This document shows, piece after piece, positions 1-64,000 of a DNA stretch of 64,000 nucleotides (positions within the stretch are counted from its first letter, which is position 1; each line of letters starts with the position of its first letter). The position numbers and the translations under genes were made by a program. The stretch covers positions 6,541,001 to 6,605,000 of the forward strand of contig NZ_CP121666.1 of NCBI RefSeq assembly GCF_029714325.1, written 5' to 3'. The notes under the pieces were generated by a model, which worked only from the letters and a program-made list of their open reading frames with translations, searched no databases and was not told where the DNA came from. The DNA is from Bradyrhizobium sp. CB1717 (lineage in GTDB: Bacteria > Pseudomonadota > Alphaproteobacteria > Rhizobiales > Xanthobacteraceae).

Positions 1-937
1 TCCACTCGGCTTCGCTGCCGGGGAGCCCGAGCCGCAGCCATGTCGGCTCTTTCGCGAACACGCGCGACCAGATCTGGCCGCGCGCCAGCTTGTCCTGTGC
101 GGCCAGTGCGTCAGGCGTCTCGTAGAGACGAAACAGCGGCGTGCCGCCGATGAGCGTCCAGTTCTGCGACTGCATCATCGCGTCGAGCCGTATGCTGTCG
201 CGCACAAGACGCGCTGAGGTGGTCTCAGTCCAGGCATCGTCCCGCAAGGCGCGGCAGCCGATCGCAATCGCCGCGCCAGAAACCGGCCACGGACCTGACG
301 CCGCCGCGAGCTTGCCGACGTCGGCTCCATTGCCGATCGCGAACCCAAGCCGCAGGCCGGCCAACCCGTAAAACTTTCCGAACGAGCGCAGGATCAGCAG
401 TCCCGGCTGATCCGCGTCCGGTGCCAGCGACAGATGCGGAACGGCATCGGCAAAACTCTCGTCAACCACGAGACGGCCGACGCGCGGCAGCAGTGCAAGC
501 AAATCATTGGGCGCGTGGCTTCGGCCATCGGGGTTGTTGGGATTGACGATGATGGCGAGGTCCGCGCCTGCCAATGCCTGAAGGTCTCTGACCTCCTGGA
601 CATCCCAGCCCGTAGCCGAGAGGACTCCGGCGTATTCATTGTAGGTCGGCGCGAGGATGCGGGCGCGGCCGCATGGCGCGAGTTGCGGCAATAGTTGAAT
701 GGCGGCTTGCGCGCCACCCATCGCAACGAGCGCCGCACTCGTGCGGTAGGCGTGCCGCGCGGCCTGATCCAACGCATCGATCTCGGCACGCGACGGCAGC
801 GCAGTCCACGCGCGCGCGCTCACCTCGCCTACCGGATAAGGCACCCGGTTGATCCCCGTCGACAGGTCGATCCAGTCCTCGGTTCGGCCGCCGAACCGCT
901 GCTGGGCCAGATCGAGATTTCCACCGTGCTCGCGCAT
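1..937 (-). CDS. cobC: Threonine-phosphate decarboxylase CobC, 3' end cut by window edge
   Basis: PLP-dependent class I/II aminotransferase-fold enzyme that would supply the (R)-1-amino-2-propanol phosphate arm of cobalamin. Reading minus from the ATG at 937, the frame stays open to base 1, so about 312 codons are present and only a short C-terminus is missing. Family marks seen: an N-terminal MREHGGNLDLAQ, a VNPNNPDGR loop, a VVDESFAD strand, and the PLP-lysine motif RSFGKFYGLAGLRLGF. It lies 11 bp after cobD, which it follows in the same direction, so the two are probably co-transcribed. A histidinol-phosphate aminotransferase is the main alternative but is unlikely beside cobD. Confidence 0.9.
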   Translation of the reverse strand, partial: MREHGGNLDLAQQRFGGRTEDWIDLSTGINRVPYPVGEVSARAWTALPSRAEIDALDQAARHAYRTSAALVAMGGAQAAIQLLPQLAPCGRARILAPTYNEYAGVLSATGWDVQEVRDLQALAGADLAIIVNPNNPDGRSHAPNDLLALLPRVGRLVVDESFADAVPHLSLAPDADQPGLLILRSFGKFYGLAGLRLGFAIGNGADVGKLAAASGPWPVSGAAIAIGCRALRDDAWTETTSARLVRDSIRLDAMMQSQNWTLIGGTPLFRLYETPDALAAQDKLARGQIWSRVFAKEPTWLRLGLPGSEAEW

Positions 938-948
938 GCTCCGTTCTT

Positions 949-1890
949 TCACGCGAAGGCCAGGATCGCAAGCAGGCCTGCGAGCAGCAGCATGGCACGG
1001 CGGTAGACGTTCAGCCCCTCGCCGATGTCGGCGGGACGCGGATCGCGCGCGCCTTCGTTGAGCCAGGGCTCCTTTGTGACGCTGCCATGATAGATGCGGG
1101 GGCCACTGAGCCGCACACCAAGCGCGCCCGCCATCGCCGCTTCCGGCCAGCCGGCGTTGGGCGAGCGATGGCGACGCGCATCGCGCGTCATGCACGACAA
1201 CGCTTCGGATCGCCGTGGTGCCAACAGCACGAACAGAAATCCGGTCAGACGCGCCGGAATGAAATTTGCGACATCGTCGATGCGCGCGGCGGCCCAGCCG
1301 AAGGCCTCGTGCCGCTCGCTGCGATGGCCGATCATGGAATCCAGCGTATTGATGGCCTTGTAGCCGAGGATGCCGGGCAGGCCGAACAGCGCGCCCCAGA
1401 ACACCGGCGCGACGATGCCGTCGGAGGCGTTCTCGGCGAGGCTCTCGATTGCCGCGCGCGCGATGCCGGCTTCATCGAGCGCCGCGGGATCGCGGCCGAC
1501 GATGCGCGACACGGCCTCGCGTGCAGCGGCGATGTCGCCGGCCTGCAAGGGCCTCGCGACGGCGGCAACGTGATCATGGAGCGAGCGCAGCGCGACCAGC
1601 GGCCAGGCGAGCACGCCCACCAGCACGATCTGCGCCCATCCCCAAGGGAGCAGCGACTGAAGGCCCCAGCCGATCGCAACGGACAATGCGATCACCGCGA
1701 GTGCTCCAACGACGCCCGCAGTGCGGCGGACCCCCGGCGCATCGGAGGAGCGATTCCAGCCGGTATCGATCGCGCCGATCAGCCGGCCCAGCCAGGTCAC
1801 GGGATGACCGATCCGCGCGAACAGCCACAACGGCCAGCCCAAAAGGACATCCACTGCCATCGCCACCACCATCGCGCCCGCAAAGCCCAA
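949..1890 (-). CDS. cobD: Adenosylcobinamide-phosphate synthase CobD/CbiB
   Basis: Integral membrane enzyme that joins adenosylcobyric acid to aminopropanol phosphate. The 313-residue length fits the family. The N-terminus has the characteristic D-x-LLGWP and the GHPVTWLGRLIGAID block (about residues 14-42), followed by hydrophobic segments, a conserved SLAENASDG motif near the middle and the HRSERHEAFGWAAARIDD loop. It is the first gene of the minus-strand cobD-cobC pair and is divergent from cobU across 121 bp. The start at 1890 has the conserved family N-terminus directly after it. Confidence 0.92.
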   Translation of the reverse strand: MGFAGAMVVAMAVDVLLGWPLWLFARIGHPVTWLGRLIGAIDTGWNRSSDAPGVRRTAGVVGALAVIALSVAIGWGLQSLLPWGWAQIVLVGVLAWPLVALRSLHDHVAAVARPLQAGDIAAAREAVSRIVGRDPAALDEAGIARAAIESLAENASDGIVAPVFWGALFGLPGILGYKAINTLDSMIGHRSERHEAFGWAAARIDDVANFIPARLTGFLFVLLAPRRSEALSCMTRDARRHRSPNAGWPEAAMAGALGVRLSGPRIYHGSVTKEPWLNEGARDPRPADIGEGLNVYRRAMLLLAGLLAILAFA

Positions 1891-2011
1891 ACCCGCCTCC
1901 TGTCCCGCCCCTGTTGCGCAAAGCGGCGGCCGAGCGCAAGCCCCCGGCGGCCTGATTTCGGCTTTGTCTTTGGCCGCGTTTGGTGATTAGTGCTGCCGAC
2001 AGGAGACCTTC

Positions 2012-2515
2012 ATGGCCGTCATTCTGATCACCGGCGGAGCGCGATCGGGCAAAAGCACGCGGGCGGAAGCGCGTGCGCGCGCATTTTCGGGCCAGCCTGT
2101 CTATCTCGCGACGGCCGAGGCGCTCGATGGCGAAATGGAAGCGCGCATCGCGAAGCACCGCGCGCGCCGCGGAACCGACTGGATCGAGCGCGAGGTGCCG
2201 CTGGATCTCGTGCCCGCTCTGCTCGCAAGCGATGGCGGCGGCGCAAGGCTCGTGGACTGCCTGACGCTGTGGCTCTCCAACCTGATGCATGCGGAGCGCG
2301 ACTGGGAGCACGAGGTGAGCGAGCTCGCGGAGGCCCTGCCTCGCCTGAAGAGCCCCGTTGTCCTCGTGACCAATGAAGTCGGCCTCGGCATCGTCCCCGA
2401 CAACGCTTTGGCGCGCAGCTTCCGCGACGCCGCCGGGATCATGAACCAGATCATCGCTAGCGTCGCCGATGAGGTCGAGTTCGTCGTCGCCGGCCTGCCG
2501 ATGAAGCTGAAATGA
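2012..2515 (+). CDS. cobU: Bifunctional adenosylcobinamide kinase / guanylyltransferase CobU (CobP)
   Basis: Phosphorylates adenosylcobinamide and then transfers GMP to it, activating it for the nucleotide loop. The 167 residues carry the P-loop GGARSGKST (about residues 8-16), the DCLTLWLSNL motif and the VTNEVGLGIVP motif, all typical of CobU/CobP. A CAGGAGA-like ribosome site precedes the ATG. The stop overlaps the start of cobS (ATGATG/TGA), showing translational coupling. It is the first gene of the plus-strand arm of the cobalamin divergon. Confidence 0.93.
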   Translation: MAVILITGGARSGKSTRAEARARAFSGQPVYLATAEALDGEMEARIAKHRARRGTDWIEREVPLDLVPALLASDGGGARLVDCLTLWLSNLMHAERDWEHEVSELAEALPRLKSPVVLVTNEVGLGIVPDNALARSFRDAAGIMNQIIASVADEVEFVVAGLPMKLK

Positions 2516-3294
2516 TGGTGCACGCCGAACTTTTCAAAGACGTCATTGCCGATCTCAGGATGGCGGCATCGTTCGTCACGATCCTGCCCGTGGCATCGTC
2601 GAAGCCCGCAACCGACGGTGCCCTCGCGCGCGCGACCTGGGCGCTCCCCGTGGCCGGACTGCTGGTCGGCCTTGCCGGCGCCATGGTCTACAAGATCGCC
2701 ATTCGGTTCGGGCTGACACCCAACCTTGCCGCCCTGCTCGCACTGGCCACGACCGCCCTCATCACCGGCGCGCTGCACGAGGACGGGCTCGCCGACACAG
2801 CCGACGGGCTCGGCGGCGGCCGCACGCGCGAGCGCAAGCTGGAGATCATGCGCGATAGCCGGATCGGCAGTTACGGCGTCTGCGCACTGATCCTGTCGTT
2901 CGGCCTGCGCTGGAGCGCGCTCGCGGCGATCGCCAGTCCCTCGGCGGTCGCGATGGCGCTGTGCGCTGCGCATGCTGCGGCACGCGCGGGCGTACCGGCC
3001 TTCATGTCGCTGGTCCCGCCGGCGCGGCCTGACGGCCTCTCGGCCAGCGCCGGAGCGCCGCCGGGCCGCAGCGTCGCCATCGCCTTCGCGGTTGGAACGC
3101 TCGTGCTCGCCCTGGCGTTGGGGCCGGGCAAGGCGCTGGTCGGCCTGATCCTGCTCTCGCTCGCCGGGCTGCTGCTGGCGCGGCTCGCCATCCGCCAGAT
3201 CGGCGGGCAGACTGGCGACATTCTCGGCGCCTTCGAGCAGACGGGCGAGATCCTGATCCTGCTGGTCGCCGCGGCCTTCCAGACGGGACGCTGA
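2512..3294 (+). CDS. cobS: Adenosylcobinamide-GDP ribazoletransferase CobS (CobV)
   Basis: Membrane enzyme that attaches alpha-ribazole to adenosylcobinamide-GDP, the step that completes the cobalamin nucleotide loop. The 260-residue protein has the metal-binding signature HEDGLADTADGLGGG (about residues 90-105) followed by the RMKIMRDS-like block, here ERKLEIMRDSRIGSYG, and several membrane segments. It overlaps the end of cobU by 4 bases and ends 4 bases before bluB, so the three genes form one transcription unit. The first of two adjacent ATG codons is used here; the second would shorten the protein by one residue. Confidence 0.92.
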   Translation: MMVHAELFKDVIADLRMAASFVTILPVASSKPATDGALARATWALPVAGLLVGLAGAMVYKIAIRFGLTPNLAALLALATTALITGALHEDGLADTADGLGGGRTRERKLEIMRDSRIGSYGVCALILSFGLRWSALAAIASPSAVAMALCAAHAAARAGVPAFMSLVPPARPDGLSASAGAPPGRSVAIAFAVGTLVLALALGPGKALVGLILLSLAGLLLARLAIRQIGGQTGDILGAFEQTGEILILLVAAAFQTGR

Positions 3295-3298
3295 TCTC

Positions 3299-3931
3299 AT
3301 GGTCGAGTTCGACGACACCTTCCGCCGGCACCTGCACGAACTGTTCGTATGGCGCCGCGACGTGCGCCGCTTTCGCAGCGATCCGCTGCCGGACCGCGCC
3401 GTCGATCGCCTGATCGAGACGGCGTGTCTTTCCCCGTCGGTCGGCCTCAGCCAGCCCTGGCGCTTCGTCATCGTCGATGATGCCGCACGGCGCCGCGCCG
3501 TGATCGACGATTTCAAGGCGTGCAATGCGGATGCACTCAATTGTTATTCCGGAGAGCGCGCGGCGCGCTATGCCACGCTAAAACTGTCGGGCCTCGAACA
3601 GGCGCCGGGCCACCTCGCCGTGTTCGCGGACAAGGCCACCGACGTCGGCCACGGCCTTGGCCGCGCCACCATGCCGGAAACCACGGAATATTCCGTGGTC
3701 GCGGCGATCACCGCGATGTGGCTCGCCGCGCGCGCGGAAGGCATTGGCCTTGGCTGGGTGTCGATCCTGAATCCCGATCGCATCCACGCCATTCTCGACG
3801 TGCCTGACACCTGGAAATTCATCGCCTATCTCTGCATCGGCTATCCGGAGGTCGAATGCGACCAGCCCGAGCTGGAGCAGGCGAAATGGGAGCACCGGCG
3901 CGGCGCGGAAGAATTCACGCTGCGGCGGTAA
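3299..3931 (+). CDS. bluB: 5,6-dimethylbenzimidazole synthase BluB
   Basis: Flavin-destroying nitroreductase-fold enzyme that makes the lower ligand of B12 from FMNH2 and oxygen. The 210 residues show the BluB start motif FVWRRDVRRF, the SVGLSQPWRFV segment that distinguishes BluB from ordinary nitroreductases, and the later GLGWVSIL and CIGYP motifs. It follows cobS by 4 bases. Having bluB directly with cobU and cobS implies the strain makes its own dimethylbenzimidazole and attaches it with neighbouring enzymes. Confidence 0.92.
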   Translation: MVEFDDTFRRHLHELFVWRRDVRRFRSDPLPDRAVDRLIETACLSPSVGLSQPWRFVIVDDAARRRAVIDDFKACNADALNCYSGERAARYATLKLSGLEQAPGHLAVFADKATDVGHGLGRATMPETTEYSVVAAITAMWLAARAEGIGLGWVSILNPDRIHAILDVPDTWKFIAYLCIGYPEVECDQPELEQAKWEHRRGAEEFTLRR

Positions 3932-3947
3932 GACCGCACTCTCCTCC

Positions 3948-4038
3948 GTCATTGCGAGCGCAGCGAAGCAATCCAGAGTCTTTCCGCGGAGGGATTCTGG
4001 ATTGCTTCGTCGCAAGGGCTCCTCGCAATGACGGCGGA
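3948..4038. repeat. Palindromic intergenic element, copy A (GTCATTGCGAGCG type)
   Basis: A left arm CGTCATTGCGAGCGCAGCG with GAAGCAATCCAG is followed after a short spacer (TCTTTCCGCGGAGGG) by the complementary TCTGGATTGCTTCG and TCGCAATGACGG, giving a long imperfect hairpin of about 90 bases. A second copy with the same arms lies at 31873-31966. Such elements are common between genes in Bradyrhizobium and Rhodopseudomonas. The stretch from 4040 to the next gene start at 4248 shows no further gene; it must hold the promoter of the binding-protein operon. Confidence 0.85.
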
Positions 4039-4247
4039 GAGAAGCACTCGCCGGACGCCAAATAGGGGGATGACCTCGCACGGTGGTCGGGCCGCCGATC
4101 GAAACAGCGACTCTTCGGCGCGTAGGAATACGGTATCGGGCTGCGCATGGCTGCGAATGAACATTCACAAGCGCATTTTTCATCAATTGTGGTCGCTAGC
4201 CTTTCGCGATATGCACAGCGTCAGGGACAACTTTTGCGAAACATTGC

Positions 4248-5291
4248 ATGATTGAGCGGTCCGCTCCTGCCCGCGCTGTGCCGGCGGTCGCTCGCCGCGA
4301 TTTCATTCGCCTGGCGGGTGCAACTGCTGCGGGTTTCTTTGCGCTCGGCGCAACGCCGGATCGCATGCGGATCGTCGCCACGCTGACGGCATTGTCGCTC
4401 GACGACGAACTGACCAGAAGGAGCATGACCGAAGCTGCGACCACGCGGCTTGGCGGGCTCATCGCGGGCCTGAGGCAACGAGGCTGGGTCGAAGGGGTCA
4501 ATTTCCGCTTCGAGATCCGGTCGAGCTTCGGCGGACCGGACAAGATGAAGACCGCCGTGCAGGAGCTCATCGATCTCAAGCCGGATGTCATCCTGACCGG
4601 CTCGACGGTTGAAACCGCGGCCGTGCTGGCGGCCACCAAGACGATCCCGATCGTTTTCGCGACCTCCAACGACCCCGTCGGCAACGGCTTCGTCGAGAGC
4701 CTCGCGCACCCCGGCGGCAACGTCACGGGCTTCACCAGCAGCACCGCCGAGATGGGCGGCAAATGGCTTCAACTCATCAAGGAGGCCGTGCCGGACATCG
4801 CGCGTGTCGGCGTCCTGTTCAATCCAGCGAGCACGCCTCGCGCCGGACGCTTCTTTCTCGACTCCCTCGAGCAGGAGGCCGTGACATCAGGTGTTGACGT
4901 CGTCCTCGCACCCATCGGCAAGGCAGCGGATATCGACGGGGCGATCAGCCGCTTTTCCGAGCCGCCCAAGGCTGCGATGATCTCGCTCGTCGACAGCTTC
5001 CTGGTGGTGAACCGCCAGGCGATCGTCGCGGCAACGGCGAAATATCGCGTTCCAATGATCTATCCGTTTCACTACTTCATGGATGCGGGCGGGCTCATGA
5101 GCTACGGGCCGACGCTGGAGGTGCGCTCGGCCGACTATGTCGACCTGATCCTGCGCGGCACCAAGGCCGGCGATCTTCCGGTGCAATCGCCACGCAAATA
5201 CGAGCTTTTGATCAACCGCACCGTCGCGCGATCGCTCGGACTGACGATCCCGTTCACGCTGCTCGCGCGCGCCGATGAGATCCGCGAGTGA
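4248..5291 (+). CDS. Tat-exported ABC-type substrate-binding protein (ABC_sub_bind family)
   Basis: Periplasmic binding protein of the PF04392-like family, 347 residues. It begins with a twin-arginine leader (RRDFIRLAG at about residues 17-25). The fold marks are the LRQRGWVEGVNFRFEIRSS strand, the PDVILTGSTVETAAVLAATK segment and the SNDPVGNGFVESLAHPGGNVTG motif. No permease or ATPase gene is nearby. Its stop overlaps the GTG start of the hybrid histidine kinase by 4 bases, so the likely role is to present a ligand to that sensor instead of, or as well as, transport. The ligand cannot be read from sequence. Confidence 0.85.
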   Translation: MIERSAPARAVPAVARRDFIRLAGATAAGFFALGATPDRMRIVATLTALSLDDELTRRSMTEAATTRLGGLIAGLRQRGWVEGVNFRFEIRSSFGGPDKMKTAVQELIDLKPDVILTGSTVETAAVLAATKTIPIVFATSNDPVGNGFVESLAHPGGNVTGFTSSTAEMGGKWLQLIKEAVPDIARVGVLFNPASTPRAGRFFLDSLEQEAVTSGVDVVLAPIGKAADIDGAISRFSEPPKAAMISLVDSFLVVNRQAIVAATAKYRVPMIYPFHYFMDAGGLMSYGPTLEVRSADYVDLILRGTKAGDLPVQSPRKYELLINRTVARSLGLTIPFTLLARADEIRE

Positions 5292-7993
5292 ACGAGCAAG
5301 TCGACCAGGGACATTTGCGAACGCCTCCCGGCCGGCTGTTCCGGAAATATCTCTACTCGATCGTCGCCCTCGCCTTTGCCGCGCTCGCCATCAGCACCGG
5401 TTTCGACGTCTGGTTCTCCTATCGCGAGCAGAAGCAGCTCCTCGCGGCGATCCAGCGCGAACAGGCGGCATCCGCGGCCATCCAGATCGGCCAGTTCGTC
5501 GGCCAGATCGAAAACCAGATCAGATGGCTCTCGCGCCTGCCTCCGGAGCTGTCGACCAACGAAGACGATCGCCTGAACGCCATCCGCCTGCTGCGCCTCT
5601 CGCCCGCGATCGCGGAAATTGCCGAGCTCGATGCGCAGGGCCGCGAGCAGGTGCGCGTGTCGCGCCGCGTCGCGGACAGGGTCGGCAGCAAGGCCGACCT
5701 CTCCACCTCGCCCGCCTTCCGCGGCGCCAATCAAAGCCGCGCCTATTACGGACCCGTGTACTTCTTCGGCGACACCGAGCCGTTCATGACGCTCGCCACT
5801 CGCGGGACCGGCCGCCAGCCCAATGTGGTCGTCGCCGAAGTCAATCTGCGCTTCATCTGGGACCTCGTCGCCGGGATCAGGGTCGGCAACACCGGCAAGG
5901 CCTATGTGGTCGACCGCACGGGGGTCTTGATCGCGCACCCGGATTTATGGCCGGCACTACGCCGCAGCGATCTCTCGGGACACGCGGACGTGCGCGCCGC
6001 GCTCGACGGTGTGGGCTCGCCCTCCAGCGGCCTGGTCAAGGAGAATCTGTCGGGCCAACGCGTGCTCTCGACTTACGCAACGGTGCCCTCGCTCGGCTGG
6101 CTGGTGTTTGTCGAGCTTCCGCTCAGCGAGGCCTATGCCCCGATCTATGCGTCGATCGGACGTTCCACGTTTCTTCTGATCGCCCTGCTTGCCATTGCGG
6201 TGCTGGTGTCCCTTTGGCTCAGCCGGCGCATGACTGTGCCGATCCAGATCCTGACGCAGGGCGCGCGGCGGATCGGAAGCGGCGATCTCGGCCTGCGGTT
6301 CGCGATCAGGACCGGCGACGAGCTGGAGGCGCTCGGTGACCAGTTCAACCGGATGGCCGCTCACTTGCGCGACTCCTACGCAACGCTCGAGGGCAAGGTG
6401 ATCGAGCGGACCTCCGAGCTCGAGAAGGCGCGCGATCAGGCCCTGGCCGAGCACGACGCAGCCGAGCGCGCGCGCAGCATTGCGGTGCAGGCCAACGAGA
6501 CCAAGTCGCGCTTCCTTGCCGTCGTCAGCCACGAGCTGCGCACGCCGCTGAACGGCGTCATGGGCGTGCTGCAACTGCTCGACGACGGCAACCTTAGCGA
6601 AGTGCAGCGGCGCCACCTCGCCACCGCCGCCGCATCGGGCGAAACACTGATCGCACTGGTCGATGCGATCCTGGAGTATGCGCGCCTCGAGGCCAGCACC
6701 GAGGCGCTGGAGACGCGCGACTTCCGCCTCGACCAGCTGATCGAGGCCGCCGCCGACCTGATGCGCCCGCAGGCCTTCGACAAGGGACTGACCTTCGATC
6801 TCGCCAGCGATGCGACGGTCAACATCTCCGTGCACGGCGATCCTGTCAGGCTCAACCGCATCCTGCTCAACCTGATCGGCAACGCGATCAAGTTCACCCC
6901 GCGCGGTGGGATCGCTTTGACGGCGGCCGCCGAACAGCTCGACAAACATATCCTGCTGCACATCACCGTTCGCGATACCGGCATCGGCATCGCGCCCGAC
7001 ATGCATGAGCGGATTTTTGAGGACTTCGTCCAGGCCGACGACAGCATTGCGCGGCGGTTCGGCGGCACCGGCCTCGGACTTGCGATCGCGCGTCGCCTCG
7101 CGCGCCTGATGCGCGGCGAGCTGACGGTGGAGAGCACGCCGGGCACCGGCAGCACCTTCACGCTTGACGTGCCGCTCGGCCGCGCCGCGAGCGGCATCGC
7201 ACAAGGCACGCTTCCACCGCCATCGCGGCAACTCAGCGTGCTGCTGGTCGACGACGATCCCGTCAATTGCGAGGTCGGCGAAGCGATCCTGAACCGGCTC
7301 GGCCACCACCCCACGATCGCCAGGAACGGCGCATCTGCCATAGAGCTCGCCCGCAATCAGGCGTTCGACGTCATCCTGATGGATCTGCACATGCCCGACA
7401 TGGACGGCGTCGAGGCGGCGTCGCGGATCGGCAAGCTCGGCTTGCCGAAGAGACCGCGCATCATCGCCGTGACCGCCGACGTCTCCACCCTCGCCCGCGA
7501 ACGACTCGCCGGCGCCGGCATCGTCAAGGTCGTCAGCAAGCCGATCCTGATCAATGCGCTGCGTGAGGCGATCGAAGACACAAAGGACGAGCCGGCCGTC
7601 GCGCAACTCGCCGCGGGCGCATTGATCGACCGGCATTTCCTCGACGACCAGAAAGAGCTGCTGGGCCCGGCGCAAATCGCAAAGCTCCATCATCTGCTGC
7701 AGGAGACCAGCGACAGGCTGATTGAGGACATCACCAAAGCCGCCGCTGCCGGCGATCGGAAGCAACTCGCGCGCTCCACGCACCAGCTCGGCAGCGCCGC
7801 CGGCGCGCTCGGCCTCGTCCGCCTGTTTGAGCGCTGCCGCGAGGTCGAGCTGACGGCGCCCTCGATGTCCCCGCCGGAGTGCCAGAGCGCCGCGCGCGAT
7901 CTCGCCGCGCTCCAGCAGGCCTCGATCAGCGCGCTGGACGATCTGCTCGCGCCGGCCGGGCAGCGCGCGGAGTTCGGCGTTAACCATCGCTGA
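5288..7993 (+). CDS. Hybrid sensor histidine kinase with receiver and Hpt domains
   Basis: Large inner-membrane phosphorelay protein of 901 residues with a GTG start inside the preceding stop. Order seen: membrane segment near residues 20-40, a periplasmic Cache-like sensor region, a second membrane segment near 292-312, HAMP, a coiled coil, HisKA with SHELRTPLNG (phospho-acceptor His415), an HATPase domain with NLIGNAIKF, DTGIGI and GGTGLGLAI, a receiver with VLLVDDDP and acceptor Asp699 in LMDLHMPDMDG, and a C-terminal Hpt with His832 in STHQLGSAAG. No separate DNA-binding regulator lies next to it, so the final phosphate target is elsewhere. BarA/TorS-like architecture is the nearest known arrangement. 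Confidence 0.93.
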   Translation: MNEQVDQGHLRTPPGRLFRKYLYSIVALAFAALAISTGFDVWFSYREQKQLLAAIQREQAASAAIQIGQFVGQIENQIRWLSRLPPELSTNEDDRLNAIRLLRLSPAIAEIAELDAQGREQVRVSRRVADRVGSKADLSTSPAFRGANQSRAYYGPVYFFGDTEPFMTLATRGTGRQPNVVVAEVNLRFIWDLVAGIRVGNTGKAYVVDRTGVLIAHPDLWPALRRSDLSGHADVRAALDGVGSPSSGLVKENLSGQRVLSTYATVPSLGWLVFVELPLSEAYAPIYASIGRSTFLLIALLAIAVLVSLWLSRRMTVPIQILTQGARRIGSGDLGLRFAIRTGDELEALGDQFNRMAAHLRDSYATLEGKVIERTSELEKARDQALAEHDAAERARSIAVQANETKSRFLAVVSHELRTPLNGVMGVLQLLDDGNLSEVQRRHLATAAASGETLIALVDAILEYARLEASTEALETRDFRLDQLIEAAADLMRPQAFDKGLTFDLASDATVNISVHGDPVRLNRILLNLIGNAIKFTPRGGIALTAAAEQLDKHILLHITVRDTGIGIAPDMHERIFEDFVQADDSIARRFGGTGLGLAIARRLARLMRGELTVESTPGTGSTFTLDVPLGRAASGIAQGTLPPPSRQLSVLLVDDDPVNCEVGEAILNRLGHHPTIARNGASAIELARNQAFDVILMDLHMPDMDGVEAASRIGKLGLPKRPRIIAVTADVSTLARERLAGAGIVKVVSKPILINALREAIEDTKDEPAVAQLAAGALIDRHFLDDQKELLGPAQIAKLHHLLQETSDRLIEDITKAAAAGDRKQLARSTHQLGSAAGALGLVRLFERCREVELTAPSMSPPECQSAARDLAALQQASISALDDLLAPAGQRAEFGVNHR

Positions 7994-8077
7994 CGGTTCC
8001 AGTCTGCGCGACATCGCTTCGAAGTTTCTTAAATTTTGCTGGGTACCTCTTCCAGGCATGGTGACCTGGGGAAAGAT

Positions 8078-8941
8078 ATGAGTAAGCGGGCCAAACGTGG
8101 AAAGGCGGAGACGCTCGCACTGCCGATGGCCGCGAGAGTTGCAATTGGCGTCCTGGCCGTTGCCGGGTTGGGGTACGGTTTGCTGTTGCGCCCGGCGAGC
8201 GTCCAACCGGCACGGAAGCCATCCGCACCCCAAGCCCAGGCATCGTCAACTCCGGTTTACGTGGCACCTGTAACGCATGCATCCGCGCCGGCTCCGGCTC
8301 CGATTCCAACCCCGGCGCCTCTGGTCGAACCACCAAGAGCCGACGCTGACGTTCCCGGAGCATTGGTTCGGCAGGTGGTTGATTACGCCAGCCGCCAGAC
8401 GCCGGGCACCGTGATCATCGATACCAAGAACACGTTCCTTTATTTCGTCCTGAACGACACGCAAGCACTGCGCTACGGCATCGGTGTTGGCCGCGAAGGT
8501 TTCACATGGTCCGGCGAGCAGACTGTGGCCCGTAAGGCCGAATGGCCGGATTGGCATCCGCCTGCGGAGATGGTCTCGCGTCAGCCCTATCTGCCACGGT
8601 TTATGGCAGGCGGTCCCGGCAACCCGCTCGGCGCACGGGCGATGTATCTAGGCGAGACCGAATATAGAATTCACGGCACCAACAAGCCCGATACGATCGG
8701 GAAGCGGGTTTCGTCCGGCTGTATCCGGCTGACCAATGAGGATGTCGTGGACCTTTATGACCGGGTGAAAGTCGGAGCGAAAGTGATCGTGCTTCCGGCA
8801 ACCGCTGCCCGTCGACCATCCCAGGGAGCGCCGCCCGACGCCGCTCTCCGTTCGCCGGAGCCGGCATCGCCGTCGAACCGGCCCTCGGCAAATAACGCGC
8901 AGATGCCGTCATCTGGACCGAAAATCGCCGAGGTCCAGTAA
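8078..8941 (+). CDS. L,D-transpeptidase (YkuD domain), membrane anchored
   Basis: Cell-wall enzyme that would cross-link peptidoglycan or attach proteins to it. A basic start (MSKRAKRGK) and one membrane segment (about residues 20-38) are followed by a Pro/Ala-rich linker, then the YkuD domain with the catalytic signature HGTNKPDTIG and SSGCIRL, the cysteine being the nucleophile. The C-terminus is a low-complexity Pro/Ser tail. The ATG at 8078 is chosen because GGGGAAAG precedes it; an in-frame start at 8036 would add 14 poorly conserved residues. The enzyme stands alone downstream of the sensor kinase. Confidence 0.9.
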   Translation: MSKRAKRGKAETLALPMAARVAIGVLAVAGLGYGLLLRPASVQPARKPSAPQAQASSTPVYVAPVTHASAPAPAPIPTPAPLVEPPRADADVPGALVRQVVDYASRQTPGTVIIDTKNTFLYFVLNDTQALRYGIGVGREGFTWSGEQTVARKAEWPDWHPPAEMVSRQPYLPRFMAGGPGNPLGARAMYLGETEYRIHGTNKPDTIGKRVSSGCIRLTNEDVVDLYDRVKVGAKVIVLPATAARRPSQGAPPDAALRSPEPASPSNRPSANNAQMPSSGPKIAEVQ

Positions 8942-9031
8942 CTCGGTGCTCCGTCCTCGGTCTGCGACTGAGGACAAGGAGGCAATACAGGTCGTCGCTT
9001 TTGGCCGCTTGATGAGCCCGCGCCATCAGCC

Positions 9032-9940
9032 TCAGCGCGTCCCCACGCCTCCGTCCTCCCGACCAAAACGCTCCACCAGGAAATCGATGAACAACCGCAC
9101 CTTCACGGACAAATGCCGTGTCGGCGGATAGACCGCATAAAGCGCGAGCGGCGGCGCCGAATAATTGTCCAGCACCGTCCGCAGCTCTCCTTTCCTTAAA
9201 GCGTCCGCCGCGATGAACTCGGGCAGCAGCGCGAGCCCCCGGCCTTTGATCGCGACGTCTCGCAGCACTTCGGCATTGTTGACGCAGAGCGACCAGGCCG
9301 GCTGGATCCAGTGATCGCCGTCGCTGCCGGTGAGCTTCCACTGATTGCCGGTGAGCAGGAAGCCGTAGGTCAGCGAGGCGTGCTCGCGCAGATCCTGCGG
9401 ATGCTTTGGCGTGCCGTGACGCGCGAGATAATCCGGCGAGGCGCAGATCATGCGCGGGACAGGCACGATCTTGCGCGCGATCAGGCTGGAGGATTCCAGC
9501 TCCGCAATCCTCAAGGTCACGTCAAAGCCGTCCTGGACGGGATCGAGCAGATCGTCGCTGAGCACGATCTGGAGCTGAAGCTCGCCATAGCGCGTCATGA
9601 AATCGGCCAGCACCGGACCGAGCCGCATGGTGCCGAACGACATCGGCGCGTTGACGCGGAGCAGCCCCCGCGGCGTTGACTGGGCCTGCGTCACCGCCTG
9701 ATCGGCGGCCTCGATCTCCGAGAGGATCACGACCGCACGCTCGAAATAGCGCTGGCCGTTCTCGGTCGGGCTGGCGTGCCGCGTGGTGCGGTTCAAGAGC
9801 TGGACGCCGAGGCTCTCCTCGAGGTCGGCGATGTATTTGCTGATCGCCGAGCGTGACAGCCGCAGCTGCCGGCCCGCCTCGGCAAAACTCCCGCTTTCGA
9901 CCACTTTGACGAAGGCCCGGAGGCTGGCAACCTTATCCAA
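9032..9940 (-). CDS. LysR-family regulator of the divergent dioxygenase-hydrolase pair
   Basis: Transcription factor of 302 residues. The N-terminal winged helix reads KVASLRAFVKVVESGSFAEAGRQL and SRSAISKYIADLEESLG, followed by a LysR substrate domain with RVNAPMSFG and ARHGTPKHPQDL. The only suitable start in this frame is TTG at 9940. It is divergent from the MhqE-like gene at 10070, and the shared 129-bp region holds two similar GATTGTYTCCA motifs. By analogy with neighbours it probably senses quinones or another electrophile; that is inference. Confidence 0.9.
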   Translation of the reverse strand: MDKVASLRAFVKVVESGSFAEAGRQLRLSRSAISKYIADLEESLGVQLLNRTTRHASPTENGQRYFERAVVILSEIEAADQAVTQAQSTPRGLLRVNAPMSFGTMRLGPVLADFMTRYGELQLQIVLSDDLLDPVQDGFDVTLRIAELESSSLIARKIVPVPRMICASPDYLARHGTPKHPQDLREHASLTYGFLLTGNQWKLTGSDGDHWIQPAWSLCVNNAEVLRDVAIKGRGLALLPEFIAADALRKGELRTVLDNYSAPPLALYAVYPPTRHLSVKVRLFIDFLVERFGREDGGVGTR

Positions 9941-9954
9941 GGTCTGGGCCCTGC

Positions 9955-10009
9955 GATTGTTTCCAAATCGTAGACATAGCCGTCATATTTGCATGGATTG
10001 TCTCCAATC
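9955..10009. promoter_or_regulatory. Twin LysR operator candidates
   Basis: GATTGTTTCCAAATC at 9955-9969 and GATTGTCTCCAATC at 9996-10009 are near-identical partial palindromes with starts 41 bases apart, about four helical turns. They sit between the TTG start of the LysR gene and the divergent dioxygenase gene. The second is part of the perfect inverted repeat GGATTG-TCTC-CAATCC. The spacing suits a LysR tetramer covering a recognition and an activation site. Confidence 0.45.
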
Positions 10010-10069
10010 CAAAGCGGAACAATATCTCCGCCCAGAGCAAGACCGCTCCCCGAGCTTTGGAGGACGACA

Positions 10070-11008
10070 ATGTCTGGACTGCATCATGTGACCGCGATCG
10101 CCGGCGACCCCATCCGCAATTTTGGCTTCTACACCCGGGATCTCGGCCTGCGCTTCGTCAAGAAGACGGTCAATTTCGACGATCCCGGCACCTACCACTT
10201 CTATTATGGCGACGAGACCGGCCGCCCCGGCACCATCCTGACCTTCTTCCCCTGGGCCGGCGTGCCGGCAGGCCGCCGCGGCGTCGGCGAGACCCATCAG
10301 ACCGCCTTCCGCGTGCCGCAGCGCTCGCTCGGCTACTGGACCCAGCGATTCACCGAGAAGGGCATTGCCTATGAGGCGCCGGAGAAGCGCTTTGGCGAGT
10401 CCGTGCTGCCCTTCACCGATCCCGATGGCATGGCGCTCGCCCTGGTCGGCGTTCCCGGCGCCGAGAACGAGCCCGGCTGGAGCAATGGCGATGTGCCGGC
10501 CGAGCATGCGATCCGCGGCTTCCATGGCGTGACTTTGCTGCTCGACAGCGCGGCGAAGACGGCCGCCGTCCTCACCGACGTGTTCGGCTTCAAGGAGACC
10601 GGCCGCGAAGGTTCTGTGATCCGCTTCAAGGCCCCGGGCGATGTCGAAGGCAGCGTCGTCGACATCTACGAGGCCAAGGGCTTTTTGCGCGGGCACCAGG
10701 GCGGCGGCTCGGTGCATCACATCGCCTTCCGCGCGGCTGACGATGCCGAGCAGGGCCAGATGGCGCAGAAGCTCGTGAGCAATCACGGCCTGCACCCGAC
10801 CGAGCAGAGGGACCGCAACTACTTCCGCTCGATCTACTTCCGCGAGCCCGGCGGCGTGCTGTTCGAGATCGCAACCGATATCCCCGGCTTCGCCGTCGAC
10901 GAGCCCGTCGCGACGCTGGGACGTGACCTGAAGCTGCCCAGCTTCCTCGAGCAGCATCGCAAGCAGATCGAGGACGTGCTGCCGAGCCTGGAAGAGAGCG
11001 TGTCATGA
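10070..11008 (+). CDS. Ring-cleaving dioxygenase / glyoxalase-like protein (MhqE/MhqO type)
   Basis: Vicinal-oxygen-chelate protein of 312 residues with two VOC modules. Seen are the N-terminal LHHVTAIAGDPIRNFGFYTRDLGLRFVKKT, with His residues placed to bind metal, GYWTQRF and FTDPDGMALAL closing the first module, and HHIAFRA and YFREPGGVLFEIATD in the second. The family includes Bacillus MhqE and MhqO, which handle hydroquinones. The ATG at 10070 is preceded by TTGGAGGACGAC. The gene overlaps the hydrolase start by 4 bases (ATGA). The natural substrate is not known from the sequence. Confidence 0.87.
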   Translation: MSGLHHVTAIAGDPIRNFGFYTRDLGLRFVKKTVNFDDPGTYHFYYGDETGRPGTILTFFPWAGVPAGRRGVGETHQTAFRVPQRSLGYWTQRFTEKGIAYEAPEKRFGESVLPFTDPDGMALALVGVPGAENEPGWSNGDVPAEHAIRGFHGVTLLLDSAAKTAAVLTDVFGFKETGREGSVIRFKAPGDVEGSVVDIYEAKGFLRGHQGGGSVHHIAFRAADDAEQGQMAQKLVSNHGLHPTEQRDRNYFRSIYFREPGGVLFEIATDIPGFAVDEPVATLGRDLKLPSFLEQHRKQIEDVLPSLEESVS

Positions 11009-11631
11009 CCGAGACTTCATTCATCCATCGCTTCGAGCCCGCGCGCGACGCGGGCTCCCCTCCTCTGCTGCTGCTGCACGGCACCGGCGGTGACGAGAAC
11101 GATCTCCTCGGCCTTGGCAAGATGATCTCGCCGGGCGCGGCCCTGCTCTCGCCACGCGGCCGCGTGCTCGAGCACGGCATGCCGCGCTTCTTCCGCCGCC
11201 TCGCGGAGGGTGTATTCGACGAGGAGGACGTGCGACGGCGTGCACGCGAGCTCGGCGACTTCGTTACGGAAGCGCGGCAACGCTACGGCATCGCCGCGCC
11301 TGTCGCGGTCGGCTTCTCCAACGGCGCCAACATTGCAGCCGCGCTGTTGCTGCTGAAGCCGGACGCGCTTGCAGGCGCGATCCTGCTGCGCGCCATGGTG
11401 CCGCTGTCGGATCCGCCCAAAGCGCAGCTCGGTGGCAAACCTGTCCTCCTCCTGTCCGGGCAGGCTGATCCGATCGTGCCGGCGAGCAACTCGGCGCAGC
11501 TCGCCGCGCTGCTGTCGCAAGCCGGCGGCAGCGTGACGCACAAGGTCCTGCCGGCGGGCCATCAATTGTCGCAGGCCGACGTGACGCTCGCCCGCGACTG
11601 GATTGGCAACGTCGCCGCCGAAGCGGCCTGA
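11005..11631 (+). CDS. Alpha/beta hydrolase, MhqD-like carboxylesterase
   Basis: A 208-residue hydrolase of the phospholipase/carboxylesterase family. LLLLHGTGGDE forms the oxyanion region, GFSNGANIAAALLL carries the nucleophile Ser, the Asp is expected in LLSGQADPIVP, and the His in LPAGHQLSQADV. It is translationally coupled to the upstream dioxygenase; Bacillus mhqED has the same pairing for methylhydroquinone resistance. A thioesterase or lysophospholipase role cannot be excluded. Confidence 0.87.
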   Translation: MTETSFIHRFEPARDAGSPPLLLLHGTGGDENDLLGLGKMISPGAALLSPRGRVLEHGMPRFFRRLAEGVFDEEDVRRRARELGDFVTEARQRYGIAAPVAVGFSNGANIAAALLLLKPDALAGAILLRAMVPLSDPPKAQLGGKPVLLLSGQADPIVPASNSAQLAALLSQAGGSVTHKVLPAGHQLSQADVTLARDWIGNVAAEAA

Positions 11632-11635
11632 CGAA

Positions 11636-11671
11636 GAAGCGACGCATCGCACAACTGCGATGCGTCGCTTC
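11636..11671 (+). terminator. Perfect hairpin after the dioxygenase-hydrolase operon
   Basis: GAAGCGACGCATCGCA, a CAAC loop and TGCGATGCGTCGCTTC form a perfect 16-base-pair stem starting 5 bases after the stop codon. There is no following T tract, so it may work as an mRNA 3'-end stabiliser or a Rho-assisted stop instead of a classical intrinsic terminator. Confidence 0.6.
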
Positions 11672-11775
11672 GAACCTCTGCAAGCGACCTTCCGCCGCAT
11701 CTGCGCAATCGGGCGCCAGCCTGCCGGAAATTTCCGCTTGCCCGTTTCTGCGCCAGGCTTAGAATTTGGGACAAG

Positions 11776-11792
11776 GTTCCGAAATTTGGAAC
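11776..11792. promoter_or_regulatory. Inverted repeat GTTCC-N7-GGAAC before the IclR gene
   Basis: GTTCC at 11776-11780 and GGAAC at 11788-11792 flank the AT-rich core GAAATTT, 18 bases before the regulator's ATG. IclR-family operators often contain TTCC/GGAA half-sites, so this may be where the regulator controls itself and the downstream ABC-catabolic operon. Confidence 0.4.
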
Positions 11793-11810
11793 TACCTTGG
11801 ACCAGCTTTC

Positions 11811-12593
11811 ATGAGCGCTCTCACCAACGCGATCGAGATCCTCCGCTGCTTTTCCAGCGCGCGGCCGGATCTGTCGTTTGCGGACGTGATGGCGTTGACG
11901 GGCAAGCCGAAGAGCTCGACCTCGCGGCTGCTGCGCTCGTTGCGCGATTGCGGCCTGCTCGAGCAGGACCCGCACACGCGCCGCTACCGGCCGGGCCTGC
12001 TCACCTTCGAACTCGGCCGGCTGCACCGTGCCCATGACGATCTCATCAGCATGGCCGAGCGCGAACTCCGCGAGGTTTGCGCGCGCACCGGGCACACGGG
12101 TTACATCGCCGTGCTCGACGGCTTTGAGCAGGTCGTGCTCCGCATCGTGCCCGGCTCGAATCCCCTGCGCGTCGTCAATCCGCCGGGCCAGCGCACGCCG
12201 GCGCTCGCGACCTCGAACGGCCGCGCCATGCTGGCGCGCCTCTCCGACGAGGACATCCGTGCGCGCGTGCCGGCGACCTATCCAAAGCTGCCGCGCAACT
12301 CGCCGCAGACTTTCAAGCAGTTGATCACGCGCCTCGACGAGATTCGCCGCACCGGCGTGTCGGAGGCGGCCGATGAATCCATCGAGGGCGTCGGCTCACA
12401 GGGCTTTGCCCTCAAGAGCGGCGAGACCGGCGAGATGATTGGCATCGCGGTGTCCTATTCCGTGCAGGCGACCACCGCCGCCGAGCGCGCCAATGTCCGC
12501 CGCGAGTTGGCGGCGATGGCCGCGAAGCTGCGACGACTGACCGGCGATCCGCTCGATCAGGACACCGCGCGCATCCAGACGGGGACGCGATGA
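11811..12593 (+). CDS. IclR-family regulator of the ABC / AroM / DUF917 / hydantoinase operon
   Basis: A 260-residue regulator. The N-terminal winged helix reads LTNAIEILRCFSSARPDLSF and MALTGKPKSSTSRLLRSL; the C-terminal effector domain contains TGYIAVLDGFEQVVLRIVPG and a GIAVSYSVQA segment. The ATG at 11811 is preferred to 11766 because the family usually begins just before the helix-turn-helix. Its stop overlaps the first permease start by 4 bases, so the regulator is part of the operon it presumably controls. The effector is probably the operon's unknown substrate. Confidence 0.9.
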   Translation: MSALTNAIEILRCFSSARPDLSFADVMALTGKPKSSTSRLLRSLRDCGLLEQDPHTRRYRPGLLTFELGRLHRAHDDLISMAERELREVCARTGHTGYIAVLDGFEQVVLRIVPGSNPLRVVNPPGQRTPALATSNGRAMLARLSDEDIRARVPATYPKLPRNSPQTFKQLITRLDEIRRTGVSEAADESIEGVGSQGFALKSGETGEMIGIAVSYSVQATTAAERANVRRELAAMAAKLRRLTGDPLDQDTARIQTGTR

Positions 12594-13465
12594 GCAGCAC
12601 CGCAACCACCCGTCTCAACGGCCTTGCGCTGTTCATCCTGCCGAGCGCGCTGCTGTTTGCCTTGTTCTTCTTCCTGCCGATCGGGCTGATGGCGCTGATG
12701 AGCGTGCTCACCGGCAATCCCGTGGTGATGCCGAAGGTCGCCTTCACCACGCGCCACTACGCCCGCATGATCGGCGATCCCTATTATCTCGAGGTGATCT
12801 GGACCACGATCCGGATCGGGCTCGTCACCACGCTGGTCGCGCTCCTGATCGGCTATCCGCTGGCGCACTGGATGGCGCGCATCAAGAGCCGTGCCGGTCA
12901 CGCGCTGCTGCTGATGGCGGTGTTGGCGCCGATGCTGACCGGCATCGTGGTGCGCACCTTCGCCTGGATGACGCTGCTCTCCGACAAGGGCGTGGTCAAC
13001 CAGACCCTGATGTCGCTCGGCCTCATCGCTCAGCCGCTGAAGCTGATGTACACCGAGACCGGCATCGTGGTCGGCCTCGTCCACATCTACGTGCCCTTCA
13101 TGGTGCTGACGCTGACCGGCGTCATCGGCCGGATCGACGAGCGGCTGGAGCAGGCCGCCGAAAATCTCGGCGCCAGCCCCTTGCGCGCCTTCCTCGAGGT
13201 GACGCTGCCGCTCAGCCTGCCCGGCATCCTCGCCGGCTCGCTGCTGGTGTTCGCGCTCGCGATCAGCGCTTATGTTACGCCGATCCTGCTCGGCGGCTTC
13301 CAGATCATGACGCTGCCGATCCTGATCTACCAGCAGATCTCAGCGAACTTCAACGTCGGCTTCGCTGCCGCGCTCGGCATCGTGCTGCTCGCGATCTCGC
13401 TCATGCTCGTCATCGCCTATAACCGCGCACTCGGCCTCGTCTCAGGCCAGCGCGAATTGCAGTGA
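12590..13465 (+). CDS. ABC transporter permease, PotB type
   Basis: Inner-membrane subunit of a spermidine/putrescine-type (polyamine/opine/phosphonate) importer, 291 residues with about six membrane segments. The cytoplasmic ATPase-docking loop EQAAENLGASPLRAFLEVTLPLSLPGILAG (about residues 186-215) matches the EAA motif. It starts within the stop of the IclR gene. Substrate choice is set by the binding protein at 14369, so polyamines should not be assumed. Confidence 0.92.
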   Translation: MSSTATTRLNGLALFILPSALLFALFFFLPIGLMALMSVLTGNPVVMPKVAFTTRHYARMIGDPYYLEVIWTTIRIGLVTTLVALLIGYPLAHWMARIKSRAGHALLLMAVLAPMLTGIVVRTFAWMTLLSDKGVVNQTLMSLGLIAQPLKLMYTETGIVVGLVHIYVPFMVLTLTGVIGRIDERLEQAAENLGASPLRAFLEVTLPLSLPGILAGSLLVFALAISAYVTPILLGGFQIMTLPILIYQQISANFNVGFAAALGIVLLAISLMLVIAYNRALGLVSGQRELQ

Positions 13466-13473
13466 GGCGAACG

Positions 13474-14340
13474 ATGCAAACCTCGGCCTCGCACAGCGCA
13501 TCGCTTCCGGCGGCACAGCAGGCGGCGTCCGTGCATACGCCCGGGCCTATCAGGCACTACGGCCGATACCTCTATCTCGCGATCAACATCGCCATCCTGG
13601 TCTTCCTGCTGGCGCCGATCGCAATCGTCGTGGTGTTCGCGCTGAACCCGACGCCGTTCATCCAGTTTCCGCCGGTCGGCGTGTCGCTGCGCTGGTTCGA
13701 AAAATTCTTCGCTTCGCGCGACTTCATGCATGCGCTCGGCTTCAGCCTCGAAGTCGCCGTGCTCACCACCCTGTCCGCGACGATCCTCGGCGCCTCGGCA
13801 GCGCTGGCGCTCGCGCGCGGCAACCTGCCGGGCACGCGGCTGATCGTTGCCACCATGCTCTCGCCCCTGATGCTGCCGGCGATCCTCACCGGCCTGGCAC
13901 TGTTCCAGACCTATGTGCTGCTCGATGTGGGTCGGCCCACCTGGGGCCTCGTCGCCGGCCATACGCTGGTGACGCTGCCTTATGTGGTGCGCACCACGCT
14001 CGCCGTGCTGCATAATTTCGACACGCGTCTGGAGGAAGCCGCGCGCAATCTCGGCGCAAGTCCGTTGCGCACCTTCTTCGAGGTGACGCTGCCGCTGATC
14101 AAGCCGGGCGTGCTTGCGGGCGCGATCTTCGCCTTCATCGTCTCGTTCGACCAGTTCCCGGTGTCGCTGTTCCTGGTCTCGCCGGGCAACGAGACGCTGC
14201 CGGTCACGCTGTTCAATTATCTGAAGTTCGATCTGGACGGCACCATCGGCGCCGCCTCGGTGGTCTCGATCGTGCTCGCTTTTATCGTCGTCATCGGGCT
14301 CGACCGCACGGTCGGCCTGCGCTCCTACGTCAAATTGTAA
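13474..14340 (+). CDS. ABC transporter permease, PotC type
   Basis: Second membrane subunit of the same importer, 288 residues. The first membrane segment is about residues 25-50 and the EAA loop reads EEAARNLGASPLRTFFEVTLPLIKPG. The ATG at 13474 is chosen because GAGGCGAACG lies before it; a GTG at 13462 overlaps the preceding stop and would add four residues. The loop is nearly identical to that of the upstream permease, as expected for a heterodimer. Confidence 0.92.
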   Translation: MQTSASHSASLPAAQQAASVHTPGPIRHYGRYLYLAINIAILVFLLAPIAIVVVFALNPTPFIQFPPVGVSLRWFEKFFASRDFMHALGFSLEVAVLTTLSATILGASAALALARGNLPGTRLIVATMLSPLMLPAILTGLALFQTYVLLDVGRPTWGLVAGHTLVTLPYVVRTTLAVLHNFDTRLEEAARNLGASPLRTFFEVTLPLIKPGVLAGAIFAFIVSFDQFPVSLFLVSPGNETLPVTLFNYLKFDLDGTIGAASVVSIVLAFIVVIGLDRTVGLRSYVKL

Positions 14341-14368
14341 CCGCTCATTGCAACGAAGGAACCGACAC

Positions 14369-15433
14369 ATGATGAAAGCTCTGGGATCGTCACGGCTCAG
14401 CCGCCGCCGCTTTCTGACCGCGAGCGCCTCGCTCGGCATCGGCACCATCGCCGCGCCTTACGTCGCGCGCGCCGACGATCCGACGCTGCGCATCACCGGA
14501 TGGGGCGGCAAGTGGGGCGAGATCATGAAGGCCGAGATCGGGCCCGCCTTCGAGAGCGAGTTCAAGTGCAAGCTCCAGACTGACTCCGCTTTCCCCTATC
14601 TGCCAAAACTCCAGGCAAGCTCGCGCTCGGCGCCGATCTACGACGTGCTGCACACCAATTCCAACGAGCAGTGGGCCGCCGCCGAGATAGGGCTGGTCGA
14701 GCCGAAGATCGATCCCAAGCTGGTGCCGAACCTCGCCGACGTCTATCCCTACGCCGTCAGCGACAAGATCGTCGGCGTCTCGATCTTCACCAGCGCCATC
14801 GGCCTTGGCGTTCGCACCGACAAGGGCTACGGCAACATCACCTCCTGGAAGGAGCTCTGGGACGCAAAGTACAACGGCGTCCGCGGCGGCTATGTCATTC
14901 CCGTCAACAGCCTCGGCCAAGCCTTCCTGATGATGTGCGGCACGCTGTTCGGCAAGGGGCAGACCGATCTCGACGCGGCCTATGCCGCACTGGAGAAGCT
15001 GAAGCCGATCAAGATCGTCGACTTCACCGGCGCGATGGAAAAGATGCTGCTCTCAGGCGAAGTCGGCCTCTGCGTCATCCACGATTCCGGCATCTACCGC
15101 TATGACGGGCAGAACCAGCCGACCGATTTCGTCTCGCCGAGCGAAGGCGTGCTGTCGCTGGAGCAGGTTTTGACCATCACGCCCGGCAGCAAGATGAAGG
15201 AACTCGCCAACGCCTACGTGAACTACATGCTGCGTCCCGAGGTGCAGAAGCGCTTGGCTGAAACGGTCTGGTACTCGCCGGCCAACAGACGCGTGAAGCT
15301 CGACGCCAAATACGACGCCAAGCTGCTCACCACGCCCGAGAAGGTCTCCAAGCTGATCCAGGTCGACTGGAAGTGGTACAACGAACGCAAGGACGAGATC
15401 GACCAGCGCGTCAACCGGATCTTCCGCGCATGA
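14369..15433 (+). CDS. ABC transporter periplasmic substrate-binding protein, PotD-like, Tat exported
   Basis: A 354-residue binding protein with a twin-arginine leader (LSRRRFLTASASLG, about residues 10-23) ending near APYVARA. Mature features are RITGWGGKWGEIMKAEI, a VLHTNSNEQWAAAE segment and GYVIPVNSLGQAF, typical of family 1/PotD-like solute-binding proteins that take small cationic or amide compounds. The ATG at 14369 follows GAAGGAACC. It is operonic with both permeases, the ATPase and the three catabolic genes, so its ligand is likely the compound that those enzymes attack. Confidence 0.9.
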   Translation: MMKALGSSRLSRRRFLTASASLGIGTIAAPYVARADDPTLRITGWGGKWGEIMKAEIGPAFESEFKCKLQTDSAFPYLPKLQASSRSAPIYDVLHTNSNEQWAAAEIGLVEPKIDPKLVPNLADVYPYAVSDKIVGVSIFTSAIGLGVRTDKGYGNITSWKELWDAKYNGVRGGYVIPVNSLGQAFLMMCGTLFGKGQTDLDAAYAALEKLKPIKIVDFTGAMEKMLLSGEVGLCVIHDSGIYRYDGQNQPTDFVSPSEGVLSLEQVLTITPGSKMKELANAYVNYMLRPEVQKRLAETVWYSPANRRVKLDAKYDAKLLTTPEKVSKLIQVDWKWYNERKDEIDQRVNRIFRA

Positions 15434-16515
15434 GCGCGTCGATCGAGATCGCAGGGGTCAGCAAGGTCTATGACGGCGGCGTCCGCGCGGTGGACGCGGT
15501 CGCGATGGACATCAGGCAAGGCGAGTTCTTCTCCCTGCTCGGCCCCTCCGGCTGCGGCAAGACCACGACGCTGCGCATGATCGCCGGCTTCGAGACGCCG
15601 AGCTCGGGCGCGATCCGCGTCGACGGCGCCGACATCACCCATGTGCCGGCGCACAAGCGCGACATGGGCATGGTGTTCCAGAACTACGCGCTGTTCCCGC
15701 ATCGGACCGTCGCCGAGAACGTCGCCTTCGGCCTGCGCATGCGCGGGCTCGACAAGGCGACCATTGCGGCCAAGGTGAAGGCGGCGCTCGCCATGGTCGA
15801 GCTGTCCGGGCTGGAAGGCCGACGCCCGGCCCAGCTCTCCGGCGGCCAGCAGCAGCGCGTCGCGCTTGCCCGCGCCATCGTCATCGCGCCGCGCGTCCTG
15901 CTCTGCGACGAGCCGTTAGGGGCGCTCGACAAGAAGCTGCGCCAGCAGATGCAGTTCGAGCTCAAGCAACTGCAGAAGAAGCTCGGCCTCACCCTGGTCT
16001 TCGTCACTCACGACCAGGAAGAAGCACTGGCGATGTCCGACCGCATCGCCGTGATGAACGGCGGCCGCGTCGAGCAGGTCGGCACGCCCACGGAAATCTA
16101 CAACCAGCCGACGACGCGCTTCGTCGCCGACTTCATCGGCGACACCAACATCTTCCGCGGCGAGCGCACCGCGACCAGCACGGTTGCCTCGGCGCTCGAT
16201 GTCGGCAAGGGCCTGATCCTGGCGCTGCCGCCGACCGAGGCGCGGGGCACTGGCGTGCTCTCGGTCGCGCTGCGCCCGGAAAAGATTCGCCTCATCCCGC
16301 GCGGCGACGGCGCCACCCCAGCCGGCATCTCCGCGCATGGCATCGTCGAGAACACCAACTTTCTCGGCGGCGCCGTGCTCTATCGCATCACGCTCGAGGG
16401 TGGCCATCGCGTTCTCGTGCAACAACCCAATGCAGGCACGAGCCGCCTGTTCGTTCCCGGCAACGGTGTCACGCTCCAGTGGACGCCGGCCGATCTCGTC
16501 GTGTTGAAGGACTAG
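15430..16515 (+). CDS. ABC transporter ATPase, PotA type
   Basis: Energy-coupling subunit, 361 residues. Walker A is GPSGCGKTT (about residues 38-46), the signature is LSGGQQQRVALARA, Walker B is VLLCDEPLGALD, and the H-loop is VFVTHDQEEALA. A C-terminal TOBE domain (LRPEKIRLIPRG region) is present. The ATG overlaps the stop of the binding-protein gene. With the two permeases and the binding protein this completes the importer. Confidence 0.94.
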   Translation: MSASIEIAGVSKVYDGGVRAVDAVAMDIRQGEFFSLLGPSGCGKTTTLRMIAGFETPSSGAIRVDGADITHVPAHKRDMGMVFQNYALFPHRTVAENVAFGLRMRGLDKATIAAKVKAALAMVELSGLEGRRPAQLSGGQQQRVALARAIVIAPRVLLCDEPLGALDKKLRQQMQFELKQLQKKLGLTLVFVTHDQEEALAMSDRIAVMNGGRVEQVGTPTEIYNQPTTRFVADFIGDTNIFRGERTATSTVASALDVGKGLILALPPTEARGTGVLSVALRPEKIRLIPRGDGATPAGISAHGIVENTNFLGGAVLYRITLEGGHRVLVQQPNAGTSRLFVPGNGVTLQWTPADLVVLKD

Positions 16516-16517
16516 AC

Positions 16518-17204
16518 ATGAACATGCCATTGAAGCACCAGCGCATCGGAGTGGTCGTGATCGGCCAGAGCCCGCGCCCGACCGTCGCTGCCGAGATCGC
16601 TGCCGTGTTGTCGCCGGGCATCCAGATCGAGCTGCGCGGCGCGCTCGACGGCATGAGCCGCGCCGAGATCGATGCCATTCCGCCGATGGACGGCTACGAC
16701 ACGCTGTTCACGCTGCTGCCGAACGGCGACGGCGTCACCATCAGCAAGAAGGAAGTCGAGCGACGCGCGAGCCAGCAGATCACGCGCTTCAAGCACGAGG
16801 GCGTCGGCGTGACGCTGATGGCCTGCACCGGCAAATTCCCCAACCTCGCGGCCGACGGCCTCGTCATCCTGCCCTCGGCCGTCCTGCATAATCTCGTCGA
16901 GGCCGTGCTGCCGAAGGGACGGCTCGGCGTATTCTCGCCGCTGCCCGAGCAGACCGCGCTGATCGACAAGAAGTGGCAGCGCGAGGGCGTCGAGGTTGTC
17001 GGCATCACGCTGCGCCCCGGCTCGAGCGAGGCTGCCGTCGACGAGGCTGCATGCACCATGGCCGACCTCGAGCCCGATCTCGTGGTGATGGACTGCATCA
17101 GCTACACCAGCGCCAACAAGGCGCGCGTGCGCAAGGCCTATCCCGGCCCCGTGATCCTCGGCATTGCCGCGGCGGCCCGCATCGTCGAGGAGCTGGTGTC
17201 GTGA
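16518..17204 (+). CDS. AroM family protein
   Basis: A 228-residue protein of the AroM family (PF07302), whose biochemical function is not established. It begins with RIGVVVIGQSPRPTVAAEIA, the family hallmark, and carries MACTGKFPNL and VMDCISYTSANKARVR, resembling racemase-like folds that use paired cysteines: Cys in ACTGKF and Cys in MDCISY. The historical name comes from a gene beside aroL in E. coli, but here it sits between an ABC importer and DUF917/hydantoinase genes. An amino acid or hydantoin racemase is a reasonable guess. Confidence 0.85.
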   Translation: MNMPLKHQRIGVVVIGQSPRPTVAAEIAAVLSPGIQIELRGALDGMSRAEIDAIPPMDGYDTLFTLLPNGDGVTISKKEVERRASQQITRFKHEGVGVTLMACTGKFPNLAADGLVILPSAVLHNLVEAVLPKGRLGVFSPLPEQTALIDKKWQREGVEVVGITLRPGSSEAAVDEAACTMADLEPDLVVMDCISYTSANKARVRKAYPGPVILGIAAAARIVEELVS

Positions 17205-18307
17205 GCAAGGTGGAATTGAAGACGATCAGCCTCGAAGAGATCGAGGCACTCGCGGTCGGCGCCTGGATCCTCGGCACCGGTGGCGGCGGCAGCCCCTATC
17301 TCGGCCTGCTCAATCTGCGCCGGCTCTATGCCGAAGGGCACTGCGTGCAACTGATGTCGCCGCTCGACCTCGACGACGCGGACTGGGTCGCTGTTGTCTC
17401 CAACATGGGCGCGCCGCTGGTCGGGCAGGAGCGCCTTGCCGACAGCCGCAACATCGCGCGCGCCGTGCGCATGCAGGAAGAGATCAACAACATCAAGTTC
17501 CGCGCTGTGATGTCGGTCGAGATCGGCGGCGGCAATGGCGTGCAGGCGCTGATGGCGGCCGCGCATCTCGGCATTCCCGTGGTCGATGCCGACTGCATGG
17601 GCCGCGCCTTCCCCGAAGCGCAGATGACGTCGGTCGCGATCGGGGACTTACGTCCCTATCCCTGCACGCTCTACGATCCCCGCGGCATCGAAGCCGTGGT
17701 CACCAAGGTGCCGAGCTGGAAATGGATGGAGCGGGCGAGCCGCAAGATCTGCGTCGAGATGGGCTCGATCGCCTCCACCAGCAAGGCGCCGCGCACCGGG
17801 CGCGAGGTCAAGGACTGGGGCATCCACTTCACCACCACCAAGGCGATCCGCATCGGCCGCGCCGTGCAGGAGGCGAACCGCCGCCACGAGGATCCGATCG
17901 CCGCGCTGCTTGCGACCGAAGGCGGCCAAAAACTGTTCACCGGCAAGATCGTGGACGTCGCCCGGCGCACCACGGAGGGGTTCTTGCGCGGCACGGCGAT
18001 GGTCGACGGCAGCGACGCCGATCGCGGCACCAAGCTGAAGCTCTCGTTCCAAAACGAATGGATCGTCGCCTGGCGCGACGAGGAGGCGATCGCGACCTCG
18101 CCCGATCTGATCTGCGTGCTCGACAGCGTCAACGGCCACGGCATCGGCACCGAGACCATCCGTTACGGCCAGCGCGTCACCGTCGTGGCGCTGCCGGCGC
18201 CGCCGGTGCTGACGAGCCCGCGTGGGCTCGAATTCGTCGGCCCGCGCGCCTTCGGCTACGACCTCGACTTCCGTTCCCTCTTCTCGCCCGCTGCGGCTGG
18301 AGCTTAA
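17201..18307 (+). CDS. DUF917 (S-methyl thiohydantoin desulfurase-like) protein
   Basis: A 368-residue protein starting at a GTG that overlaps the aroM stop. The glycine-rich LGTGGGGSPYLGLLNLRRL near residues 22-40, the SNMGAPLVGQERL block and the VDADCMGRAFPEAQMT motif mark DUF917. I recall that this family was later named for S-methyl thiohydantoin desulfurase, which would make the pathway one for a sulfur-containing hydantoin; this should be checked. The next gene encodes a HyuA-type protein, a known companion of DUF917. Confidence 0.85.
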   Translation: MSKVELKTISLEEIEALAVGAWILGTGGGGSPYLGLLNLRRLYAEGHCVQLMSPLDLDDADWVAVVSNMGAPLVGQERLADSRNIARAVRMQEEINNIKFRAVMSVEIGGGNGVQALMAAAHLGIPVVDADCMGRAFPEAQMTSVAIGDLRPYPCTLYDPRGIEAVVTKVPSWKWMERASRKICVEMGSIASTSKAPRTGREVKDWGIHFTTTKAIRIGRAVQEANRRHEDPIAALLATEGGQKLFTGKIVDVARRTTEGFLRGTAMVDGSDADRGTKLKLSFQNEWIVAWRDEEAIATSPDLICVLDSVNGHGIGTETIRYGQRVTVVALPAPPVLTSPRGLEFVGPRAFGYDLDFRSLFSPAAAGA

Positions 18308-18313
18308 GATCCC

Positions 18314-19867
18314 ATGAAGCGTATTGGCATCGATGTCGGCGGCACCAACACGGACGCCGTGCTGATCGTCGACGAGAAGGTCGTCCATTCCGTCAAGCGT
18401 CCGACCACCGCGGATGTGACCTCGGGCATTCTGGACGCGCTGAAGGCGTTGCGTGCGGAGCCCTCGGCTGCCGTGAAGGTCGATGCGGTCGTGATCGGCA
18501 CCACGCACTTCATCAACGCGGTGGTGCAGCGCCGCCACGTGCAGAAGATCGGTGCGATCCGCATCGGCATGCCGGCGAGCGCCTCGCTGCCGCCGTTCTG
18601 CGACTGGCCCACCGATCTCGCCTCTCTCGTCAACGGCGAGATCTTCATGCTGGAGGGCGGCCACGATTACGACGGCCGCCCGTTCATGCCGCTCGACGTC
18701 GCCGGCCTCAAGGACGCCGCCCGAAAGATCAAGGACAAGGGCCTGCGCTCGGTCGCGGTGTGCTCGAGCTTCTCCCCGCTCGATCCCTCCTGCGAGATCA
18801 CGGCGCGTGAGATCCTCGCCGAGATCTGCCCCGACGTCGCGGTGACGCTGTCGCACGATCTCGGCCGCATCGGCCTGCTCGAGCGCGAGAACGCCGCGCT
18901 GCTCAACGCCTCGCTGCACGATCTCGCCGTCACCACGGTCGCGGCCTTCCGCAAGGCGATCGCCGACAGTGGCATCGATGCGCCGCTGTTCCTGACCCAG
19001 AACGACGGCACGGTGATGCAGGCCGAGATCGCCACCGCCTTCCCGGTGATGAGCTTTGCCTCCGGCGCCACCAACTCCATGCGCGGCGCCGCGCATCTCT
19101 CCGGTCTCGACGACGCCATGGTCGTCGACGTCGGCGGCACCACGAGCGACATCGGCCAGCTGCGCCACGGGTTTCCGCGCGAAGCCAATGCCGTGGTCGA
19201 AGTCGGCGGCGTGCGCACGCTGTTCCGTATGCCCGATCTGCTCTCGATCGGGCTCGGCGGTGGCAGCCATGTCGACGAGGACCCGGTCCGCGTCGGCCCG
19301 CTCAGCGTCGGCTATCGCCTGACGTCGGACGCGCTGGTGTTCGGCGGCTCGCGCCTCACCGCCACCGACATCGCTGTCGCGGCCGGCCTGATCGACATCG
19401 GCGACCGCTCGCGCGTCGCGAACCTGCCGAAGCGGCTGATCGAAGCCGCACTGCGCGATGCCTGGCGCAAGCTCGAGGAAGACATCGACCGCATGAAGAC
19501 CGAGGCCGGCGACGTGCCGCTGCTCGCGGTCGGCGGCGGCGCCTTCCTGGTGCCGGATCGCCTGCCCGGCATCTCCGAGATCGTCCGCGTGCCGCATGGC
19601 GACTGCGCCAACGCGGTGGGCGCCGCGATCGCGCAGGTCTCAGGTGAAGCCGACCAGGTGTTCCGCGACCTCAGCCGCGAGGATGCCATCGCCGCCGCAC
19701 GCGACATCGCGGCGGATCGTGCCGTTCAGGCGGGAGCCGCGCGCGACAGCCTCAAGACCGTCGACGTCGAGGACATGCCGATCGCCTATCTGCCCGGTAA
19801 CGCGCTGCGGGTGCGGGTGCGTGTTGCAGGGGCGATCGCCGATCCGGATCTGCCGGCGGCGGCGTAG
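18314..19867 (+). CDS. Hydantoinase/oxoprolinase family protein, HyuA type
   Basis: A 517-residue ATP-dependent amidohydrolase-type protein. The N-terminal phosphate-binding motif is GIDVGGTNTDAVLI (about residues 5-18), a second is VVDVGGTTSDIGQL in the middle, and GLGGGSHV follows; these define the hydantoinase A/oxoprolinase fold related to the actin ATPase family. No HyuB-like subunit is in the operon, unlike classic N-methylhydantoinases, so the DUF917 protein may be the functional partner. It ends the operon; a two-block repeat begins about 30 bases later. Confidence 0.9.
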   Translation: MKRIGIDVGGTNTDAVLIVDEKVVHSVKRPTTADVTSGILDALKALRAEPSAAVKVDAVVIGTTHFINAVVQRRHVQKIGAIRIGMPASASLPPFCDWPTDLASLVNGEIFMLEGGHDYDGRPFMPLDVAGLKDAARKIKDKGLRSVAVCSSFSPLDPSCEITAREILAEICPDVAVTLSHDLGRIGLLERENAALLNASLHDLAVTTVAAFRKAIADSGIDAPLFLTQNDGTVMQAEIATAFPVMSFASGATNSMRGAAHLSGLDDAMVVDVGGTTSDIGQLRHGFPREANAVVEVGGVRTLFRMPDLLSIGLGGGSHVDEDPVRVGPLSVGYRLTSDALVFGGSRLTATDIAVAAGLIDIGDRSRVANLPKRLIEAALRDAWRKLEEDIDRMKTEAGDVPLLAVGGGAFLVPDRLPGISEIVRVPHGDCANAVGAAIAQVSGEADQVFRDLSREDAIAAARDIAADRAVQAGAARDSLKTVDVEDMPIAYLPGNALRVRVRVAGAIADPDLPAAA

Positions 19868-19896
19868 CCTATTCATCCTCAACCAACAAAAACGCG

Positions 19897-20008
19897 AAAA
19901 CAACCCCACGCACAGTAGCCGGGGATAGCAAAATCAACGGCTTACGCCGGCCGCTCACGAGGCAGTTTGACTCGTCGGGCAAAACGGGGGCATAATGCTA
20001 TTATTCCG
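19897..20008 (+). repeat. Two-block intergenic repeat, copy 1
   Basis: Block A AAAACAACCCCACGCACAGT begins at 19897 and block B TTTGACTCGTCGGGCAAAAC at 19966, followed by GGGGGCATAAT. The same two blocks occur at 61278 and 61346 with almost the same spacing (69 and 68 bases) and on the same strand, while the sequence between them differs. Both copies lie just after the last gene of an operon. Confidence 0.8.
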
Positions 20009-20027
20009 AAATTCGATCGCGCTCCTC

Positions 20028-20208
20028 TTCCTTCTCCCCTTGTGGGAGAAGGTGGCGCGTAGCGCCGGATGAGGGGTTCTCTCCGCGGGCAAAGCTGCCC
20101 GAGATTGAGAGAGGGGCATCCGCGGAGACGGACCCCTCACCCAAGTGAGCCCGCGTCTACCGGCGTCGCTGCCCTCTCCCGCAAGGGGCGAGGGCACAGT
20201 AACGGGCG
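20028..20208. repeat. Mosaic palindromic repeat (CTTCTCCCCTTGTGGGAGAAGG type)
   Basis: The stretch contains CTTCTCCCCTTGTGGGAGAAGG, a GATGAGGGGTTCTCTCCGCGG block, GACCCCTCACCCAAGTGAGC with CCGCGTCTAC, and GCCCTCTCCCGCAAGGGGCGAGGGC. Parts recur at 24119-24196 (same GACCCCTCACCC-AGTGAGCCCG block) and a short part at about 23301-23320. It behaves as a composite non-coding element. No gene is seen between 19868 and 20356. Confidence 0.7.
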
Positions 20209-20356
20209 ACGCGCCCCTTTATCGAGCCTGGGCGCAACCGCGTGCCTCGCGGCCGTCGGAACGCGCCGGATGTCGATTGGGAGCAAACACCACCCGTAAA
20301 TTTCCCAAGTGTCGGCCTGTCACCCTGCCGGTTAACTGGTGCCGTCGAGCACCGCC

Positions 20357-20521
20357 ATGAAAGCACCGAAGCCAAAGCAATGGGCCGAGCAGGAAGTCCG
20401 CCGGTTGATCCGGCTCGCCCGGCAGGGAGTTGGCACATCGAAGATAGCCGCCGAATTGGGCCGTCACGCCGGGTCGGTGCGACGAATGGCGCGGAGCATG
20501 GGAATACTGTTGAAGAAGTAG
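20357..20521 (+). CDS. Small helix-turn-helix protein
   Basis: A 54-residue basic protein. WAEQEVRRLIRLARQGVGTSKIAAELGRHAGSVRRMARSMGI has the layout of a homeodomain-like or sigma-4-like helix-turn-helix, with the recognition helix near residues 31-46, and nothing else. The ATG at 20357 is preferred to a GTG at 20339. Similar short proteins occur as orphan genes in Bradyrhizobium. It may bind DNA alone or be the remnant of a recombinase N-terminus; I cannot decide between these. Confidence 0.6.
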   Translation: MKAPKPKQWAEQEVRRLIRLARQGVGTSKIAAELGRHAGSVRRMARSMGILLKK

Positions 20522-20830
20522 CCGTCCCTGGCAGGGTGCTGCCTGATCAACGAGGCGCACGAGTCCCAGGGGCCCCAGCCTCGGCTGATCTCCCGCATAA
20601 CCCTAACAGCGGCATCAGTATTGCGGCCACAGAACAGCGCTCGATCAGGCTGAGAAAAGATGCCCATTCCAAATAGCGCTATAACGCTGCCTCTCAACAT
20701 GGTTGTAGTTGGAGTTTGAAGTTCAAAACGGCCCCAGCCGCAGGATGGGGTAACAGCCGGGGCCGGCATTCCCATTCCAATGTGCCGCAATCGGCGGTAA
20801 TCGGCACGCTTCCAGTTAGGCACATAGAAG
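20522..20830. other. Gap without a confident gene
   Basis: About 310 bases between two small genes. A minus-strand frame from 20823 is open and has a plausible hydrophobic start (MLRGSVIALFGMGIFSQPD at 20700), but it runs through the opposite-strand helix-turn-helix gene and has no good ribosome site. No terminator or repeat was seen. Confidence 0.4.
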
Positions 20831-21070
20831 CTAACAAACTATTCTGTCTTGCACTCCGCCTGCGATGGCCGCGGTCGGTTGCGTGACGCTGTGCTCTCCA
20901 TGAGGCGGTGAGCCAACTTGGCAATGTTCGAAATCATCGAGCGGCGTATCGTTGGCCAAATGCTCCCAATACTCAGCTTCCGCGAGCAGCTTCCAACTTC
21001 GATCAGGATGATGCGCGGCTGTCTGACGGCACAGCGATGCCATCGCGCGCAGGCGACCCGCAGTATCCAT
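20831..21070 (-). CDS. Small hypothetical protein
   Basis: A 79-residue protein of unknown function. MDTAGRLRAMASLCRQTAAHHPDRSWKLLAEAEYWEHLA is a helical segment of a kind seen in many short Bradyrhizobium proteins, with an unstructured C-terminal half. A strong ribosome site GGAGGAG lies 4-5 bases before the ATG, the best evidence that it is translated. No membrane segment or signal peptide is seen. Confidence 0.6.
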   Translation of the reverse strand: MDTAGRLRAMASLCRQTAAHHPDRSWKLLAEAEYWEHLANDTPLDDFEHCQVGSPPHGEHSVTQPTAAIAGGVQDRIVC

Positions 21071-21498
21071 TTACTCCTCCCAGCTATTTTTTGTTTTTTG
21101 CACCTTATTTTCTTTTTTTGCGGCGGAGTCATTATGATTATGGCGCAGAACTAATTTTCACCTTCGGGAGGTGATTCGAATTCGTTACGACTTCAAATCG
21201 TTCGAGCGCAACTGATGCAATCCAGTAACGTTCAACGCAGCCATCGCGAGCGACGCGAGCCGCGGCGTCATTTGTCGAGAGGGAACAAATCGGACTTTGA
21301 AGCTCCGGCAAACTCGCAGCCAGCATCTGCGGGTATATCCGGAAGGCGCGAGCGACCGGCCTCAACCACGACGATCTCGTCCTCGATCTTCTGGATCGAG
21401 TCGCCGGCGAACGGATGATCCGGAGACATCGACTTCGTACCAGGCCAACAGGTCACATTGGATGGAGAGCACGTAGAGGCTGCCAACTCAGGTGGGCC
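21071..21498. other. AT-richer gap without a confident gene
   Basis: The stretch includes a T-rich patch at about 21083-21120 (TTTTTTGTTTTTTGCACC then TTTTCTTTTTTTG), far below the GC of the flanking operons. Minus-strand frames at 21138-21365 and 21268-21486 are open but have no convincing start site or recognisable motif. The low GC suggests foreign or decayed DNA. Confidence 0.4.
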
Positions 21499-21726
21499 TT
21501 ACTCTTCTTTCGGACGGGGTTCTTTGGTTTTGCGGCCCAGGAGAGTACCGCGAGCCGGTGGCATTCCTGCTATTGCTCGCTCCAACTCCACAGCAATTGC
21601 CCTGTAGCGAGCGAGTAATCTCGTGAATGTGTCGCGCTTGATTTGGTTCTTGGCAGTTTTCTGAAGTCGCTCGCATTCGGCGATTTGCGCGCGGAGCAGT
21701 TCTAGCTGGGCCTGCATTTCCTTCAT
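21499..21726 (-). CDS. Small coiled-coil hypothetical protein
   Basis: A 75-residue protein. MKEMQAQLELLRAQIAECERLQKTAKNQIKRDTFTRLLARYRAIAVELERAIAG is predicted to be almost wholly alpha-helical with heptad spacing of Leu/Ile, then a Pro/Lys-rich tail. Its ATG overlaps the stop of the upstream minus frame (ATGA), so the two may be translated together. Function unknown. Confidence 0.5.
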   Translation of the reverse strand: MKEMQAQLELLRAQIAECERLQKTAKNQIKRDTFTRLLARYRAIAVELERAIAGMPPARGTLLGRKTKEPRPKEE

Positions 21727-21944
21727 TGCTTATTCCCCGCGAGAGCCGCAACCTGGCACCCGAATTTAAATCTAGATACTTGGGGGTTCGACGACATCAG
21801 GTCGAGGACGCGAGCCCAATTGGGACAATCTCTCTGACAAATCGCCTCGCGGGCGATCAAAACACAGTTGGCGTCCCCTTCAGAAGGAAACGCGATCAAG
21901 TTCTGTGTCGCTGCGGCAACCTCACGTACCAACCGAGAGGCCAT
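21723..21944 (-). CDS. Small hypothetical protein with CPNW and FGC motifs
   Basis: A possible 73-residue protein ending with an ATGA overlap on the coiled-coil gene. The segment QRDCPNWARVLDLMSSNPQVSRFKFGCQVAAL resembles in outline the C-terminal CPDW/NFGCA part of CpaD pilus proteins, but no other part of CpaD is there and the match may be chance. The coupling to the next small gene is the main support. Confidence 0.35.
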   Translation of the reverse strand: MASRLVREVAAATQNLIAFPSEGDANCVLIAREAICQRDCPNWARVLDLMSSNPQVSRFKFGCQVAALAGNKQ

Positions 21945-22081
21945 CCGCGCGCCATTCCGTCAACCGCCAGCTCGGCAACCTCCCACCGATGTCGGCGCAT
22001 TTTCGGGTTGATTGATCTGGATCAAGCCAGGCGAAACCTGATTCAAGAGGATTGATCAGGCAACGCGCGGGGGGGCCTGAG

Positions 22082-22516
22082 ATGAAACGTTGGGTGGGGC
22101 TCGTCATCGCAGCGCTCATGGTCGCCGGATCGCGCTCGGGCGATGCCGCCATACGGATCACGGACGATCGAGGCGGATCGATCGGGAAGTACATATACAA
22201 GTACGAACGGCTACGCGCCTCGGGCCAGAGAGTCATCATCGATGGCTTCTGCGCATCGGCCTGCACCATTGTCCTGGCGACCCTGCCCTCCGAAAGGATC
22301 TGCGTGACCTCGCGGGCCGAGCTGGCGTTCCACGCGGCATGGGATATTGGTCCGCGCGGACGGGCTGTCACGAACGCCGGCGCCACGCGCATGATGTATC
22401 TCATGTATCCTGCACCGGTGCGGCGCTGGATCGCCCATCGCGGCGGCTTGACGCCCCGAACCATATTCCTCCGCGGAAACCCGCTGCAGGCGATGTATCG
22501 CGCGTGTCCATCGTGA
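22082..22516 (+). CDS. Secreted ClpP/crotonase-fold-like protein
   Basis: A 144-residue protein with a signal peptide (MKRWVGLVIAALMVAG, cleavage near GDAA). The mature part, IIDGFCASACTIVLATLP followed by VTSRAELAFHAAWD, matches the pattern of periplasmic ClpP-like proteins, in which a Ser in SAC(T) is the nucleophile and a downstream His completes the active site. The two cysteines in FCASAC may form a disulfide. A GGGGGGCCTGAG stretch precedes the ATG. It stands alone and its substrate is unknown. Confidence 0.6.
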   Translation: MKRWVGLVIAALMVAGSRSGDAAIRITDDRGGSIGKYIYKYERLRASGQRVIIDGFCASACTIVLATLPSERICVTSRAELAFHAAWDIGPRGRAVTNAGATRMMYLMYPAPVRRWIAHRGGLTPRTIFLRGNPLQAMYRACPS

Positions 22517-22625
22517 GCCCGCGCGAGAAGAAAGCTTCGAGGCGTTCGATCCGGAACGATCGGCGGCGAGAGGCCGGGAGCAGGCGGCGGCCCTTGGTCA
22601 CCGCCGTCCGCGCTCACCGGTCTTC

Positions 22626-23093
22626 TCAATACTGATACGGATATTGATTCGGACAGACGTAGCTGCCGTAAGAGTTGTAGTAGCAGCCGCTGCTGTTGTT
22701 ATTGTAGTAACCGTAGGCTCCGTAGGCAGCGGCGGCGCCAACCGCGGCAGCACCATAGCCCAAGCCCGGGCGGTAGTAGCCGCCGCCGTAGCCCGGATAA
22801 CCGGCAACGGGACGTCCCGGGCGACCAGCGATCGGGCGTCCCGGATAGCCGGGTCGACCTGCAATCGGGCGGCCTGCTATCGGATGCGACGGCCGAACTC
22901 CTCCGGCCACGCGATAGCCGCGTCCGCCATGAACGGCGCCGCCACGAACGTGGGCAGCACGCATGCCACCGCCGTGAAAGCCACCGGCGCGCATGCCGCC
23001 CCCTCCGCCACGGCGAGCAAACGCGTCATCGGGCACAAGGCTGGCAGCGACGAGGATGGCTGCCGCGAAACCAATCAGACCATAGCGAACCAT
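22626..23093 (-). CDS. Secreted Gly/Arg/Tyr-rich repeat protein
   Basis: A 155-residue protein with a signal peptide (MVRYGLIGFAAAILVAASLV, cleavage near DDAFA). The mature part begins RRGGGGGMRAGGFHGGGM and continues with four repeats of the IAGRPG or PGRPIAG type and a Tyr/Asn-rich end (GYYNNNSSGCYYNSYGSYVC). The ATG at 23093 follows AGGAGGAAGCTC. Such proteins are frequent in Bradyrhizobium envelopes; the function is unknown. The upstream 23094-23359 stretch shows no gene. Confidence 0.7.
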   Translation of the reverse strand: MVRYGLIGFAAAILVAASLVPDDAFARRGGGGGMRAGGFHGGGMRAAHVRGGAVHGGRGYRVAGGVRPSHPIAGRPIAGRPGYPGRPIAGRPGRPVAGYPGYGGGYYRPGLGYGAAAVGAAAAYGAYGYYNNNSSGCYYNSYGSYVCPNQYPYQY

Positions 23094-23359
23094 GAGCTTC
23101 CTCCTGATGGTGAGGCGCCATCGATCCGCTGGCTTCCGCGAGTGATGCCCGCGCCAACGGCGACGGCACCAACGCATGCATTTGGCTTTTCGTTGTCTCG
23201 CGCTTGATCCAAATCAAGCGGCCAGCGCGCAGCGAGGATGATCACATAAGTTCCCGACAGGAACCGGAAGCACTTGGCCGAAAACATCCACGGACGCCGC
23301 CGATGAGGGGTTGTCTCCGCGAACTCAACTCGCTGGATTCGTGCACTGACATGCACGCC

Positions 23360-23590
23360 TCATTTGTCTTTAGGGCGCCGCGGCTTTTCCTTTCCCGTAG
23401 GCTGCGAGGTTCGGCTTGCCGGGGCCTCAAAGACCGCAATCCGGCGATCGAGTTGCCATAGCTCGACGTCGTTGACATCAACCAGTTGCGCAGCACGTTC
23501 TCGTGCTTCCTGCTCGTCGGCACACTGCAATTTCGCCACGCTTATAACGTGGCGGTGCTGATCCAAAAGATAAGCCCGGTAGTGAGCCAT
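23360..23590 (-). CDS. Small hypothetical protein (MAHYRAYLLD type)
   Basis: A 76-residue soluble protein. MAHYRAYLLDQHRHVISVAKLQCADEQEARERAAQLVDVNDVELWQLDRRIAVF has the beta-alpha-beta pattern of short Bradyrhizobium proteins in which an aromatic start strand is followed by an Ala/Glu-rich helix and a W-x-L-x-R strand. A TTG six bases upstream is rejected in favour of ATG with CTTGGGG before it. Function unknown. Confidence 0.65.
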   Translation of the reverse strand: MAHYRAYLLDQHRHVISVAKLQCADEQEARERAAQLVDVNDVELWQLDRRIAVFEAPASRTSQPTGKEKPRRPKDK

Positions 23591-23625
23591 CCCCAAGTCT
23601 CCCTACGCCCGCGTTTATCGGATCA

Positions 23626-23862
23626 TCACCTCAATCCTTCAATCAGCATTTTCCAGCCGAACGCATCGTTCGCCGTCAGCAGCAAAGCGCCAAGCGCTGC
23701 CAGGTGGAACGGCAGTTCGCAATCGGGACGCGCGTTCATACTGCCGACAAACGAGGCGACCGCGTTCTTGAGATCGCCTCGGTCCAGATGATCGAAGGCC
23801 CGTTGCTTGCAACGCTCGACATATTTATCGCGCGCCATCTCAACTAACAGGGAACGTTCCAT
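23626..23862 (-). CDS. Small helical hypothetical protein
   Basis: A 78-residue protein. The ATG at 23862 has GGGGGAAGCGAA before it, so it is preferred to a start at 23967. MARDKYVERCKQRAFDHLDRGDLKNAVASFVGSMNARPDCELP looks like one or two tetratricopeptide-like helices with a hydrophobic C-terminal helix (FHLAALGALLLTANDAFGWKM). Function unknown. Confidence 0.6.
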   Translation of the reverse strand: MERSLLVEMARDKYVERCKQRAFDHLDRGDLKNAVASFVGSMNARPDCELPFHLAALGALLLTANDAFGWKMLIEGLR

Positions 23863-24115
23863 TTCGCTTCCCCCACCGATGACTTTTTTTGATCGTTGGG
23901 GAATTGGAACGAAGCGGGCTTTTTCCGTCTGTTCGAAAAGCGACAAACGGATCTCTTTTGCTGGCAAGTGTGGGAATTGGGATACAGGCGCGCATCACGA
24001 ACGCCGCTGTCGGCGCTGCGCGGACCGCGGTCGCAGCCGATCCAAGGCCTGCATCTTGTTTACGGCTTCCCGACGTCTACGCTCGGTTCATCCGGCACTA
24101 GGCTGCTCAGGAAGG

Positions 24116-24255
24116 ATAGAGGGCATCTGGGGAGACAGACCCCTCACCCGAGTGAGCCCGTGTCTACCCCTCTTCCTTCTCCCCTTGTGAGAAGGCGGCG
24201 TAGGCGGCCTTTGGCCGCCGTTCTTAAGGACGCCGAAGCAAAGCTTCGGCTACGG
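24116..24255. repeat. Mosaic palindromic repeat abutting truncated livG
   Basis: The stretch shares GACCCCTCACCC-AGTGAGCCCG and CTTCTCCCCTTGTG-GAGAAGG with the element at 20028-20208, then adds GGCGGCCTTTGGCCGCC and GCCGAAGCAAAGCTTCGGC, two perfect short palindromes. The last bases run into the broken end of the livG reading frame. From 23863 to 24115 no gene is recognised. Confidence 0.7.
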
Positions 24256-24349
24256 CGGCCGTGAGCGAGCCGTCGGGAAAGTCGAGCGAGACGTCGTTGG
24301 TTGCCTTCACGCCGCCGAAGGATTTTGCGAGGTTGCGGATTTCGAGCAT
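24224..24349 (-). pseudogene. Truncated livG-type ABC ATPase, N-terminal fragment
   Basis: The ATG at 24349 lies just after the livM stop. The first residues, MLEIRNLAKSFGGVKATNDVSLDF and then PDGSLTA, are a typical branched-chain amino acid ATPase N-terminus. After about 31 codons the sequence changes to the palindromic repeat and stops within 11 more codons, before Walker A. No remainder of livG and no livF is present in the window. The importer therefore lacks its ATPase here unless one is supplied elsewhere. Confidence 0.85.
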
Positions 24350-24351
24350 GG

Positions 24352-25371
24352 CTAGCGCCCCTCGCCTGTCTCGCGCCGGTGCGCATACCAATCGGCGACG
24401 AAATCGAGCAGGCCTTTGCGCAGCCCGAGCGCAAAGAACAGGATGACCACGCCGAGTACGATACCGTGGTACTCGGTGAACCGGGTCACGGTGTCGTTGA
24501 GCAGGAGCAGCAGAACGGTGCCGACCATCGGACCGAGGAAGGTCGAGACACCGCCGAGCATGTTGATGAAGATGGCTTCGCCCGAGATCGTCCAATAAGC
24601 GAATTCCGGATAGGCGCCGGAGACGAACAGCGCCATCACCATGCCGCCCATCGAGGCGAACAGCGCCGCCAGCACGAAAACGGTGAGCTTTGCGCGCCAG
24701 ACGTCGATGCCGAGGAAGCTCGCGCGCGCGGCATTGTCGCGGATCATGCGCAAGGTGTAGCCGAACGGCGATTGCGCGATCTGGCGCATCGCGAGCAGGC
24801 CGAGGATCAGCAGCGCGCAGCTCACGACATAGAGATGGACGTGGTTGGCCAGGTTGATGCCGAGGAAGGCGGGTCGCGGAATGCCGCCGCGCAGGCCCTG
24901 GTCGCCGCCGGTGAAGGACGCCCAGGACAAAATGGTCGAGTGGATCAGCATCTGGAAGGCGAGCGTGACGAAGGCAAAATAGATCTCCTTCAGCCGCACG
25001 CAGATCGCGCCGATGATGGCGGCGATCAGGGCCGTGATGGCGAGCGTGGCGACGAAGGCGACCGGAATGGGCACGCCGAGCTTCTGCATGATCAGGCCAA
25101 AACTGTAGGCGCCAAGGCCGAAGAACATGCCGTGGCCGAACGAGGTCAGGCCGGTGTAGCCGACCAAGAGATTGAGTGAGGTTGCGAACAGGCCATAGGC
25201 CGAGCAGCGGATGACGAAATCGAGCAGCGCCTTGCTGCCGGTGAACAGCGGCAGGCTCGCCAGCACGGCGAAGGCGATCAGTGCGATCAGCACGTCGCGA
25301 TAGCGTTGCAACGCGGCGCCGCTGCGGGCCGGCGCCAGCGTCTGCGCGCGCCCGGCCTCGACCTCGGTCAT
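24352..25371 (-). CDS. Branched-chain amino acid-type ABC permease LivM
   Basis: A 339-residue permease of the LivM family with about eight to nine membrane segments. Family marks are LNLLVGYTGLTSFGHGMFFGLGAYSFGL and the later LRMIRDNAARASFLGIDVWRAKL loop that docks the ATPase. It overlaps the livH stop by 4 bases and is followed within 2 bases by the livG fragment. In this family the substrate is often not a branched-chain amino acid, and the neighbours here suggest an aromatic or acyl compound. Confidence 0.9.
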   Translation of the reverse strand: MTEVEAGRAQTLAPARSGAALQRYRDVLIALIAFAVLASLPLFTGSKALLDFVIRCSAYGLFATSLNLLVGYTGLTSFGHGMFFGLGAYSFGLIMQKLGVPIPVAFVATLAITALIAAIIGAICVRLKEIYFAFVTLAFQMLIHSTILSWASFTGGDQGLRGGIPRPAFLGINLANHVHLYVVSCALLILGLLAMRQIAQSPFGYTLRMIRDNAARASFLGIDVWRAKLTVFVLAALFASMGGMVMALFVSGAYPEFAYWTISGEAIFINMLGGVSTFLGPMVGTVLLLLLNDTVTRFTEYHGIVLGVVILFFALGLRKGLLDFVADWYAHRRETGEGR

Positions 25372-26270
25372 GCCGCCTCCTTGCCGAACAGGCCGGTGGG
25401 TTTGGAGACCAGCACGATCACCATGAACAGATACATCAGGCCTTCGGTGAACAGGGGAAAGCCGAGCGAGCCGAACGACCTGATGAGACCGAGCAGCAGC
25501 GCACCGATCAGCGCGCCCAGGATCGAGCCCATGCCGCCGATCACGGTGACGATGAAGGATTCGATCAGCACCGAGAATCCCATGCCTGGCGTCAGCGAGC
25601 GCACGGGAGCGGCCAGCGCACCGGCAAGGCCCGCCAGCATGCCGCCGAGCGCGAACACGCCACCATAGATCAGGCCGGTGTTGATGCCGAGGGCGGAGAC
25701 CATGCCGGGATTATGGGCGGCGGCGCGGATCACCTTGCCGATGCGGCTCCGCGACAATCCGATACCGAGCACGATGGCCGCGACCAGCGCGACGCCGATC
25801 AGCAGCAGGTAATAAGGCGGCACCACACCGCCGGCGATGAACAGCGGCATGACCTGGAACGCCGACGGCATGCCCATCGCCTTGAACTCCGGTCCCCAGA
25901 TGATGCGCACGACATCGTCGAAGATCAGCACGAAGGCGTAGCAGACGAGCAGCTGCATCAGGACGTCGGCGCCATAGACGCGGCTCATGAAGACGCGCTC
26001 GAAGATGAGGCCGAGGATCGCAGTGCCGGCCGCACCGGCCAGCATCGCCAGCGCGAAGCTTCCCGTGAGCTGATAGGCGGTCATCGCAAAATAGGCGCCG
26101 AACATATAGAAGGCGCCGTGGCTGAAATTGACCACCTTGAGCACGCCGAAGATCAGCGTCAGCCCGACCGCAACCAGGAACAGCAGCATGCCGATGATGA
26201 GGCCGCTGGTGGTTTGCGTCACCAGGCAGGCGGAGCTGGAAAGGCAGCCGGCAAGCGCATCGAGGTCCAC
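25368..26270 (-). CDS. Branched-chain amino acid-type ABC permease LivH
   Basis: A permease of about 300 residues. GMLLFLVAVGLTLIFGVLKVVNFSHGAFYMFGAYFA near residues 27-62 is the LivH hallmark, and GIGLSRSRIGKVIRAAAHNPGMVSALGIN is the cytoplasmic coupling loop. The GTG at 26270, giving a protein starting VDLDALAG, is chosen; an ATG at 26315 would add 15 residues. It lies downstream of the binding-protein gene and is coupled to livM. Confidence 0.88.
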   Translation of the reverse strand: MDLDALAGCLSSSACLVTQTTSGLIIGMLLFLVAVGLTLIFGVLKVVNFSHGAFYMFGAYFAMTAYQLTGSFALAMLAGAAGTAILGLIFERVFMSRVYGADVLMQLLVCYAFVLIFDDVVRIIWGPEFKAMGMPSAFQVMPLFIAGGVVPPYYLLLIGVALVAAIVLGIGLSRSRIGKVIRAAAHNPGMVSALGINTGLIYGGVFALGGMLAGLAGALAAPVRSLTPGMGFSVLIESFIVTVIGGMGSILGALIGALLLGLIRSFGSLGFPLFTEGLMYLFMVIVLVSKPTGLFGKEAA

Positions 26271-26353
26271 GGGAGCACTTTCACTACAGCGCGCGAGGTG
26301 TGGCGCGGAAAACAAATGGCGGAGACGGTCGCCCGCCTCCGCCGCGCATCAGA

Positions 26354-27613
26354 TCAGGTGTAGCCCTTGCTCTTCTTCCACTCGGCTTCGAGTTCGAAGA
26401 TCGTCTTCCAGTCACCGGCCTTGACCTCGGGCACGTATGGTTCCTGCGGGATCGTGGTGCCCCAGCCGATGGCGTAGCCGACCAGCGTGTGGTCGTCGCC
26501 GCGCATCGTCACGGTGCCGTCGGCGCCGAACGGGCATTTGATGGTGAGGCCCTTCAGCGCCTCCGCGATCTTCTTGCCGTCGGCCGAGTTCGCCTTCTTC
26601 GCAGCTTCCGCCATCAGCATGATGGCGGTGGCGTTCTCCCACGACCAGTTGGTCGGATATTCGTTGTACTTGGCTTTGTAGGCGTCGCCCCAGGCGGCGT
26701 TCTCCGGCGTGGTCGGGAAGGTCTTGATGTAGCGGTTGCCGGAGTGGATGCCCTTGGGCAGGTTCTTCACCACGGTGAGTGCGGTGTAGTCGGCCATGTT
26801 GACCGCGAACACCTCCATCTGGCCGAACATCGCGTAGATGTTGGCCTGGTCGATGTAGGAGGTGAGATCGCCACCCCACAGGCAGGAGTAGAGCGCTTGC
26901 GGCTTGGCCTGCAGGATCTTCGTCACCACCTCGGTATAGTCGGGCTGAAACAGCTTCGGCCAGGACTCGCTGATCATCTCGACCTCGGGCGCGAAGCGCT
27001 TCAGGTAGAGCGTGAATTCCGCGGTGGTGTCGCGGCCATAGGCATAGTCGGGCGAGCAGGTCGCCCATTTCTTCAAGCCCTTCGCCTTGGCGATCGCCGC
27101 GGCATAGCTGCCGCCGACGATGGAATCGTGCACGCCCTGCCGCGCGGTACGGAAGGCGTTGGGAATGTGCTGCTTGGGATCCGCGGTCAGCGCCGAGGTC
27201 TCCGAATTGGTGTGGATGCAGAACACGCCGAGATCGCGCGCGACCTCGTGCACCGCGAAGGCGCCGGAGGAGGCTTCGGCGTCGATCATCAGCTCGCAGC
27301 CGTCGGTGTTGACGAGCTCGCGCGCGACGCGGGCGGCTTCCTGCGGCTGTCCCTTGGAGTCGCGGATCACCATCTCGATCTGCCGGCCGGCGAGACCGCC
27401 GGCGGCGTTGACCTTCTCGACCTCGAGCATCACCGCATTGCGCGAGGACGTGCCGAGTTGCGCGACGCGTCCCGACAAAATCGTCGGCATGCCGATCTTG
27501 ATGGTCTTGGCCTGAGCGCGCGCCACCCAGGGCGCGGCAAATGTCATCGCACCGGCGCCCATCAGCGCCAGTGTTGAACGGCGGCTGATGCCCGGCGTGC
27601 GGGTTCTCGTCAT
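26354..27613 (-). CDS. Branched-chain amino acid-type ABC substrate-binding protein, Tat exported
   Basis: A 419-residue periplasmic binding protein of the Leu/Ile/Val-type family. A twin-arginine leader (ISRRSTLALMGAG) ends near WVARAQA. The mature protein starts IKIGMPTILSGRVAQLGTSS, with ACVINAAGG-like VNAAGGLAGRQIEMVIRDSKG next. GGAGGGG precedes the ATG at 27613. It is the first gene of the importer operon and is divergent from the acyl-CoA ligase, sharing a 173-bp control region with it. Confidence 0.9.
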   Translation of the reverse strand: MTRTRTPGISRRSTLALMGAGAMTFAAPWVARAQAKTIKIGMPTILSGRVAQLGTSSRNAVMLEVEKVNAAGGLAGRQIEMVIRDSKGQPQEAARVARELVNTDGCELMIDAEASSGAFAVHEVARDLGVFCIHTNSETSALTADPKQHIPNAFRTARQGVHDSIVGGSYAAAIAKAKGLKKWATCSPDYAYGRDTTAEFTLYLKRFAPEVEMISESWPKLFQPDYTEVVTKILQAKPQALYSCLWGGDLTSYIDQANIYAMFGQMEVFAVNMADYTALTVVKNLPKGIHSGNRYIKTFPTTPENAAWGDAYKAKYNEYPTNWSWENATAIMLMAEAAKKANSADGKKIAEALKGLTIKCPFGADGTVTMRGDDHTLVGYAIGWGTTIPQEPYVPEVKAGDWKTIFELEAEWKKSKGYT

Positions 27614-27720
27614 TTTCCCCTCCCTCTTTCGGGTCGGCGTTTTCCTGGTCCCTTGCCGGAGATCGTCTCGTCTCCGTGTTCCCAAGGATTTCAGAGGGAG
27701 GGGGTGACGTCAAGCCAAAC

Positions 27721-27743
27721 ATGAATTATGAGTCAGAATTCAT
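27721..27743. promoter_or_regulatory. Perfect inverted repeat, TetR operator candidate
   Basis: ATGAATT at 27721-27727 and AATTCAT at 27737-27743 surround ATGAGTCAG. The 23-base palindrome lies between the divergent binding-protein gene (start 27613) and the acyl-CoA ligase (likely start 27787), where an operator for both directions would be expected. A TetR regulator is encoded directly downstream of the ligase. The palindrome contains an in-frame ATG that I do not use as the start. Confidence 0.5.
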
Positions 27744-27786
27744 AGGAGAGGAAACGAGGCCGGCAACTGGCCTGAAACCAGCGAAA

Positions 27787-29279
27787 ATGATCAATCTGTC
27801 GAGCTTCATCGGCTTTCATGCCCGGCGCACGCCGGAGCGGCCCGCGCTGAAATACCGCGGCGAGGAGATTTCCTACGCCACGCTCGACGCGCGCATCCGG
27901 AAAGCGGCCGGCTGGCTCGCCGCGCAGGGCATCGGCGCCGGCGATGTCGTGGCGGTGCTGATGAAGAACAGCGCGGCCTTTCTTGAGCTCGTCTTCGCCA
28001 CCAGCCATCTCGGCGCGGTGTTCCTGCCGATCAATTTTCGTCTTTCGCTCGACGAGGTCGGTTACATCGCCGGCAATGCCGGCGCGCGCCTGCTGATTGT
28101 CGATGAAGAATTGGCGGCGAACGCAGCGGGCGCGAGGATTGTCGTGCTCAATGAGGCCGCGCAGCAGAGCGTCACGCATCTGGCAGGCGGCGCACCGCCC
28201 GCCTCCATGCATGTCCGTCAGCCATCGGACCTGATGCGGCTGATGTACACGTCGGGCACGACCGACCGCCCCAAGGGCGTGATGCTCACTTACGATAATT
28301 TCTACTGGAAGTCGGCCGACCAGACCATCGCGCTCGGCCTCACTGCCGAGACGCGGCTTCTCGTGGTCGGCCCGCTCTATCACGTCGGCGCGCTAACCTG
28401 CCCGGCATCGCCGTGCTCTGGCATGGCGGCTTCATCCGCATCGAGCGCAATTTCGAGCCCGAGACCGCACTTGCTGCGATCGCGGAGGACAAGCTCAACG
28501 CCGCCTGGTTCGCGCCGGTCATGACCACGGCGATGCTCACCTGCCCCACCCGCGATCGCTATGACGTCTCGAGTTTGAGATGGGCGATCGGCGGCGGCGA
28601 GAAGACGCCGGAGGCTCGCATCCGCGCCTTCTCCGAATATTTCCGCAACGCGCGCTACATTGATGCCTATGGCCTCACCGAGACCGTCGGCGGCGACACC
28701 TTCATGGAGGCCGGCCGCGAGATCGAGAAGATCGGCTCCACGGGCCGCGCCATCGCCCATGTCGAAATCGAGATCCGCGACGAGGACGGCAAGACACTGC
28801 CGCCGAACGTCAATGGCGAGATCTGCCTGCGCGGACCCAAGATCACGCGCGGCTACTGGAAGGATCCGGAGAAGACGGCTTCCGCCTTCTTCGGCGACTG
28901 GTTCCGCAGCGGCGACGTCGGCTATCTCGACGACGAGGGCTTTCTGTACCTGACCGACCGCAAGAAGGACATGATCATCTCCGGCGGCGAGAACATTGCC
29001 TCCTCCGAGGTCGAACGCGTCATCTACGAGCTATCCGAGGTGCGCGAGGTCGCGGTGATTGGCCTCCGCGATGCGCGCTGGGGCGAGCGTCCCGTCGCGA
29101 TCGTCGTGCTCGCCGAAGGCGCGCGCCTCGAGCTCCCTGCCCTCACCGAGCACTGCCGCGCGCGGCTGGCGAGCTTCAAGGTGCCGAAACAGCTGATCAT
29201 TCGCGACAGCCTGCCGCGCAACCCGAGTGGAAAGATCCTCAAGCGCGTGCTGCGCGCCGAGCTGGAGACGTCTGAATGA
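27787..29279 (+). pseudogene. Acyl-CoA synthetase (AMP-forming) with one frameshift
   Basis: An ANL-superfamily ligase that would activate a carboxylic acid to its CoA ester. The first frame gives MINLSSFIGFHARRTPERPALKYRG to the AMP-binding motif YTSGTTDRPKGVML and then VVGPLYHVGAL. Reading breaks at about 28394, and the second frame resumes with LPGIAVLWHGGF, then YGLTETVGG, WFRSGDVGYLDDEG, and PRNPSGKILKR with the catalytic lysine. Exactly one base is missing between GCGCT and ACCTGCCC. All other motifs are intact, so this is either a recent pseudogene or a sequencing error. Confidence 0.85.
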
Positions 29280-29917
29280 CGCAAGTGAATGCCAAGGTGA
29301 CAAAGCTCAACCGCGTCGAGCGCAACGCCTGGACCAAGCAGAAGATCTTTGACGCCGCGACGAAAGTCGTCGGCAAATATGGTTATGCCGAAGCCTCCGT
29401 CGCCCGCATCACCGAACAGGCCGGCGTCGCGCAAGGCACCTTCTACAATCATTTCGAGAACCGGCAGGAGCTGCTCGACCAGTTGCTGCCCAAGATCGGC
29501 CTCGACATGGTCGAGTTCATCCGCGCCCGCACCGGCAATGCGCACGCGGCGCGGCAGGAGATCGAGCGCTTCTCCGCCTTCTTCGACTTCATCCGCGAGG
29601 TCCCGGAATTTTTGCGCATCCTCAACGAGGCCGAGTTCTTCGCGCCTCACGGCTACCAGAAGCATCTCGACAACATCTCGGTCGCCTATGTCCGCATCCT
29701 GCGCCGCGCCCGCCTTGCCGGCGCCATCGAGGATTACAGCGACGAGGAATTCGAGGCGATCGTCCACATGCTGATGGGCGCGCGCGGCTATCTCAGCCGC
29801 CGCTACTCCTATTCGCAAGGCGGCGTCACCGCCGTGCCCGACCACGTCATCTCCGCCTATCGCAAGCTGATGACGCGCGGGCTCTTCAGCTCCCCCGGAG
29901 ATCAGGACACGCCATGA
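29276..29917 (+). CDS. TetR-family regulator
   Basis: A 213-residue repressor-type protein. The N-terminal helix-turn-helix reads RNAWTKQKIFDAATKVVGKYGYAEASVARITEQAGVAQGTFYNHFENRQELL, and the C-terminal ligand domain is all-helical (LMGARGYLSRRYSY near the end). It overlaps the ligase stop and the monooxygenase start by 4 bases each, so ligase, tetR and monooxygenase form a tightly coupled operon. The likely operator is the palindrome at 27721-27743. Confidence 0.9.
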   Translation: MTQVNAKVTKLNRVERNAWTKQKIFDAATKVVGKYGYAEASVARITEQAGVAQGTFYNHFENRQELLDQLLPKIGLDMVEFIRARTGNAHAARQEIERFSAFFDFIREVPEFLRILNEAEFFAPHGYQKHLDNISVAYVRILRRARLAGAIEDYSDEEFEAIVHMLMGARGYLSRRYSYSQGGVTAVPDHVISAYRKLMTRGLFSSPGDQDTP

Positions 29918-31824
29918 ACATCGAATCTCCGCACAAGCCGCTCGACCTCGCCTCGGCCATTGCCGAGGGCGATATCCGTTGCCTGCTGATGGTGCTGGTG
30001 CACATGACCGGCGACGAGAAATGGCTCGAGCCGCCGTACCTGCCCAAGCGCGACATCCGCCTCATTCCCGATCCCGAGGCGGGCGTGCCCCGCGAGGTCC
30101 AAGACGAAATCCGCGCCGCCGTGGTCAAGCTGTTCGCAGACGGCACACCAAAGCCTGTCATCACCGACCCCGGCGACGGCTTGCTGCTGAGGATGATGCG
30201 CGCCTGCCTCGGCGAGAACGTCGCGCCGGAATACGCGCCCCTGATGCGCGAGGAGATGGGTTTTGTGCCGCGCGAGGCGCGCTGGACCAAGCAGCCGTCA
30301 AACGAGAAGCTTACCGAGCAGCACGTGCTGATCGTCGGTGCCGGCGTCTGCGCCATCGCGCTCGGCGTGGCGCTCGGCCATCTCGGCATCCCCTACACCA
30401 TCGTCGAGAAGAACGACGAGCTCGGCGGCACTTGGTGGATCAACCGCTATCCCGGCTGCGGCGTCGATACGCCGAACCACTCCTATTCCTATTCGTTCGG
30501 CTCGCGCAATGCGTGGACGCGCTACTTCTGCCAGCGCGAGGAGCTGCTCGGCTATCTGCTGAAGGTCGCGGACGAATACGGCATCCGCAAGCATCTGCGC
30601 GTCAACACCGAGCTGACCTCGTCGCGCTGGGACGAGGCTAAGCGGCGCTGGATCTCGACACTGAAGACCAGGGACGGCGAAGAGACTTTTGAATCCACCG
30701 CGCTGGTCTCAGCCATCGGCCAGCTCAACGATCCCTCCCGCGCCCACTTCGAGGGCGAGGAGAACTTCAAGGGCACGATCCTGCATTCGGCGGTATGGTC
30801 CGGCGATATCAAGCTCGACGGCAAGCATGTCGCCGTGATCGGCACCGGTGCGACCTCGATGCAGCTTGTGCCGTCGATCGCCGGCCGCGTCGCATCCGTC
30901 ACGGTCTACCAGCGCAGCGCGCAATGGGCGCGGCCGGTGAAGGGCTATTCCGATCCGATCAGCGAGGGCGCACGCTGGCTGCTCGCGCACCTGCCGTTCT
31001 ATGTGCAGTGGTACCGCTTCAACATGTTCTGGCGTTACGGCGACGGCCTGCTGCCGTTCCTGCGCAAGGACCCGGCCTGGCCGCATCCCGAGCGCGCCGT
31101 CAACAAGGGCAATGACCGGCACCGGCAGGAGCTGACCGACTTCATCCTGTCCGAATTGCAAGGCCGGCCCGACCTGATCGAAAAGTGTGTGCCGACCTAT
31201 CCGCCTTATGGCAAGCGCATCCTGCTCGACAACAACTGGTTCAAGACGCTCGCGCGGGACAATGTCGAGCTCGTCATCGACGCGATCGACCGTTTCGACG
31301 AAAGCGGCATCGTCACCGCCGACGGCAAGCACCGTCCCGCCGACATCATCGTTGTCGCCACCGGCTTCAAGGTGACGGAGATGGCGGCGCGCCTCAACAT
31401 CACCGGGCGCGACGGCAAGGATTTGCGCGAGGCTTGGGGCAACGACAATCCGACCGCGTTCCTCGGCCTCACCGTGCCGGACTTTCCAAATTTCTTCTGC
31501 ATGCTCGGCCCGAACTCGGGGCCCGCCCATGGCGGCAGCGTCATCTTCCAGTCGGAATGCCAGAGCCGCTACATCTCGACGTGTCTCGCCAACATGATCG
31601 AGCAGAACGTCGCCGCGATCGACGTCCGCCCGGACGTGCTCGACGACTATGTCCGCAAGGTCGATGCCGAGCACGAGGCGATGATCTGGACCCATCCGGG
31701 CATGACGACCTACTACCGCAATTCGAGCGGCCGCGTGTTCTCGGCGATGCCGTGGCGGTTCGTCGATTATTGGCGCATGACGCACGATCCGGATCTTCGC
31801 CAGTACAGGCTGACGAAGGGCTAA
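29914..31824 (+). CDS. Baeyer-Villiger flavin monooxygenase with N-terminal extension
   Basis: A 636-residue FAD/NADPH monooxygenase. After an extra N-terminal region of about 135 residues come the FAD fold GAGVCAIALGVALGHLGIPY, the BVMO-type GGTWWINRYPGCGVDTPNH, the fingerprint FKGTILHSAVW (F-x-G-x3-H-x3-W) and the NADPH fold VIGTGATSMQL. Length and extension resemble 4-hydroxyacetophenone monooxygenase, which turns aryl ketones into esters. The operon partners (ligase, TetR, LIV-type importer) fit catabolism of an aromatic or aliphatic ketone; the exact substrate is not deducible. Confidence 0.9.
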   Translation: MNIESPHKPLDLASAIAEGDIRCLLMVLVHMTGDEKWLEPPYLPKRDIRLIPDPEAGVPREVQDEIRAAVVKLFADGTPKPVITDPGDGLLLRMMRACLGENVAPEYAPLMREEMGFVPREARWTKQPSNEKLTEQHVLIVGAGVCAIALGVALGHLGIPYTIVEKNDELGGTWWINRYPGCGVDTPNHSYSYSFGSRNAWTRYFCQREELLGYLLKVADEYGIRKHLRVNTELTSSRWDEAKRRWISTLKTRDGEETFESTALVSAIGQLNDPSRAHFEGEENFKGTILHSAVWSGDIKLDGKHVAVIGTGATSMQLVPSIAGRVASVTVYQRSAQWARPVKGYSDPISEGARWLLAHLPFYVQWYRFNMFWRYGDGLLPFLRKDPAWPHPERAVNKGNDRHRQELTDFILSELQGRPDLIEKCVPTYPPYGKRILLDNNWFKTLARDNVELVIDAIDRFDESGIVTADGKHRPADIIVVATGFKVTEMAARLNITGRDGKDLREAWGNDNPTAFLGLTVPDFPNFFCMLGPNSGPAHGGSVIFQSECQSRYISTCLANMIEQNVAAIDVRPDVLDDYVRKVDAEHEAMIWTHPGMTTYYRNSSGRVFSAMPWRFVDYWRMTHDPDLRQYRLTKG

Positions 31825-31872
31825 TGATTGTCGCCGCGGATCGGCTGTAGCGCTAGTGCCGCACTCTCACCA

Positions 31873-31966
31873 CATCGTCATTGCGAGCGCAGCGAAGCAA
31901 TCCAGACTGTCTCCGCGGAACGATTCTGGATTGCTTCGCTACGCTCGCAATGACGGAATATGCGGC
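31873..31966. repeat. Palindromic intergenic element, copy B (GTCATTGCGAGCG type)
   Basis: CGTCATTGCGAGCGCAGCG and GAAGCAATCCAG, then a spacer containing CTCCGCGGAACG, then TCTGGATTGCTTCG and CTCGCAATGACGG. The arms are the same as in copy A at 3948-4038 and form a long hairpin. It lies between the monooxygenase and the DsbA-like gene and may act as an mRNA end. Confidence 0.85.
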
Positions 31967-32015
31967 ATGAGCCTCCCGCACCTCAGGCAACGCCGCGCGT
32001 TCGAAAGGAGCCGCC

Positions 32016-32651
32016 ATGCCCAAGCCGATCGTCCGCATCTACACCGACTACAAAAGCCCCTACGCGTTCGTGGCGAACAGGCGCCTGTTCGAGCTCGAAC
32101 AGACGCACGGCGTCGCGCTGGAATGGCTGCCCTACACGCTACGGATTGCCGAGTTCATGGGCAAGGTCGAGGAGCGCACGCCGCATTTCTGGCGCAAGGT
32201 GCGTTATGCCTATATGGACGCGCGGCGCTATGCCAATGCGCAGGGGCTCGTCATGAAGGGGCCGCGGCGGATCTACGACGCGTTCTATTCCAGCGTCGGG
32301 ATGCTGTTCGCGCAACGGCACGGTTTCTTTCGACCGTACCACGACACGATGTTTCGTAAGTTCTGGAGCCATGAACTGGAGATCGACGATCTCGCGTCGA
32401 TCTCCGATGTCATCACCTCGTGCGGCGGCTCAGCCGACGAATTCGAGGCCTATGTCCACGGCCCTGCCCGCGCCGAGCACGACCGCATCATCGATGAGGC
32501 CGAGGCGCTCGGCGTGTTCGGCGTGCCAACCATGGTGTTCAACGGCGAACTGTTCTGGGGCGGTGACCGCATCGACATGCTGATCGAACGCATCGAGAAG
32601 CCCGAGACGATCGAAGCTGCGCTCGGCAGCCGTCATCGCAAGTCGACATGA
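32016..32651 (+). CDS. DsbA-fold protein of the 2-hydroxychromene-2-carboxylate isomerase type
   Basis: A 211-residue cytoplasmic thioredoxin-fold protein. The start IVRIYTDYKSPYAFVANRRLFELE has a Ser-Pro in place of the CxxC of true DsbA, as in kappa-class glutathione transferases and HCCA isomerases. The GVFGVPTMVFNGELFWGGDRIDML motif near the end is typical of that group. HCCA isomerases act in naphthalene-type degradation, which would suit the neighbouring monooxygenase, but the family is broad. A GAAAGGAG ribosome site precedes the ATG. Confidence 0.85.
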   Translation: MPKPIVRIYTDYKSPYAFVANRRLFELEQTHGVALEWLPYTLRIAEFMGKVEERTPHFWRKVRYAYMDARRYANAQGLVMKGPRRIYDAFYSSVGMLFAQRHGFFRPYHDTMFRKFWSHELEIDDLASISDVITSCGGSADEFEAYVHGPARAEHDRIIDEAEALGVFGVPTMVFNGELFWGGDRIDMLIERIEKPETIEAALGSRHRKST

Positions 32652-32654
32652 ACG

Positions 32655-33770
32655 TTACGCCGCCAGCCCGCTCTCCACCGGTGCGAACTCCAGCCCCAGA
32701 CTCTCCGCCACCGCCTTGTTGGTGATGCGGCCGCGATGCACGTTGAGGCCGTTGCGCAGATGCGGGTTCTCCAGCACCGCGGCAAAACCCTTGTTCGCGA
32801 GCATCAGGCCGAACGGCAGCGTCGCGTTGTTCAGCGCCTGGCTCGAGGTCACCGGCACCGCACCCGGCATGTTGGCGACGCAATAATGCACGATGCCGTC
32901 GACCTCGTACGTCGGATCGGTATGCGTGGTCGGGTGCGAGGTCTCGAAGCAGCCGCCCTGGTCGATCGCGACATCCACCAGCACCGCACCCGGCCGCATC
33001 GATTTGAGCATCGCGCGCGTGACGAGCTTTGGCGCGCTGGCGCCCGGCACCAGCACTGCGCCGATCACGACGTCGGCGGCGAACACCTCCTCCTCGACCG
33101 ACTCGATGGTCGAAAGGCGCGTCCGCACGCGTCCCATAAAGAGATCATCGAGCTGCCGCAGCCGGGGTATGGAGCGGTCGATCACGGTGACTTCCGCGCC
33201 GAGGCCGGCAGCCATACGCGCGGCCTGCGTTCCCACCACGCCGCCGCCGAGCACGACGACGCGCGCCGGCTGCACGCCGGGGACGCCGCCGAGCAGCAGA
33301 CCGCGGCCGCCGGCAGACCGCCTGAGCGCGGCGCCGGCTGCCTCGATGGCGAGGCGGCCGGCGACTTCGCTCATCGGCGCGAGCAGGGGGAGGTGGCCGG
33401 CCGCGTCGGTGACGGTTTCATAGGCGATCGCCGTACAACCGGAAGCAAGCAGGCCCTTGGCCTGTTCGGGATCCGGCGCAAGGTGAAGGTAAGTAAAGAG
33501 GATCTGGCCTTCGCGGAGTTGAGCCCATTCGCTTGGCTGCGGCTCCTTCACCTTCACGATCATGTCGGACCTGGCGAAGATGTCGCGGGCACCGTCGGCG
33601 ATCGCAGCCCCTGCCCGCCGATAGACCTCGTCGGACGCGCCGATGCCGCTGCCGGCGCCGGTCTCGACCGTCACCTGATGCCCGGCGGCGACATATTCAC
33701 GGACCGCGCCCGGCGTGAGCCCGACGCGATATTCCTGCACCTTGATCTCCCTGGGAACACCGACGTCCAT
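32655..33770 (-). CDS. ald: Alanine dehydrogenase
   Basis: NAD-dependent enzyme that interconverts alanine with pyruvate and ammonia, 371 residues, the usual family length. The N-terminus MDVGVPREIKVQEYRVGLTP, the VKVKEPQPSEW motif with the catalytic Lys, GQILFTYLHLAPD with the catalytic His, and the nucleotide fold VVVLGGGVVGTQAARMA are diagnostic. The start at 33770 is preferred to 33782 because GGAGCGGAAG precedes it and the length fits. It is divergent from an Lrp-type regulator. Confidence 0.94.
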   Translation of the reverse strand: MDVGVPREIKVQEYRVGLTPGAVREYVAAGHQVTVETGAGSGIGASDEVYRRAGAAIADGARDIFARSDMIVKVKEPQPSEWAQLREGQILFTYLHLAPDPEQAKGLLASGCTAIAYETVTDAAGHLPLLAPMSEVAGRLAIEAAGAALRRSAGGRGLLLGGVPGVQPARVVVLGGGVVGTQAARMAAGLGAEVTVIDRSIPRLRQLDDLFMGRVRTRLSTIESVEEEVFAADVVIGAVLVPGASAPKLVTRAMLKSMRPGAVLVDVAIDQGGCFETSHPTTHTDPTYEVDGIVHYCVANMPGAVPVTSSQALNNATLPFGLMLANKGFAAVLENPHLRNGLNVHRGRITNKAVAESLGLEFAPVESGLAA

Positions 33771-33871
33771 CTTCCGCTCCATCGCCAACGAATTGATTCC
33801 GTTGTTGATCGTAGCGAGAGGGCCGGTTTGGTTTCGTGCAAATATCCGCTAGTTTCGGACCTCGCGCGCCG

Positions 33872-33888
33872 GTTTCCGGCGCGGAAAC
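33872..33888. promoter_or_regulatory. Inverted repeat GTTTCC-N5-GGAAAC in the ald/lrp control region
   Basis: GTTTCC at 33872-33877 and GGAAAC at 33883-33888 flank GGCGC, and a further half-site CCGGAAAC follows at about 33900-33907. The repeat lies between the divergent ald and lrp genes, directly upstream of the likely TTG start of lrp. It is a candidate Lrp/AsnC operator. Confidence 0.4.
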
Positions 33889-33913
33889 ATCCTTTCACGC
33901 CGGAAACAAAACC

Positions 33914-34393
33914 TTGGCCCTGGACCGGAAAGACCTCGCCATCCTCGCGGAACTCACGACCAATGCGCGGGCCAGCCACACCGAGCTCGCCAACAAGGTC
34001 GGGCTATCGAGCACGGCGCTGGCGCGGCGGCAGAAGGCGCTGGAGGACGACGGCTACATCCAGGCCTACCAGGCCGCGCTCGATCTGACGCAGTTCGGCC
34101 TCACGACGACCGTGCTGGTCCGCATCGCGCTGGAGAGCCAGAGTGACGAGGCGCTCAAGGCGTTCGAGGCGGAGGTGGGGAAATGCCCCTCCGTCGTGCG
34201 CTGCTTCCTGATGTCGGGCACCGACGACTACATCCTGATCGTGCTCGCCCGCGACATCCAGGATTTCGAGCGCATCCATCGCACCGAGCTGTCGCGCCTG
34301 CCGCGCGTCGCGCGGGTGCAATCGAGTTTTGCATTGCGCGAGGTCGTCAACCGCGCCGTGCCGACCGTCGTGTTCGGCGAGGCGAAGCGATAG
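33914..34393 (+). CDS. Lrp/AsnC-family regulator of alanine dehydrogenase
   Basis: A 159-residue regulator. LDRKDLAILAELTTNARASHTELANKVGLSSTALARRQKALEDDGYI is the Lrp helix-turn-helix, and LVRIALESQSDEALKAFEAEV with the later SGTDDYILIVLARD form the RAM effector domain. The start is taken as TTG at 33914, giving the normal family length; an ATG at 33836 would add 26 residues that cross the candidate operator. Divergent position to ald suggests activation by alanine, as with AldR. Confidence 0.85.
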   Translation: MALDRKDLAILAELTTNARASHTELANKVGLSSTALARRQKALEDDGYIQAYQAALDLTQFGLTTTVLVRIALESQSDEALKAFEAEVGKCPSVVRCFLMSGTDDYILIVLARDIQDFERIHRTELSRLPRVARVQSSFALREVVNRAVPTVVFGEAKR

Positions 34394-34459
34394 CTCTCTG
34401 TCATCCAACTGTCATCGAATGTGCCGAGAGCTGTGTCTTCAGCATATTCGGGACCGACA

Positions 34460-36817
34460 ATGGACTATTTCAAGCGCTTCAACTTCCTGTTCGCAGCCCC
34501 CATGTTCGACGCCGACGACCTCGAAGGCGTCCGCTTCAACCAGATCATCGAGGAGATCCAGCGCTCCGGCTTCGAGGTCGTCCGCGCCCGCAAGCTGGAG
34601 GATGCCGAGATGGCGGTGCAGACCGACGCCGCGATCGGCTGCATGGTGGTGGACTGGGGCAAGAAAGGCCTGGAGGGCAAGACCTCGGCGCTGATCAATT
34701 TGATGCGGCGCCGCGGCCTCGACTTCCCGATCATCCTCTTGATCCGGCGCAAGCGGTTCGAGGACCTGCCGGTCGAGGTGCTCGATTTCATCGACGGCTA
34801 CGTCTTCCTGTCCGAAGAAACGCCGCCCTTCATCGCCAAGAACCTGATCAGCCGTCTCAAGCAATATGCCGAGACGCTGAAGACGCCGTTCTTCGGCGCG
34901 CTGGTCGACTATGCCGAGGAAGGCAACCAGCTCTGGACCTGTCCGGGCCATAATGGCGGCGTGTTCTACAACCGCAGCCCGATCGGGCGCGTGTTCGTCG
35001 AGCATCTCGGCGAATCCGTGTTCCGCGACGACCTCGACAATTCCGTGCTCGACCTCGGCGACCTCCTCACCCATGAAGGCCCGGCGCTGAAGGCGCAGAA
35101 GGAGGCGGCGGCGATCTTCGGCGCGGAAAAGACCTATTTCGTGCTCAACGGCACCTCGACCTCCAACAAGGTCGCGCTCGGCGCCCTCGTCACCGACGGC
35201 GACCTCGTGCTGTTCGACCGCAACAACCACAAGGCCGCCCATCACGGCGCGCTGATGATCAATGGCGGCATTCCGGTCTACGTCCCGACCGTCCGCAACG
35301 CCTGGGGCCTGATCGGCCCGATGCGCTGGGACATGCTCGACGAGAAGACCCTGCGCGAGGCGATCCGCAACCATCCGCTCGTGAAGGATCGCGATGCCTG
35401 GCGCAAGGAGCGGCCGTTCCGCGTCGCCGTGGTCGAGCAGTGCACCTATGACGGCTCGATCCACAGCGCCGAGATGATCATCAAGCGCATCGGCCATCTC
35501 TGCGACTACATCCTGTTCGACGAGGCCTGGGCCGGCTTCATGAAATTCCACCCGCTCTATGCCGGCCGCTTCGCCATGGGCCTTGCAAACCTGGCCCCTG
35601 AAGCACCGGGCATCATCGCGACGCAGTCCACCCACAAGCAGCTCGCGAGCTTCTCGCAGGCCTCGCAGATCCACATCAAGGACCGCCACATCCGCGGCCA
35701 GAAGCGGCGCGTCGAGCACCGCCGCTTCAACGAGAGCTTCATGCAGCACGCCTCGACCTCCCCCTTCTACCCGCTGTTCGCCTCGCTCGACGTCGGCGCG
35801 CAGATGATGAAGGGGCGCTCCGGCGAAGTGCTGTGGGACGACACGATCCGGCTCGGCATCGAGCTGCGCAAGAAGGTCCGCGCGATGCGCCGGGAGTTCG
35901 AGGAGAAGGAGCAAAATCCGGATCGCCGCTGGTTCTTCGAGCCCTTCGTTCCCGATCGCGTCGCCATTCCCGATGTCAGCCGCCCTGGTGCGGTCCACAA
36001 CGTCGCCTGGGAGACGCTCTCCACCGACGAGCTCGCGACCAATCCTGCGCTGTGGCAGCTCTCTCCGGATACCAACTGGCACGGCTTTCCCGATCTTGCG
36101 GAAGGCTTTGCCATGACCGATCCGAACAAGCTGACGCTGCTCACACCCGGATTCGATCGCGCTACCGGCGCCTATGCCGAGCATGGCATCCCAGCGCCAG
36201 TCGTCGCGCAATATCTGCGCGAGAACCGCATCGTGCCCGAGAAGAACGATCTCAACTCCATGCTCTTCCTCCTCACCCCCGGCGTCGAGGCGAGCAAGGC
36301 CGGCACGCTGATCTCCGGTCTCGTCGCGTTCAAGCGGCTGCATGACGACAATGCGCTGCTGGCCGACGCGATTCCGGAATTCTACCAGCGGCGGCAGGCG
36401 CGCTATGCCGGCGTGCGCCTGCGCGACCTCTGCGGCGACATGCACCGCTTCTTCCGCGCCGCCGATGTCAGCGCGCTCCAGGCGCGGCAGTTCATGCCCG
36501 AGCACATGCCCGAGATCGCGATGTCGCCACGCGATGCCGCGCGCTATCTGTTCAAGAACGACGTCGACTACCTCCCGATCGAGGCGATCGCGGGCCGCAT
36601 CGCCACCACGCCCTTCGTGGTCTACCCGCCCGGCATCGCCACCATCGTGCCCGGCGAGCGGCTGACGGAACGGGCCAAGCCCATGATCGATTACCTCAAA
36701 ATGTTCGAGACCTGTTTCAATACGTTCCCGGGCTTCGACGTCGAGATCCAGGGCGTCTACAAGGAGATCGATGCCCAGGGGCGCATCGGGCTCTATACTT
36801 ACGTCGTTGCCGAGTAG
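34460..36817 (+). CDS. Orn/Lys/Arg decarboxylase, large PLP type
   Basis: A 785-residue fold-type I decarboxylase of a basic amino acid, forming the diamine. Domains in order: an N-terminal wing (about 1-130) with a receiver-like fold, the PLP core with CPGHNGGVFYNRSPIG near residue 160, NGTSTSNKVAL, DEAWAGFMKFHPLYAG, the Schiff-base lysine Lys393 in STHKQLASFSQ, and a C-terminal domain ending in a TYVVAE tail. The start at 34460 is used; 34421 would add 13 residues. Whether ornithine, lysine or arginine is the substrate cannot be read with confidence. Confidence 0.9.
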   Translation: MDYFKRFNFLFAAPMFDADDLEGVRFNQIIEEIQRSGFEVVRARKLEDAEMAVQTDAAIGCMVVDWGKKGLEGKTSALINLMRRRGLDFPIILLIRRKRFEDLPVEVLDFIDGYVFLSEETPPFIAKNLISRLKQYAETLKTPFFGALVDYAEEGNQLWTCPGHNGGVFYNRSPIGRVFVEHLGESVFRDDLDNSVLDLGDLLTHEGPALKAQKEAAAIFGAEKTYFVLNGTSTSNKVALGALVTDGDLVLFDRNNHKAAHHGALMINGGIPVYVPTVRNAWGLIGPMRWDMLDEKTLREAIRNHPLVKDRDAWRKERPFRVAVVEQCTYDGSIHSAEMIIKRIGHLCDYILFDEAWAGFMKFHPLYAGRFAMGLANLAPEAPGIIATQSTHKQLASFSQASQIHIKDRHIRGQKRRVEHRRFNESFMQHASTSPFYPLFASLDVGAQMMKGRSGEVLWDDTIRLGIELRKKVRAMRREFEEKEQNPDRRWFFEPFVPDRVAIPDVSRPGAVHNVAWETLSTDELATNPALWQLSPDTNWHGFPDLAEGFAMTDPNKLTLLTPGFDRATGAYAEHGIPAPVVAQYLRENRIVPEKNDLNSMLFLLTPGVEASKAGTLISGLVAFKRLHDDNALLADAIPEFYQRRQARYAGVRLRDLCGDMHRFFRAADVSALQARQFMPEHMPEIAMSPRDAARYLFKNDVDYLPIEAIAGRIATTPFVVYPPGIATIVPGERLTERAKPMIDYLKMFETCFNTFPGFDVEIQGVYKEIDAQGRIGLYTYVVAE

Positions 36818-36823
36818 GTGCCG

Positions 36824-37399
36824 ATGAACGAAGCAGCTGCGCGCACCAGTGACGAACCGGTCCTGGTCAGGCCGTCACGCGAGAGCGATGTCGAGGCGAT
36901 GCTGGCGATCTACCGCCATCACGTCCGCACTGGCGTGCCCCGCGACGTCGAGGGAACCGGTGCGCCGGAACCGGACGATTTGCGCGACCGGCGCAAGAAC
37001 CTGAAGCAGACCCGCCTGCCGCATCTGGTTGCAACCTGGCGCGGCGAGGTCGTCGGCTATGCCTATGCCGTGCTGTTCCGCAAGCGCCCGGCCTATCGCT
37101 ACACCGCCAAGCACTCGATCTATGTGCACCACGAACATCTCGGCCGTGGTGTGGGACGGCTTTTGCTGGGGGCAATGATCGATGCCTGTGCCGCGGCAGG
37201 TTTTCGCCAACTGATCGGCTATATCGATGCCGACAACGCCCCCTCGCTGGCGCTGCACGAGAAGTTCGGCTTCGCGCGCGCCGGCCTGCTCGGCGGCGTT
37301 GCCTATCGCCACGGCCGCTGGTCCGATACTGTCATGGTGCAACGCTCGCTCGGCGCGGGGCCGACGGCGCCCCCGCCGGTCACGGCGCCCGGGCGCTAG
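36824..37399 (+). CDS. GNAT-family N-acetyltransferase, phosphinothricin/methionine sulfoximine type
   Basis: A 191-residue acetyltransferase. VRPSRESDVEAMLAIYRHHVRTG starts the fold, and VGYAYAVLFRKRPAYRYTAKHSIYVHHEHLGRGVGRLLLGAMID carries the R/Q-x2-G-x-G/A acetyl-CoA loop in RGVGRLLL. The family acetylates phosphinothricin or methionine sulfoximine, but here the gene sits 6 bases after the decarboxylase, so acetylation of a diamine or an amino acid is possible. The ATG at 36824 is preferred to a GTG at 36818. Confidence 0.87.
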   Translation: MNEAAARTSDEPVLVRPSRESDVEAMLAIYRHHVRTGVPRDVEGTGAPEPDDLRDRRKNLKQTRLPHLVATWRGEVVGYAYAVLFRKRPAYRYTAKHSIYVHHEHLGRGVGRLLLGAMIDACAAAGFRQLIGYIDADNAPSLALHEKFGFARAGLLGGVAYRHGRWSDTVMVQRSLGAGPTAPPPVTAPGR

Positions 37400-37402
37400 G
37401 CC

Positions 37403-37615
37403 TTACGAGGGAAAGTCAGCCGGTCTGACGTGGATGCGATCGGCATGCAGCGACCAATGATGCAACGCCTGGTCCTTGCAGAACTTCACTTTCGCACGTT
37501 CCCTGGCCTCGTCCTCGTCGGCGGCATCGATCTCGAGCGTGCCTTGGCAGACCTCGATCTCGCGGCCGTACTGGCCGAGCACATCCTTCATGAACTTGAC
37601 CACAAAAGTTGTCAT
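37403..37615 (-). CDS. Small conserved hypothetical protein
   Basis: A 70-residue protein. MTTFVVKFMKDVLGQYGREIEVCQGTLEIDA is a beta-rich start, followed by an Ala/Glu-rich helix (EDEARERAKVKFCKDQAL) and a basic HADRIHVRPADFPS end. GGGAGGTCCC precedes the ATG. Similar short proteins with an E-A-R-x-R-A helix are common in Bradyrhizobium. Function unknown. Confidence 0.65.
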   Translation of the reverse strand: MTTFVVKFMKDVLGQYGREIEVCQGTLEIDAADEDEARERAKVKFCKDQALHHWSLHADRIHVRPADFPS

Positions 37616-37765
37616 GGGACCTCCCTGCTGCCCCGGCGGCACTCTAATCCCATTTAGGCCGGACGGGGGAAGGAGATTTTGACGCGGATCAAGGGCTGTC
37701 GCGTCCGAGCGGAAGATTCGTTGCGGAACCCACCGCGCGGGTTTATGGGCAAGTGCCGATCGCCC

Positions 37766-38722
37766 ATGAGGAATTCCCCCTTGCACTTTGTCTCCGATAC
37801 CGAAGTCACGAACGTTCTGACCTTTCCGATCCTCATTGCGGCGCTGGAAGAAGCGCACCGCCGGCCGAAGATGGAGGTGCTTGACGCCTTCCTCGGCGAC
37901 GAGAAAGGGCAGTACGTCATCCGCAGCGCCGTCGATCCCGGCCGCTACATGGCGAGCAAGATGTTCACCAGCTTCCCTGCCAATCTGGCCGAAGGCAAGA
38001 TGCCGGCGGTGCAGGCCGTGTGCGTGCTGTTCGACGGCACCAACGGACGGCCGCTGGCGGCGATGGACGGCACCGAGATCACGCACTGGCGCACCGCAGC
38101 CGATTCCGCGCTGGGCACGAAACTGCTCGCTCCGCCCAATCCCGAGACGCTGCTTTGCGTCGGCGCCGGGGAGATGTCCGAATGGCTGATCCGGGGGCAT
38201 CGTACCGTCCGGCCATCGCTCGAGCGCGTGCTGATCTGGAATCGGAGCCTGGATCGGGCCGCGGATCTCGCTCAGCGTTTGGCGAAGGACGGCGTCAAGG
38301 TGGAAACGGTCACGGACATCGACGCCGCGACGCGCGAGGCCAACGTCATCACCACCTGCACCCGCGCGCATCAGCCGCTGATCAAGGGTCGCAATTTGCA
38401 GCCGGGCACGCATCTGGACCTCGTCGGGGGCTACACGCCGCAAACGCGTGAGGCTGATGACGAGGCGGCAAAGATGTCGCGCGTCTTCGTGGACCGGCGG
38501 GAATCCGCCTTCCACGGCGTCGGCGACATCATGCAGCCGATCGCGAGTGGCGCGATCAGCGAAGCCGACGTGCTCGGCGACCTCTACGATCTCGCCGGTG
38601 GCCGGGTGCAGGGGCGGACGTCACCGTCCGACATCACGTTCTTCAAGAATGCGGGGGGCGGTCATCTCGATCTCATGACCTGCGAGGCCGTGTTCGAGCA
38701 GCTCGGCGCAAAGCTGGGGTAG
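37766..38722 (+). CDS. Ornithine cyclodeaminase / mu-crystallin family protein
   Basis: A 318-residue NAD(P)-dependent enzyme. FVSDTEVTNVLTFPILIAALEEAHRR, TEITHWRTAADSALGTKLLAPP, LLCVGAGEMSEWLIRGH (nucleotide-binding GAGEMS) and VITTCTRAHQPLIKG are family motifs. Members make proline from ornithine or reduce cyclic imines such as piperideine-2-carboxylate, which would suit the neighbouring basic amino acid decarboxylase. The start at 37766 gives the normal length; 37679 would add 29 residues with no similarity. Confidence 0.88.
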   Translation: MRNSPLHFVSDTEVTNVLTFPILIAALEEAHRRPKMEVLDAFLGDEKGQYVIRSAVDPGRYMASKMFTSFPANLAEGKMPAVQAVCVLFDGTNGRPLAAMDGTEITHWRTAADSALGTKLLAPPNPETLLCVGAGEMSEWLIRGHRTVRPSLERVLIWNRSLDRAADLAQRLAKDGVKVETVTDIDAATREANVITTCTRAHQPLIKGRNLQPGTHLDLVGGYTPQTREADDEAAKMSRVFVDRRESAFHGVGDIMQPIASGAISEADVLGDLYDLAGGRVQGRTSPSDITFFKNAGGGHLDLMTCEAVFEQLGAKLG

Positions 38723-38797
38723 CGCCCTACCCCCGGCGCGCTATGCCGGTGGAGGCGAACGAACGGGATGCCGGCAAGTCAGGGCCGGCATCAGCCA

Positions 38798-39238
38798 TCA
38801 CGCCTTGATATCGAGGAGCGTGTCTTCGGTCTCGGCGTAGGCTTGAATCACCTTCGCATTGGCAATGAAGCTGTACTTTGCGGTCGCCAGCTCAACGAAT
38901 TCGCTGGCGAGATCGACGTTTGGCGCGGCGACCAGGCCGTCCTGGTTTGCGAAGGGAGCGCTCGGGTCGGATTGCACGGTATAGCTCGGCGACACCGTCG
39001 ACACGGTCGCGCTGGTCCCGCCCGGCGTCGAACCGCTCAATTGGGAGACCTGATCGACCCGCAGCGGCACATAGGCGGCCGGAAACGTCGGAGCGATGCC
39101 CGCACCGGTCGATGTGCTCGATCCACCTGATGCCGGCAGCGGGCCGGTCGTGCTGATGTTGGCGATGTTGCTCGCGGCCACGTTCACGCGCAGGCTCGCC
39201 GCAGAAAGTCCGGATGTCGCAATCGAAAGTATGCTCAT
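38798..39238 (-). CDS. Orphan FlgC-like flagellar rod-family protein
   Basis: A 146-residue protein. The N-terminus SILSIATSGLSAASLRVNVAASNIANIST and the C-terminus PNVDLASEFVELATAKYSFIANAKVIQAYAETEDTLLDIKA match the conserved ends of flagellar rod and hook proteins. The middle is Ser/Thr/Gly-rich and lacks the rest of FlgC. CGGGGAGC precedes the ATG at 39238. No other flagellar gene is in the window, so it may be a stand-alone helper or a decayed copy. Confidence 0.8.
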   Translation of the reverse strand: MSILSIATSGLSAASLRVNVAASNIANISTTGPLPASGGSSTSTGAGIAPTFPAAYVPLRVDQVSQLSGSTPGGTSATVSTVSPSYTVQSDPSAPFANQDGLVAAPNVDLASEFVELATAKYSFIANAKVIQAYAETEDTLLDIKA

Positions 39239-39356
39239 GCTCCCCGATCTACAGGACAAGTCATACGCGTTCATTCACGGCATCGGTAAAATCCGCCGCT
39301 TTCTGTTGTCGTCCTCGTAACCAACGATCGGCACGCGATTGGACTTCGCGCGCCCC

Positions 39357-40406
39357 CTACCCCGGCATCACGCCAAACGCCTGCTTGAAGCGCTCGGCAT
39401 AGACCGGCCAGACCTCGGGATTGATGATGCGCGGTGGGCGCTTGCCGTCGAGCGTCTCCAGCACCTGCTCGGCGGCGATGCGGCCCATGTTCTGGCGCGC
39501 CTCGATCGTGACGCCGGCGGTGTGCGGGCTCGCCAGCACGTTGTCGAGCTGGAGCAGCGGATGCTCCGGCGGCGGCGGCTCCTTGGACCAGACGTCGAGG
39601 CCGGCGCCGGCGATGCGCTTGTCGCGCAGCGCCTGCAGCAGCGCGTCCTCGTCGTGGATGAAGCCGCGCGCGGTGGTGATGAAGTACGCATGCGGCTGCA
39701 TCAACGCGAATTCGCGCGTGCTGATCATGTTGCGGCTGCCCTTGTTCAGCGGACAGGAGATCGAGACGAAGTCAGCGCGGCGTAGGAGCTCGTCGAGCTC
39801 GACCTTCTCGCCGCCCCGCTCGGCCATCACCTCGGCGGTGAGATACGGATCATAGGCCAGCACCTTCATGCCGAGCAGGCCCTTGCACAGCGCGGCGATG
39901 CGGCGGCCGACATTGCCGAGGCCGATGATGCCGACCGTCTTGTGCTCGACCTCGTTGCCGACGAGCTCGTTGCGGTTGACGTCGCGCTCGCGGCGCAGGC
40001 GGCGGTCGGACTGGATGATGCGCTTGGACAGCGTCAGCATCATCGCCAGCGCATGCTCGGCGACCGAATGGGCGTTGCCGCCGGACTGGTTGACGACCAC
40101 GACGCCGGCGGCCGTGCAGGCCTCGACATCGACCGGGTCGAAGCCGGCACCGTTGCTGGAGACGAGCAGCAAATTCGGCGTGCGCTTCAGGAACGCGGCA
40201 TCGACATGGAAATGCGGGGCAAGCTCGTCGCGCGCGGCGCCGATCTGGTAGACATGGGTAGCGGCGAGGAGCGGCGCATAGACATCTTCGGGGCTGCCGT
40301 TCTCTATGCGATCGAGCCGGACGTCGGGCCGCGCCTTCAGGATGTCGATATAGATCGGATTGGCCAAATAGTTGGAGTAGACGACGCGCTTGCTGTTGAC
40401 GGACAT
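39357..40406 (-). CDS. D-isomer 2-hydroxyacid dehydrogenase
   Basis: A 349-residue NAD-dependent dehydrogenase of the phosphoglycerate dehydrogenase family. The nucleotide motif GIIGLGNVGRRIAALCKGLLGMKVLAYDP is near residues 155-185. Catalytic positions are an Arg in TTARGFIHDEDALLQALRD, a Glu in SKEPPPPEHPL, and a His in ASPHTAGVTIEARQNMG. The start at 40406 follows AAGGGTCC. It is divergent from the two thiamine-diphosphate genes at 40649 and 41203, so a shared pathway around a 2-keto or 2-hydroxy acid is likely. Confidence 0.88.
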   Translation of the reverse strand: MSVNSKRVVYSNYLANPIYIDILKARPDVRLDRIENGSPEDVYAPLLAATHVYQIGAARDELAPHFHVDAAFLKRTPNLLLVSSNGAGFDPVDVEACTAAGVVVVNQSGGNAHSVAEHALAMMLTLSKRIIQSDRRLRRERDVNRNELVGNEVEHKTVGIIGLGNVGRRIAALCKGLLGMKVLAYDPYLTAEVMAERGGEKVELDELLRRADFVSISCPLNKGSRNMISTREFALMQPHAYFITTARGFIHDEDALLQALRDKRIAGAGLDVWSKEPPPPEHPLLQLDNVLASPHTAGVTIEARQNMGRIAAEQVLETLDGKRPPRIINPEVWPVYAERFKQAFGVMPG

Positions 40407-40648
40407 CAGGACCCTTCCGGCTCTCTCGTGGGAGATCCGCAAGGTCAGCGCGATGCGCGCCCGTCCGTGCCCCTCCCGCTTTCTGCTTGTAGCCGCTTAT
40501 GCCATGGCGGTGCCGGCCACGGCAGGCCGTCTGGCGCAGATCACGGTGCCGGCCCGGACATGTTGACAATCCCGCCCGCTCCGTCAAGTTCGGCAGACCG
40601 CCGCGACGGCCAGAACCAAGAAGCATGCGCGGCTGATGGGAGAACGCA

Positions 40649-41194
40649 ATGGCAATTGCGGAACAGCAGGCGACCAGCGACATAACCTGGCATGGCATCG
40701 TCCTGCAGACCCTGAAGCGGAACGAGATCAGCCTGATCCCTTACGTGCCCGACCGCGTGCTGACGCCGCTGATCAAGAATTTGCACGCCGATCCCTTCTT
40801 CACCACCTTCGCCACCGCCCGCGAGGAGGAGGCCGTCGGCATCGTCTCGGGCGCCTGGATGGGCGGACGGCGCGGCGCGGTGCTGATGCAGACCTCCGGC
40901 TTTGCCACGCTCGCCAACGTGCTGGCCTCGCTCGCCGTGCCCTACCAGATCCCGCTGATCATGTTCGTCTCCGAGCGCGGCACGCTCGGCGAGTTCAACT
41001 ACGGCCAGTCGCTGGTCTGCCGCACCATGCGCCCTGTGCTGGATTCACTGGCGCTGGAGCACCACACCATCACCCGGCTCGATGAGCTCGAATTCATCGT
41101 CGACCGCTCGATCAAGCAGGCCGTCACCACGCAAGCGCCGGTGGCCCTGATCCTCAACCCGCTGCTCACGGGCGGCAAGGTCTTCGACAAGTGA
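40649..41194 (+). CDS. Thiamine-diphosphate decarboxylase alpha subunit, sulfopyruvate decarboxylase-like (ComD)
   Basis: A 181-residue N-terminal (pyrimidine-binding) half of a two-part TPP enzyme. FATAREEEAVGIVSGAWMGGRRGAVLMQTSGFATLANVLASL carries the Glu that activates TPP and a ComD/AepY-like QxSG motif. The gene overlaps the next by 4 bases if the next starts at its GTG. ComDE converts sulfopyruvate; the same split also occurs in phosphonopyruvate decarboxylase-like enzymes. The true substrate is unknown. Confidence 0.85.
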   Translation: MAIAEQQATSDITWHGIVLQTLKRNEISLIPYVPDRVLTPLIKNLHADPFFTTFATAREEEAVGIVSGAWMGGRRGAVLMQTSGFATLANVLASLAVPYQIPLIMFVSERGTLGEFNYGQSLVCRTMRPVLDSLALEHHTITRLDELEFIVDRSIKQAVTTQAPVALILNPLLTGGKVFDK

Positions 41195-41202
41195 GGCGGG
41201 CC

Positions 41203-41799
41203 ATGGATAATCGCAACACCAAGGTGATGAACCGCTTCGACATCACCTCGCGCCTGATCGCAAAGCTCAAGCACGAGGAAGCCGTGATCGGCGGCATCGG
41301 CAACACCAATTTCGACCTCTGGGCCGCCGGCCACCGCCCGCAGAATTTCTACATGCTGGGCAGCATGGGTCTCGCCTTCCCGATCGCACTCGGCGTGGCA
41401 TTGGCGCAGCCCGAGCGCCGCGTCTTCGCGCTCGAAGGCGACGGCTCGCTCTTGATGCAGCTCGGCGCGCTCTCGACGATCGCGGCACTGAAGCCGCAGA
41501 ACCTGATCATGATCGTGATGGACAACGGCATCTACCAGATCACCGGCGCGCAGCCGACGCCGGCAGCGAGCGTCGCCGACATCGTCGGCATTGCCACTGC
41601 GTCGGGGCTCGTCAGGAGTTCCTGGGCCGCGGACGAGGAGGATTTCGAGCGCCTGGTCGACGAGGCCATGTCGGCCTCCGAGCCGAGCCTGATCGCAGTC
41701 CGTATCGACGACAAGCCGGGCGTCGGCACCACAAGGCGTGATCCCGTGCAGATCCGGGAACGCTTCATGCACGGCCTCGGCGTGCGTGAGCCGCTTTAA
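41203..41799 (+). CDS. Thiamine-diphosphate decarboxylase beta subunit, sulfopyruvate decarboxylase-like (ComE)
   Basis: A 198-residue C-terminal half. LGSMGLAFPIALGVALAQPERRVFALEGDGSLLMQLGALSTIAALKPQNLIMIVMDN contains the GDG...N pyrophosphate-Mg motif of TPP enzymes. It complements the subunit upstream to one full active site. The ATG at 41203 follows GAGGCGGGCC; a GTG at 41191 is the alternative. TPP enzymes with the halves on separate genes are uncommon in this group. Confidence 0.85.
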   Translation: MDNRNTKVMNRFDITSRLIAKLKHEEAVIGGIGNTNFDLWAAGHRPQNFYMLGSMGLAFPIALGVALAQPERRVFALEGDGSLLMQLGALSTIAALKPQNLIMIVMDNGIYQITGAQPTPAASVADIVGIATASGLVRSSWAADEEDFERLVDEAMSASEPSLIAVRIDDKPGVGTTRRDPVQIRERFMHGLGVREPL

Positions 41800-41876
41800 C
41801 GTTTGGTCATTAACTACACGGCGATCTGATCCTCGCACCGCAACAGGCCGTCGCGATTCCGTGCTATCGCCGCCGG

Positions 41877-42239
41877 ATGTCCATTTTTGTTCGTTTCTTT
41901 GCCTGGCTGCTCGCCGCCGCCGTCACCTTTGCAACGCTCGGACCTCCGGGCCTGCGGCCCCATTCCGACCTCGGCCAGGACGGCGAGCATGCGCTCGCCT
42001 TCATCCTAGTCGGGCTGGCCTTCGGCCTCGCCTACCGGCAGCGGCGCCTGGCCGTGGTGACCGTCGCGGTGATCCTGATCGGCCTGCTCGAACTGATGCA
42101 GTTCTGGGCGCCGGGGCGTCATGCGCGACTGGCGGATTTTCTGGTCGATGCCGGCACCGCCTGCATCGGCTTTGCCCTCGCCGCCGTCGGCGATTGGGTC
42201 ATGACCCGGTTTCGGGCAAGCTCGGCCCTGACAAGCTGA
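41877..42239 (+). CDS. VanZ-like membrane protein
   Basis: A 120-residue protein with about four hydrophobic helices. HSDLGQDGEHALAFILVGLAFGLAYRQRR and LLELMQFWAPGRHARLADFLVDAGTACIGF follow the VanZ pattern (E-x2-Q-x2-x-P-G/R-R-x2-x-x-D), which otherwise gives low-level teicoplanin resistance in enterococci; the bacterial role here is unknown. The gene is single, with a hairpin shortly after its stop. Confidence 0.75.
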   Translation: MSIFVRFFAWLLAAAVTFATLGPPGLRPHSDLGQDGEHALAFILVGLAFGLAYRQRRLAVVTVAVILIGLLELMQFWAPGRHARLADFLVDAGTACIGFALAAVGDWVMTRFRASSALTS

Positions 42240-42270
42240 GGCCCCGCGGAGCGACGCTCCGCAGGGCCCG
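42240..42270. terminator. Hairpin between VanZ-like and DUF1236 genes
   Basis: GGCCCCGCGGAGCG and CGCTCCGCAGGGCC around a two-base turn form a strong stem with one mismatch between two convergent genes. There is no T tract on either side, so it may serve both directions only weakly. Confidence 0.5.
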
Positions 42271-42296
42271 ATCTCAACAATGCGACGCTACGCCGA

Positions 42297-42680
42297 TCAG
42301 TCGATGATCTTGACGACGCGGCGCGTACGCGGCTCGACGATCACACGGCGATCGTTCACGACCGCATAGCGATACTCGGTGTAGTTCGGCACGGGCCGCA
42401 GCACCACGGTCGGGGGCAGCGGCTCACCGACGACGACGCGCTCGTGAATCACGACGGAGTCACTACGCGGGATTCCGCCGAGCACCGCATTCGGAATTTC
42501 GAGGCCCGCGCCGACGGCTGCACCGACGGTGCCGCCGACCATCGCGCCGACCGGTCCGCCAATGTCCCCACCCGCGCGCGCGCCGTCCCGAGCGCCCTGT
42601 TCGGTGGTCGACTGGGCAAAGGCTGCGCTCGAGGCCAGCAGCGACGCGGCAGCCAACGTAATCGCAAGACGGGTTTTCAT
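42297..42680 (-). CDS. DUF1236 family exported protein
   Basis: A 127-residue protein with a signal peptide (MKTRLAITLAAASLLASSAAFA). A glycine-rich zipper-like stretch (GGDIGGPVGAMVGGTVGAAVGAGL) precedes the DUF1236 end, YTEYRYAVVNDRRVIVEPRTRRVVKII. This family is abundant in Bradyrhizobium and relatives and its role is unknown. The ATG at 42680 follows AAGGAT; an upstream start would add 29 residues of no similarity. Confidence 0.8.
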   Translation of the reverse strand: MKTRLAITLAAASLLASSAAFAQSTTEQGARDGARAGGDIGGPVGAMVGGTVGAAVGAGLEIPNAVLGGIPRSDSVVIHERVVVGEPLPPTVVLRPVPNYTEYRYAVVNDRRVIVEPRTRRVVKIID

Positions 42681-42796
42681 ATCCTTACGCCTCCAGTGAT
42701 TGTTGTGGATCTTCAACCCGCGGGGTCGGATCATGTTCCGGTTCCCCTGCGACGAAAGATGCATCACATGTCTGGAGACTGTTACCGCGTAACAGT

Positions 42797-43684
42797 TCAG
42801 CTAGCTGCGATCTCGTGGCCTGCCATCAGTTCCAGCGCCCGCACCATCGCGGAATGATCCCAGGCCTTGCCGCCATGCGCGGTGCAGGACGAGAACAATT
42901 GCTGCGCCACCGCCGTACTTGGCAACGAAAGGCCGAGGGCGCGCGCGCCTTCGAGCGCGAGGTTCAGATCCTTCTGATGCAGCTCGATGCGGAAGCCCGG
43001 ATCGAAATTGCGCTTCACCATGCGCTCGCCATGCACCTCGAGAATCCGCGACGAGGCAAAGCCGCCCATCAGCGCCTTGCGCACCAGCGCGGGGTTCGCA
43101 CCGGCTTTGGACGCGAACAGCAACGCTTCGCTCACGGCCTCGATGGTCAGCGCGACGATGATCTGGTTGGCGACCTTCGTGGTCTGGCCGTCGCCATTGG
43201 CGCCGACATGCGTGACGTTCTTGCCCATCTTGTCGAAGATCGGCTTCATGGTGCCAAAGGCCCGCTCGGGACCGCCGACCATGATGGTGAGGCTCGCAGC
43301 TTTCGCCCCGACCTCGCCGCCCGAGACAGGTGCGTCGAGATAGTCGGCGCCGAGCGCCTCGATCTTCTTCGCAAATTCCTTCGTCGCCAGCGGCGAGATC
43401 GAGCTCATATCGACGACGATCTTGCCCTTGGAGATGCCGCTCGCGACGCCGTCCTTGCCGAACAGCACCGCCTCCACATGCGGCGTATCCGGCACCATGA
43501 TGATGACGGCGTCCGCCTGCTCTGCCACCTCCTTGGCCGATTTGCAGGCGATGCCGCCCGCAGAGATCAGCTCAGCCGCGACCGGCGCGACGTCACGCAG
43601 GAACACGCGATGGCCCGCAGCCAGGAGGTGGCCGGCCATCGGCCGTCCCATGGTGCCAAGTCCGATGAAGCCGATGTCGATCAT
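42797..43684 (-). CDS. glxR: 2-hydroxy-3-oxopropionate (tartronate semialdehyde) reductase
   Basis: A 295-residue NAD(P)-dependent reductase that makes D-glycerate from tartronate semialdehyde. IDIGFIGLGTMGRPMAGHLLAAGH is the dinucleotide fold, DAPVSGGEVGAKAASLTIMVGG the substrate loop, and KVANQIIVALTIEAVSEALLF carries the catalytic Lys. It is the last gene of gcl-hyi-glxR, 112 bases after hyi, where a CTCCCCCGCTTGCGGGAG hairpin lies. A beta-hydroxyisobutyrate dehydrogenase is the family alternative, but context favours GlxR. Confidence 0.92.
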   Translation of the reverse strand: MIDIGFIGLGTMGRPMAGHLLAAGHRVFLRDVAPVAAELISAGGIACKSAKEVAEQADAVIIMVPDTPHVEAVLFGKDGVASGISKGKIVVDMSSISPLATKEFAKKIEALGADYLDAPVSGGEVGAKAASLTIMVGGPERAFGTMKPIFDKMGKNVTHVGANGDGQTTKVANQIIVALTIEAVSEALLFASKAGANPALVRKALMGGFASSRILEVHGERMVKRNFDPGFRIELHQKDLNLALEGARALGLSLPSTAVAQQLFSSCTAHGGKAWDHSAMVRALELMAGHEIAAS

Positions 43685-43796
43685 GGTTTGATGTCTCACA
43701 GTTGGAGTAGCAAAATTCATCCGCGCGCTCGCTGCACCTCCCCCGCTTGCGGGAGAGGGAGCGCACCGTCATCGCGGCCGCATCTGGCCCCAAATC

Positions 43797-44582
43797 TCAC
43801 GTCTCGAAAGTCTGTGCCGCGTGCCAGGAGAGGCCTTCCAGCGTCGTGGTGCGCGGCTTGTATTCGCAGCCGATCCAGCCGCGATAGCCGATCGCGTCGA
43901 GATGGCGGAACAGGAAAGGATAGTTGATCTCGCCGGTGCCGGGCTCGTGGCGGCCGGGATTGTCGGCGAGCTGGATGTGGGCGATCTGCGGCAGATATTC
44001 CTGCATGGTGCGGGCGAGATCGCCCTCCATGATCTGCATGTGATAGATGTCGTACTGGATGAAGAGGTTGTTCGAGCGCACCTCGGAGATCAGTTGCACC
44101 GCCTGCTCGGTACCGTTGAGATAGAAGCCGGGAATGTCGAGCGTGTTGATCGGCTCGACCAGCAGCTTGATGTTCTCCCGCGCCAGCGTCGAGGCGGCGA
44201 AGCGCAGGTTTCCGACCAGCGTCTCCTGAAGCTCGCGCGGATCGGCGTCAGAAGGCGCGATGCCGACAAGGCAATTGAGCTGGTCGCAATCGAGCGCCTT
44301 GGCATAATCGATGGCGCGGAAGACGCCGTCGCGGAATTCGGCGGTGCGGTCGGGCAGGATCGCGATGCCGCGCTCGCCCCCGGCCCAGTTGCCGGCCGGA
44401 AGATTATGCAGCACCTGCGTCAGGCCATGGGCCTCCAGCTGCTCGCGCAGCTGCGCCTTGTCGAAATCATAGGGGAAGAGATATTCGATCCCGGCAAAGC
44501 CCGCCGCTTTCGCCGCGGCAAAGCGGTCGAGGAACGGCATCTCGTTGAAGAGCATGGTGAGGTTGGCGGCAAATTTCGGCAT
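43797..44582 (-). CDS. hyi: Hydroxypyruvate isomerase
   Basis: A 261-residue TIM-barrel isomerase interconverting hydroxypyruvate and tartronate semialdehyde. PKFAANLTMLFNEMPFLDRFAAAKAAGFAGIEYLFPYDF is the family start, and LVEPINTLDIPGFYLN with HIQLADNPGRHEPGTGEINY gives the metal and acid-base residues (Glu, His, Glu). GGAG occurs 8 bases before the ATG. It follows gcl by 11 bases in the same direction. Confidence 0.93.
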   Translation of the reverse strand: MPKFAANLTMLFNEMPFLDRFAAAKAAGFAGIEYLFPYDFDKAQLREQLEAHGLTQVLHNLPAGNWAGGERGIAILPDRTAEFRDGVFRAIDYAKALDCDQLNCLVGIAPSDADPRELQETLVGNLRFAASTLARENIKLLVEPINTLDIPGFYLNGTEQAVQLISEVRSNNLFIQYDIYHMQIMEGDLARTMQEYLPQIAHIQLADNPGRHEPGTGEINYPFLFRHLDAIGYRGWIGCEYKPRTTTLEGLSWHAAQTFET

Positions 44583-44593
44583 GATGCTCTCCT

Positions 44594-46378
44594 TTATTCC
44601 GCCGGCTGCAGCACGCGCGTGGTGCCGACCTCGTCGAGCGGCAGATCCAGCACCTCCTCGAACTCGACGATGTTGTCGATCTCCGTGCCCATCGCGATGT
44701 TGGTGACGCGCTCGAGGATGAACTCGACCACCACGGGCACGCGGTGCTTGGCCATCAATTCGCGCGCGGTGGCGAATGCGGCCTGCGTGTCCTTCGGGTC
44801 GGTGACGCGGATCGCCTTGCAGCCGAGGCCCTCGGCCACCGTGACATGGTCGACGCCGTAGACGCCGATCTCGGGCGCGTTGATGTTCTCGAAGGAGAGC
44901 TGGACGTGGTAGTCCATGTCGAAGCCGCGCTGGGCCTGGCGGATCAGGCCGAGATAGGAATTGTTCACAACGACGTGGATGTAGGGCAGATTGAACTGCG
45001 CGCCGACCGCGAGCTCCTCGATCAGGAACTGGAAGTCGTAATCGCCCGACAGCGCGACGATCTCGCGGTCCGGGCACGCCGCGCGCACACCGAGCGCCGC
45101 CGGCAGCGTCCAGCCGAGCGGGCCCGCCTGCCCGGCGTTGATCCAGTTGCGCGGCTTGTAGACGCCGAGGAACTGCGCGCCGGCGATTTGCGACAGGCCG
45201 ATCACGGTGACATAGGTGGTGTCGCGGCCGAACGCCTTGTTCATCTCCTCATAGACGCGTTGCGGCTTGATCGGAACGTTGTCGAAATGGCTCTTGCGCA
45301 GCATCGTCTTCTTGCGATCGCGGCAGGCAGCGGGCCACGCCTGGCGCTCGCGAAGCCTGCCTGACCGCCGCCACTCCCTGGCGACGGCAACGAACAGCTC
45401 GAGCGCCGACTTGGCGTCCGAGACGATCCCGAGATCGGGATTGAACACGCGCCCGATCTGGGTCGGCTCGATGTCGACGTGAACGAACTTGCGGCCCTTG
45501 GTGTAGGTCTCGACCGAACCGGTGTGACGGTTGGCCCACCGGTTGCCGATGCCGAGCACGAAGTCGGATTCGAGCAGCGTGGCGTTGCCGTAGCGGTGGC
45601 TGGTCTGGAGGCCGACCATGCCGGCCATCAGCACGTGATCGTCGGGGATCGCGCCCCACCCCATCAGCGTCGGCACGACGGGCACGTTGGCGATCTCGGC
45701 GAACTCGACCAGCAGGTCCGAGGCGTCGGCGTTGATGATGCCGCCACCCGCGACGATCAGCGGCCGCTCGGCAGTGTTGAGCATCTCCAGGGCCTTCTCG
45801 ACCTGCTTGCGGGTCGCGGCGGGCTTGTAGACCGGCAGCGGCTCATAGGTCTCGTCATCGAACTCGATCTCGGCGAGCTGCACGTCGAGCGGCATGTCGA
45901 TCAGCACCGGTCCCGGCCGTCCGGAACGCATGATGTGAAAGGCCTGGCTGAACACGCGCGGCACCAGCGCCGGCTCGCGCACCGTCACCGCCCATTTGGT
46001 CACGGGCTTGGCGATCGACTCGATGTCGACGGCCTGGAAGTCTTCCTTGTAAAGGCGAGCCCGCGGCGCCTGGCCGGTGATGCAGAGGATCGGAATGGAA
46101 TCGGCGATCGCCGAATAGAGCCCGGTGATCATGTCGGTTCCGGCCGGCCCGGAGGTACCGATGCAGACGCCGATATTGCCGGCCTTGGCCCGGGTGTAGC
46201 CCTCCGCCATGTGCGAGGCGCCCTCGACATGCCGCGCCAGGATGTGGCGGATCGAGCCGCGCTTCTTCAGCGCCGAGTAAAGCGGATTGATCGCAGCTCC
46301 GGGAACGCCGAAGGCAGTCGAGATGCCCTCCTTCTCCAGGATACGCACGGCCGCATCGACAGCTCGCATCTTCGCCAT
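44594..46378 (-). CDS. gcl: Glyoxylate carboligase
   Basis: TPP enzyme joining two glyoxylates to tartronate semialdehyde with loss of CO2, 594 residues, the normal size. The first domain has [16 protein letters not shown] and [13 protein letters not shown], in which Val51 replaces the usual TPP-activating Glu; this replacement is the known hallmark of Gcl. The C-terminal TPP motif is [31 protein letters not shown]. It heads the gcl-hyi-glxR operon, and an inverted repeat lies upstream. Confidence 0.95.
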
Positions 46379-46456
46379 ATCGGACCTCGCTCAGGTTTAA
46401 GTCAGCGAGCGAGATCATCGATGGCAGGCGCTTTGATCTCAACGAGATCGATTTTA

Positions 46457-46484
46457 TTTTCCACGATGCGGCAGCAGTGGAAAA
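46457..46484. promoter_or_regulatory. Inverted repeat TTTTCCAC-N12-GTGGAAAA upstream of gcl
   Basis: TTTTCCAC at 46457-46464 and GTGGAAAA at 46477-46484 form a perfect 8-base inverted repeat 79 bases before the gcl start. IclR-type regulators of glyoxylate genes (for example AllR) bind TTCCA/TGGAA half-sites, so this is an operator candidate for the glycerate pathway. No regulator gene is adjacent. Confidence 0.45.
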
Positions 46485-46533
46485 ATCGTGGGTGGTCTCA
46501 ATCAGTTAGATCAAGATATCCATGAAAGTCGCT

Positions 46534-48336
46534 TCACTCGAACAGCGGCGCCAGCTCCATCTGCGGCACCAGCACGAGGCCCTTGTCGGTGATGCGAATT
46601 TCCGGAATGACCGATAGCGGAATCAAATTGAAGCCCATGTAGGGGATGGTGCAGCCGGCCTCGGCCCATTCCTTCTTGAGCGCCTTGACCTCCTCGGCAA
46701 CTTCCGTGACGCGCTTGTCGGACAGGAGCCCCGCGATCGGCAGCGGAACCAGCGCCCTCACCTTGCCGTCGGCGACGACGCAGACGCCGCCCTGCTGCTC
46801 CCTAATCGCTGCAATGGCGATCTGCATGTCGGCCTCGTTAGTGCCGGCGACGATGATATTGTGGCTGTCGTGGCCGACGCTGGAAGCCACCGCGCCGCGC
46901 TTCAGGCCGAAATCCTTGAGCAGGCCATAGGCGACATTGCCGGCCGACTTGCCGTGGCGCTCGACCACCGTGACGAAGCACAGGCCGTAACGCGCGAACA
47001 GCGACGGCCAGTCCTTGGCCGGTTCGATCGCCACCTTCTCGTGGATCAAGGTGATGCCGGGCAGCGCGGTCTTGATGGCGTTGACGGTGCAGGCCTTCGC
47101 GGGCAGCTCCGGCGTGAGCTTCATCTTCTCAGGGAGCTTCACGGTCGCATAGGCCGCCTTCGGATATTGGTAGCGCTGCGACAGCGCCTGATCGAGACGC
47201 GGCGTGATCTTGCCGTGCTCGACCACGAGCTCGCCGCCATACCAGGTGCATTGCGGCTTGAGCTGATCGTCCATCAGCACGAGATCGGCGCGGCGGCCGC
47301 CGCCGAGGCCGCCAATGTCGCCCTCCATGCCGAAGCGCGTGGCGCCATGCAGCGAGCCCATCGACCAGGCCTGCTCCGGCGACATCCCCGCCTTCACGGC
47401 TTCGCGCACCACCCAGTCGAGGCCAAACAGAAGCAGATCGTCGGCGTCGCGATCGTCGGTGCAGACGGCGGTGCGCTTGTGCGAGGCCCCGAGTTCCGTG
47501 ATCGTCCGGATCGCCTGCGGCAGGGAATGCCAGGGCGTGGTCGGCGGTCCCCCGCGCAAAAACACCCAGACGCCGGCATCGAGCAGATCGTCGGCGATGT
47601 CGCGGTCGATCGCCTCATGGGTGTCGGTGACGCCGGATGCCGCATAGGCCGCGACGAATTCACGACCGTAGACATGGCCGGACACCGGACGTCCCCGCTT
47701 CAAGGCGGCCGCGAGGATCGCGTGGCTGCGCTCGTCGCCCATTGTAACAGGCACAAAGTCCATCTTTTCGCCGAGCGCGACGGCTTCGGGCCAGCGGTCG
47801 AACAGGCCGGCGATCTTGTCGGGCGTGAGATCGCCGCCCGCCGTCTCCAGCGCAGCCGACGTCGCCGGCACGGTGCTCGGCACCGTCAGGAAGATCGAGA
47901 GCGGCGCCTCGCGCGCGTCCTCCAGCATTGCCTCGACACCGGCGACGTCCATGACGTTGCCGATCTCGTGGCTGTCGCAGAAGATCGTCGTGGTGCCGTT
48001 GAGCAGCGCGGCCTCGGCATAGGCGCAGGCCGTCACCATCGAGGATTCGATGTGGATGTGCGGATCGACAAGGCCGGGCGCGATGATGCCGCCTGCCGCG
48101 TCGTAAAGCAGAACCTCGCTCCAGGCTTTCCTGGCCGCGCCCGCCGGCTTCACCGCCGCGATGCGGCCGCCTGTGATCCAGACCTCCCGCCCCGGATGGA
48201 TACGCTCAGAATAGGTCGAGAGCACCCGCGCGCCCGATATGACGAGATCAGGCACGACGCGCGCCGAGGCGACGTCGGCGAGGCGCCGCGTCATGCTGTG
48301 CAGCGGCGCGACGGAGAAACGGGTGAGGTTGGTCAT
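46534..48336 (-). CDS. ade: Adenine deaminase
   Basis: A 600-residue amidohydrolase that converts adenine to hypoxanthine. Metal-binding motif PHIHIESSM (about residues 92-100), the [11 protein letters not shown] motif, and [23 protein letters not shown] are the adenine deaminase set. A C-terminal domain contains [19 protein letters not shown] and [11 protein letters not shown]. It is transcribed in the same direction as gcl and hyi but its stop is 155 bases upstream of gcl, so co-regulation is possible but not shown. Purine breakdown can yield glyoxylate for gcl. Confidence 0.93.
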
Positions 48337-48421
48337 GGGAACCCTCGCTTGGCGTTACGGCCGGGCGATAGTTACGCCCTGCGCCAGACCGGGCAAACTC
48401 AAATATAACGGCAGGCCCTGC

Positions 48422-49222
48422 TTACGCCTTAGGCGCCGAACCGCTTGCCGCCCTCGACCTTGGACGTCTGCGCGACTTCTGTGCTGTCGATGGTGGCGCG
48501 GCAGCGGCCTTGACCCTGATCCGCACCGACCGGCCGTTTGTCTCATCGATCTCGAACGAATTCGTCTTTCGGACAAGGTCGCTCAGTTTGCGAAAACCGA
48601 ACGTTCTTGGATCGAAATCGGAAGCCAGGTTGGCAAGCCGCTGCCCGAGTTCACGGAGCGCGACCCAACCGTCCTCGCTTTCCATCTGGGTGATAACCTT
48701 CTTGATAATCGGCGTGGCCGCATCGGGCGGCTGAAGCGGCGCAGATCTCGAGGGGGCATCCTGGGTGGTCGCGGTGCCCGCGAGCAGGTTCTCAGTATAG
48801 ACGAACCTTCGGCAAGCCTGCCTGAAGCTTTCCGGTGTCTTCTGCTCGCCGAACCCAAAGACATCGACGCCCTGCTCCCGGATGCGGGCGGCGAGACGGG
48901 TAAAGTCGCTATCGGATGACACCAAGCAAAAGCCATCGAACCGGCCGCTGTGAAGCAGGTCCATTGCGTCAATGACCAGAGTTATGTCCGATGCATTCTT
49001 TCCCGTCGTGTAGGCGAACTGCTGCTGCGGGATGATCGCATGCTTCGACAGGATATCAGCCCATCCCCTGGACCGAGCGTTGGAGAAATCGCCGTAAATG
49101 CGACGAACGCTGGCCTCGCCGATCTTGGCAATCTCCTCGAACAGCCCATCCGCGATTTTTGCGGAGGCATTATCCGCATCGATCAGGACAGCGAGACGGG
49201 GCGAGCGAATTTCCGACGGCAT
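48422..49222 (-). CDS. NYN-domain nuclease-like protein with OST-HTH (LOTUS) domain
   Basis: A 266-residue protein. The N-terminal NYN/PIN-type fold has VLIDADNASAK, RRIYGDFSNARSRGWADIL, TTGKNASDITLVIDAMDLLHSG and LVSSDSDFTRLAARIREQG, with the Asp residues expected to bind metal for RNA cleavage. The C-terminal part IKKVITQMESEDGWVALRELGQRLANLASDFDPRTFGFRKLSDLV is an OST-HTH/LOTUS module, which binds RNA. A Lys/Arg-rich tail follows. The start at 49222 follows GTGGGGAACG. Confidence 0.85.
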   Translation of the reverse strand: MPSEIRSPRLAVLIDADNASAKIADGLFEEIAKIGEASVRRIYGDFSNARSRGWADILSKHAIIPQQQFAYTTGKNASDITLVIDAMDLLHSGRFDGFCLVSSDSDFTRLAARIREQGVDVFGFGEQKTPESFRQACRRFVYTENLLAGTATTQDAPSRSAPLQPPDAATPIIKKVITQMESEDGWVALRELGQRLANLASDFDPRTFGFRKLSDLVRKTNSFEIDETNGRSVRIRVKAAAAPPSTAQKSRRRPRSRAASGSAPKA

Positions 49223-49267
49223 GACGTTCCCCACGGGATGGATTCGAGATCGGACGATAGCGCCAAT

Positions 49268-50125
49268 TCAGCCGTGACGCTTGTGAAAGCCCTCGCGAAT
49301 ATAGCGCGCGAACTCTTTCGTAAGCGCGCTGACGCGCGTCGAAGGAAGCCTCAGGTTGACAAACTGCCTTGGCAGTTTTGGCAAATGGGGTCCGGTCAAC
49401 ACGGCAAGGCGGTCGGGGACCGTCCTCGACAGGAACGGCGCGATCGCCATGTCGGCCTCGAGCGTGGCAAAGACCGGCTCCAGGCTGCCCACCTGACAGA
49501 TCGCCCGCCATTCGACCTTAGCGTTGGTCAGGGCTTGCACCGCTGCAGCGCGAAAACCACAGTCCTCTTGCCCGAGCGCGATCGGCAATGGATCGCGCTT
49601 GTGGGCATCGCCACCCTTGGCGCCAACCCAGACCAGCCTGTCCGACAACAGCAGCCGGTCGCCCTCGCCGGGCTGCGGCTCGGTGAGCAGCGTCAGGTCG
49701 ACGTTGCCCTCGACGAGGCCGCGCTTCAGGGCGCGGCTGGTATCGCTGGCCAGCGTGACCAGTACGTTCGGATGATCCTGCCGAAACAATCGCAGGATCG
49801 GCGGCATCAGCATGCCGACCACGTCATGGGGGACGCCGAGCCGCACCTCACCTGCAAATTCGACCGCCAGCATCTGGCTCATCACCTCGTCGTTCAGCGC
49901 GATGATGCGATGGGCGGCAACCATCAATCGCTCGCCGCTGCGGGTCAGCCGCACGGCGGCGGCGTGGCGTTCGAACAGCGGCGTACGGAACAGATCTTCC
50001 AGACGCTTGATCTGCTGGCTGACCGCGCCCTGGCTCCGGTTCACGACCTTTGCGGCCGTTGTCATGCGACCGGTCTCGGCCACCGCCACGAAGGAGCGCA
50101 GCAAGCTGACGTCGATGTCGTCCAT
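49268..50125 (-). CDS. LysR-family regulator of the LysE-type exporter
   Basis: A 285-residue regulator. MDDIDVSLLRSFVAVAETGRMTTAAKVVNRSQGAVSQQIKRLEDLF is the helix-turn-helix; VRLGVPHDVVGMLMPPILRLF starts the effector domain. It is divergent from the LysE/RhtB exporter, a common pairing in which the regulator senses the exported amino acid. The start at 50125 is preferred over 50140. Confidence 0.9.
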   Translation of the reverse strand: MDDIDVSLLRSFVAVAETGRMTTAAKVVNRSQGAVSQQIKRLEDLFRTPLFERHAAAVRLTRSGERLMVAAHRIIALNDEVMSQMLAVEFAGEVRLGVPHDVVGMLMPPILRLFRQDHPNVLVTLASDTSRALKRGLVEGNVDLTLLTEPQPGEGDRLLLSDRLVWVGAKGGDAHKRDPLPIALGQEDCGFRAAAVQALTNAKVEWRAICQVGSLEPVFATLEADMAIAPFLSRTVPDRLAVLTGPHLPKLPRQFVNLRLPSTRVSALTKEFARYIREGFHKRHG

Positions 50126-50150
50126 CGGAGATTCCTGCAATTAAGAATAC

Positions 50151-50186
50151 CAATAGCTTCCATTTGAATAATTAGTTTTTCTATTG
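50151..50186. promoter_or_regulatory. Inverted repeat CAATAG-N24-CTATTG in the LysR/LysE region
   Basis: CAATAG at 50151-50156 and CTATTG at 50181-50186 frame the AT-rich stretch TTTGAATAATTAGTTTTT between the divergent regulator and exporter. The AT-rich core could hold both promoters and the repeats could be bound by LysR. Confidence 0.4.
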
Positions 50187-50228
50187 ATGACAAGCCGGCT
50201 AGTCCTGACGGATGCGAGGAGCGTCGCG

Positions 50229-50825
50229 ATGGACACGGTTGCAACGGGCTTATTCCTGACAGCGGCGGTCGGATTGCTGGGATCGCCGGGGCCGGCGATC
50301 GCTGCGCTACTCGCGGTCGGTCGCGCCCGCGGCTTTGCCGGCGGGTTGCGATATTTCCTGGGTCTTCAGCTCGGTCTGGCCATGGCCGCCGGCATCACGG
50401 CCGCGGGATTGTTTTCGTTGCTGGCGACATTCCCGTCGGCGCTACACGCGATGACGATCGCAGCCACAGTTTATCTCGTCTATCTCGCCTGGAGCATCGC
50501 GTCGTCCCCGATCGGAGAAGGAAGAACATACAACGGCGCGCACGCTTCGCCTGCGATGGGATTTCTACTCGGCGTGACGAATCCGAGAGCCTACCTGGCG
50601 TTCGCCTCGCTGCTGGCATCGTACACCCTGATCAAGGACAACGCGCCGCACGATGCCTTCACCAAGTGGATGTTGCTGATCGCAGTGATGATCATTGTCG
50701 ACATCATCTGGCTCTACATTGGAGCCTTCCTGCGCGGATTGTCGCTGTCGTCCAGGAACGAGCGCGTGCTCAACATCGCGCTCGGATTGACGGTGCTGAT
50801 CGCCGCCGGATTGGCGTTCGTCTAA
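50229..50825 (+). CDS. LysE/RhtB-family amino acid exporter
   Basis: A 198-residue membrane protein with about six helices. [31 protein letters not shown] near residues 9-39 carries the family G-x-P-G-P motif, and [17 protein letters not shown] is the second family motif. GAGGAGCGTCGCG precedes the ATG at 50229. Its stop overlaps by 2 bases that of the convergent tctA. The exported amino acid is unknown. Confidence 0.88.
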
Positions 50826-52324
50826 TCCTCGTTCGCCTTGAACCGCCCGAGCCCCTTCAGCACGAAGGGAGCCAGCAGCGCGATCAACGCGATGCCAAGC
50901 AGCGTCGCCGAGATCGGGCTCTGCAGCAGCGTCATGGGATCGCCGAGGCTGATGGCGAGCGCGCGGCGCAGCTGGCTCTCGGCGATCGGGCCGAGGATCA
51001 GGCCGACCACAACGGGCGCGATCGGAAAATCGAACCGGCGCATCAGGAAGCCGAGCACGCCGAAGCCCGCCAGCATCGACAATTCGACCACCGACGGCTT
51101 TGCCGCGATGGTGCCCATGGTCGCGAACACGAGGATGCCGGCATAGAGCCAGGGCTGCGGGATCGCGAGCAGCCGCACCCACAGGCCGACCAGCGGCAAG
51201 TTGAGCACCAGCAGCATCATGTTGGCGATGAACAGGCTGGCAATCAGGCCCCAGACCAGATCGGGCCGTTCGGCGAATAGCAGCGGCCCGGGATTGAGGC
51301 CGTATTGCTGGAAGCCCGCCAGCATCATCGCGGCCGTCGCCGAGGTCGGCAGTCCCAGCGTCAGCAGCGGCACCAGCGTGCCGGCGGCGGAGGCGTTGTT
51401 GGCGGCCTCCGGCCCCGCGACGCCTTCGATCGCGCCCTTGCCGAACTCTTCGGGATGTTTCGTGAGGCGCTTCTCGGTGGAATAAGACAGGAAGGTCGGA
51501 ATCTCCGCGCCGCCCGCCGGCAGCGCACCGATCGGGAAGCCGAACATGGTGCCGCGCAGCCACGGCTTCCACGACCGCTTCCAGTCTTCCTTCGTCATCC
51601 ACAGCGAGCCACGCACCGGCTCCAGCTTCTCCTCGCTGTGGTGACGGCGCGACGCGACGTAGAGCGCCTCACCCACCGCGAACAGGCCGACGGCCAGCGT
51701 CGTCACCTCGACGCCGTCGAGCAGCTCGGGGACGCCGAACGCCAGCCGCGCCTGTCCCGTCAGTTTGTCGATGCCGACGAGGCCGAGCGTCAGCCCGATG
51801 AACAGGCTGGTGAGGCCGCGGATCGGGGAATCGCCGAAGGTCGCCGACACCGTGACGAAGGCAACGCACATCAGCGCGAAGTAATCCTCGGGGCCAAAAC
51901 GCACGGCGAAATCGACCAGCCATGGCGCGAGGAAGGCTAGACCAATGGTGGCGATGGTGCCGGCGACGAAGGAGCCGATCGCCGATGTCGCCAGCGCCGG
52001 CCCGCCGCGGCCGGCCTTGGCCATCTTGTTGCCTTCGAGCGCGGTTGCCATCGAGGCGCTCTCGCCGGGCGTGTTGATCAGGATCGCGGTGGTCGAGCCG
52101 CCATACATGCCGCCGTAATAGATGCCGGCGAACATGATCAACGAGCCGCCGGGGTCGAGCTTGTAGGTGACCGGCAGCAGCAGCGCGACCGTCAGCGCCG
52201 GGCCGATGCCGGGCAGCACGCCCACGGCTGTGCCCAGGAACACGCCGATCAGCGCATAGAGCAGGTTCATCGGCTGGATGGCGACCGCCATGCCGTGTGC
52301 CAGGGCGGCAAAGGTGTCCATCAC
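50822..52324 (-). CDS. tctA: Tripartite tricarboxylate transporter large membrane subunit TctA
   Basis: A 500-residue inner-membrane protein with about twelve helices. [28 protein letters not shown] is the first TctA motif and [21 protein letters not shown] the second; [26 protein letters not shown] is repeated later, reflecting the internal duplication of the family. It overlaps tctB by 4 bases. The substrate is a tricarboxylate or dicarboxylate set by TctC. Confidence 0.93.
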
Positions 52325-52806
52325 AGCAGTCGCTCCAGGGGGCCGGCGGGAAGGCTCAGCGTCAGCAGGCGGTCGAACGCGAGGTAGATGAGGGTCGACA
52401 TCACGAGGGCGATGATGCTGTCGACCAGGACGGCACGGCGCCCGAAGGCCGCCGACGTCGTGACGAATAATGCCGACGTCGCCAGAATGAAGCCGCCGCC
52501 GAAGCCGATGATGGCGATCAGCAATGCCAGGCCGACGAGGATCAAAGCCACCGGGACAGGATCGGCGCTCTCGCGCGGCGGCAGATTACCGCGCAGCGCG
52601 TCGATGAAATTGCCGATCGCGAGCAGCGCGAGGCCGCAGGCGATCACGACCGGCATCGCCTCCGGGCCCATGCCGTACATCGCGGTCGATTGCAGGCCGC
52701 GCGAGTCCCAGACCAGCACCGCGGCGAGCACCGCCAGCAATGCAGCGATGACGATGCCGGCGCGATCGACGCGCCGCGGCGACTGGGCGGGATCGCCTGA
52801 GCTCAT
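52321..52806 (-). CDS. tctB: Tripartite tricarboxylate transporter small membrane subunit TctB
   Basis: A 161-residue protein with four hydrophobic helices. [45 protein letters not shown] has the family pattern of a start helix and a G-P-x-x-x-P turn. It overlaps both neighbours by 4 bases, so tctC-tctB-tctA is one transcript. TctB is a weakly conserved family, and position supports the call more than sequence. Confidence 0.88.
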
Positions 52807-53771
52807 GACTTGACGAGGCCGACCGATTTCAAGACGTCGGTGACGCGCACGGTTTCCTTCTTCAGGAAGTCGGCGAAGGCGTCGCCGCCGAGATAGGCAT
52901 CCTCCCAGCCCTTCTGCTTGAGGATCTCCTTCCAGGCATCTGATTTTACCATCTTTTCCACCGCGTCGCTGAGCGTCTTGCGTTGCTCCGGCGTAATGCC
53001 GGGAGGCGCAACCACCGAGCGCCAGTTGGCGATCACGAGGTCGATGCCCTGCTCTTTGAACGTCGGGATGTCGCTGCCCGCGATGCGCTTCTCCGAGGTC
53101 ACGCCGATCGCGCGCAGCTTGCCGGACTTGATCTGGCCTTCATATTCGCTCAAGCCCGAAATGCCCGCGGTGACCTTGCCGCCGAGAATCGCGGCGAGCG
53201 ACTCGCCGCCGCCGGAGAACGGGATGTAGTTGATCTTCTTCGCATCGGCGCCGACGGCGCCAGCGAACAGCGCCGCCATCACATGGTCGACGCCGCCGGC
53301 CGAGCCGCCGGCGAAGGTCACCTTGGCGATATCGGCCTTCACTGCGGCGGCGAGATCCTGCGCGTTCTTGATCGGCGAATTCGCTGGCACCACGATCACC
53401 TGGATTTCCTCGGTGAGGCGGGCGATCGGCGTCACCTGCTCCAGGGTGACCGGCGACTTGTTCATGGCGAGCGCACCCACCATGACAAAGCCGTTGACCA
53501 TCATCTGGTTGCCGTCGCCCTTGGCGCCGTTGACGAACTGCGCGATGCCGACGCTGCCGCCGGCGCCGGGGACGTTGGTCACCTGCACGCTGCGCGCGAC
53601 GCCCGAAGCCACCAGCGCCTGCTGCATCGAGCGCGCGGTCTGGTCCCAGCCCCCGCCCGGGGCCGCCGGCGCCATCAGCTTGAGCTCGAGCTGCTGGGCA
53701 AAGGCAGGCGCGGCTGCCGCGAGGGTCAGCGCGACGGCTGCGCCGACAAGGCGCGCGGGAAATTGAAACAT
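52803..53771 (-). CDS. tctC: Tripartite tricarboxylate transporter binding protein TctC
   Basis: A 322-residue periplasmic protein with a signal peptide (FPARLVGAAVALTLAAAAPAFA). The mature part begins LELKLMAPAAPGGGWDQTARSMQQAL, the Bug/TctC hallmark, and contains GGSAGGVDHVMAALF and PFSGGGESLAAILGGKV. It is the first gene of the tct operon and lies 113 bases downstream of the iclR stop, where its promoter is expected. Confidence 0.93.
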   Translation of the reverse strand: MFQFPARLVGAAVALTLAAAAPAFAQQLELKLMAPAAPGGGWDQTARSMQQALVASGVARSVQVTNVPGAGGSVGIAQFVNGAKGDGNQMMVNGFVMVGALAMNKSPVTLEQVTPIARLTEEIQVIVVPANSPIKNAQDLAAAVKADIAKVTFAGGSAGGVDHVMAALFAGAVGADAKKINYIPFSGGGESLAAILGGKVTAGISGLSEYEGQIKSGKLRAIGVTSEKRIAGSDIPTFKEQGIDLVIANWRSVVAPPGITPEQRKTLSDAVEKMVKSDAWKEILKQKGWEDAYLGGDAFADFLKKETVRVTDVLKSVGLVKS

Positions 53772-53884
53772 GGGGGCATTCTCCAGGCTCGTGCGGACGT
53801 GTTGATCGTTTGCCGCATTGTGTCGTTTGGTCGCATATCAGCCAAAACGGCCGATGCTGTCCAGCGACAGCGCCTGGTTCCCGG

Positions 53885-54727
53885 TCAGCTGGAAGCCGGC
53901 ATCACCCCGCCAAGCGCGACGGTCAGCTCGCCCGCGACTTCGCGCACGATTTGGCCGATTTCCGGCAATCTGTCGTCGGTCAGGCGGCTGGTCATGCCGG
54001 AGACCGAAATCGCCGCCAGTGGCTCGGCGCAGTCGTTATAGACTACTGCGGCAATACAGCGCAGGCCCATGCAGGCCTCTTCGTCGTCGAGCGCAAAACC
54101 CTGCTTGCGGATTTTTTCGAGCTCCTTGAACAGATCGCCCGGCCGCACGATCGACTTTTCGGTCAGGCGGGGCATACCGTGATGGCGGATGACCGCAGCG
54201 ACGTCCTCGTCCGAATAGGTCGCGAGCACCGCCTTGCCGACGCCCGACGTCACCATGGCGACGCGGCCGCCGACCTGGGTCAGCGAGCGCATGATCTCGC
54301 GGCTCTCCATGCGGGTCAGCACGATGATGAACTCGTCGTCGACCACGGCCAGGTTGGCGGTCTCGCGGGTGAGATCGCGCAGCTTGCGCAAGTAAGGAAT
54401 CGCCTGCGTGGAGAAATTGCGTCGCCGCGCGAAGCTCGCGCCCACCGTGAAGCTGCGCACGCCGACATGCCATTTGGATTCGGCGCGATCGAACTGCACG
54501 AAGCGGCGGCTTTCCAGCGTCGCCAGCAGGCGGTGCACGGTGGACGCTGACAGTCCGGTGCGGACGGCGAGATCGCTGAGGCGATAGCCCTCGTCGTCCT
54601 CGGCCAATGTTTCGAGGATCGACAGCGCGCGATCGACGGATTGCACGCCGCCGTCGCGTGCGTCGTGGTCGACCTCCGATGGCGATCGGGCTTCGTGCGA
54701 TTTGCGCCGGATCACGTTCTTGCTCAT
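53885..54727 (-). CDS. IclR-family regulator upstream of tctCBA
   Basis: A 280-residue regulator. GGVQSVDRALSILETLAEDDEGYRLSDLAVRTGLSASTVHRLLATLESRRFV is the winged helix, and NLAVVDDEFIIVLTRMESREIMRSLTQVG starts the effector domain. It is upstream of tctCBA in the same direction and probably senses the carried carboxylate. The start at 54727 is chosen; 54748 would add seven residues. Both choices lack a strong ribosome site. Confidence 0.88.
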   Translation of the reverse strand: MSKNVIRRKSHEARSPSEVDHDARDGGVQSVDRALSILETLAEDDEGYRLSDLAVRTGLSASTVHRLLATLESRRFVQFDRAESKWHVGVRSFTVGASFARRRNFSTQAIPYLRKLRDLTRETANLAVVDDEFIIVLTRMESREIMRSLTQVGGRVAMVTSGVGKAVLATYSDEDVAAVIRHHGMPRLTEKSIVRPGDLFKELEKIRKQGFALDDEEACMGLRCIAAVVYNDCAEPLAAISVSGMTSRLTDDRLPEIGQIVREVAGELTVALGGVMPASS

Positions 54728-54746
54728 CGCGACCTGCCGCTTTTGC

Positions 54747-54858
54747 ATCCGTCATTCCGGGATGGTGCGCCGGGACTGCGCGCAGCGCGGGCCTGGCGTA
54801 CCAGACCCGGAATCTCGAGATCCCGGGTTCGATGCCTCGCATCGCCCCGGGATGACAG
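54747..54858. repeat. Palindromic intergenic element (CGTCATTCCGGG type)
   Basis: CCGTCATTCCGGGATGGTGC at the left, CAGACCCGGAATCTCGAGATCCCGGGTTC in the middle with the palindrome ATCTCGAGAT, and GATGCCTCGCATCGCCCCGGGATGACAGG at the right form nested imperfect hairpins. It lies between the iclR start and the end of the acyl-CoA synthetase gene. The family differs from the elements at 3948 and 31873. Confidence 0.7.
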
Positions 54859-54869
54859 GAGAGCTAGGC

Positions 54870-56999
54870 TCAGAGCAGCCCTGCCCCGCGCGCCCACTTG
54901 TACTTGGCGCCCAAGACCTCGACCGGCAGCTCGGTCGAATAGGCGTAGGCCGGGATGCCGTTCTGGTAGAGATATTCGGCGGCTTCCTCGACCTCGACGT
55001 CGCCGGCCAGCGAAGCCACGATCGGCTTCACAAAACCCTTAGCCTCCATCTCCTTCTTCACCTCGACCATGTTGCGGGCGAACACCATCGGCGGCGTCAC
55101 GATGGTGTGCCAGTAGCCGAGGATCAGCGAATGGATGCGCTCGTCCGACAGGCCGAGCTTCACGGTGTTGACGTAGGTGATCGGCGGCTCGCCGCCGGTG
55201 ATATCCACAGGATTTCCGGCCGCACCAAACGGCGGGATGAACTTGCGGAAGGCCGCGTCGAGATCCGGCGGCATCGACATCAGCGACAGGCCGTTGTCGA
55301 CGCAGGAGTCCGACAGCAGCACGCCCGAGCCGCCGGCACCGGTGATGATCAGCACGTTCTCGCCCTTCGGCGTCGGCAGCACCGGCACGCCGCGGGCGAA
55401 TTCGAGCAGTTGCCGCAGGCTGCGGGCGCGGATCACGCCCGACTGCGCCAGCACGTCCTCGTAGATCTTGTCGTTGCCGGCGAGCGCGCCGGTGTGCGAC
55501 GAGGCCGCCTTGGCGCCGGCCGAGGTGCGGCCGGCCTTGAGCACGACGACCGGCTTCTTCTTGGAGACGCGCTTGGCGGCTTCCGCGAAGGCGCGGCCGT
55601 CCTTGAGGTCTTCGCAGTGCTGCGCGATCAGGTTGGTGTTCGGGTCCTGCTCGAAGAAGGCGAGCAGATCGTCCTCGTCGATGTCGGACTTGTTGCCGAG
55701 GCCGACGATCGCCGACACGCCCATTTTCGCCGAGCGCGAGAAGCCGATGATGGCCATGCCGATGCCGCCCGACTGCGACGACAGCGCCGCGTGGCCCTTG
55801 ACGTCATAGGCCGTGCAGAAGGTCGCGCAGAGATTTGCGGGCGTATAGTAGAAGCCGTAGATGTTCGGCCCCATCAGGCGGATGTCGTACTTCTTGCCGA
55901 CCTCGACGATCTCGGCCTGCAGCTCCGGCGCACCGGCTTCGGCAAAGCCCGACGGGATCAGCACCGCGCCCGGGATTTTCTTCTCGCCGCATTCGGTCAG
56001 CGCCGCCGCTACGAACTTCGCAGGGATCGCGAACACGGCGGTGTCGATCACGCCCGGGACGTCCTTGACGCTCTTGTAGGCCTTGTAACCGAGGATTTCG
56101 GCAGCCTTGGGATGGATCGGATAGATCTCGCCCTTGTAGCCGCCGTTGATGAGGTTCTTCATCACGGAGTTGCCGATCTTGCCGTCCTCCGCGGAGGCGC
56201 CGACCACGGCGACCGCCTTCGGCTGCATGATGCGGCTCATCGCCGCCACGATCTCTTCGGTCGGACGCGGCTTGGGCTTCGGCACATAGGCGAAGTCGAC
56301 GACGATACGGACGTCGGCGGCGATCGCGCTCTTCGCCGTCGCGAACACCGGGTTAAGGTCGAGCTCGACGATCTCAGGGAAATCGGTGACGAGCTGTGAG
56401 ACCTTGACGATGACGTCGGCGAGCGCCGTCCGGTTCACCGGCTCACCGCCACGCACGCCCTTCAGGATCTCATGTGCCTGGATGCCATCGAGCATCGAGA
56501 GCGCGTCTTCCTTGGTCGCGGGCGCGAGGCGGAAGGTGATGTCCTTCAGCACTTCGACCAGCACGCCGCCGAGGCCGAAGGCGACCAGCTTGCCGAACGA
56601 GCCGTCGGTGATCGAGCCGACGATGACCTCGGTGCCGCCGGCCAGCATCTGCTGCACCTGGACGCCCTCGATCTTGGCATCGGCCTTGTACTTCTTGGCG
56701 TTACCGAGGATGGTCTCGTAGGCCTTCTCGGCCTCCTCAGCCGTCTTGAGGCCGACGATGACGCCGCCGGCTTCGGTCTTGTGGAGAATGTCCGGCGAGA
56801 CGATCTTCATCACGACGGGGAAGCCCATGGACGAAGCCATCTTGCCGGCCTCGCCCGCCGACCTGGCCACGCCTTCCTTCGGCACCGGAATGCCGTAGGC
56901 GTCGCAAACCAGCTTGCCTTCCGGCGCCGTCAGGCTGGTGCGGTTGTCCGCCTTGACCTGGTCAAGCACCTTGCGGACGGCATCTTTGGAATTGGACAT
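54870..56999 (-). CDS. NDP-forming acyl-CoA synthetase, fused beta-alpha type
   Basis: A 709-residue ligase that would make an acyl-CoA from a carboxylic acid, CoA and ATP. The ATP-grasp part is N-terminal (MGFPVVMKIVSPDILHKTEAGGVIVGL, DLNPVFA), then a CoA-binding fold (KAVAVVGASAEDGKIGNSVMKNLI), a ligase part (HAALSSQSGGIGMAII) and the phospho-histidine region KAASSHTGALAGND. The ATG at 56999 follows GGGAGAAGCC. It is divergent from gntR-oxc-frc, so a role in oxalate or formate activation is inferred; a succinate or pimeloyl ligase is possible too. Confidence 0.88.
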   Translation of the reverse strand: MSNSKDAVRKVLDQVKADNRTSLTAPEGKLVCDAYGIPVPKEGVARSAGEAGKMASSMGFPVVMKIVSPDILHKTEAGGVIVGLKTAEEAEKAYETILGNAKKYKADAKIEGVQVQQMLAGGTEVIVGSITDGSFGKLVAFGLGGVLVEVLKDITFRLAPATKEDALSMLDGIQAHEILKGVRGGEPVNRTALADVIVKVSQLVTDFPEIVELDLNPVFATAKSAIAADVRIVVDFAYVPKPKPRPTEEIVAAMSRIMQPKAVAVVGASAEDGKIGNSVMKNLINGGYKGEIYPIHPKAAEILGYKAYKSVKDVPGVIDTAVFAIPAKFVAAALTECGEKKIPGAVLIPSGFAEAGAPELQAEIVEVGKKYDIRLMGPNIYGFYYTPANLCATFCTAYDVKGHAALSSQSGGIGMAIIGFSRSAKMGVSAIVGLGNKSDIDEDDLLAFFEQDPNTNLIAQHCEDLKDGRAFAEAAKRVSKKKPVVVLKAGRTSAGAKAASSHTGALAGNDKIYEDVLAQSGVIRARSLRQLLEFARGVPVLPTPKGENVLIITGAGGSGVLLSDSCVDNGLSLMSMPPDLDAAFRKFIPPFGAAGNPVDITGGEPPITYVNTVKLGLSDERIHSLILGYWHTIVTPPMVFARNMVEVKKEMEAKGFVKPIVASLAGDVEVEEAAEYLYQNGIPAYAYSTELPVEVLGAKYKWARGAGLL

Positions 57000-57158
57000 G
57001 TGGCTTCTCCCTTGACCTAAGTTCGTTCTTTGCAAAGCGCGCGCGTGTTGCGGCCGCCCGTGATGCTTGCCATTCGCCGCGCTCTGTTCCATGCGGCGGA
57101 ACGGAGTGGCATAAAGCCTGAGATTACTCCGCCGGCTTGGATCAAAAATGGCTGGCGA

Positions 57159-57175
57159 TGGCATTTGGTATGCCA
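57159..57175. promoter_or_regulatory. GntR operator candidate 1 (TGGCAT-N5-ATGCCA)
   Basis: TGGCATTTGGTATGCCA is a 17-base palindrome in the region between the divergent acyl-CoA synthetase and gntR genes. The copy at 57240-57256 differs at one base. TGGTATGCCA resembles typical FadR/GntR half-sites with a T-G-G-T and A-C/G-C-A core. Confidence 0.6.
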
Positions 57176-57239
57176 GAAGCCAACTTGTCAAGCCGCCGCG
57201 CACCCTAGAACGCCGCAAAAAATAGGCAGCTTGACATTC

Positions 57240-57256
57240 TGGCATGTGGTATGCCA
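57240..57256. promoter_or_regulatory. GntR operator candidate 2 (TGGCAT-N5-ATGCCA)
   Basis: TGGCATGTGGTATGCCA lies 81 bases from candidate 1 and directly after a TTGACA hexamer (57231-57236), so binding could block a promoter for gntR-oxc-frc. Candidate 1 is better placed to control the divergent acyl-CoA synthetase. Confidence 0.6.
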
Positions 57257-57312
57257 AAAACTTTCCCGTTAATATTCCTGTAAAAGACGACTCCCACTGG
57301 AGGAGATTCGTC

Positions 57313-58044
57313 GTGTCACTACGGAAACCAACCAAGGCGTTGCCGAACATGGCCGAGGCAGACATCGCAATCGTTCGTATTGCCCCGGAGAGCAGCTTCA
57401 AGAACAAGGCGTATGACGCCTTGAAGGAAGCCATCCTCAAGATGGACATCTACTCGACGCCCGAGCCGGTGATGCTCGACGAGCGCGCGCTGTCCGAACG
57501 CCTGGGCGTCAGCCGCACGCCGATCCGCGAAGCCATCGCGATGCTCGAGCAGGACGGTTTCGTGAAGACCGTGCCGCGCCGCGGCATCATGGTGGTGCGC
57601 AGGACCAAGAGCGAGATCGTCGACATGATCCGCGCCTGGGCGGCGCTGGAGAGCATGGCCGCGCGCCTCATCACCACCACCGCGCGCAAGAAGGACATCA
57701 CGGCGCTGCGCGACTTCTTCAAGGATTTCGGCAAGGACCGTCTGCCCGAGGATCATGTGGAGGAATACTCCAAGGCCAACATCGCCTTCCACCAGGCGCT
57801 GATCTCGCTGTCGGAATCGCCGGTGCTGGTCGATCTCACCAACGACCTGCTGCTGCACGTGCGCGGCTATCGCCAGCTGACCATCGGACGCAAGGACCGC
57901 ACCGCGACGTCCCTGCCCGAGCATCTCGGCATGATCGAAGCACTGGAAGCGCGCGACACCGAGCTCGCCGAGAAGCGCGCCCGCGACCACACCCTCGGCC
58001 TTGCCGCTTACGTCGAAGCGCACGGCCAGGAACTGTTCACGTAA
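57313..58044 (+). CDS. GntR-family regulator (FadR-like) of the oxalate genes
   Basis: A 243-residue repressor-type protein. [20 protein letters not shown], then [41 protein letters not shown], is the winged helix; the C-terminal FCD-type domain contains His residues for metal in [15 protein letters not shown] and [13 protein letters not shown]. The GTG at 57313 follows GGAGGAGATTCGTC and is preferred to the ATG at 57244, which lies inside the operator. It is 65 bases upstream of oxc. Confidence 0.88.
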
Positions 58045-58109
58045 CTAGCAACGTTCACCAGAAGGGCGAAAAATTCGCCCCGTTACTTGAGACCAGGGAG
58101 ACAAGGCCC

Positions 58110-59840
58110 ATGCTGAATACCGCGACCAAGTCCGAAGCACCGGGCACCGAGCAGGAACTGACGGATGGCTTCCATCTCGTCATCGACGCGCTCAAGCTGA
58201 ACGGCATCAACACCATCTATAATGTGCCGGGCATCCCGATCACGGATTTGGGCCGCATGGCGCAGGCCGCCGGCATTCGCGTGATCTCCTTCCGCCACGA
58301 GCAGAACGCCGGCTACGCCGCGGGCATCGCCGGCTACCTCACCAAGAAGCCCGGCGTCTGCCTCACGGTGTCGGCGCCCGGCTTCCTCAACGGCCTCACC
58401 GCGCTCGCGCACGCCACCACCAACTGCTATCCGATGATCCTGGTCTCGGGTTCCTCCGAGCGCGAGATCGTCGACCTCCAGCAGGGCGACTACGAGGAAA
58501 TGGACCAGCTCGCGATTGCCAAGCCCCTGTGCAAGGCGGCCTATCGCGTGCTGCACGCCCAGGACATCGGCATCGGCTTTGCCCGCGCCATCCGCGCCGC
58601 GGTGTCGGGCCGCCCGGGCGGCGTCTATCTCGACCTGCCGGCAAAGCTGTTCGGCCAGGTGATGAACGCCGAGGCCGGCCAGAAGTCGCTGGTCAAGGTG
58701 ATCGACGCAGCCCCTGCGCAGATCCCCTCGCCCGCTTCGGTCAAGCGCGCGCTCGACGTGCTCAAGAGCGCAAAGCGTCCGCTCATCATTCTCGGCAAGG
58801 GCGCGGCCTACGCGCAGGCCGATGAAGAGATCAAGAGCTTCGTCGAGAAGAGCGGCGTGCCGTTCCTCCCGATGAGCATGGCCAAGGGCCTGCTGCCCGA
58901 CACCCATCCGCAATGCGCCGGCGCGGCCCGCTCGACCGTGCTGAAGGATTCCGACGTCGTCATGCTGATCGGCGCGCGGTTGAACTGGCTGCTGTCGCAC
59001 GGCAAGGGCAAGAGCTGGGGCGAAACGCCGAAGAAGTTCATCCAGGTCGACATCGAGCCGAAGGAAATGGACTCCAACGTCGAGATCGTCGCGCCCGTCG
59101 TCGGCGACATCGGCTCGGTCGTCTCGGCCTTCAACCAGGCCATCGGTGCGGGTTGGACCGCGCCGGCCGACTGGACCAAGGCCGTCTCGACCAAGCGCGA
59201 AGAGAACGTCGCCAAGATGGCGCCGAAGCTCATGAACAACAAGTCGCCGATGGACTATCACGGCGCGCTCGGCGTCTTGAAGAACGTCATCAAGGAGTAT
59301 CCCGAGGCGATCCTCGTCAACGAAGGCGCCAACACACTCGACCTCGCCCGCGGCGTCATCGACATGTACAAGCCGCGCAAGCGTCTCGACGTCGGCACCT
59401 GGGGCGTGATGGGCATCGGCATGGGCCAGGCGATTGCCGCCGCGCTCGAGACCGGCCACCCCGTGCTCGCGGTGGAAGGCGACTCGGCGTTCGGCTTCTC
59501 CGGCATGGAAGTCGAGACCATCTGCCGCTACAACCTGCCGATCTGCGTCGTCATCTTCAACAATGACGGCATCTATCGCGGCACCGACGTCAACGGCGCC
59601 AACGATGATCCGGCGACCACCGTGTTCGTCAAGGGCGCGCGCTACGACAAGATGATGGAAGCCTTCGGCGGCGTCGGCGTGAACGCGACCTCGCCGGACG
59701 AGCTCAAGCGCGCGGTGAACGAGGCGATGAAGTCCGGCAAGCCGACGCTCATCAACGCGGTGATCGATCCGGCCGCGGGCTCGGAGAGCGGCCGCATCGG
59801 CAACCTCAATCCGCAGAGCGTTCTGCAGAAGAAGAAGTAA
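58110..59840 (+). CDS. oxc: Oxalyl-CoA decarboxylase
   Basis: A 576-residue TPP enzyme that converts oxalyl-CoA to formyl-CoA and CO2. [32 protein letters not shown] is the start of the family, [18 protein letters not shown] contains the TPP-activating Glu64, and the C-terminal [29 protein letters not shown] is the pyrophosphate motif. The [23 protein letters not shown] stretch is specific to Oxc. Frc follows after 63 bases. AGACCAGGGAGACAAGGCCC precedes the ATG. Confidence 0.95.
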
Positions 59841-59903
59841 GTCCCCCCTTAACCTTTACTCCCTGCGGTTAGCGGGGGCAGACACAGAGTACGGAGCAAC
59901 ACG

Positions 59904-61181
59904 ATGACCAAAGCGCTCACGGGCGTTCGCATTCTCGACTTCACCCACGTCCAGTCCGGACCGACCTGCACGCAGCTGCTGGCCTGGTTCGGCGCCGACG
60001 TGATCAAGGTGGAACGCCCGGGCGTGGGTGACATCACCCGCGGCCAGTTGCAGGACATCCCGAACGTGGACAGCCTGTATTTCACCATGCTCAACCACAA
60101 CAAGCGCTCGATCACGCTCGACACCAAGAACCCCAAGGGCAAGGAAGTCCTCACCGAGCTGATCAAGAAGTGCGACATCCTGGTGGAAAACTTCGGCCCC
60201 GGCGTGCTCGACCGCATGGGCTTCCCCTGGGAGAAGATCCACAGCCTCAACCCGAGGATGATCGTCGCCTCGATCAAGGGCTTTGGTCCCGGACCGTATG
60301 AAGACTGCAAGGTCTATGAGAACGTCGCGCAGTGCACCGGCGGCGCCGCCTCGACCACCGGCTTCCGCGACGGCCTGCCGCTTGTCACCGGCGCGCAGAT
60401 CGGCGACACCGGCACCGGCCTGCATCTCGCGATCGGCATCCTGGCCGCGCTCCACCAGCGCACCACGACCGGCAAGGGCCAGAAGGTCACCGCCGCGATG
60501 CAGGACGGCGTGCTCAACCTCGCCCGCGTCAAGCTGCGCGACCAGCAGCGCCTCGCCCATGGACCGCTGAAGGAATACAGCCAGTTCGGCGAAGGCGTTC
60601 CGTTCGGCGATGCCGTGCCGCGCGCCGGCAACGATTCCGGCGGCGGCCAGCCCGGCCGCATCCTGAAGTGCAAGGGCTGGGAGACCGATCCCAACGCCTA
60701 CATCTACTTCATCACCCAGGCTCCGGTCTGGGAGAAGATCTGCGACGTGATCGGCGAGCCGACCTGGAAGACCGATCCGAACTACGCCAAGCCGCCGGCC
60801 CGTCTGCCGCGGCTCAACGAGATCTTCGCCCGCATCGAGCAGTGGACGATGACCAAGACCAAGTTCGAGGCGATGGAGATCCTCAACAAGGACGACATCC
60901 CCTGCGGCCCGATCCTGTCGATGAAGGAAATCGCCGAGGACCAGTCGCTGCGCGCGACCGGCACCGTGGTCGAGGTCGACCACCCCACCCGCGGCAAGTA
61001 CATCTCGGTCGGCAACCCGATCAAGCTGTCGGATAGCCCGAGCGAGGTGGAGCGTTCGCCGCTGCTCGGCGAGCACACCGACGAGATCCTGCGCTCGGTG
61101 CTGGGCTTCTCGGACCACCAGGTCGCCGACATCCACAAGTCGGGCGCGCTCGATCCGCCGCAGAAGCAGGCCGCTGAGTAA
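59904..61181 (+). CDS. frc: Formyl-CoA:oxalate CoA-transferase
   Basis: A 425-residue family III CoA transferase that moves CoA from formyl-CoA to oxalate, giving formate and oxalyl-Co[38 protein letters not shown] is the N-terminal CoA fold with the conserved Gln. Catalytic Asp168 is in [21 protein letters not shown], with the GGQPG-like [10 protein letters not shown] loop before it, fits Frc more than CaiB. It is the last gene of the unit and is followed by an intrinsic terminator. Confidence 0.95.
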
Positions 61182-61203
61182 GCGAGTCTGTCAGAGAACG
61201 ACG

Positions 61204-61233
61204 AAAGGGCCGCCCGAAGGGGCGGCCCTTTTT
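61204..61233 (+). terminator. Intrinsic terminator after frc
   Basis: AAA GGGCCGCCC, a GAAG loop, GGGCGGCCC and TTTTT form a perfect nine-base GC stem with a U tract, 23 bases after the frc stop. It ends the gntR-oxc-frc unit on the plus strand. Confidence 0.92.
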
Positions 61234-61277
61234 GCTTGTGAAGGTGCACAGTCGCAGGGCTCAAACTAAAAAGTGGC

Positions 61278-61385
61278 AAAACAACCCCATGCACAGTAGC
61301 CACCCCCCTGGCGTCAAAGGATATTTCTGATTTCGCGAAACGCCTTTTGACCCGTCGGGCAAAACAGGGGTATTATGCCATCATC
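61278..61385 (+). repeat. Two-block intergenic repeat, copy 2
   Basis: Block A AAAACAACCCCATGCACAGT begins at 61278 and block B TTTGACCCGTCGGGCAAAAC at 61346, followed by AGGGGTATTATGCCATCAT. It matches copy 1 at 19897-20008 in both blocks and their spacing. The rest of the 61386-61679 stretch shows no gene. Confidence 0.8.
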
Positions 61386-61679
61386 GGAAAAAGCGAACGT
61401 CCTGTCCCAGGCGTCGTCCCCCGCGGCCTCCGATTGCGGCGGCTTTCTTGTGGGCGCCAGATCAGGTGGCTCTGCGATCCTCCCGAGAAGCAATCGATAC
61501 CGAATTAAGGTCGCCTCCCGGGAACAGGCGGGGTTCCGCCCCGTTATCTTGCACGGGCGCGCTCGTGGGAGCGCAGGCGGGCCATCCAACGACAAGTCGA
61601 CCGCCGCCAGCCCGCGAGCCGAACACGCCGGGTCCGGCGCATTTCGAGATCGCGCCTGTCCACCCAAATCGAGGTCAAG

Positions 61680-61862
61680 ATGTTGAGAGATCATCCCGCG
61701 TCCCGGGCTCTGCGGGAGGCCAACAAAGTATTCAAGCCGGTCGAGACCAAGAAGCCGATGTCCGACTATGCGAAGGCGCAACAATCCCATCACGAAAATC
61801 GCGAGCGCCTGAAGGCGGAACGACTGGCGCGAGAGGCCAAGCAGGGACACCGTCCCAGATAA
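61680..61862 (+). CDS. Small basic hypothetical protein
   Basis: A 60-residue highly charged protein. MLRDHPASRALREANKVFKPVETKKPMSDYAKAQQSHHENRERLKAERLAREAKQGHR is predicted to be helical and Lys/Arg-rich, with no cysteine or membrane segment. GAGGTCAAG precedes the ATG. Similar short proteins occur in Bradyrhizobium; function unknown. The next gene, 10 bases away, is frameshifted. Confidence 0.55.
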   Translation: MLRDHPASRALREANKVFKPVETKKPMSDYAKAQQSHHENRERLKAERLAREAKQGHRPR

Positions 61863-61872
61863 GGCAACGCCG

Positions 61873-62107
61873 GTGCCGCATTACTACGTCGACATCTGGG
61901 GCGGCAAGGCACTCGCTGTGGACGAAGAGGGCCTGAGTCTGACGAAGCAGAGAGCTGCCGAGATCGAAGCTCGCGCTGTCTCTTGCCGATACTGCCAAGG
62001 ATCTTGCGCCGTCCGCGAGCGGCCGCGGTCTGGCCATCGAGGTTCACGATGACAATGGCCTGATCTTCGGGCGGCATTTCAATTCGGGACCGCCGTCGAA
62101 CGATTGA
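61873..62107 (+). pseudogene. DUF6894-like small protein with one frameshift
   Basis: From a GTG at 61873 the frame gives MPHYYVDIWGGKALAVDEEG, then SLTKQRAAEIEA, up to about 61970. In the +1 frame the rest follows: ALSLADTAKDLAPSASG and GLAIEVHDDNGLIFGRHFNSG with a TGA at 62105. Together they match the short DUF6894-like pattern (aromatic start, D-E-E-G, Ala-rich helix, L-A-I-E-V end). One extra base near 61971 disrupts it. As read, translation would end at 62052 after 59 residues. Confidence 0.6.
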
Positions 62108-62248
62108 AATCGGCCCCGGACTTCGGCCTAAAGCGCGGTGAGATTAGGACGAATCGTCATCGCGCTTCAGGTTGTTGGTTACGCACGATCCTTTCGGAAA
62201 ACCGCTTCGCACTTGCGCTAACGCGGCCCTCCGGGTCCGGATCATGCT

Positions 62249-62473
62249 TCAGAGCATCGAGAGGACGACGACCCCGTCCTCGAGCTCGCCTGACTCAAGG
62301 CGCGCCCGCGCGATACGCTCGAACTCCGTTCGATACTTCTGAAGATAGCTGAAGGCCTGCCTCTGCGTCTGAAACGTTGTTGCAAGACGGCATAGCTGTC
62401 GGCCTGCGCCAAGCGCGAGAAAGAAGGTGATTGTGCCGCCGTCATCCGGCTTGATCCTAGGCACGGCCCGCAC
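62249..62473 (-). CDS. Small hypothetical protein
   Basis: A 74-residue protein starting at GTG 62473. MRAVPRIKPDDGGTITFFLALGAGRQLCRLATTFQ is beta-like at first, then QTQRQAFSYLQKYRTEFERIARARLESGELEDGVVVLSM is a helix plus a strand. No domain is recognised. The ribosome site is weak, so the start may be a few codons off. Confidence 0.5.
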   Translation of the reverse strand: MRAVPRIKPDDGGTITFFLALGAGRQLCRLATTFQTQRQAFSYLQKYRTEFERIARARLESGELEDGVVVLSML

Positions 62474-62527
62474 TCTCTGGCATGTGAACGGCCCCCTCGG
62501 ATTGTTTGTCGACGCTATTGGACTCGA

Positions 62528-62782
62528 CTAACCCAACGACTTCCTTGTGCGCTTCTTCGGTGCAGGCGCGGGCACCGATGCGCGAAGATTTGCCTCAGCC
62601 GCTTGCTCGGCTGCTTCCTTGGCCTCACGCAGCTCGCGAAGCCGCGCCATGTTCTTGCGGATATCGACAGCGCGCCTTTCGACATCCGCGACCGCCCGCG
62701 CGCCCTCTTCGGCGGCAAGGCGTTGACGCTCGGCCCGCGCGACGGATTCGGGTGACGGTTCGGCCGTTTTCTTCGCGCTCAT
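62528..62782 (-). CDS. Small Ala/Glu/Arg-rich coiled-coil protein
   Basis: An 84-residue protein. MSAKKTAEPSPESVARAERQRLAAEEGARAVADVERRAVDIRKNMARLRELREAKEAAEQ forms a long charged helix, then a Pro/Ala/Lys tail ending KKRTRKSLG. It resembles short conserved Bradyrhizobium and Rhodopseudomonas proteins of unknown function. A longer frame begins at 62899 but runs through the cspA end. It lies 113 bases after cspA in the same direction. Confidence 0.6.
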   Translation of the reverse strand: MSAKKTAEPSPESVARAERQRLAAEEGARAVADVERRAVDIRKNMARLRELREAKEAAEQAAEANLRASVPAPAPKKRTRKSLG

Positions 62783-62895
62783 CTTTTGGCGCTCATCTTT
62801 CACCCTGCCCGGCAACGGAGAAAGCCCGCTCAATCCCAGGGATCGAGCGGGTCGCATGGCCGTTTCAGTACATCCGTGAAACGGCGCTACAGAGT

Positions 62896-63105
62896 TCAAG
62901 CCAGCGAGAGGTTCTCTGCGCTGACCTTGCCCCGCATCTTGTCGGCCTTGACCTCGAAGTTGACCTTCTGGCCCTCGGCGAGACCCGCAAGACCTGCCCG
63001 CTCGACCGCGCTGACGTGAACGAACACGTCATTGCCGCCGTCGTCGGGCTGAATGAATCCAAAACCCTTCTGGCCGTTGAACCACTTCACTGTACCTGTC
63101 GCCAT
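62896..63105 (-). CDS. Cold-shock domain protein, CspA family
   Basis: A 69-residue RNA-binding protein. [52 protein letters not shown] has the two RNP motifs (KGFGFI and DVFVHVS) of the OB fold. GGAGAAGAG precedes the ATG at 63105. The upstream 63106-63514 stretch has no clear gene and may include a long 5' leader, a usual feature of csp genes. Confidence 0.93.
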
Positions 63106-63514
63106 TCTCTTCTCCAAAGCGCGCAAGCGCGCAGTCCGCGTGACGCTCACGCAGATCGTTTCAATTCGTCGATGTCTCTGGAAAAGGAGCCCGCGGGCGC
63201 ATTCAACAAGGCACAGCGGCTGAACGAATAAAGCGACGCTATACCTCGCCGTCGACATTAGCAAGGCTTCGGCCAGATTTAATCGCGCAGCTTTAATGGA
63301 ACCTTTGCAGGTTCAACGACTCGAGCCCGTGCGGACCTCGATCCGATATTTGCGCTCAATTCGTATCACCTCACGCGATCATGTCGGATTGGTGTCGCAA
63401 GCTCTGCGCATGTTTGAGAAGAACAAGAAGGCGCTGCTGACCGCAGCGCTCGTTGAAGGCCCGGACGAGACCTTCCGTTCCCCGCCTCGGTTCGTCTTGA
63501 TTTCAGCTCAGCGC

Positions 63515-63733
63515 TCAGCGGCCTCGACCGCCAAGTTGCTCGCGAAAAAACTGCAACACTGCCGCGTTGAACTCGCGGTGAAAGGCCACCCGGTCGAAGC
63601 CCGCGGGCACGTCGGTGCAGATGCGTGGGATGGCGGCCGCAAGCTCGGCCGAACACGGGGCGAGGAAGGCAAAGAATGACGGCGAGGCCCAAAGCTTGCT
63701 GCGCAGCGAAAGTCCCCCGATGGCTTCGGTTGA
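63515..63733 (-). pseudogene. C-terminal remnant of an alpha/beta hydrolase
   Basis: A minus-strand frame, open from a stop at 63734-63736 to a stop at 63515-63517, reads LRSKLWASPSFFAFLAP, then CSAELAAAIPRICTDVPAG and FDRVAFHREFNAAVLQFFREQLGG. This resembles the C-terminus of dienelactone-hydrolase-type proteins (F-D-R-x-A-F-H-x-x-F-N then F-F-R). There is no start codon with a ribosome site and no nucleophile region upstream. It may be the end of a decayed gene. From 63734 to 64000 nothing else is recognised. Confidence 0.4.
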
Positions 63734-64000
63734 TCAAGGCTGCACGGCCGGCGCCTTGTTGCCGGATTCGATCTACGCCCCCGCAACGGTCCCCAGACTG
63801 ATGCGAACGACGACATCGTGCGATGACGTGTCGCACGAACTGCAACCGCCCCTCCGGCAAAGACACGTGTCGGGAGATTGCATTGCGGCGCGGGGTTGCT
63901 ACAATTTTAGCGTTTACGCTCCGAATATTATCCTCCAGATTGAACGTCTCATTTGCATCACCAACGAAGAACCGCGCCATCTGATTTGGCCGCCTGGGAG

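Follow-up and report, generated by a model that had tools for sequence, protein, structure and literature searches.

The operon and its conservation

In the window, the whole stretch of 64,000 nucleotides of Bradyrhizobium sp. CB1717 DNA that was analysed, eight co-directional genes occupy positions 11811-19867 of the + strand, from an IclR-family regulator to a HyuA-type protein (Table 1). Adjacent open reading frames overlap by 4 bases or are separated by gaps of at most 28 bases. A check of the reading frames located all eight as an earlier, sequence-only reading had placed them, in one direction and with overlaps or short gaps. In line with that reading, HyuA is not accompanied by HyuB among the eight operon genes, and the three HyuB genes (PF02538) of the genome all lie outside the window.

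Table 1. Features of the operon and its upstream region (positions of the window)
Feature	Position	Strand	Basis
Sigma-70-like promoter candidate (TTGCCC, 16 nt, TAGAAT)	11738..11765	+	consensus scan, 9/12 matches
Candidate IclR operator GTTCCGAAATTTGGAAC	11776..11792		18 bases 5′ of IclR start codon
IclR-family regulator	11811..12593	+	PF09339, PF01614
ABC permease, PotB-like	12590..13465	+	PF00528; PotB model 180 bits
ABC permease, PotC-like	13462..14340	+	PF00528; PotC model 144 bits
Solute-binding protein	14369..15433	+	PF13416; PotD model 57 bits
ABC ATPase	15430..16515	+	PF00005, TOBE_2; TIGR01187 passed
AroM, proposed racemase or epimerase	16518..17204	+	PF07302
DUF917 protein, GTG start	17201..18307	+	PF06032, PF20906
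Short HyuA-type ATPase, 517 aa	18314..19867	+	PF05378, PF01968

Gene order was followed through the best 80 of 279 confirmed AroM matches, taken from named genomes. Among the matches listed, the exact order IclR-permease-permease-binding protein-ATPase-AroM-DUF917 was found at 35 of 80 AroM loci; 21 of these 35 are close Bradyrhizobium copies. The order recurs beyond the genus and exceeds a chance arrangement, which supports a single conserved operon that includes an importer; the opposite outcome, a gene order not conserved elsewhere, was looked for in the same 80 listed loci and not encountered. DUF917 was present in 68 and DUF917 together with HyuA in 64 of the 80 loci among the matches listed, which are uninformative on DUF917-HyuA pairs without AroM because they were chosen by AroM. 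In addition, an order-level sample of 297 genomes contained 12 AroM genes scoring above 100 bits, 10 of them within approximately 3 kb of a DUF917 gene above 150 bits. Genes outside annotated records were called with our own script, which missed the known DUF917 gene in two order-genome loci (L088, L092) and AroM in one locus (L073). Because three order-genome loci duplicate AroM-scan loci, the number of distinct proteins is 143 for the 146 rows of DUF917 and 98 for the 102 rows of AroM. As a separate observation, an OsmC and a cysteine-synthase gene adjoin a streptomycete DUF917-HyuA pair.

Importer and enzyme-type proteins

The transporter had been taken for a full PotABCD-type importer. Its family and gene set agree with this assignment, but every subunit remains below the respective polyamine equivalog cut-off (PotA 393/482, PotB 180/348, PotC 144/326 and PotD 57/582 bits); the ATPase exceeds that of the polyamine-type subfamily TIGR01187 (390.6 vs 355.6 bits). 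The leader of the binding protein contains the sequence SRRRFLT, twin-arginine-like as judged by eye. In the alignment with PotD, the Trp of IWNGS is replaced by His, and the Trp and Asp of FWMDSL by Leu and Gln, at positions that we take to be ligand residues. Moreover, the binding protein matches MotA (5l9g).

HyuA scored 128 bits for Hydant_A_N (cut-off 25) and 102 for Hydantoinase_A (cut-off 22.9). Its sequences DVGGTNTD, DVGGTTSD and GLGGGS align with the N-methylhydantoinase 7hk5, and the ATP motifs are intact. The domain Hydant_A_C (PF19278), present in a fusion protein of a related locus (L066), was not detected in the window HyuA at E <= 0.001. Further matches comprise the 5-oxoprolinase 6yra, the CapA model, acetophenone carboxylase subunits and, weakly, MutL. 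For the HyuA tree, 16 near-identical Bradyrhizobium sequences were dropped, which reduced it from 98 to 82 rows. As the sequence-only reading had suggested, the most likely chemistry is still that a cyclic amide is taken up and its ring opened, and the retained ATP motifs of HyuA predict that it depends on ATP.

The MotA and 5-oxoprolinase matches, together with the plant-associated Rhizobiales that contribute many of the AroM-scan matches, would also suit an opine-like compound or another lactam of plant or microbial origin (agropinic acid, for example, or a pyroglutamyl compound), opened as by 5-oxoprolinase. We consider this substrate quite unlikely, as a single-isomer opine needs no racemase and the operon likewise occurs in Reyranella and other groups that to our knowledge do not use opines. 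The opine genes sought were not found in the 50 kb covered of a 194-kb Ti plasmid.

AroM scored 256 bits for PF07302 and 224.3 bits for NF007788, above the cut-offs of 23.8 and 198, respectively. Its predicted fold is that of the Asp/Glu/hydantoin racemase superfamily; a hydantoin racemase heads the structural matches, level with others, and arylmalonate decarboxylase and maleate isomerase follow within 1 Z unit. The candidate catalytic residues Cys102 and Cys192 (numbered on 16521-17204) are invariant in 24 single-domain members, and both are kept in 89 of 93 single-domain AroM-cluster proteins, the remaining 4 missing the second cysteine. Where AroM is joined to a LuxR helix-turn-helix, both cysteines have been lost in 9/9 domains, suggesting a dead-enzyme origin of a set of regulators. 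Sister operons that likewise encode a Pot-type importer have Asp/Glu-racemase genes in the position of AroM. The fold and the two cysteines back the earlier suggestion of AroM as a racemase (the alternative given there being an accessory), namely a racemase-type protein with a predicted activity.

The carboxylase and MutL matches of HyuA, and the closeness of AroM to the decarboxylase and the isomerase, point to a different possibility, in which no ring is hydrolysed: HyuA-DUF917 would exert another ATP-dependent activity, such as carboxylation or MutL-type reactivation of a partner, and AroM would act as an isomerase or decarboxylase. This appears very unlikely. Decarboxylases of the arylmalonate type employ one cysteine, and the two conserved in AroM argue against this mechanism; the fused partner in L066, moreover, is of the hydantoinase/oxoprolinase type.

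Both DUF917 domains (PF06032, PF20906) were found far above the cut-off of 27 (178 and 236 bits), as the sequence-only reading had anticipated, and no second DUF917 gene is present elsewhere in the genome. The sole clear structural match is 2o3i, and the predicted fold offers no catalytic clue. In NCBIfam, those DUF917 members that carry a name are thiohydantoin desulfurases, which would suit the former suggestion of a thiohydantoin or ergothioneine breakdown product; DUF917 would then remove the sulfur before the ring is opened. SoxB, which lies no more than 15 kb away in 7 AroM-scan loci among the matches listed, and the OsmC and cysteine-synthase genes mentioned above point in the same direction. 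However, the window DUF917 reached only 77 bits with the thiohydantoin desulfurase model NF058529 (cut-off 440) and 104 bits with the S-methyl thiohydantoin desulfurase model NF058532 (cut-off 450), whereas ergothioneine-linked clade members scored 577-602 bits with NF058529 in 5/5 tested. Because it fails both models, sits in a clade separate from that of the desulfurases and lacks the three His invariant there, a thiohydantoin or ergothioneine-derived substrate is not supported and seems highly improbable. A Pfam search likewise revealed no ergothioneine-pathway gene among the eight; the names urocanase-like and HutH-like in ergothioneine-type loci were assigned by eye from sequence. In the clade of the window DUF917, our own gene calls placed HyuA within 4.5 kb in 133 of 136 sampled members. 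Setting this HyuA-linked clade apart should stop the spread of the desulfurase name to its members.

Operator and gene neighbourhoods

Upstream of IclR lies the palindrome GTTCC-N7-GGAAC. Of 45 upstream regions, 24 were redundant and left out; TTCC-N7-GGAA was present in 14 of the remaining 21 (37/45 of all regions), as compared with a mean of 0.07 and a maximum of 1 in 300 shuffles of the 21 regions. AroM operons of another build, with a fused HyuA-HyuB, OPT and DUF1177, are among the 14. The palindrome was also found 5′ of IclR in 2/2 further AroM operons, one with Peptidase_S51; it was not found before the OPT gene in one of these two. The same operator precedes IclR in L066 and L067, where AroM occurs with a fused HyuA-HyuB, OPT and DUF1177, in L208, where AroM occurs with OPT and DUF1177, and in L204, where it occurs with Peptidase_S51 and DUF1177. 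The shared operator thereby connects HyuA+DUF917 with HyuA+HyuB and brings AroM together with peptide genes, although common ancestry of the regulator, and not the same inducer, could be the cause. The promoter candidate is weak on its own, since the consensus scan yielded 2 sites in the region vs 0.9 expected in shuffles.

Neighbouring families, each represented by one to three reference proteins, were followed in 108 DUF917-HyuA pair loci (25 order-genome, 19 plasmid and 64 AroM-scan loci). An M19 dipeptidase was found near 4/25 order-genome pairs, in two genera, and 1/19 plasmid pairs, where 30 matches over the cut-off in 25 genomes of approximately 136 Mb give a hand-estimated expectation of about 0.1 in the loci. 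M20 was detected in 2/19 plasmid loci and in none of the others, OPT near 2/108 pairs and Asparaginase_2 near 1/108; Dpp importer genes belong to the same gene run in 7 loci. A peptidase gene is absent from the window operon, and M19 from the entire genome. Because M19, M20, OPT and Asparaginase_2 matched in 0/64 AroM-scan pair loci among the matches listed, the peptide evidence is that of sister operons in few lineages. The dipeptidases and peptide transporters that lie close to some relatives argue for a ring of peptide-like type.

In contrast, NCS1-type permeases in two distant relatives (L186, L190) favour a hydantoin-like or nucleobase-like ring: they lie near the Enterococcus DUF917-HyuA genes, together with PucR regulators, and alongside the streptomycete pair. 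In classical hyu clusters, HyuA is found together with a racemase (HyuE) and an M20 amidohydrolase. By analogy, AroM would play the part of HyuE and racemise imported 5-substituted hydantoins, which HyuA and DUF917 would open to N-carbamoyl amino acids, to be finished by a carbamoylase encoded elsewhere; the tied top structural match of AroM and the M20 genes in L003 and L005 are consistent with this. Nevertheless, we regard hydantoin use as unlikely, given that we noticed no carbamoylase-like gene, whether in the window operon or in gene runs of its type, that the single hydantoinase-like amidohydrolase reference matched in 0/108 pair loci, and that the OPT, Dpp, dipeptidase and Peptidase_S51 neighbours would be left unexplained.

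The literature bears on a peptide-like ring as well. According to the relevant part of PMC11055893, cyclodipeptide-oxidase clusters without a synthase are enriched for AroM, DUF917 and hydantoin racemases, and for dipeptide, OPT and EamA transporters, and often contain peptidases; AroM and DUF917 proteins were, in the same part, without experimental characterisation as of 2024. As stated in a section of PMC3852281, cyclic dipeptides are broken down by bacteria, Rhizobium among them, through enzymes that were then, in 2013, unidentified, and none of 15 peptidases tested degraded them.

Proposed function and known systems

Taken together, we read the locus, with a probability of roughly 45%, as a substrate-inducible catabolic operon for a peptide-like ring, a 2,5-diketopiperazine (cyclic dipeptide) or a close relative of one. 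Judged by family and context, the importer would take up a small cyclic amide whose stereocentre is exchangeable, and AroM, a two-cysteine protein of the racemase fold, may interconvert its stereoisomers such that both can be used. HyuA would activate the ring amide with ATP, and hydrolysis would be accomplished jointly with DUF917, presumably in a complex and in the place of HyuB. The ring would be opened to a dipeptide, the breakdown of which ordinary peptidases could complete. IclR would repress from GTTCC-N7-GGAAC and be released on binding the substrate or one of its products. The class of mechanism, comprising cyclic-amide import, racemisation and ATP-dependent opening, is probable; that the substrate is a cyclic dipeptide is a tentative proposal. 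The FAD monooxygenase gene 3′ of AroM at 13/80 AroM loci listed is not accounted for by a cyclic dipeptide, and the SoxB genes near 7 loci also speak against that substrate.

A bolder version, which we hold to be rather doubtful, is that HyuA-DUF917 is a HyuB-free ATP-dependent cyclodipeptide hydrolase, that AroM is the epimerase through which LD and DD rings become usable, that the AroM-LuxR proteins are dead-enzyme sensors descended from AroM, and that one type of IclR operator governs interchangeable modules, HyuA+DUF917 or HyuA-HyuB. If true, HyuA-DUF917 would be the long-missing gene pair of bacterial diketopiperazine catabolism. An importer and a recognisable operator in a conserved operon offer a short ligand list, a candidate enzyme pair and a genetic test, and a testable role for two families without assigned function, AroM and DUF917.

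Like the classical hyu clusters, the window operon combines a racemase-fold protein with HyuA; unlike them, it has AroM for the usual racemase, an ABC importer and no carbamoylase that we noticed. The importer shares subunit types and gene set with PotABCD, but not the equivalog scores or the aromatic and acidic residues of PotD. With the desulfurase of ergothioneine catabolism (NF058529), DUF917 has the Pfam domains in common, and differs in clade, score and the invariant His. HyuA resembles the HyuA-HyuB hydrolases (7hk5, 6yra, the caprolactamase CapAB) in its N-terminal and central regions and ATP motifs, which align with 7hk5, but is short, without Hydant_A_C, and coupled to DUF917 instead of HyuB. 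The cyclodipeptide-oxidase clusters without a synthase share with the window operon the combination of AroM and DUF917, and have transporters and peptidases close by; the IclR operator, the coupling to a short HyuA and the AroM-LuxR proteins do not feature in the part of PMC11055893 on these clusters.

Operon structure and conservation

Domain scans of the eight plus-strand genes, which overlap by 4 bases or are separated by gaps of at most 28 bases, identified an IclR regulator, two BPD permeases, a solute-binding protein (SBP), an ABC ATPase with TOBE domain, AroM, DUF917 and a HyuA-type protein of 517 residues. Gene layout and domain scans agree that these genes form a real co-directional operon, as the sequence-only reading had proposed. 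In line with the same reading, the proposed DUF917 profile check returned the S-Me-THD N and C domains, and the HyuA-type protein stands without HyuB, as all three HyuB genes of the genome lie outside the operon. The genome, a single contig of 9.23 Mb, contains one DUF917 gene. The two genes just upstream, by eye one resembling a ring-cleaving dioxygenase and the other an esterase, are divergent from a LysR-type gene and probably constitute a separate unit; the dioxygenase-like gene is also present in 19 of 21 close Bradyrhizobium loci.

The nearest named relatives are Bradyrhizobium, with AroM identities of up to 99% among the matches listed. A profile scan of named genomes yielded 279 confirmed AroM matches, the best 80 of which were kept as loci (L-numbers) and subjected to our own gene calling. 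Among these best 80 of 279, DUF917 is present in 68 and DUF917 together with HyuA in 64. The conservation of gene order was likewise confirmed: the exact order IclR-permease-permease-SBP-ATPase-AroM-DUF917 was found in 35 of the 80, comprising 21 close Bradyrhizobium copies and 14 others, including Tardiphaga, Azorhizobium, Phreatobacter and Reyranella. In several of the 12 loci without DUF917, AroM is close to a contig edge; in L132, L134, L138 and L156 it lies far from the contig ends, yet DUF917 is missing. In the first three of these, AroM adjoins an MFS transporter gene (identified in L134, with which the others cluster), and L134 also encodes an S/N-oxide-reductase-type molybdoenzyme and luciferase-like monooxygenases.

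AroM is present in 17 of 297 genomes of the order-level sample. Of the 12 matches there that exceed 100 bits, 10 have a DUF917 match of more than 150 bits no more than about 3 kb away; the remaining two reside in operons in which HyuA and HyuB are fused, as shown by Pfam for L066 and by clustering with it for L067. In the phylum sample (AroM in 14 of 398 genomes), DUF917 lies within 3.5 kb of AroM in 4/4 genomes of the window's class and in 0/10 of other classes. The distribution of the operon is patchy, as exemplified by order-sample genome G000, which carries AroM while its 8 congeners in that sample do not. The AroM-DUF917 association is already published; our literature searches found no prior account of the operator, the DUF917 group split, the interchange with HyuA-HyuB or the cysteine loss in AroM-LuxR proteins described below.

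In addition, a FAD monooxygenase gene directly follows AroM in 13 of these best 80 of 279 loci, preceding DUF917 wherever the contig extends far enough, and an FMN reductase gene occurs in 15, both being identified in one or two members and otherwise assigned by clustering; the substrate readings below do not account for either gene. The monooxygenase loci are of the Reyranella type (L150, L152, L161, L164, L166, L167, L175, L176, L178, L180, L182, L183, L184; also L205); the enzyme is PRK06185-type in two scanned members, and many have the FMN reductase gene nearby.

A shared candidate IclR operator and AroM variants

The candidate operator GTTCC-N7-GGAAC precedes the IclR gene. Of 21 non-redundant regions upstream of IclR, 14 contain its core TTCC-N7-GGAA (mean of 0.07 in shuffles), and 18 do so when the half-array GGAA-N5-TTCC is counted too (mean of 0.17 in shuffles). 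The 14 include L066 and L067, where fused HyuA-HyuB, OPT, DUF1177 and AroM form an operon behind an IclR gene whose product is 41% identical to that of the window. Moreover, both further AroM operons tested, from other classes of the phylum, carry the full palindrome. Genome-wide, the palindrome showed no specificity (11 sites versus 23 for the reversed control). DUF1177 accompanies AroM in L066, L067, L174, L204 and L208, and in all but one of these five loci both follow an IclR gene that carries this palindrome. The His and Asp motifs of DUF1177 are conserved, and a search for a solved sequence relative found none.

Nine loci encode a fusion protein in which AroM is joined to a LuxR-type helix-turn-helix. 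Since both candidate catalytic cysteines are lost, these proteins are likely pseudoenzyme sensors of the pathway.

Coordinates and gene orders of the features discussed
Feature	Location	Remark
GTTCCGAAATTTGGAAC palindrome	window 11776-11792	18 bases upstream of IclR start, shortly after weak promoter-like pair
Eight-gene operon	window 11811-19867	plus strand
Dioxygenase-like and esterase-like genes, LysR-type gene divergent	window 10088-11631 and 9032-9940	dioxygenase-like gene at 10088-11631
IclR-Peptidase_S51-DUF1177-AroM	L204	full palindrome before IclR
IclR-OPT-DUF1177-AroM	L208	full palindrome before IclR
AroM-LuxR fusions	L002:7895-8785, L003:8013-8927, L005:7943-8893	
AroM-LuxR fusions	L074:9274-10266, L075:10118-11149, L154:2469-3413	
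AroM-LuxR fusions	L159:1415-2320, L168:1376-2323, L169:1358-2275	
Racemase-perm-perm-SBP-ATPase-HyuA-DUF917-DUF917	L010-L012, L083-L086, L089	
SBP-racemase-perm-perm-ATPase-DUF917-HyuA	L007, L094, L095	
Cytosine permease-HyuA-DUF917-OsmC-cysteine synthase-DUF917	L186:7577-14313	streptomycete

Two DUF917 groups and the substrate

A tree of 146 DUF917 sequences (143 distinct) separates a HyuA-linked group of 136 rows (support 0.989) from a group of nine (support 1.0), with L097 outside both. By our gene calls, HyuA lies within 4.5 kb of 133 of the 136, whereas eight of the nine sit with urocanase-like, HutH-like or amidohydrolase genes, neighbours reminiscent of ergothioneine catabolism. All five tested members of the nine-row group passed the thiohydantoin-desulfurase cut-off (577-602 bits versus 440), whereas neither desulfurase model was passed by the window protein or by any of the other four HyuA-linked members tested (77-124 bits), nor by L097 (204 and 183 bits). 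His30, His132 and His279, putative metal ligands present in 9/9 of the small group, correspond to Leu34, Phe137 and Ser282 in the window protein; in the HyuA-linked group, His occurs in 0/136 at the first two positions and in 1/136 at the third. Glu77, Glu107, Asn112, Asp131, Arg135, Glu177, Arg181, Asp252, Arg255 and Gln-Asn-Glu 284-286 are invariant in all 136, Arg135, Arg181, Asn285 and Glu286 being also common to the nine. The model of the window protein has a pLDDT of 91.4, and its one clear resemblance is to 2o3i, a structure whose deposition names it a hypothetical protein.

Uptake plus ring opening, with AroM acting as a racemase, is backed as a general idea by structure and context; the thiohydantoin part is not, given the failed desulfurase models and the absence of the three histidines. 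Two observations point to sulfur. In seven AroM-scan loci (L176 by NCBIfam; L150, L161, L167, L173, L180 and L181 by BLAST) a SoxB gene is found at 9-15 kb from HyuA-DUF917, which may be a chance neighbourhood, and the L186 cluster, with its cysteine-synthase gene, may represent a sulfur-linked branch of the family.

We lean towards a cyclic dipeptide. OPT and Dpp importers in relatives' operons point to a peptide-like ring, as does the Peptidase_S51 gene within an IclR-AroM operon (L204), a family that includes aspartyl dipeptidases and cyanophycinases. An M19 dipeptidase gene is carried by 4 of the 25 pair loci from order genomes (two genera) and by 1 of the 19 from plasmids, L004, where an Asparaginase_2 protein belongs to the same gene run. 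However, no match to the M19, M20, OPT or Asparaginase_2 references was found in any of the 64 pair loci from the AroM scan, the type to which the window's operon belongs, and the window's genome has no M19 gene. PMC11055893 describes enrichment of AroM and DUF917 near cyclodipeptide oxidases, which also favours a peptide-like ring. According to PMC3852281, cyclic dipeptides with Asp and Phe are broken down by Rhizobium sp. NA04-01 through enzymes then unidentified, and 15 peptidases were inactive on the cyclic dipeptides tested; PMC6061476 suggests that some "5-oxoprolinase" annotations may denote lactamase or cyclic dipeptide hydrolase genes. A hydantoin-like ring ranks second to the cyclic dipeptide: NCS1-type permeases adjoin the HyuA-DUF917 pair in L186 and L190, the latter also with PucR regulators.

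The HyuA-DUF917 pair

What stays constant is the pairing of HyuA with DUF917; the importer beside them varies between Pot-type and Dpp-type, and the gene for stereochemistry between AroM and an Asp/Glu racemase. Two or three tandem DUF917 genes beside a single HyuA (L010-L012, L079-L087, L167, L176) suggest heteromeric DUF917 partners. The HyuA tree (82 rows) over-represents AroM loci owing to how loci were found. In it the window falls in a 51-row group (support 100/100) drawn entirely from catalytic-type AroM loci; rows from racemase operons fall into groups of their own, and 8 of the 11 Dpp-type rows lack both AroM and a racemase. The domain scan did not find PF19278, the C-terminal domain of long HyuA, in the window protein. 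Alignment with N-methylhydantoinase and 5-oxoprolinase covers its first 360 residues and, for the former, includes the motifs DVGGTNTD, DVGGTTSD and GLGGGS.
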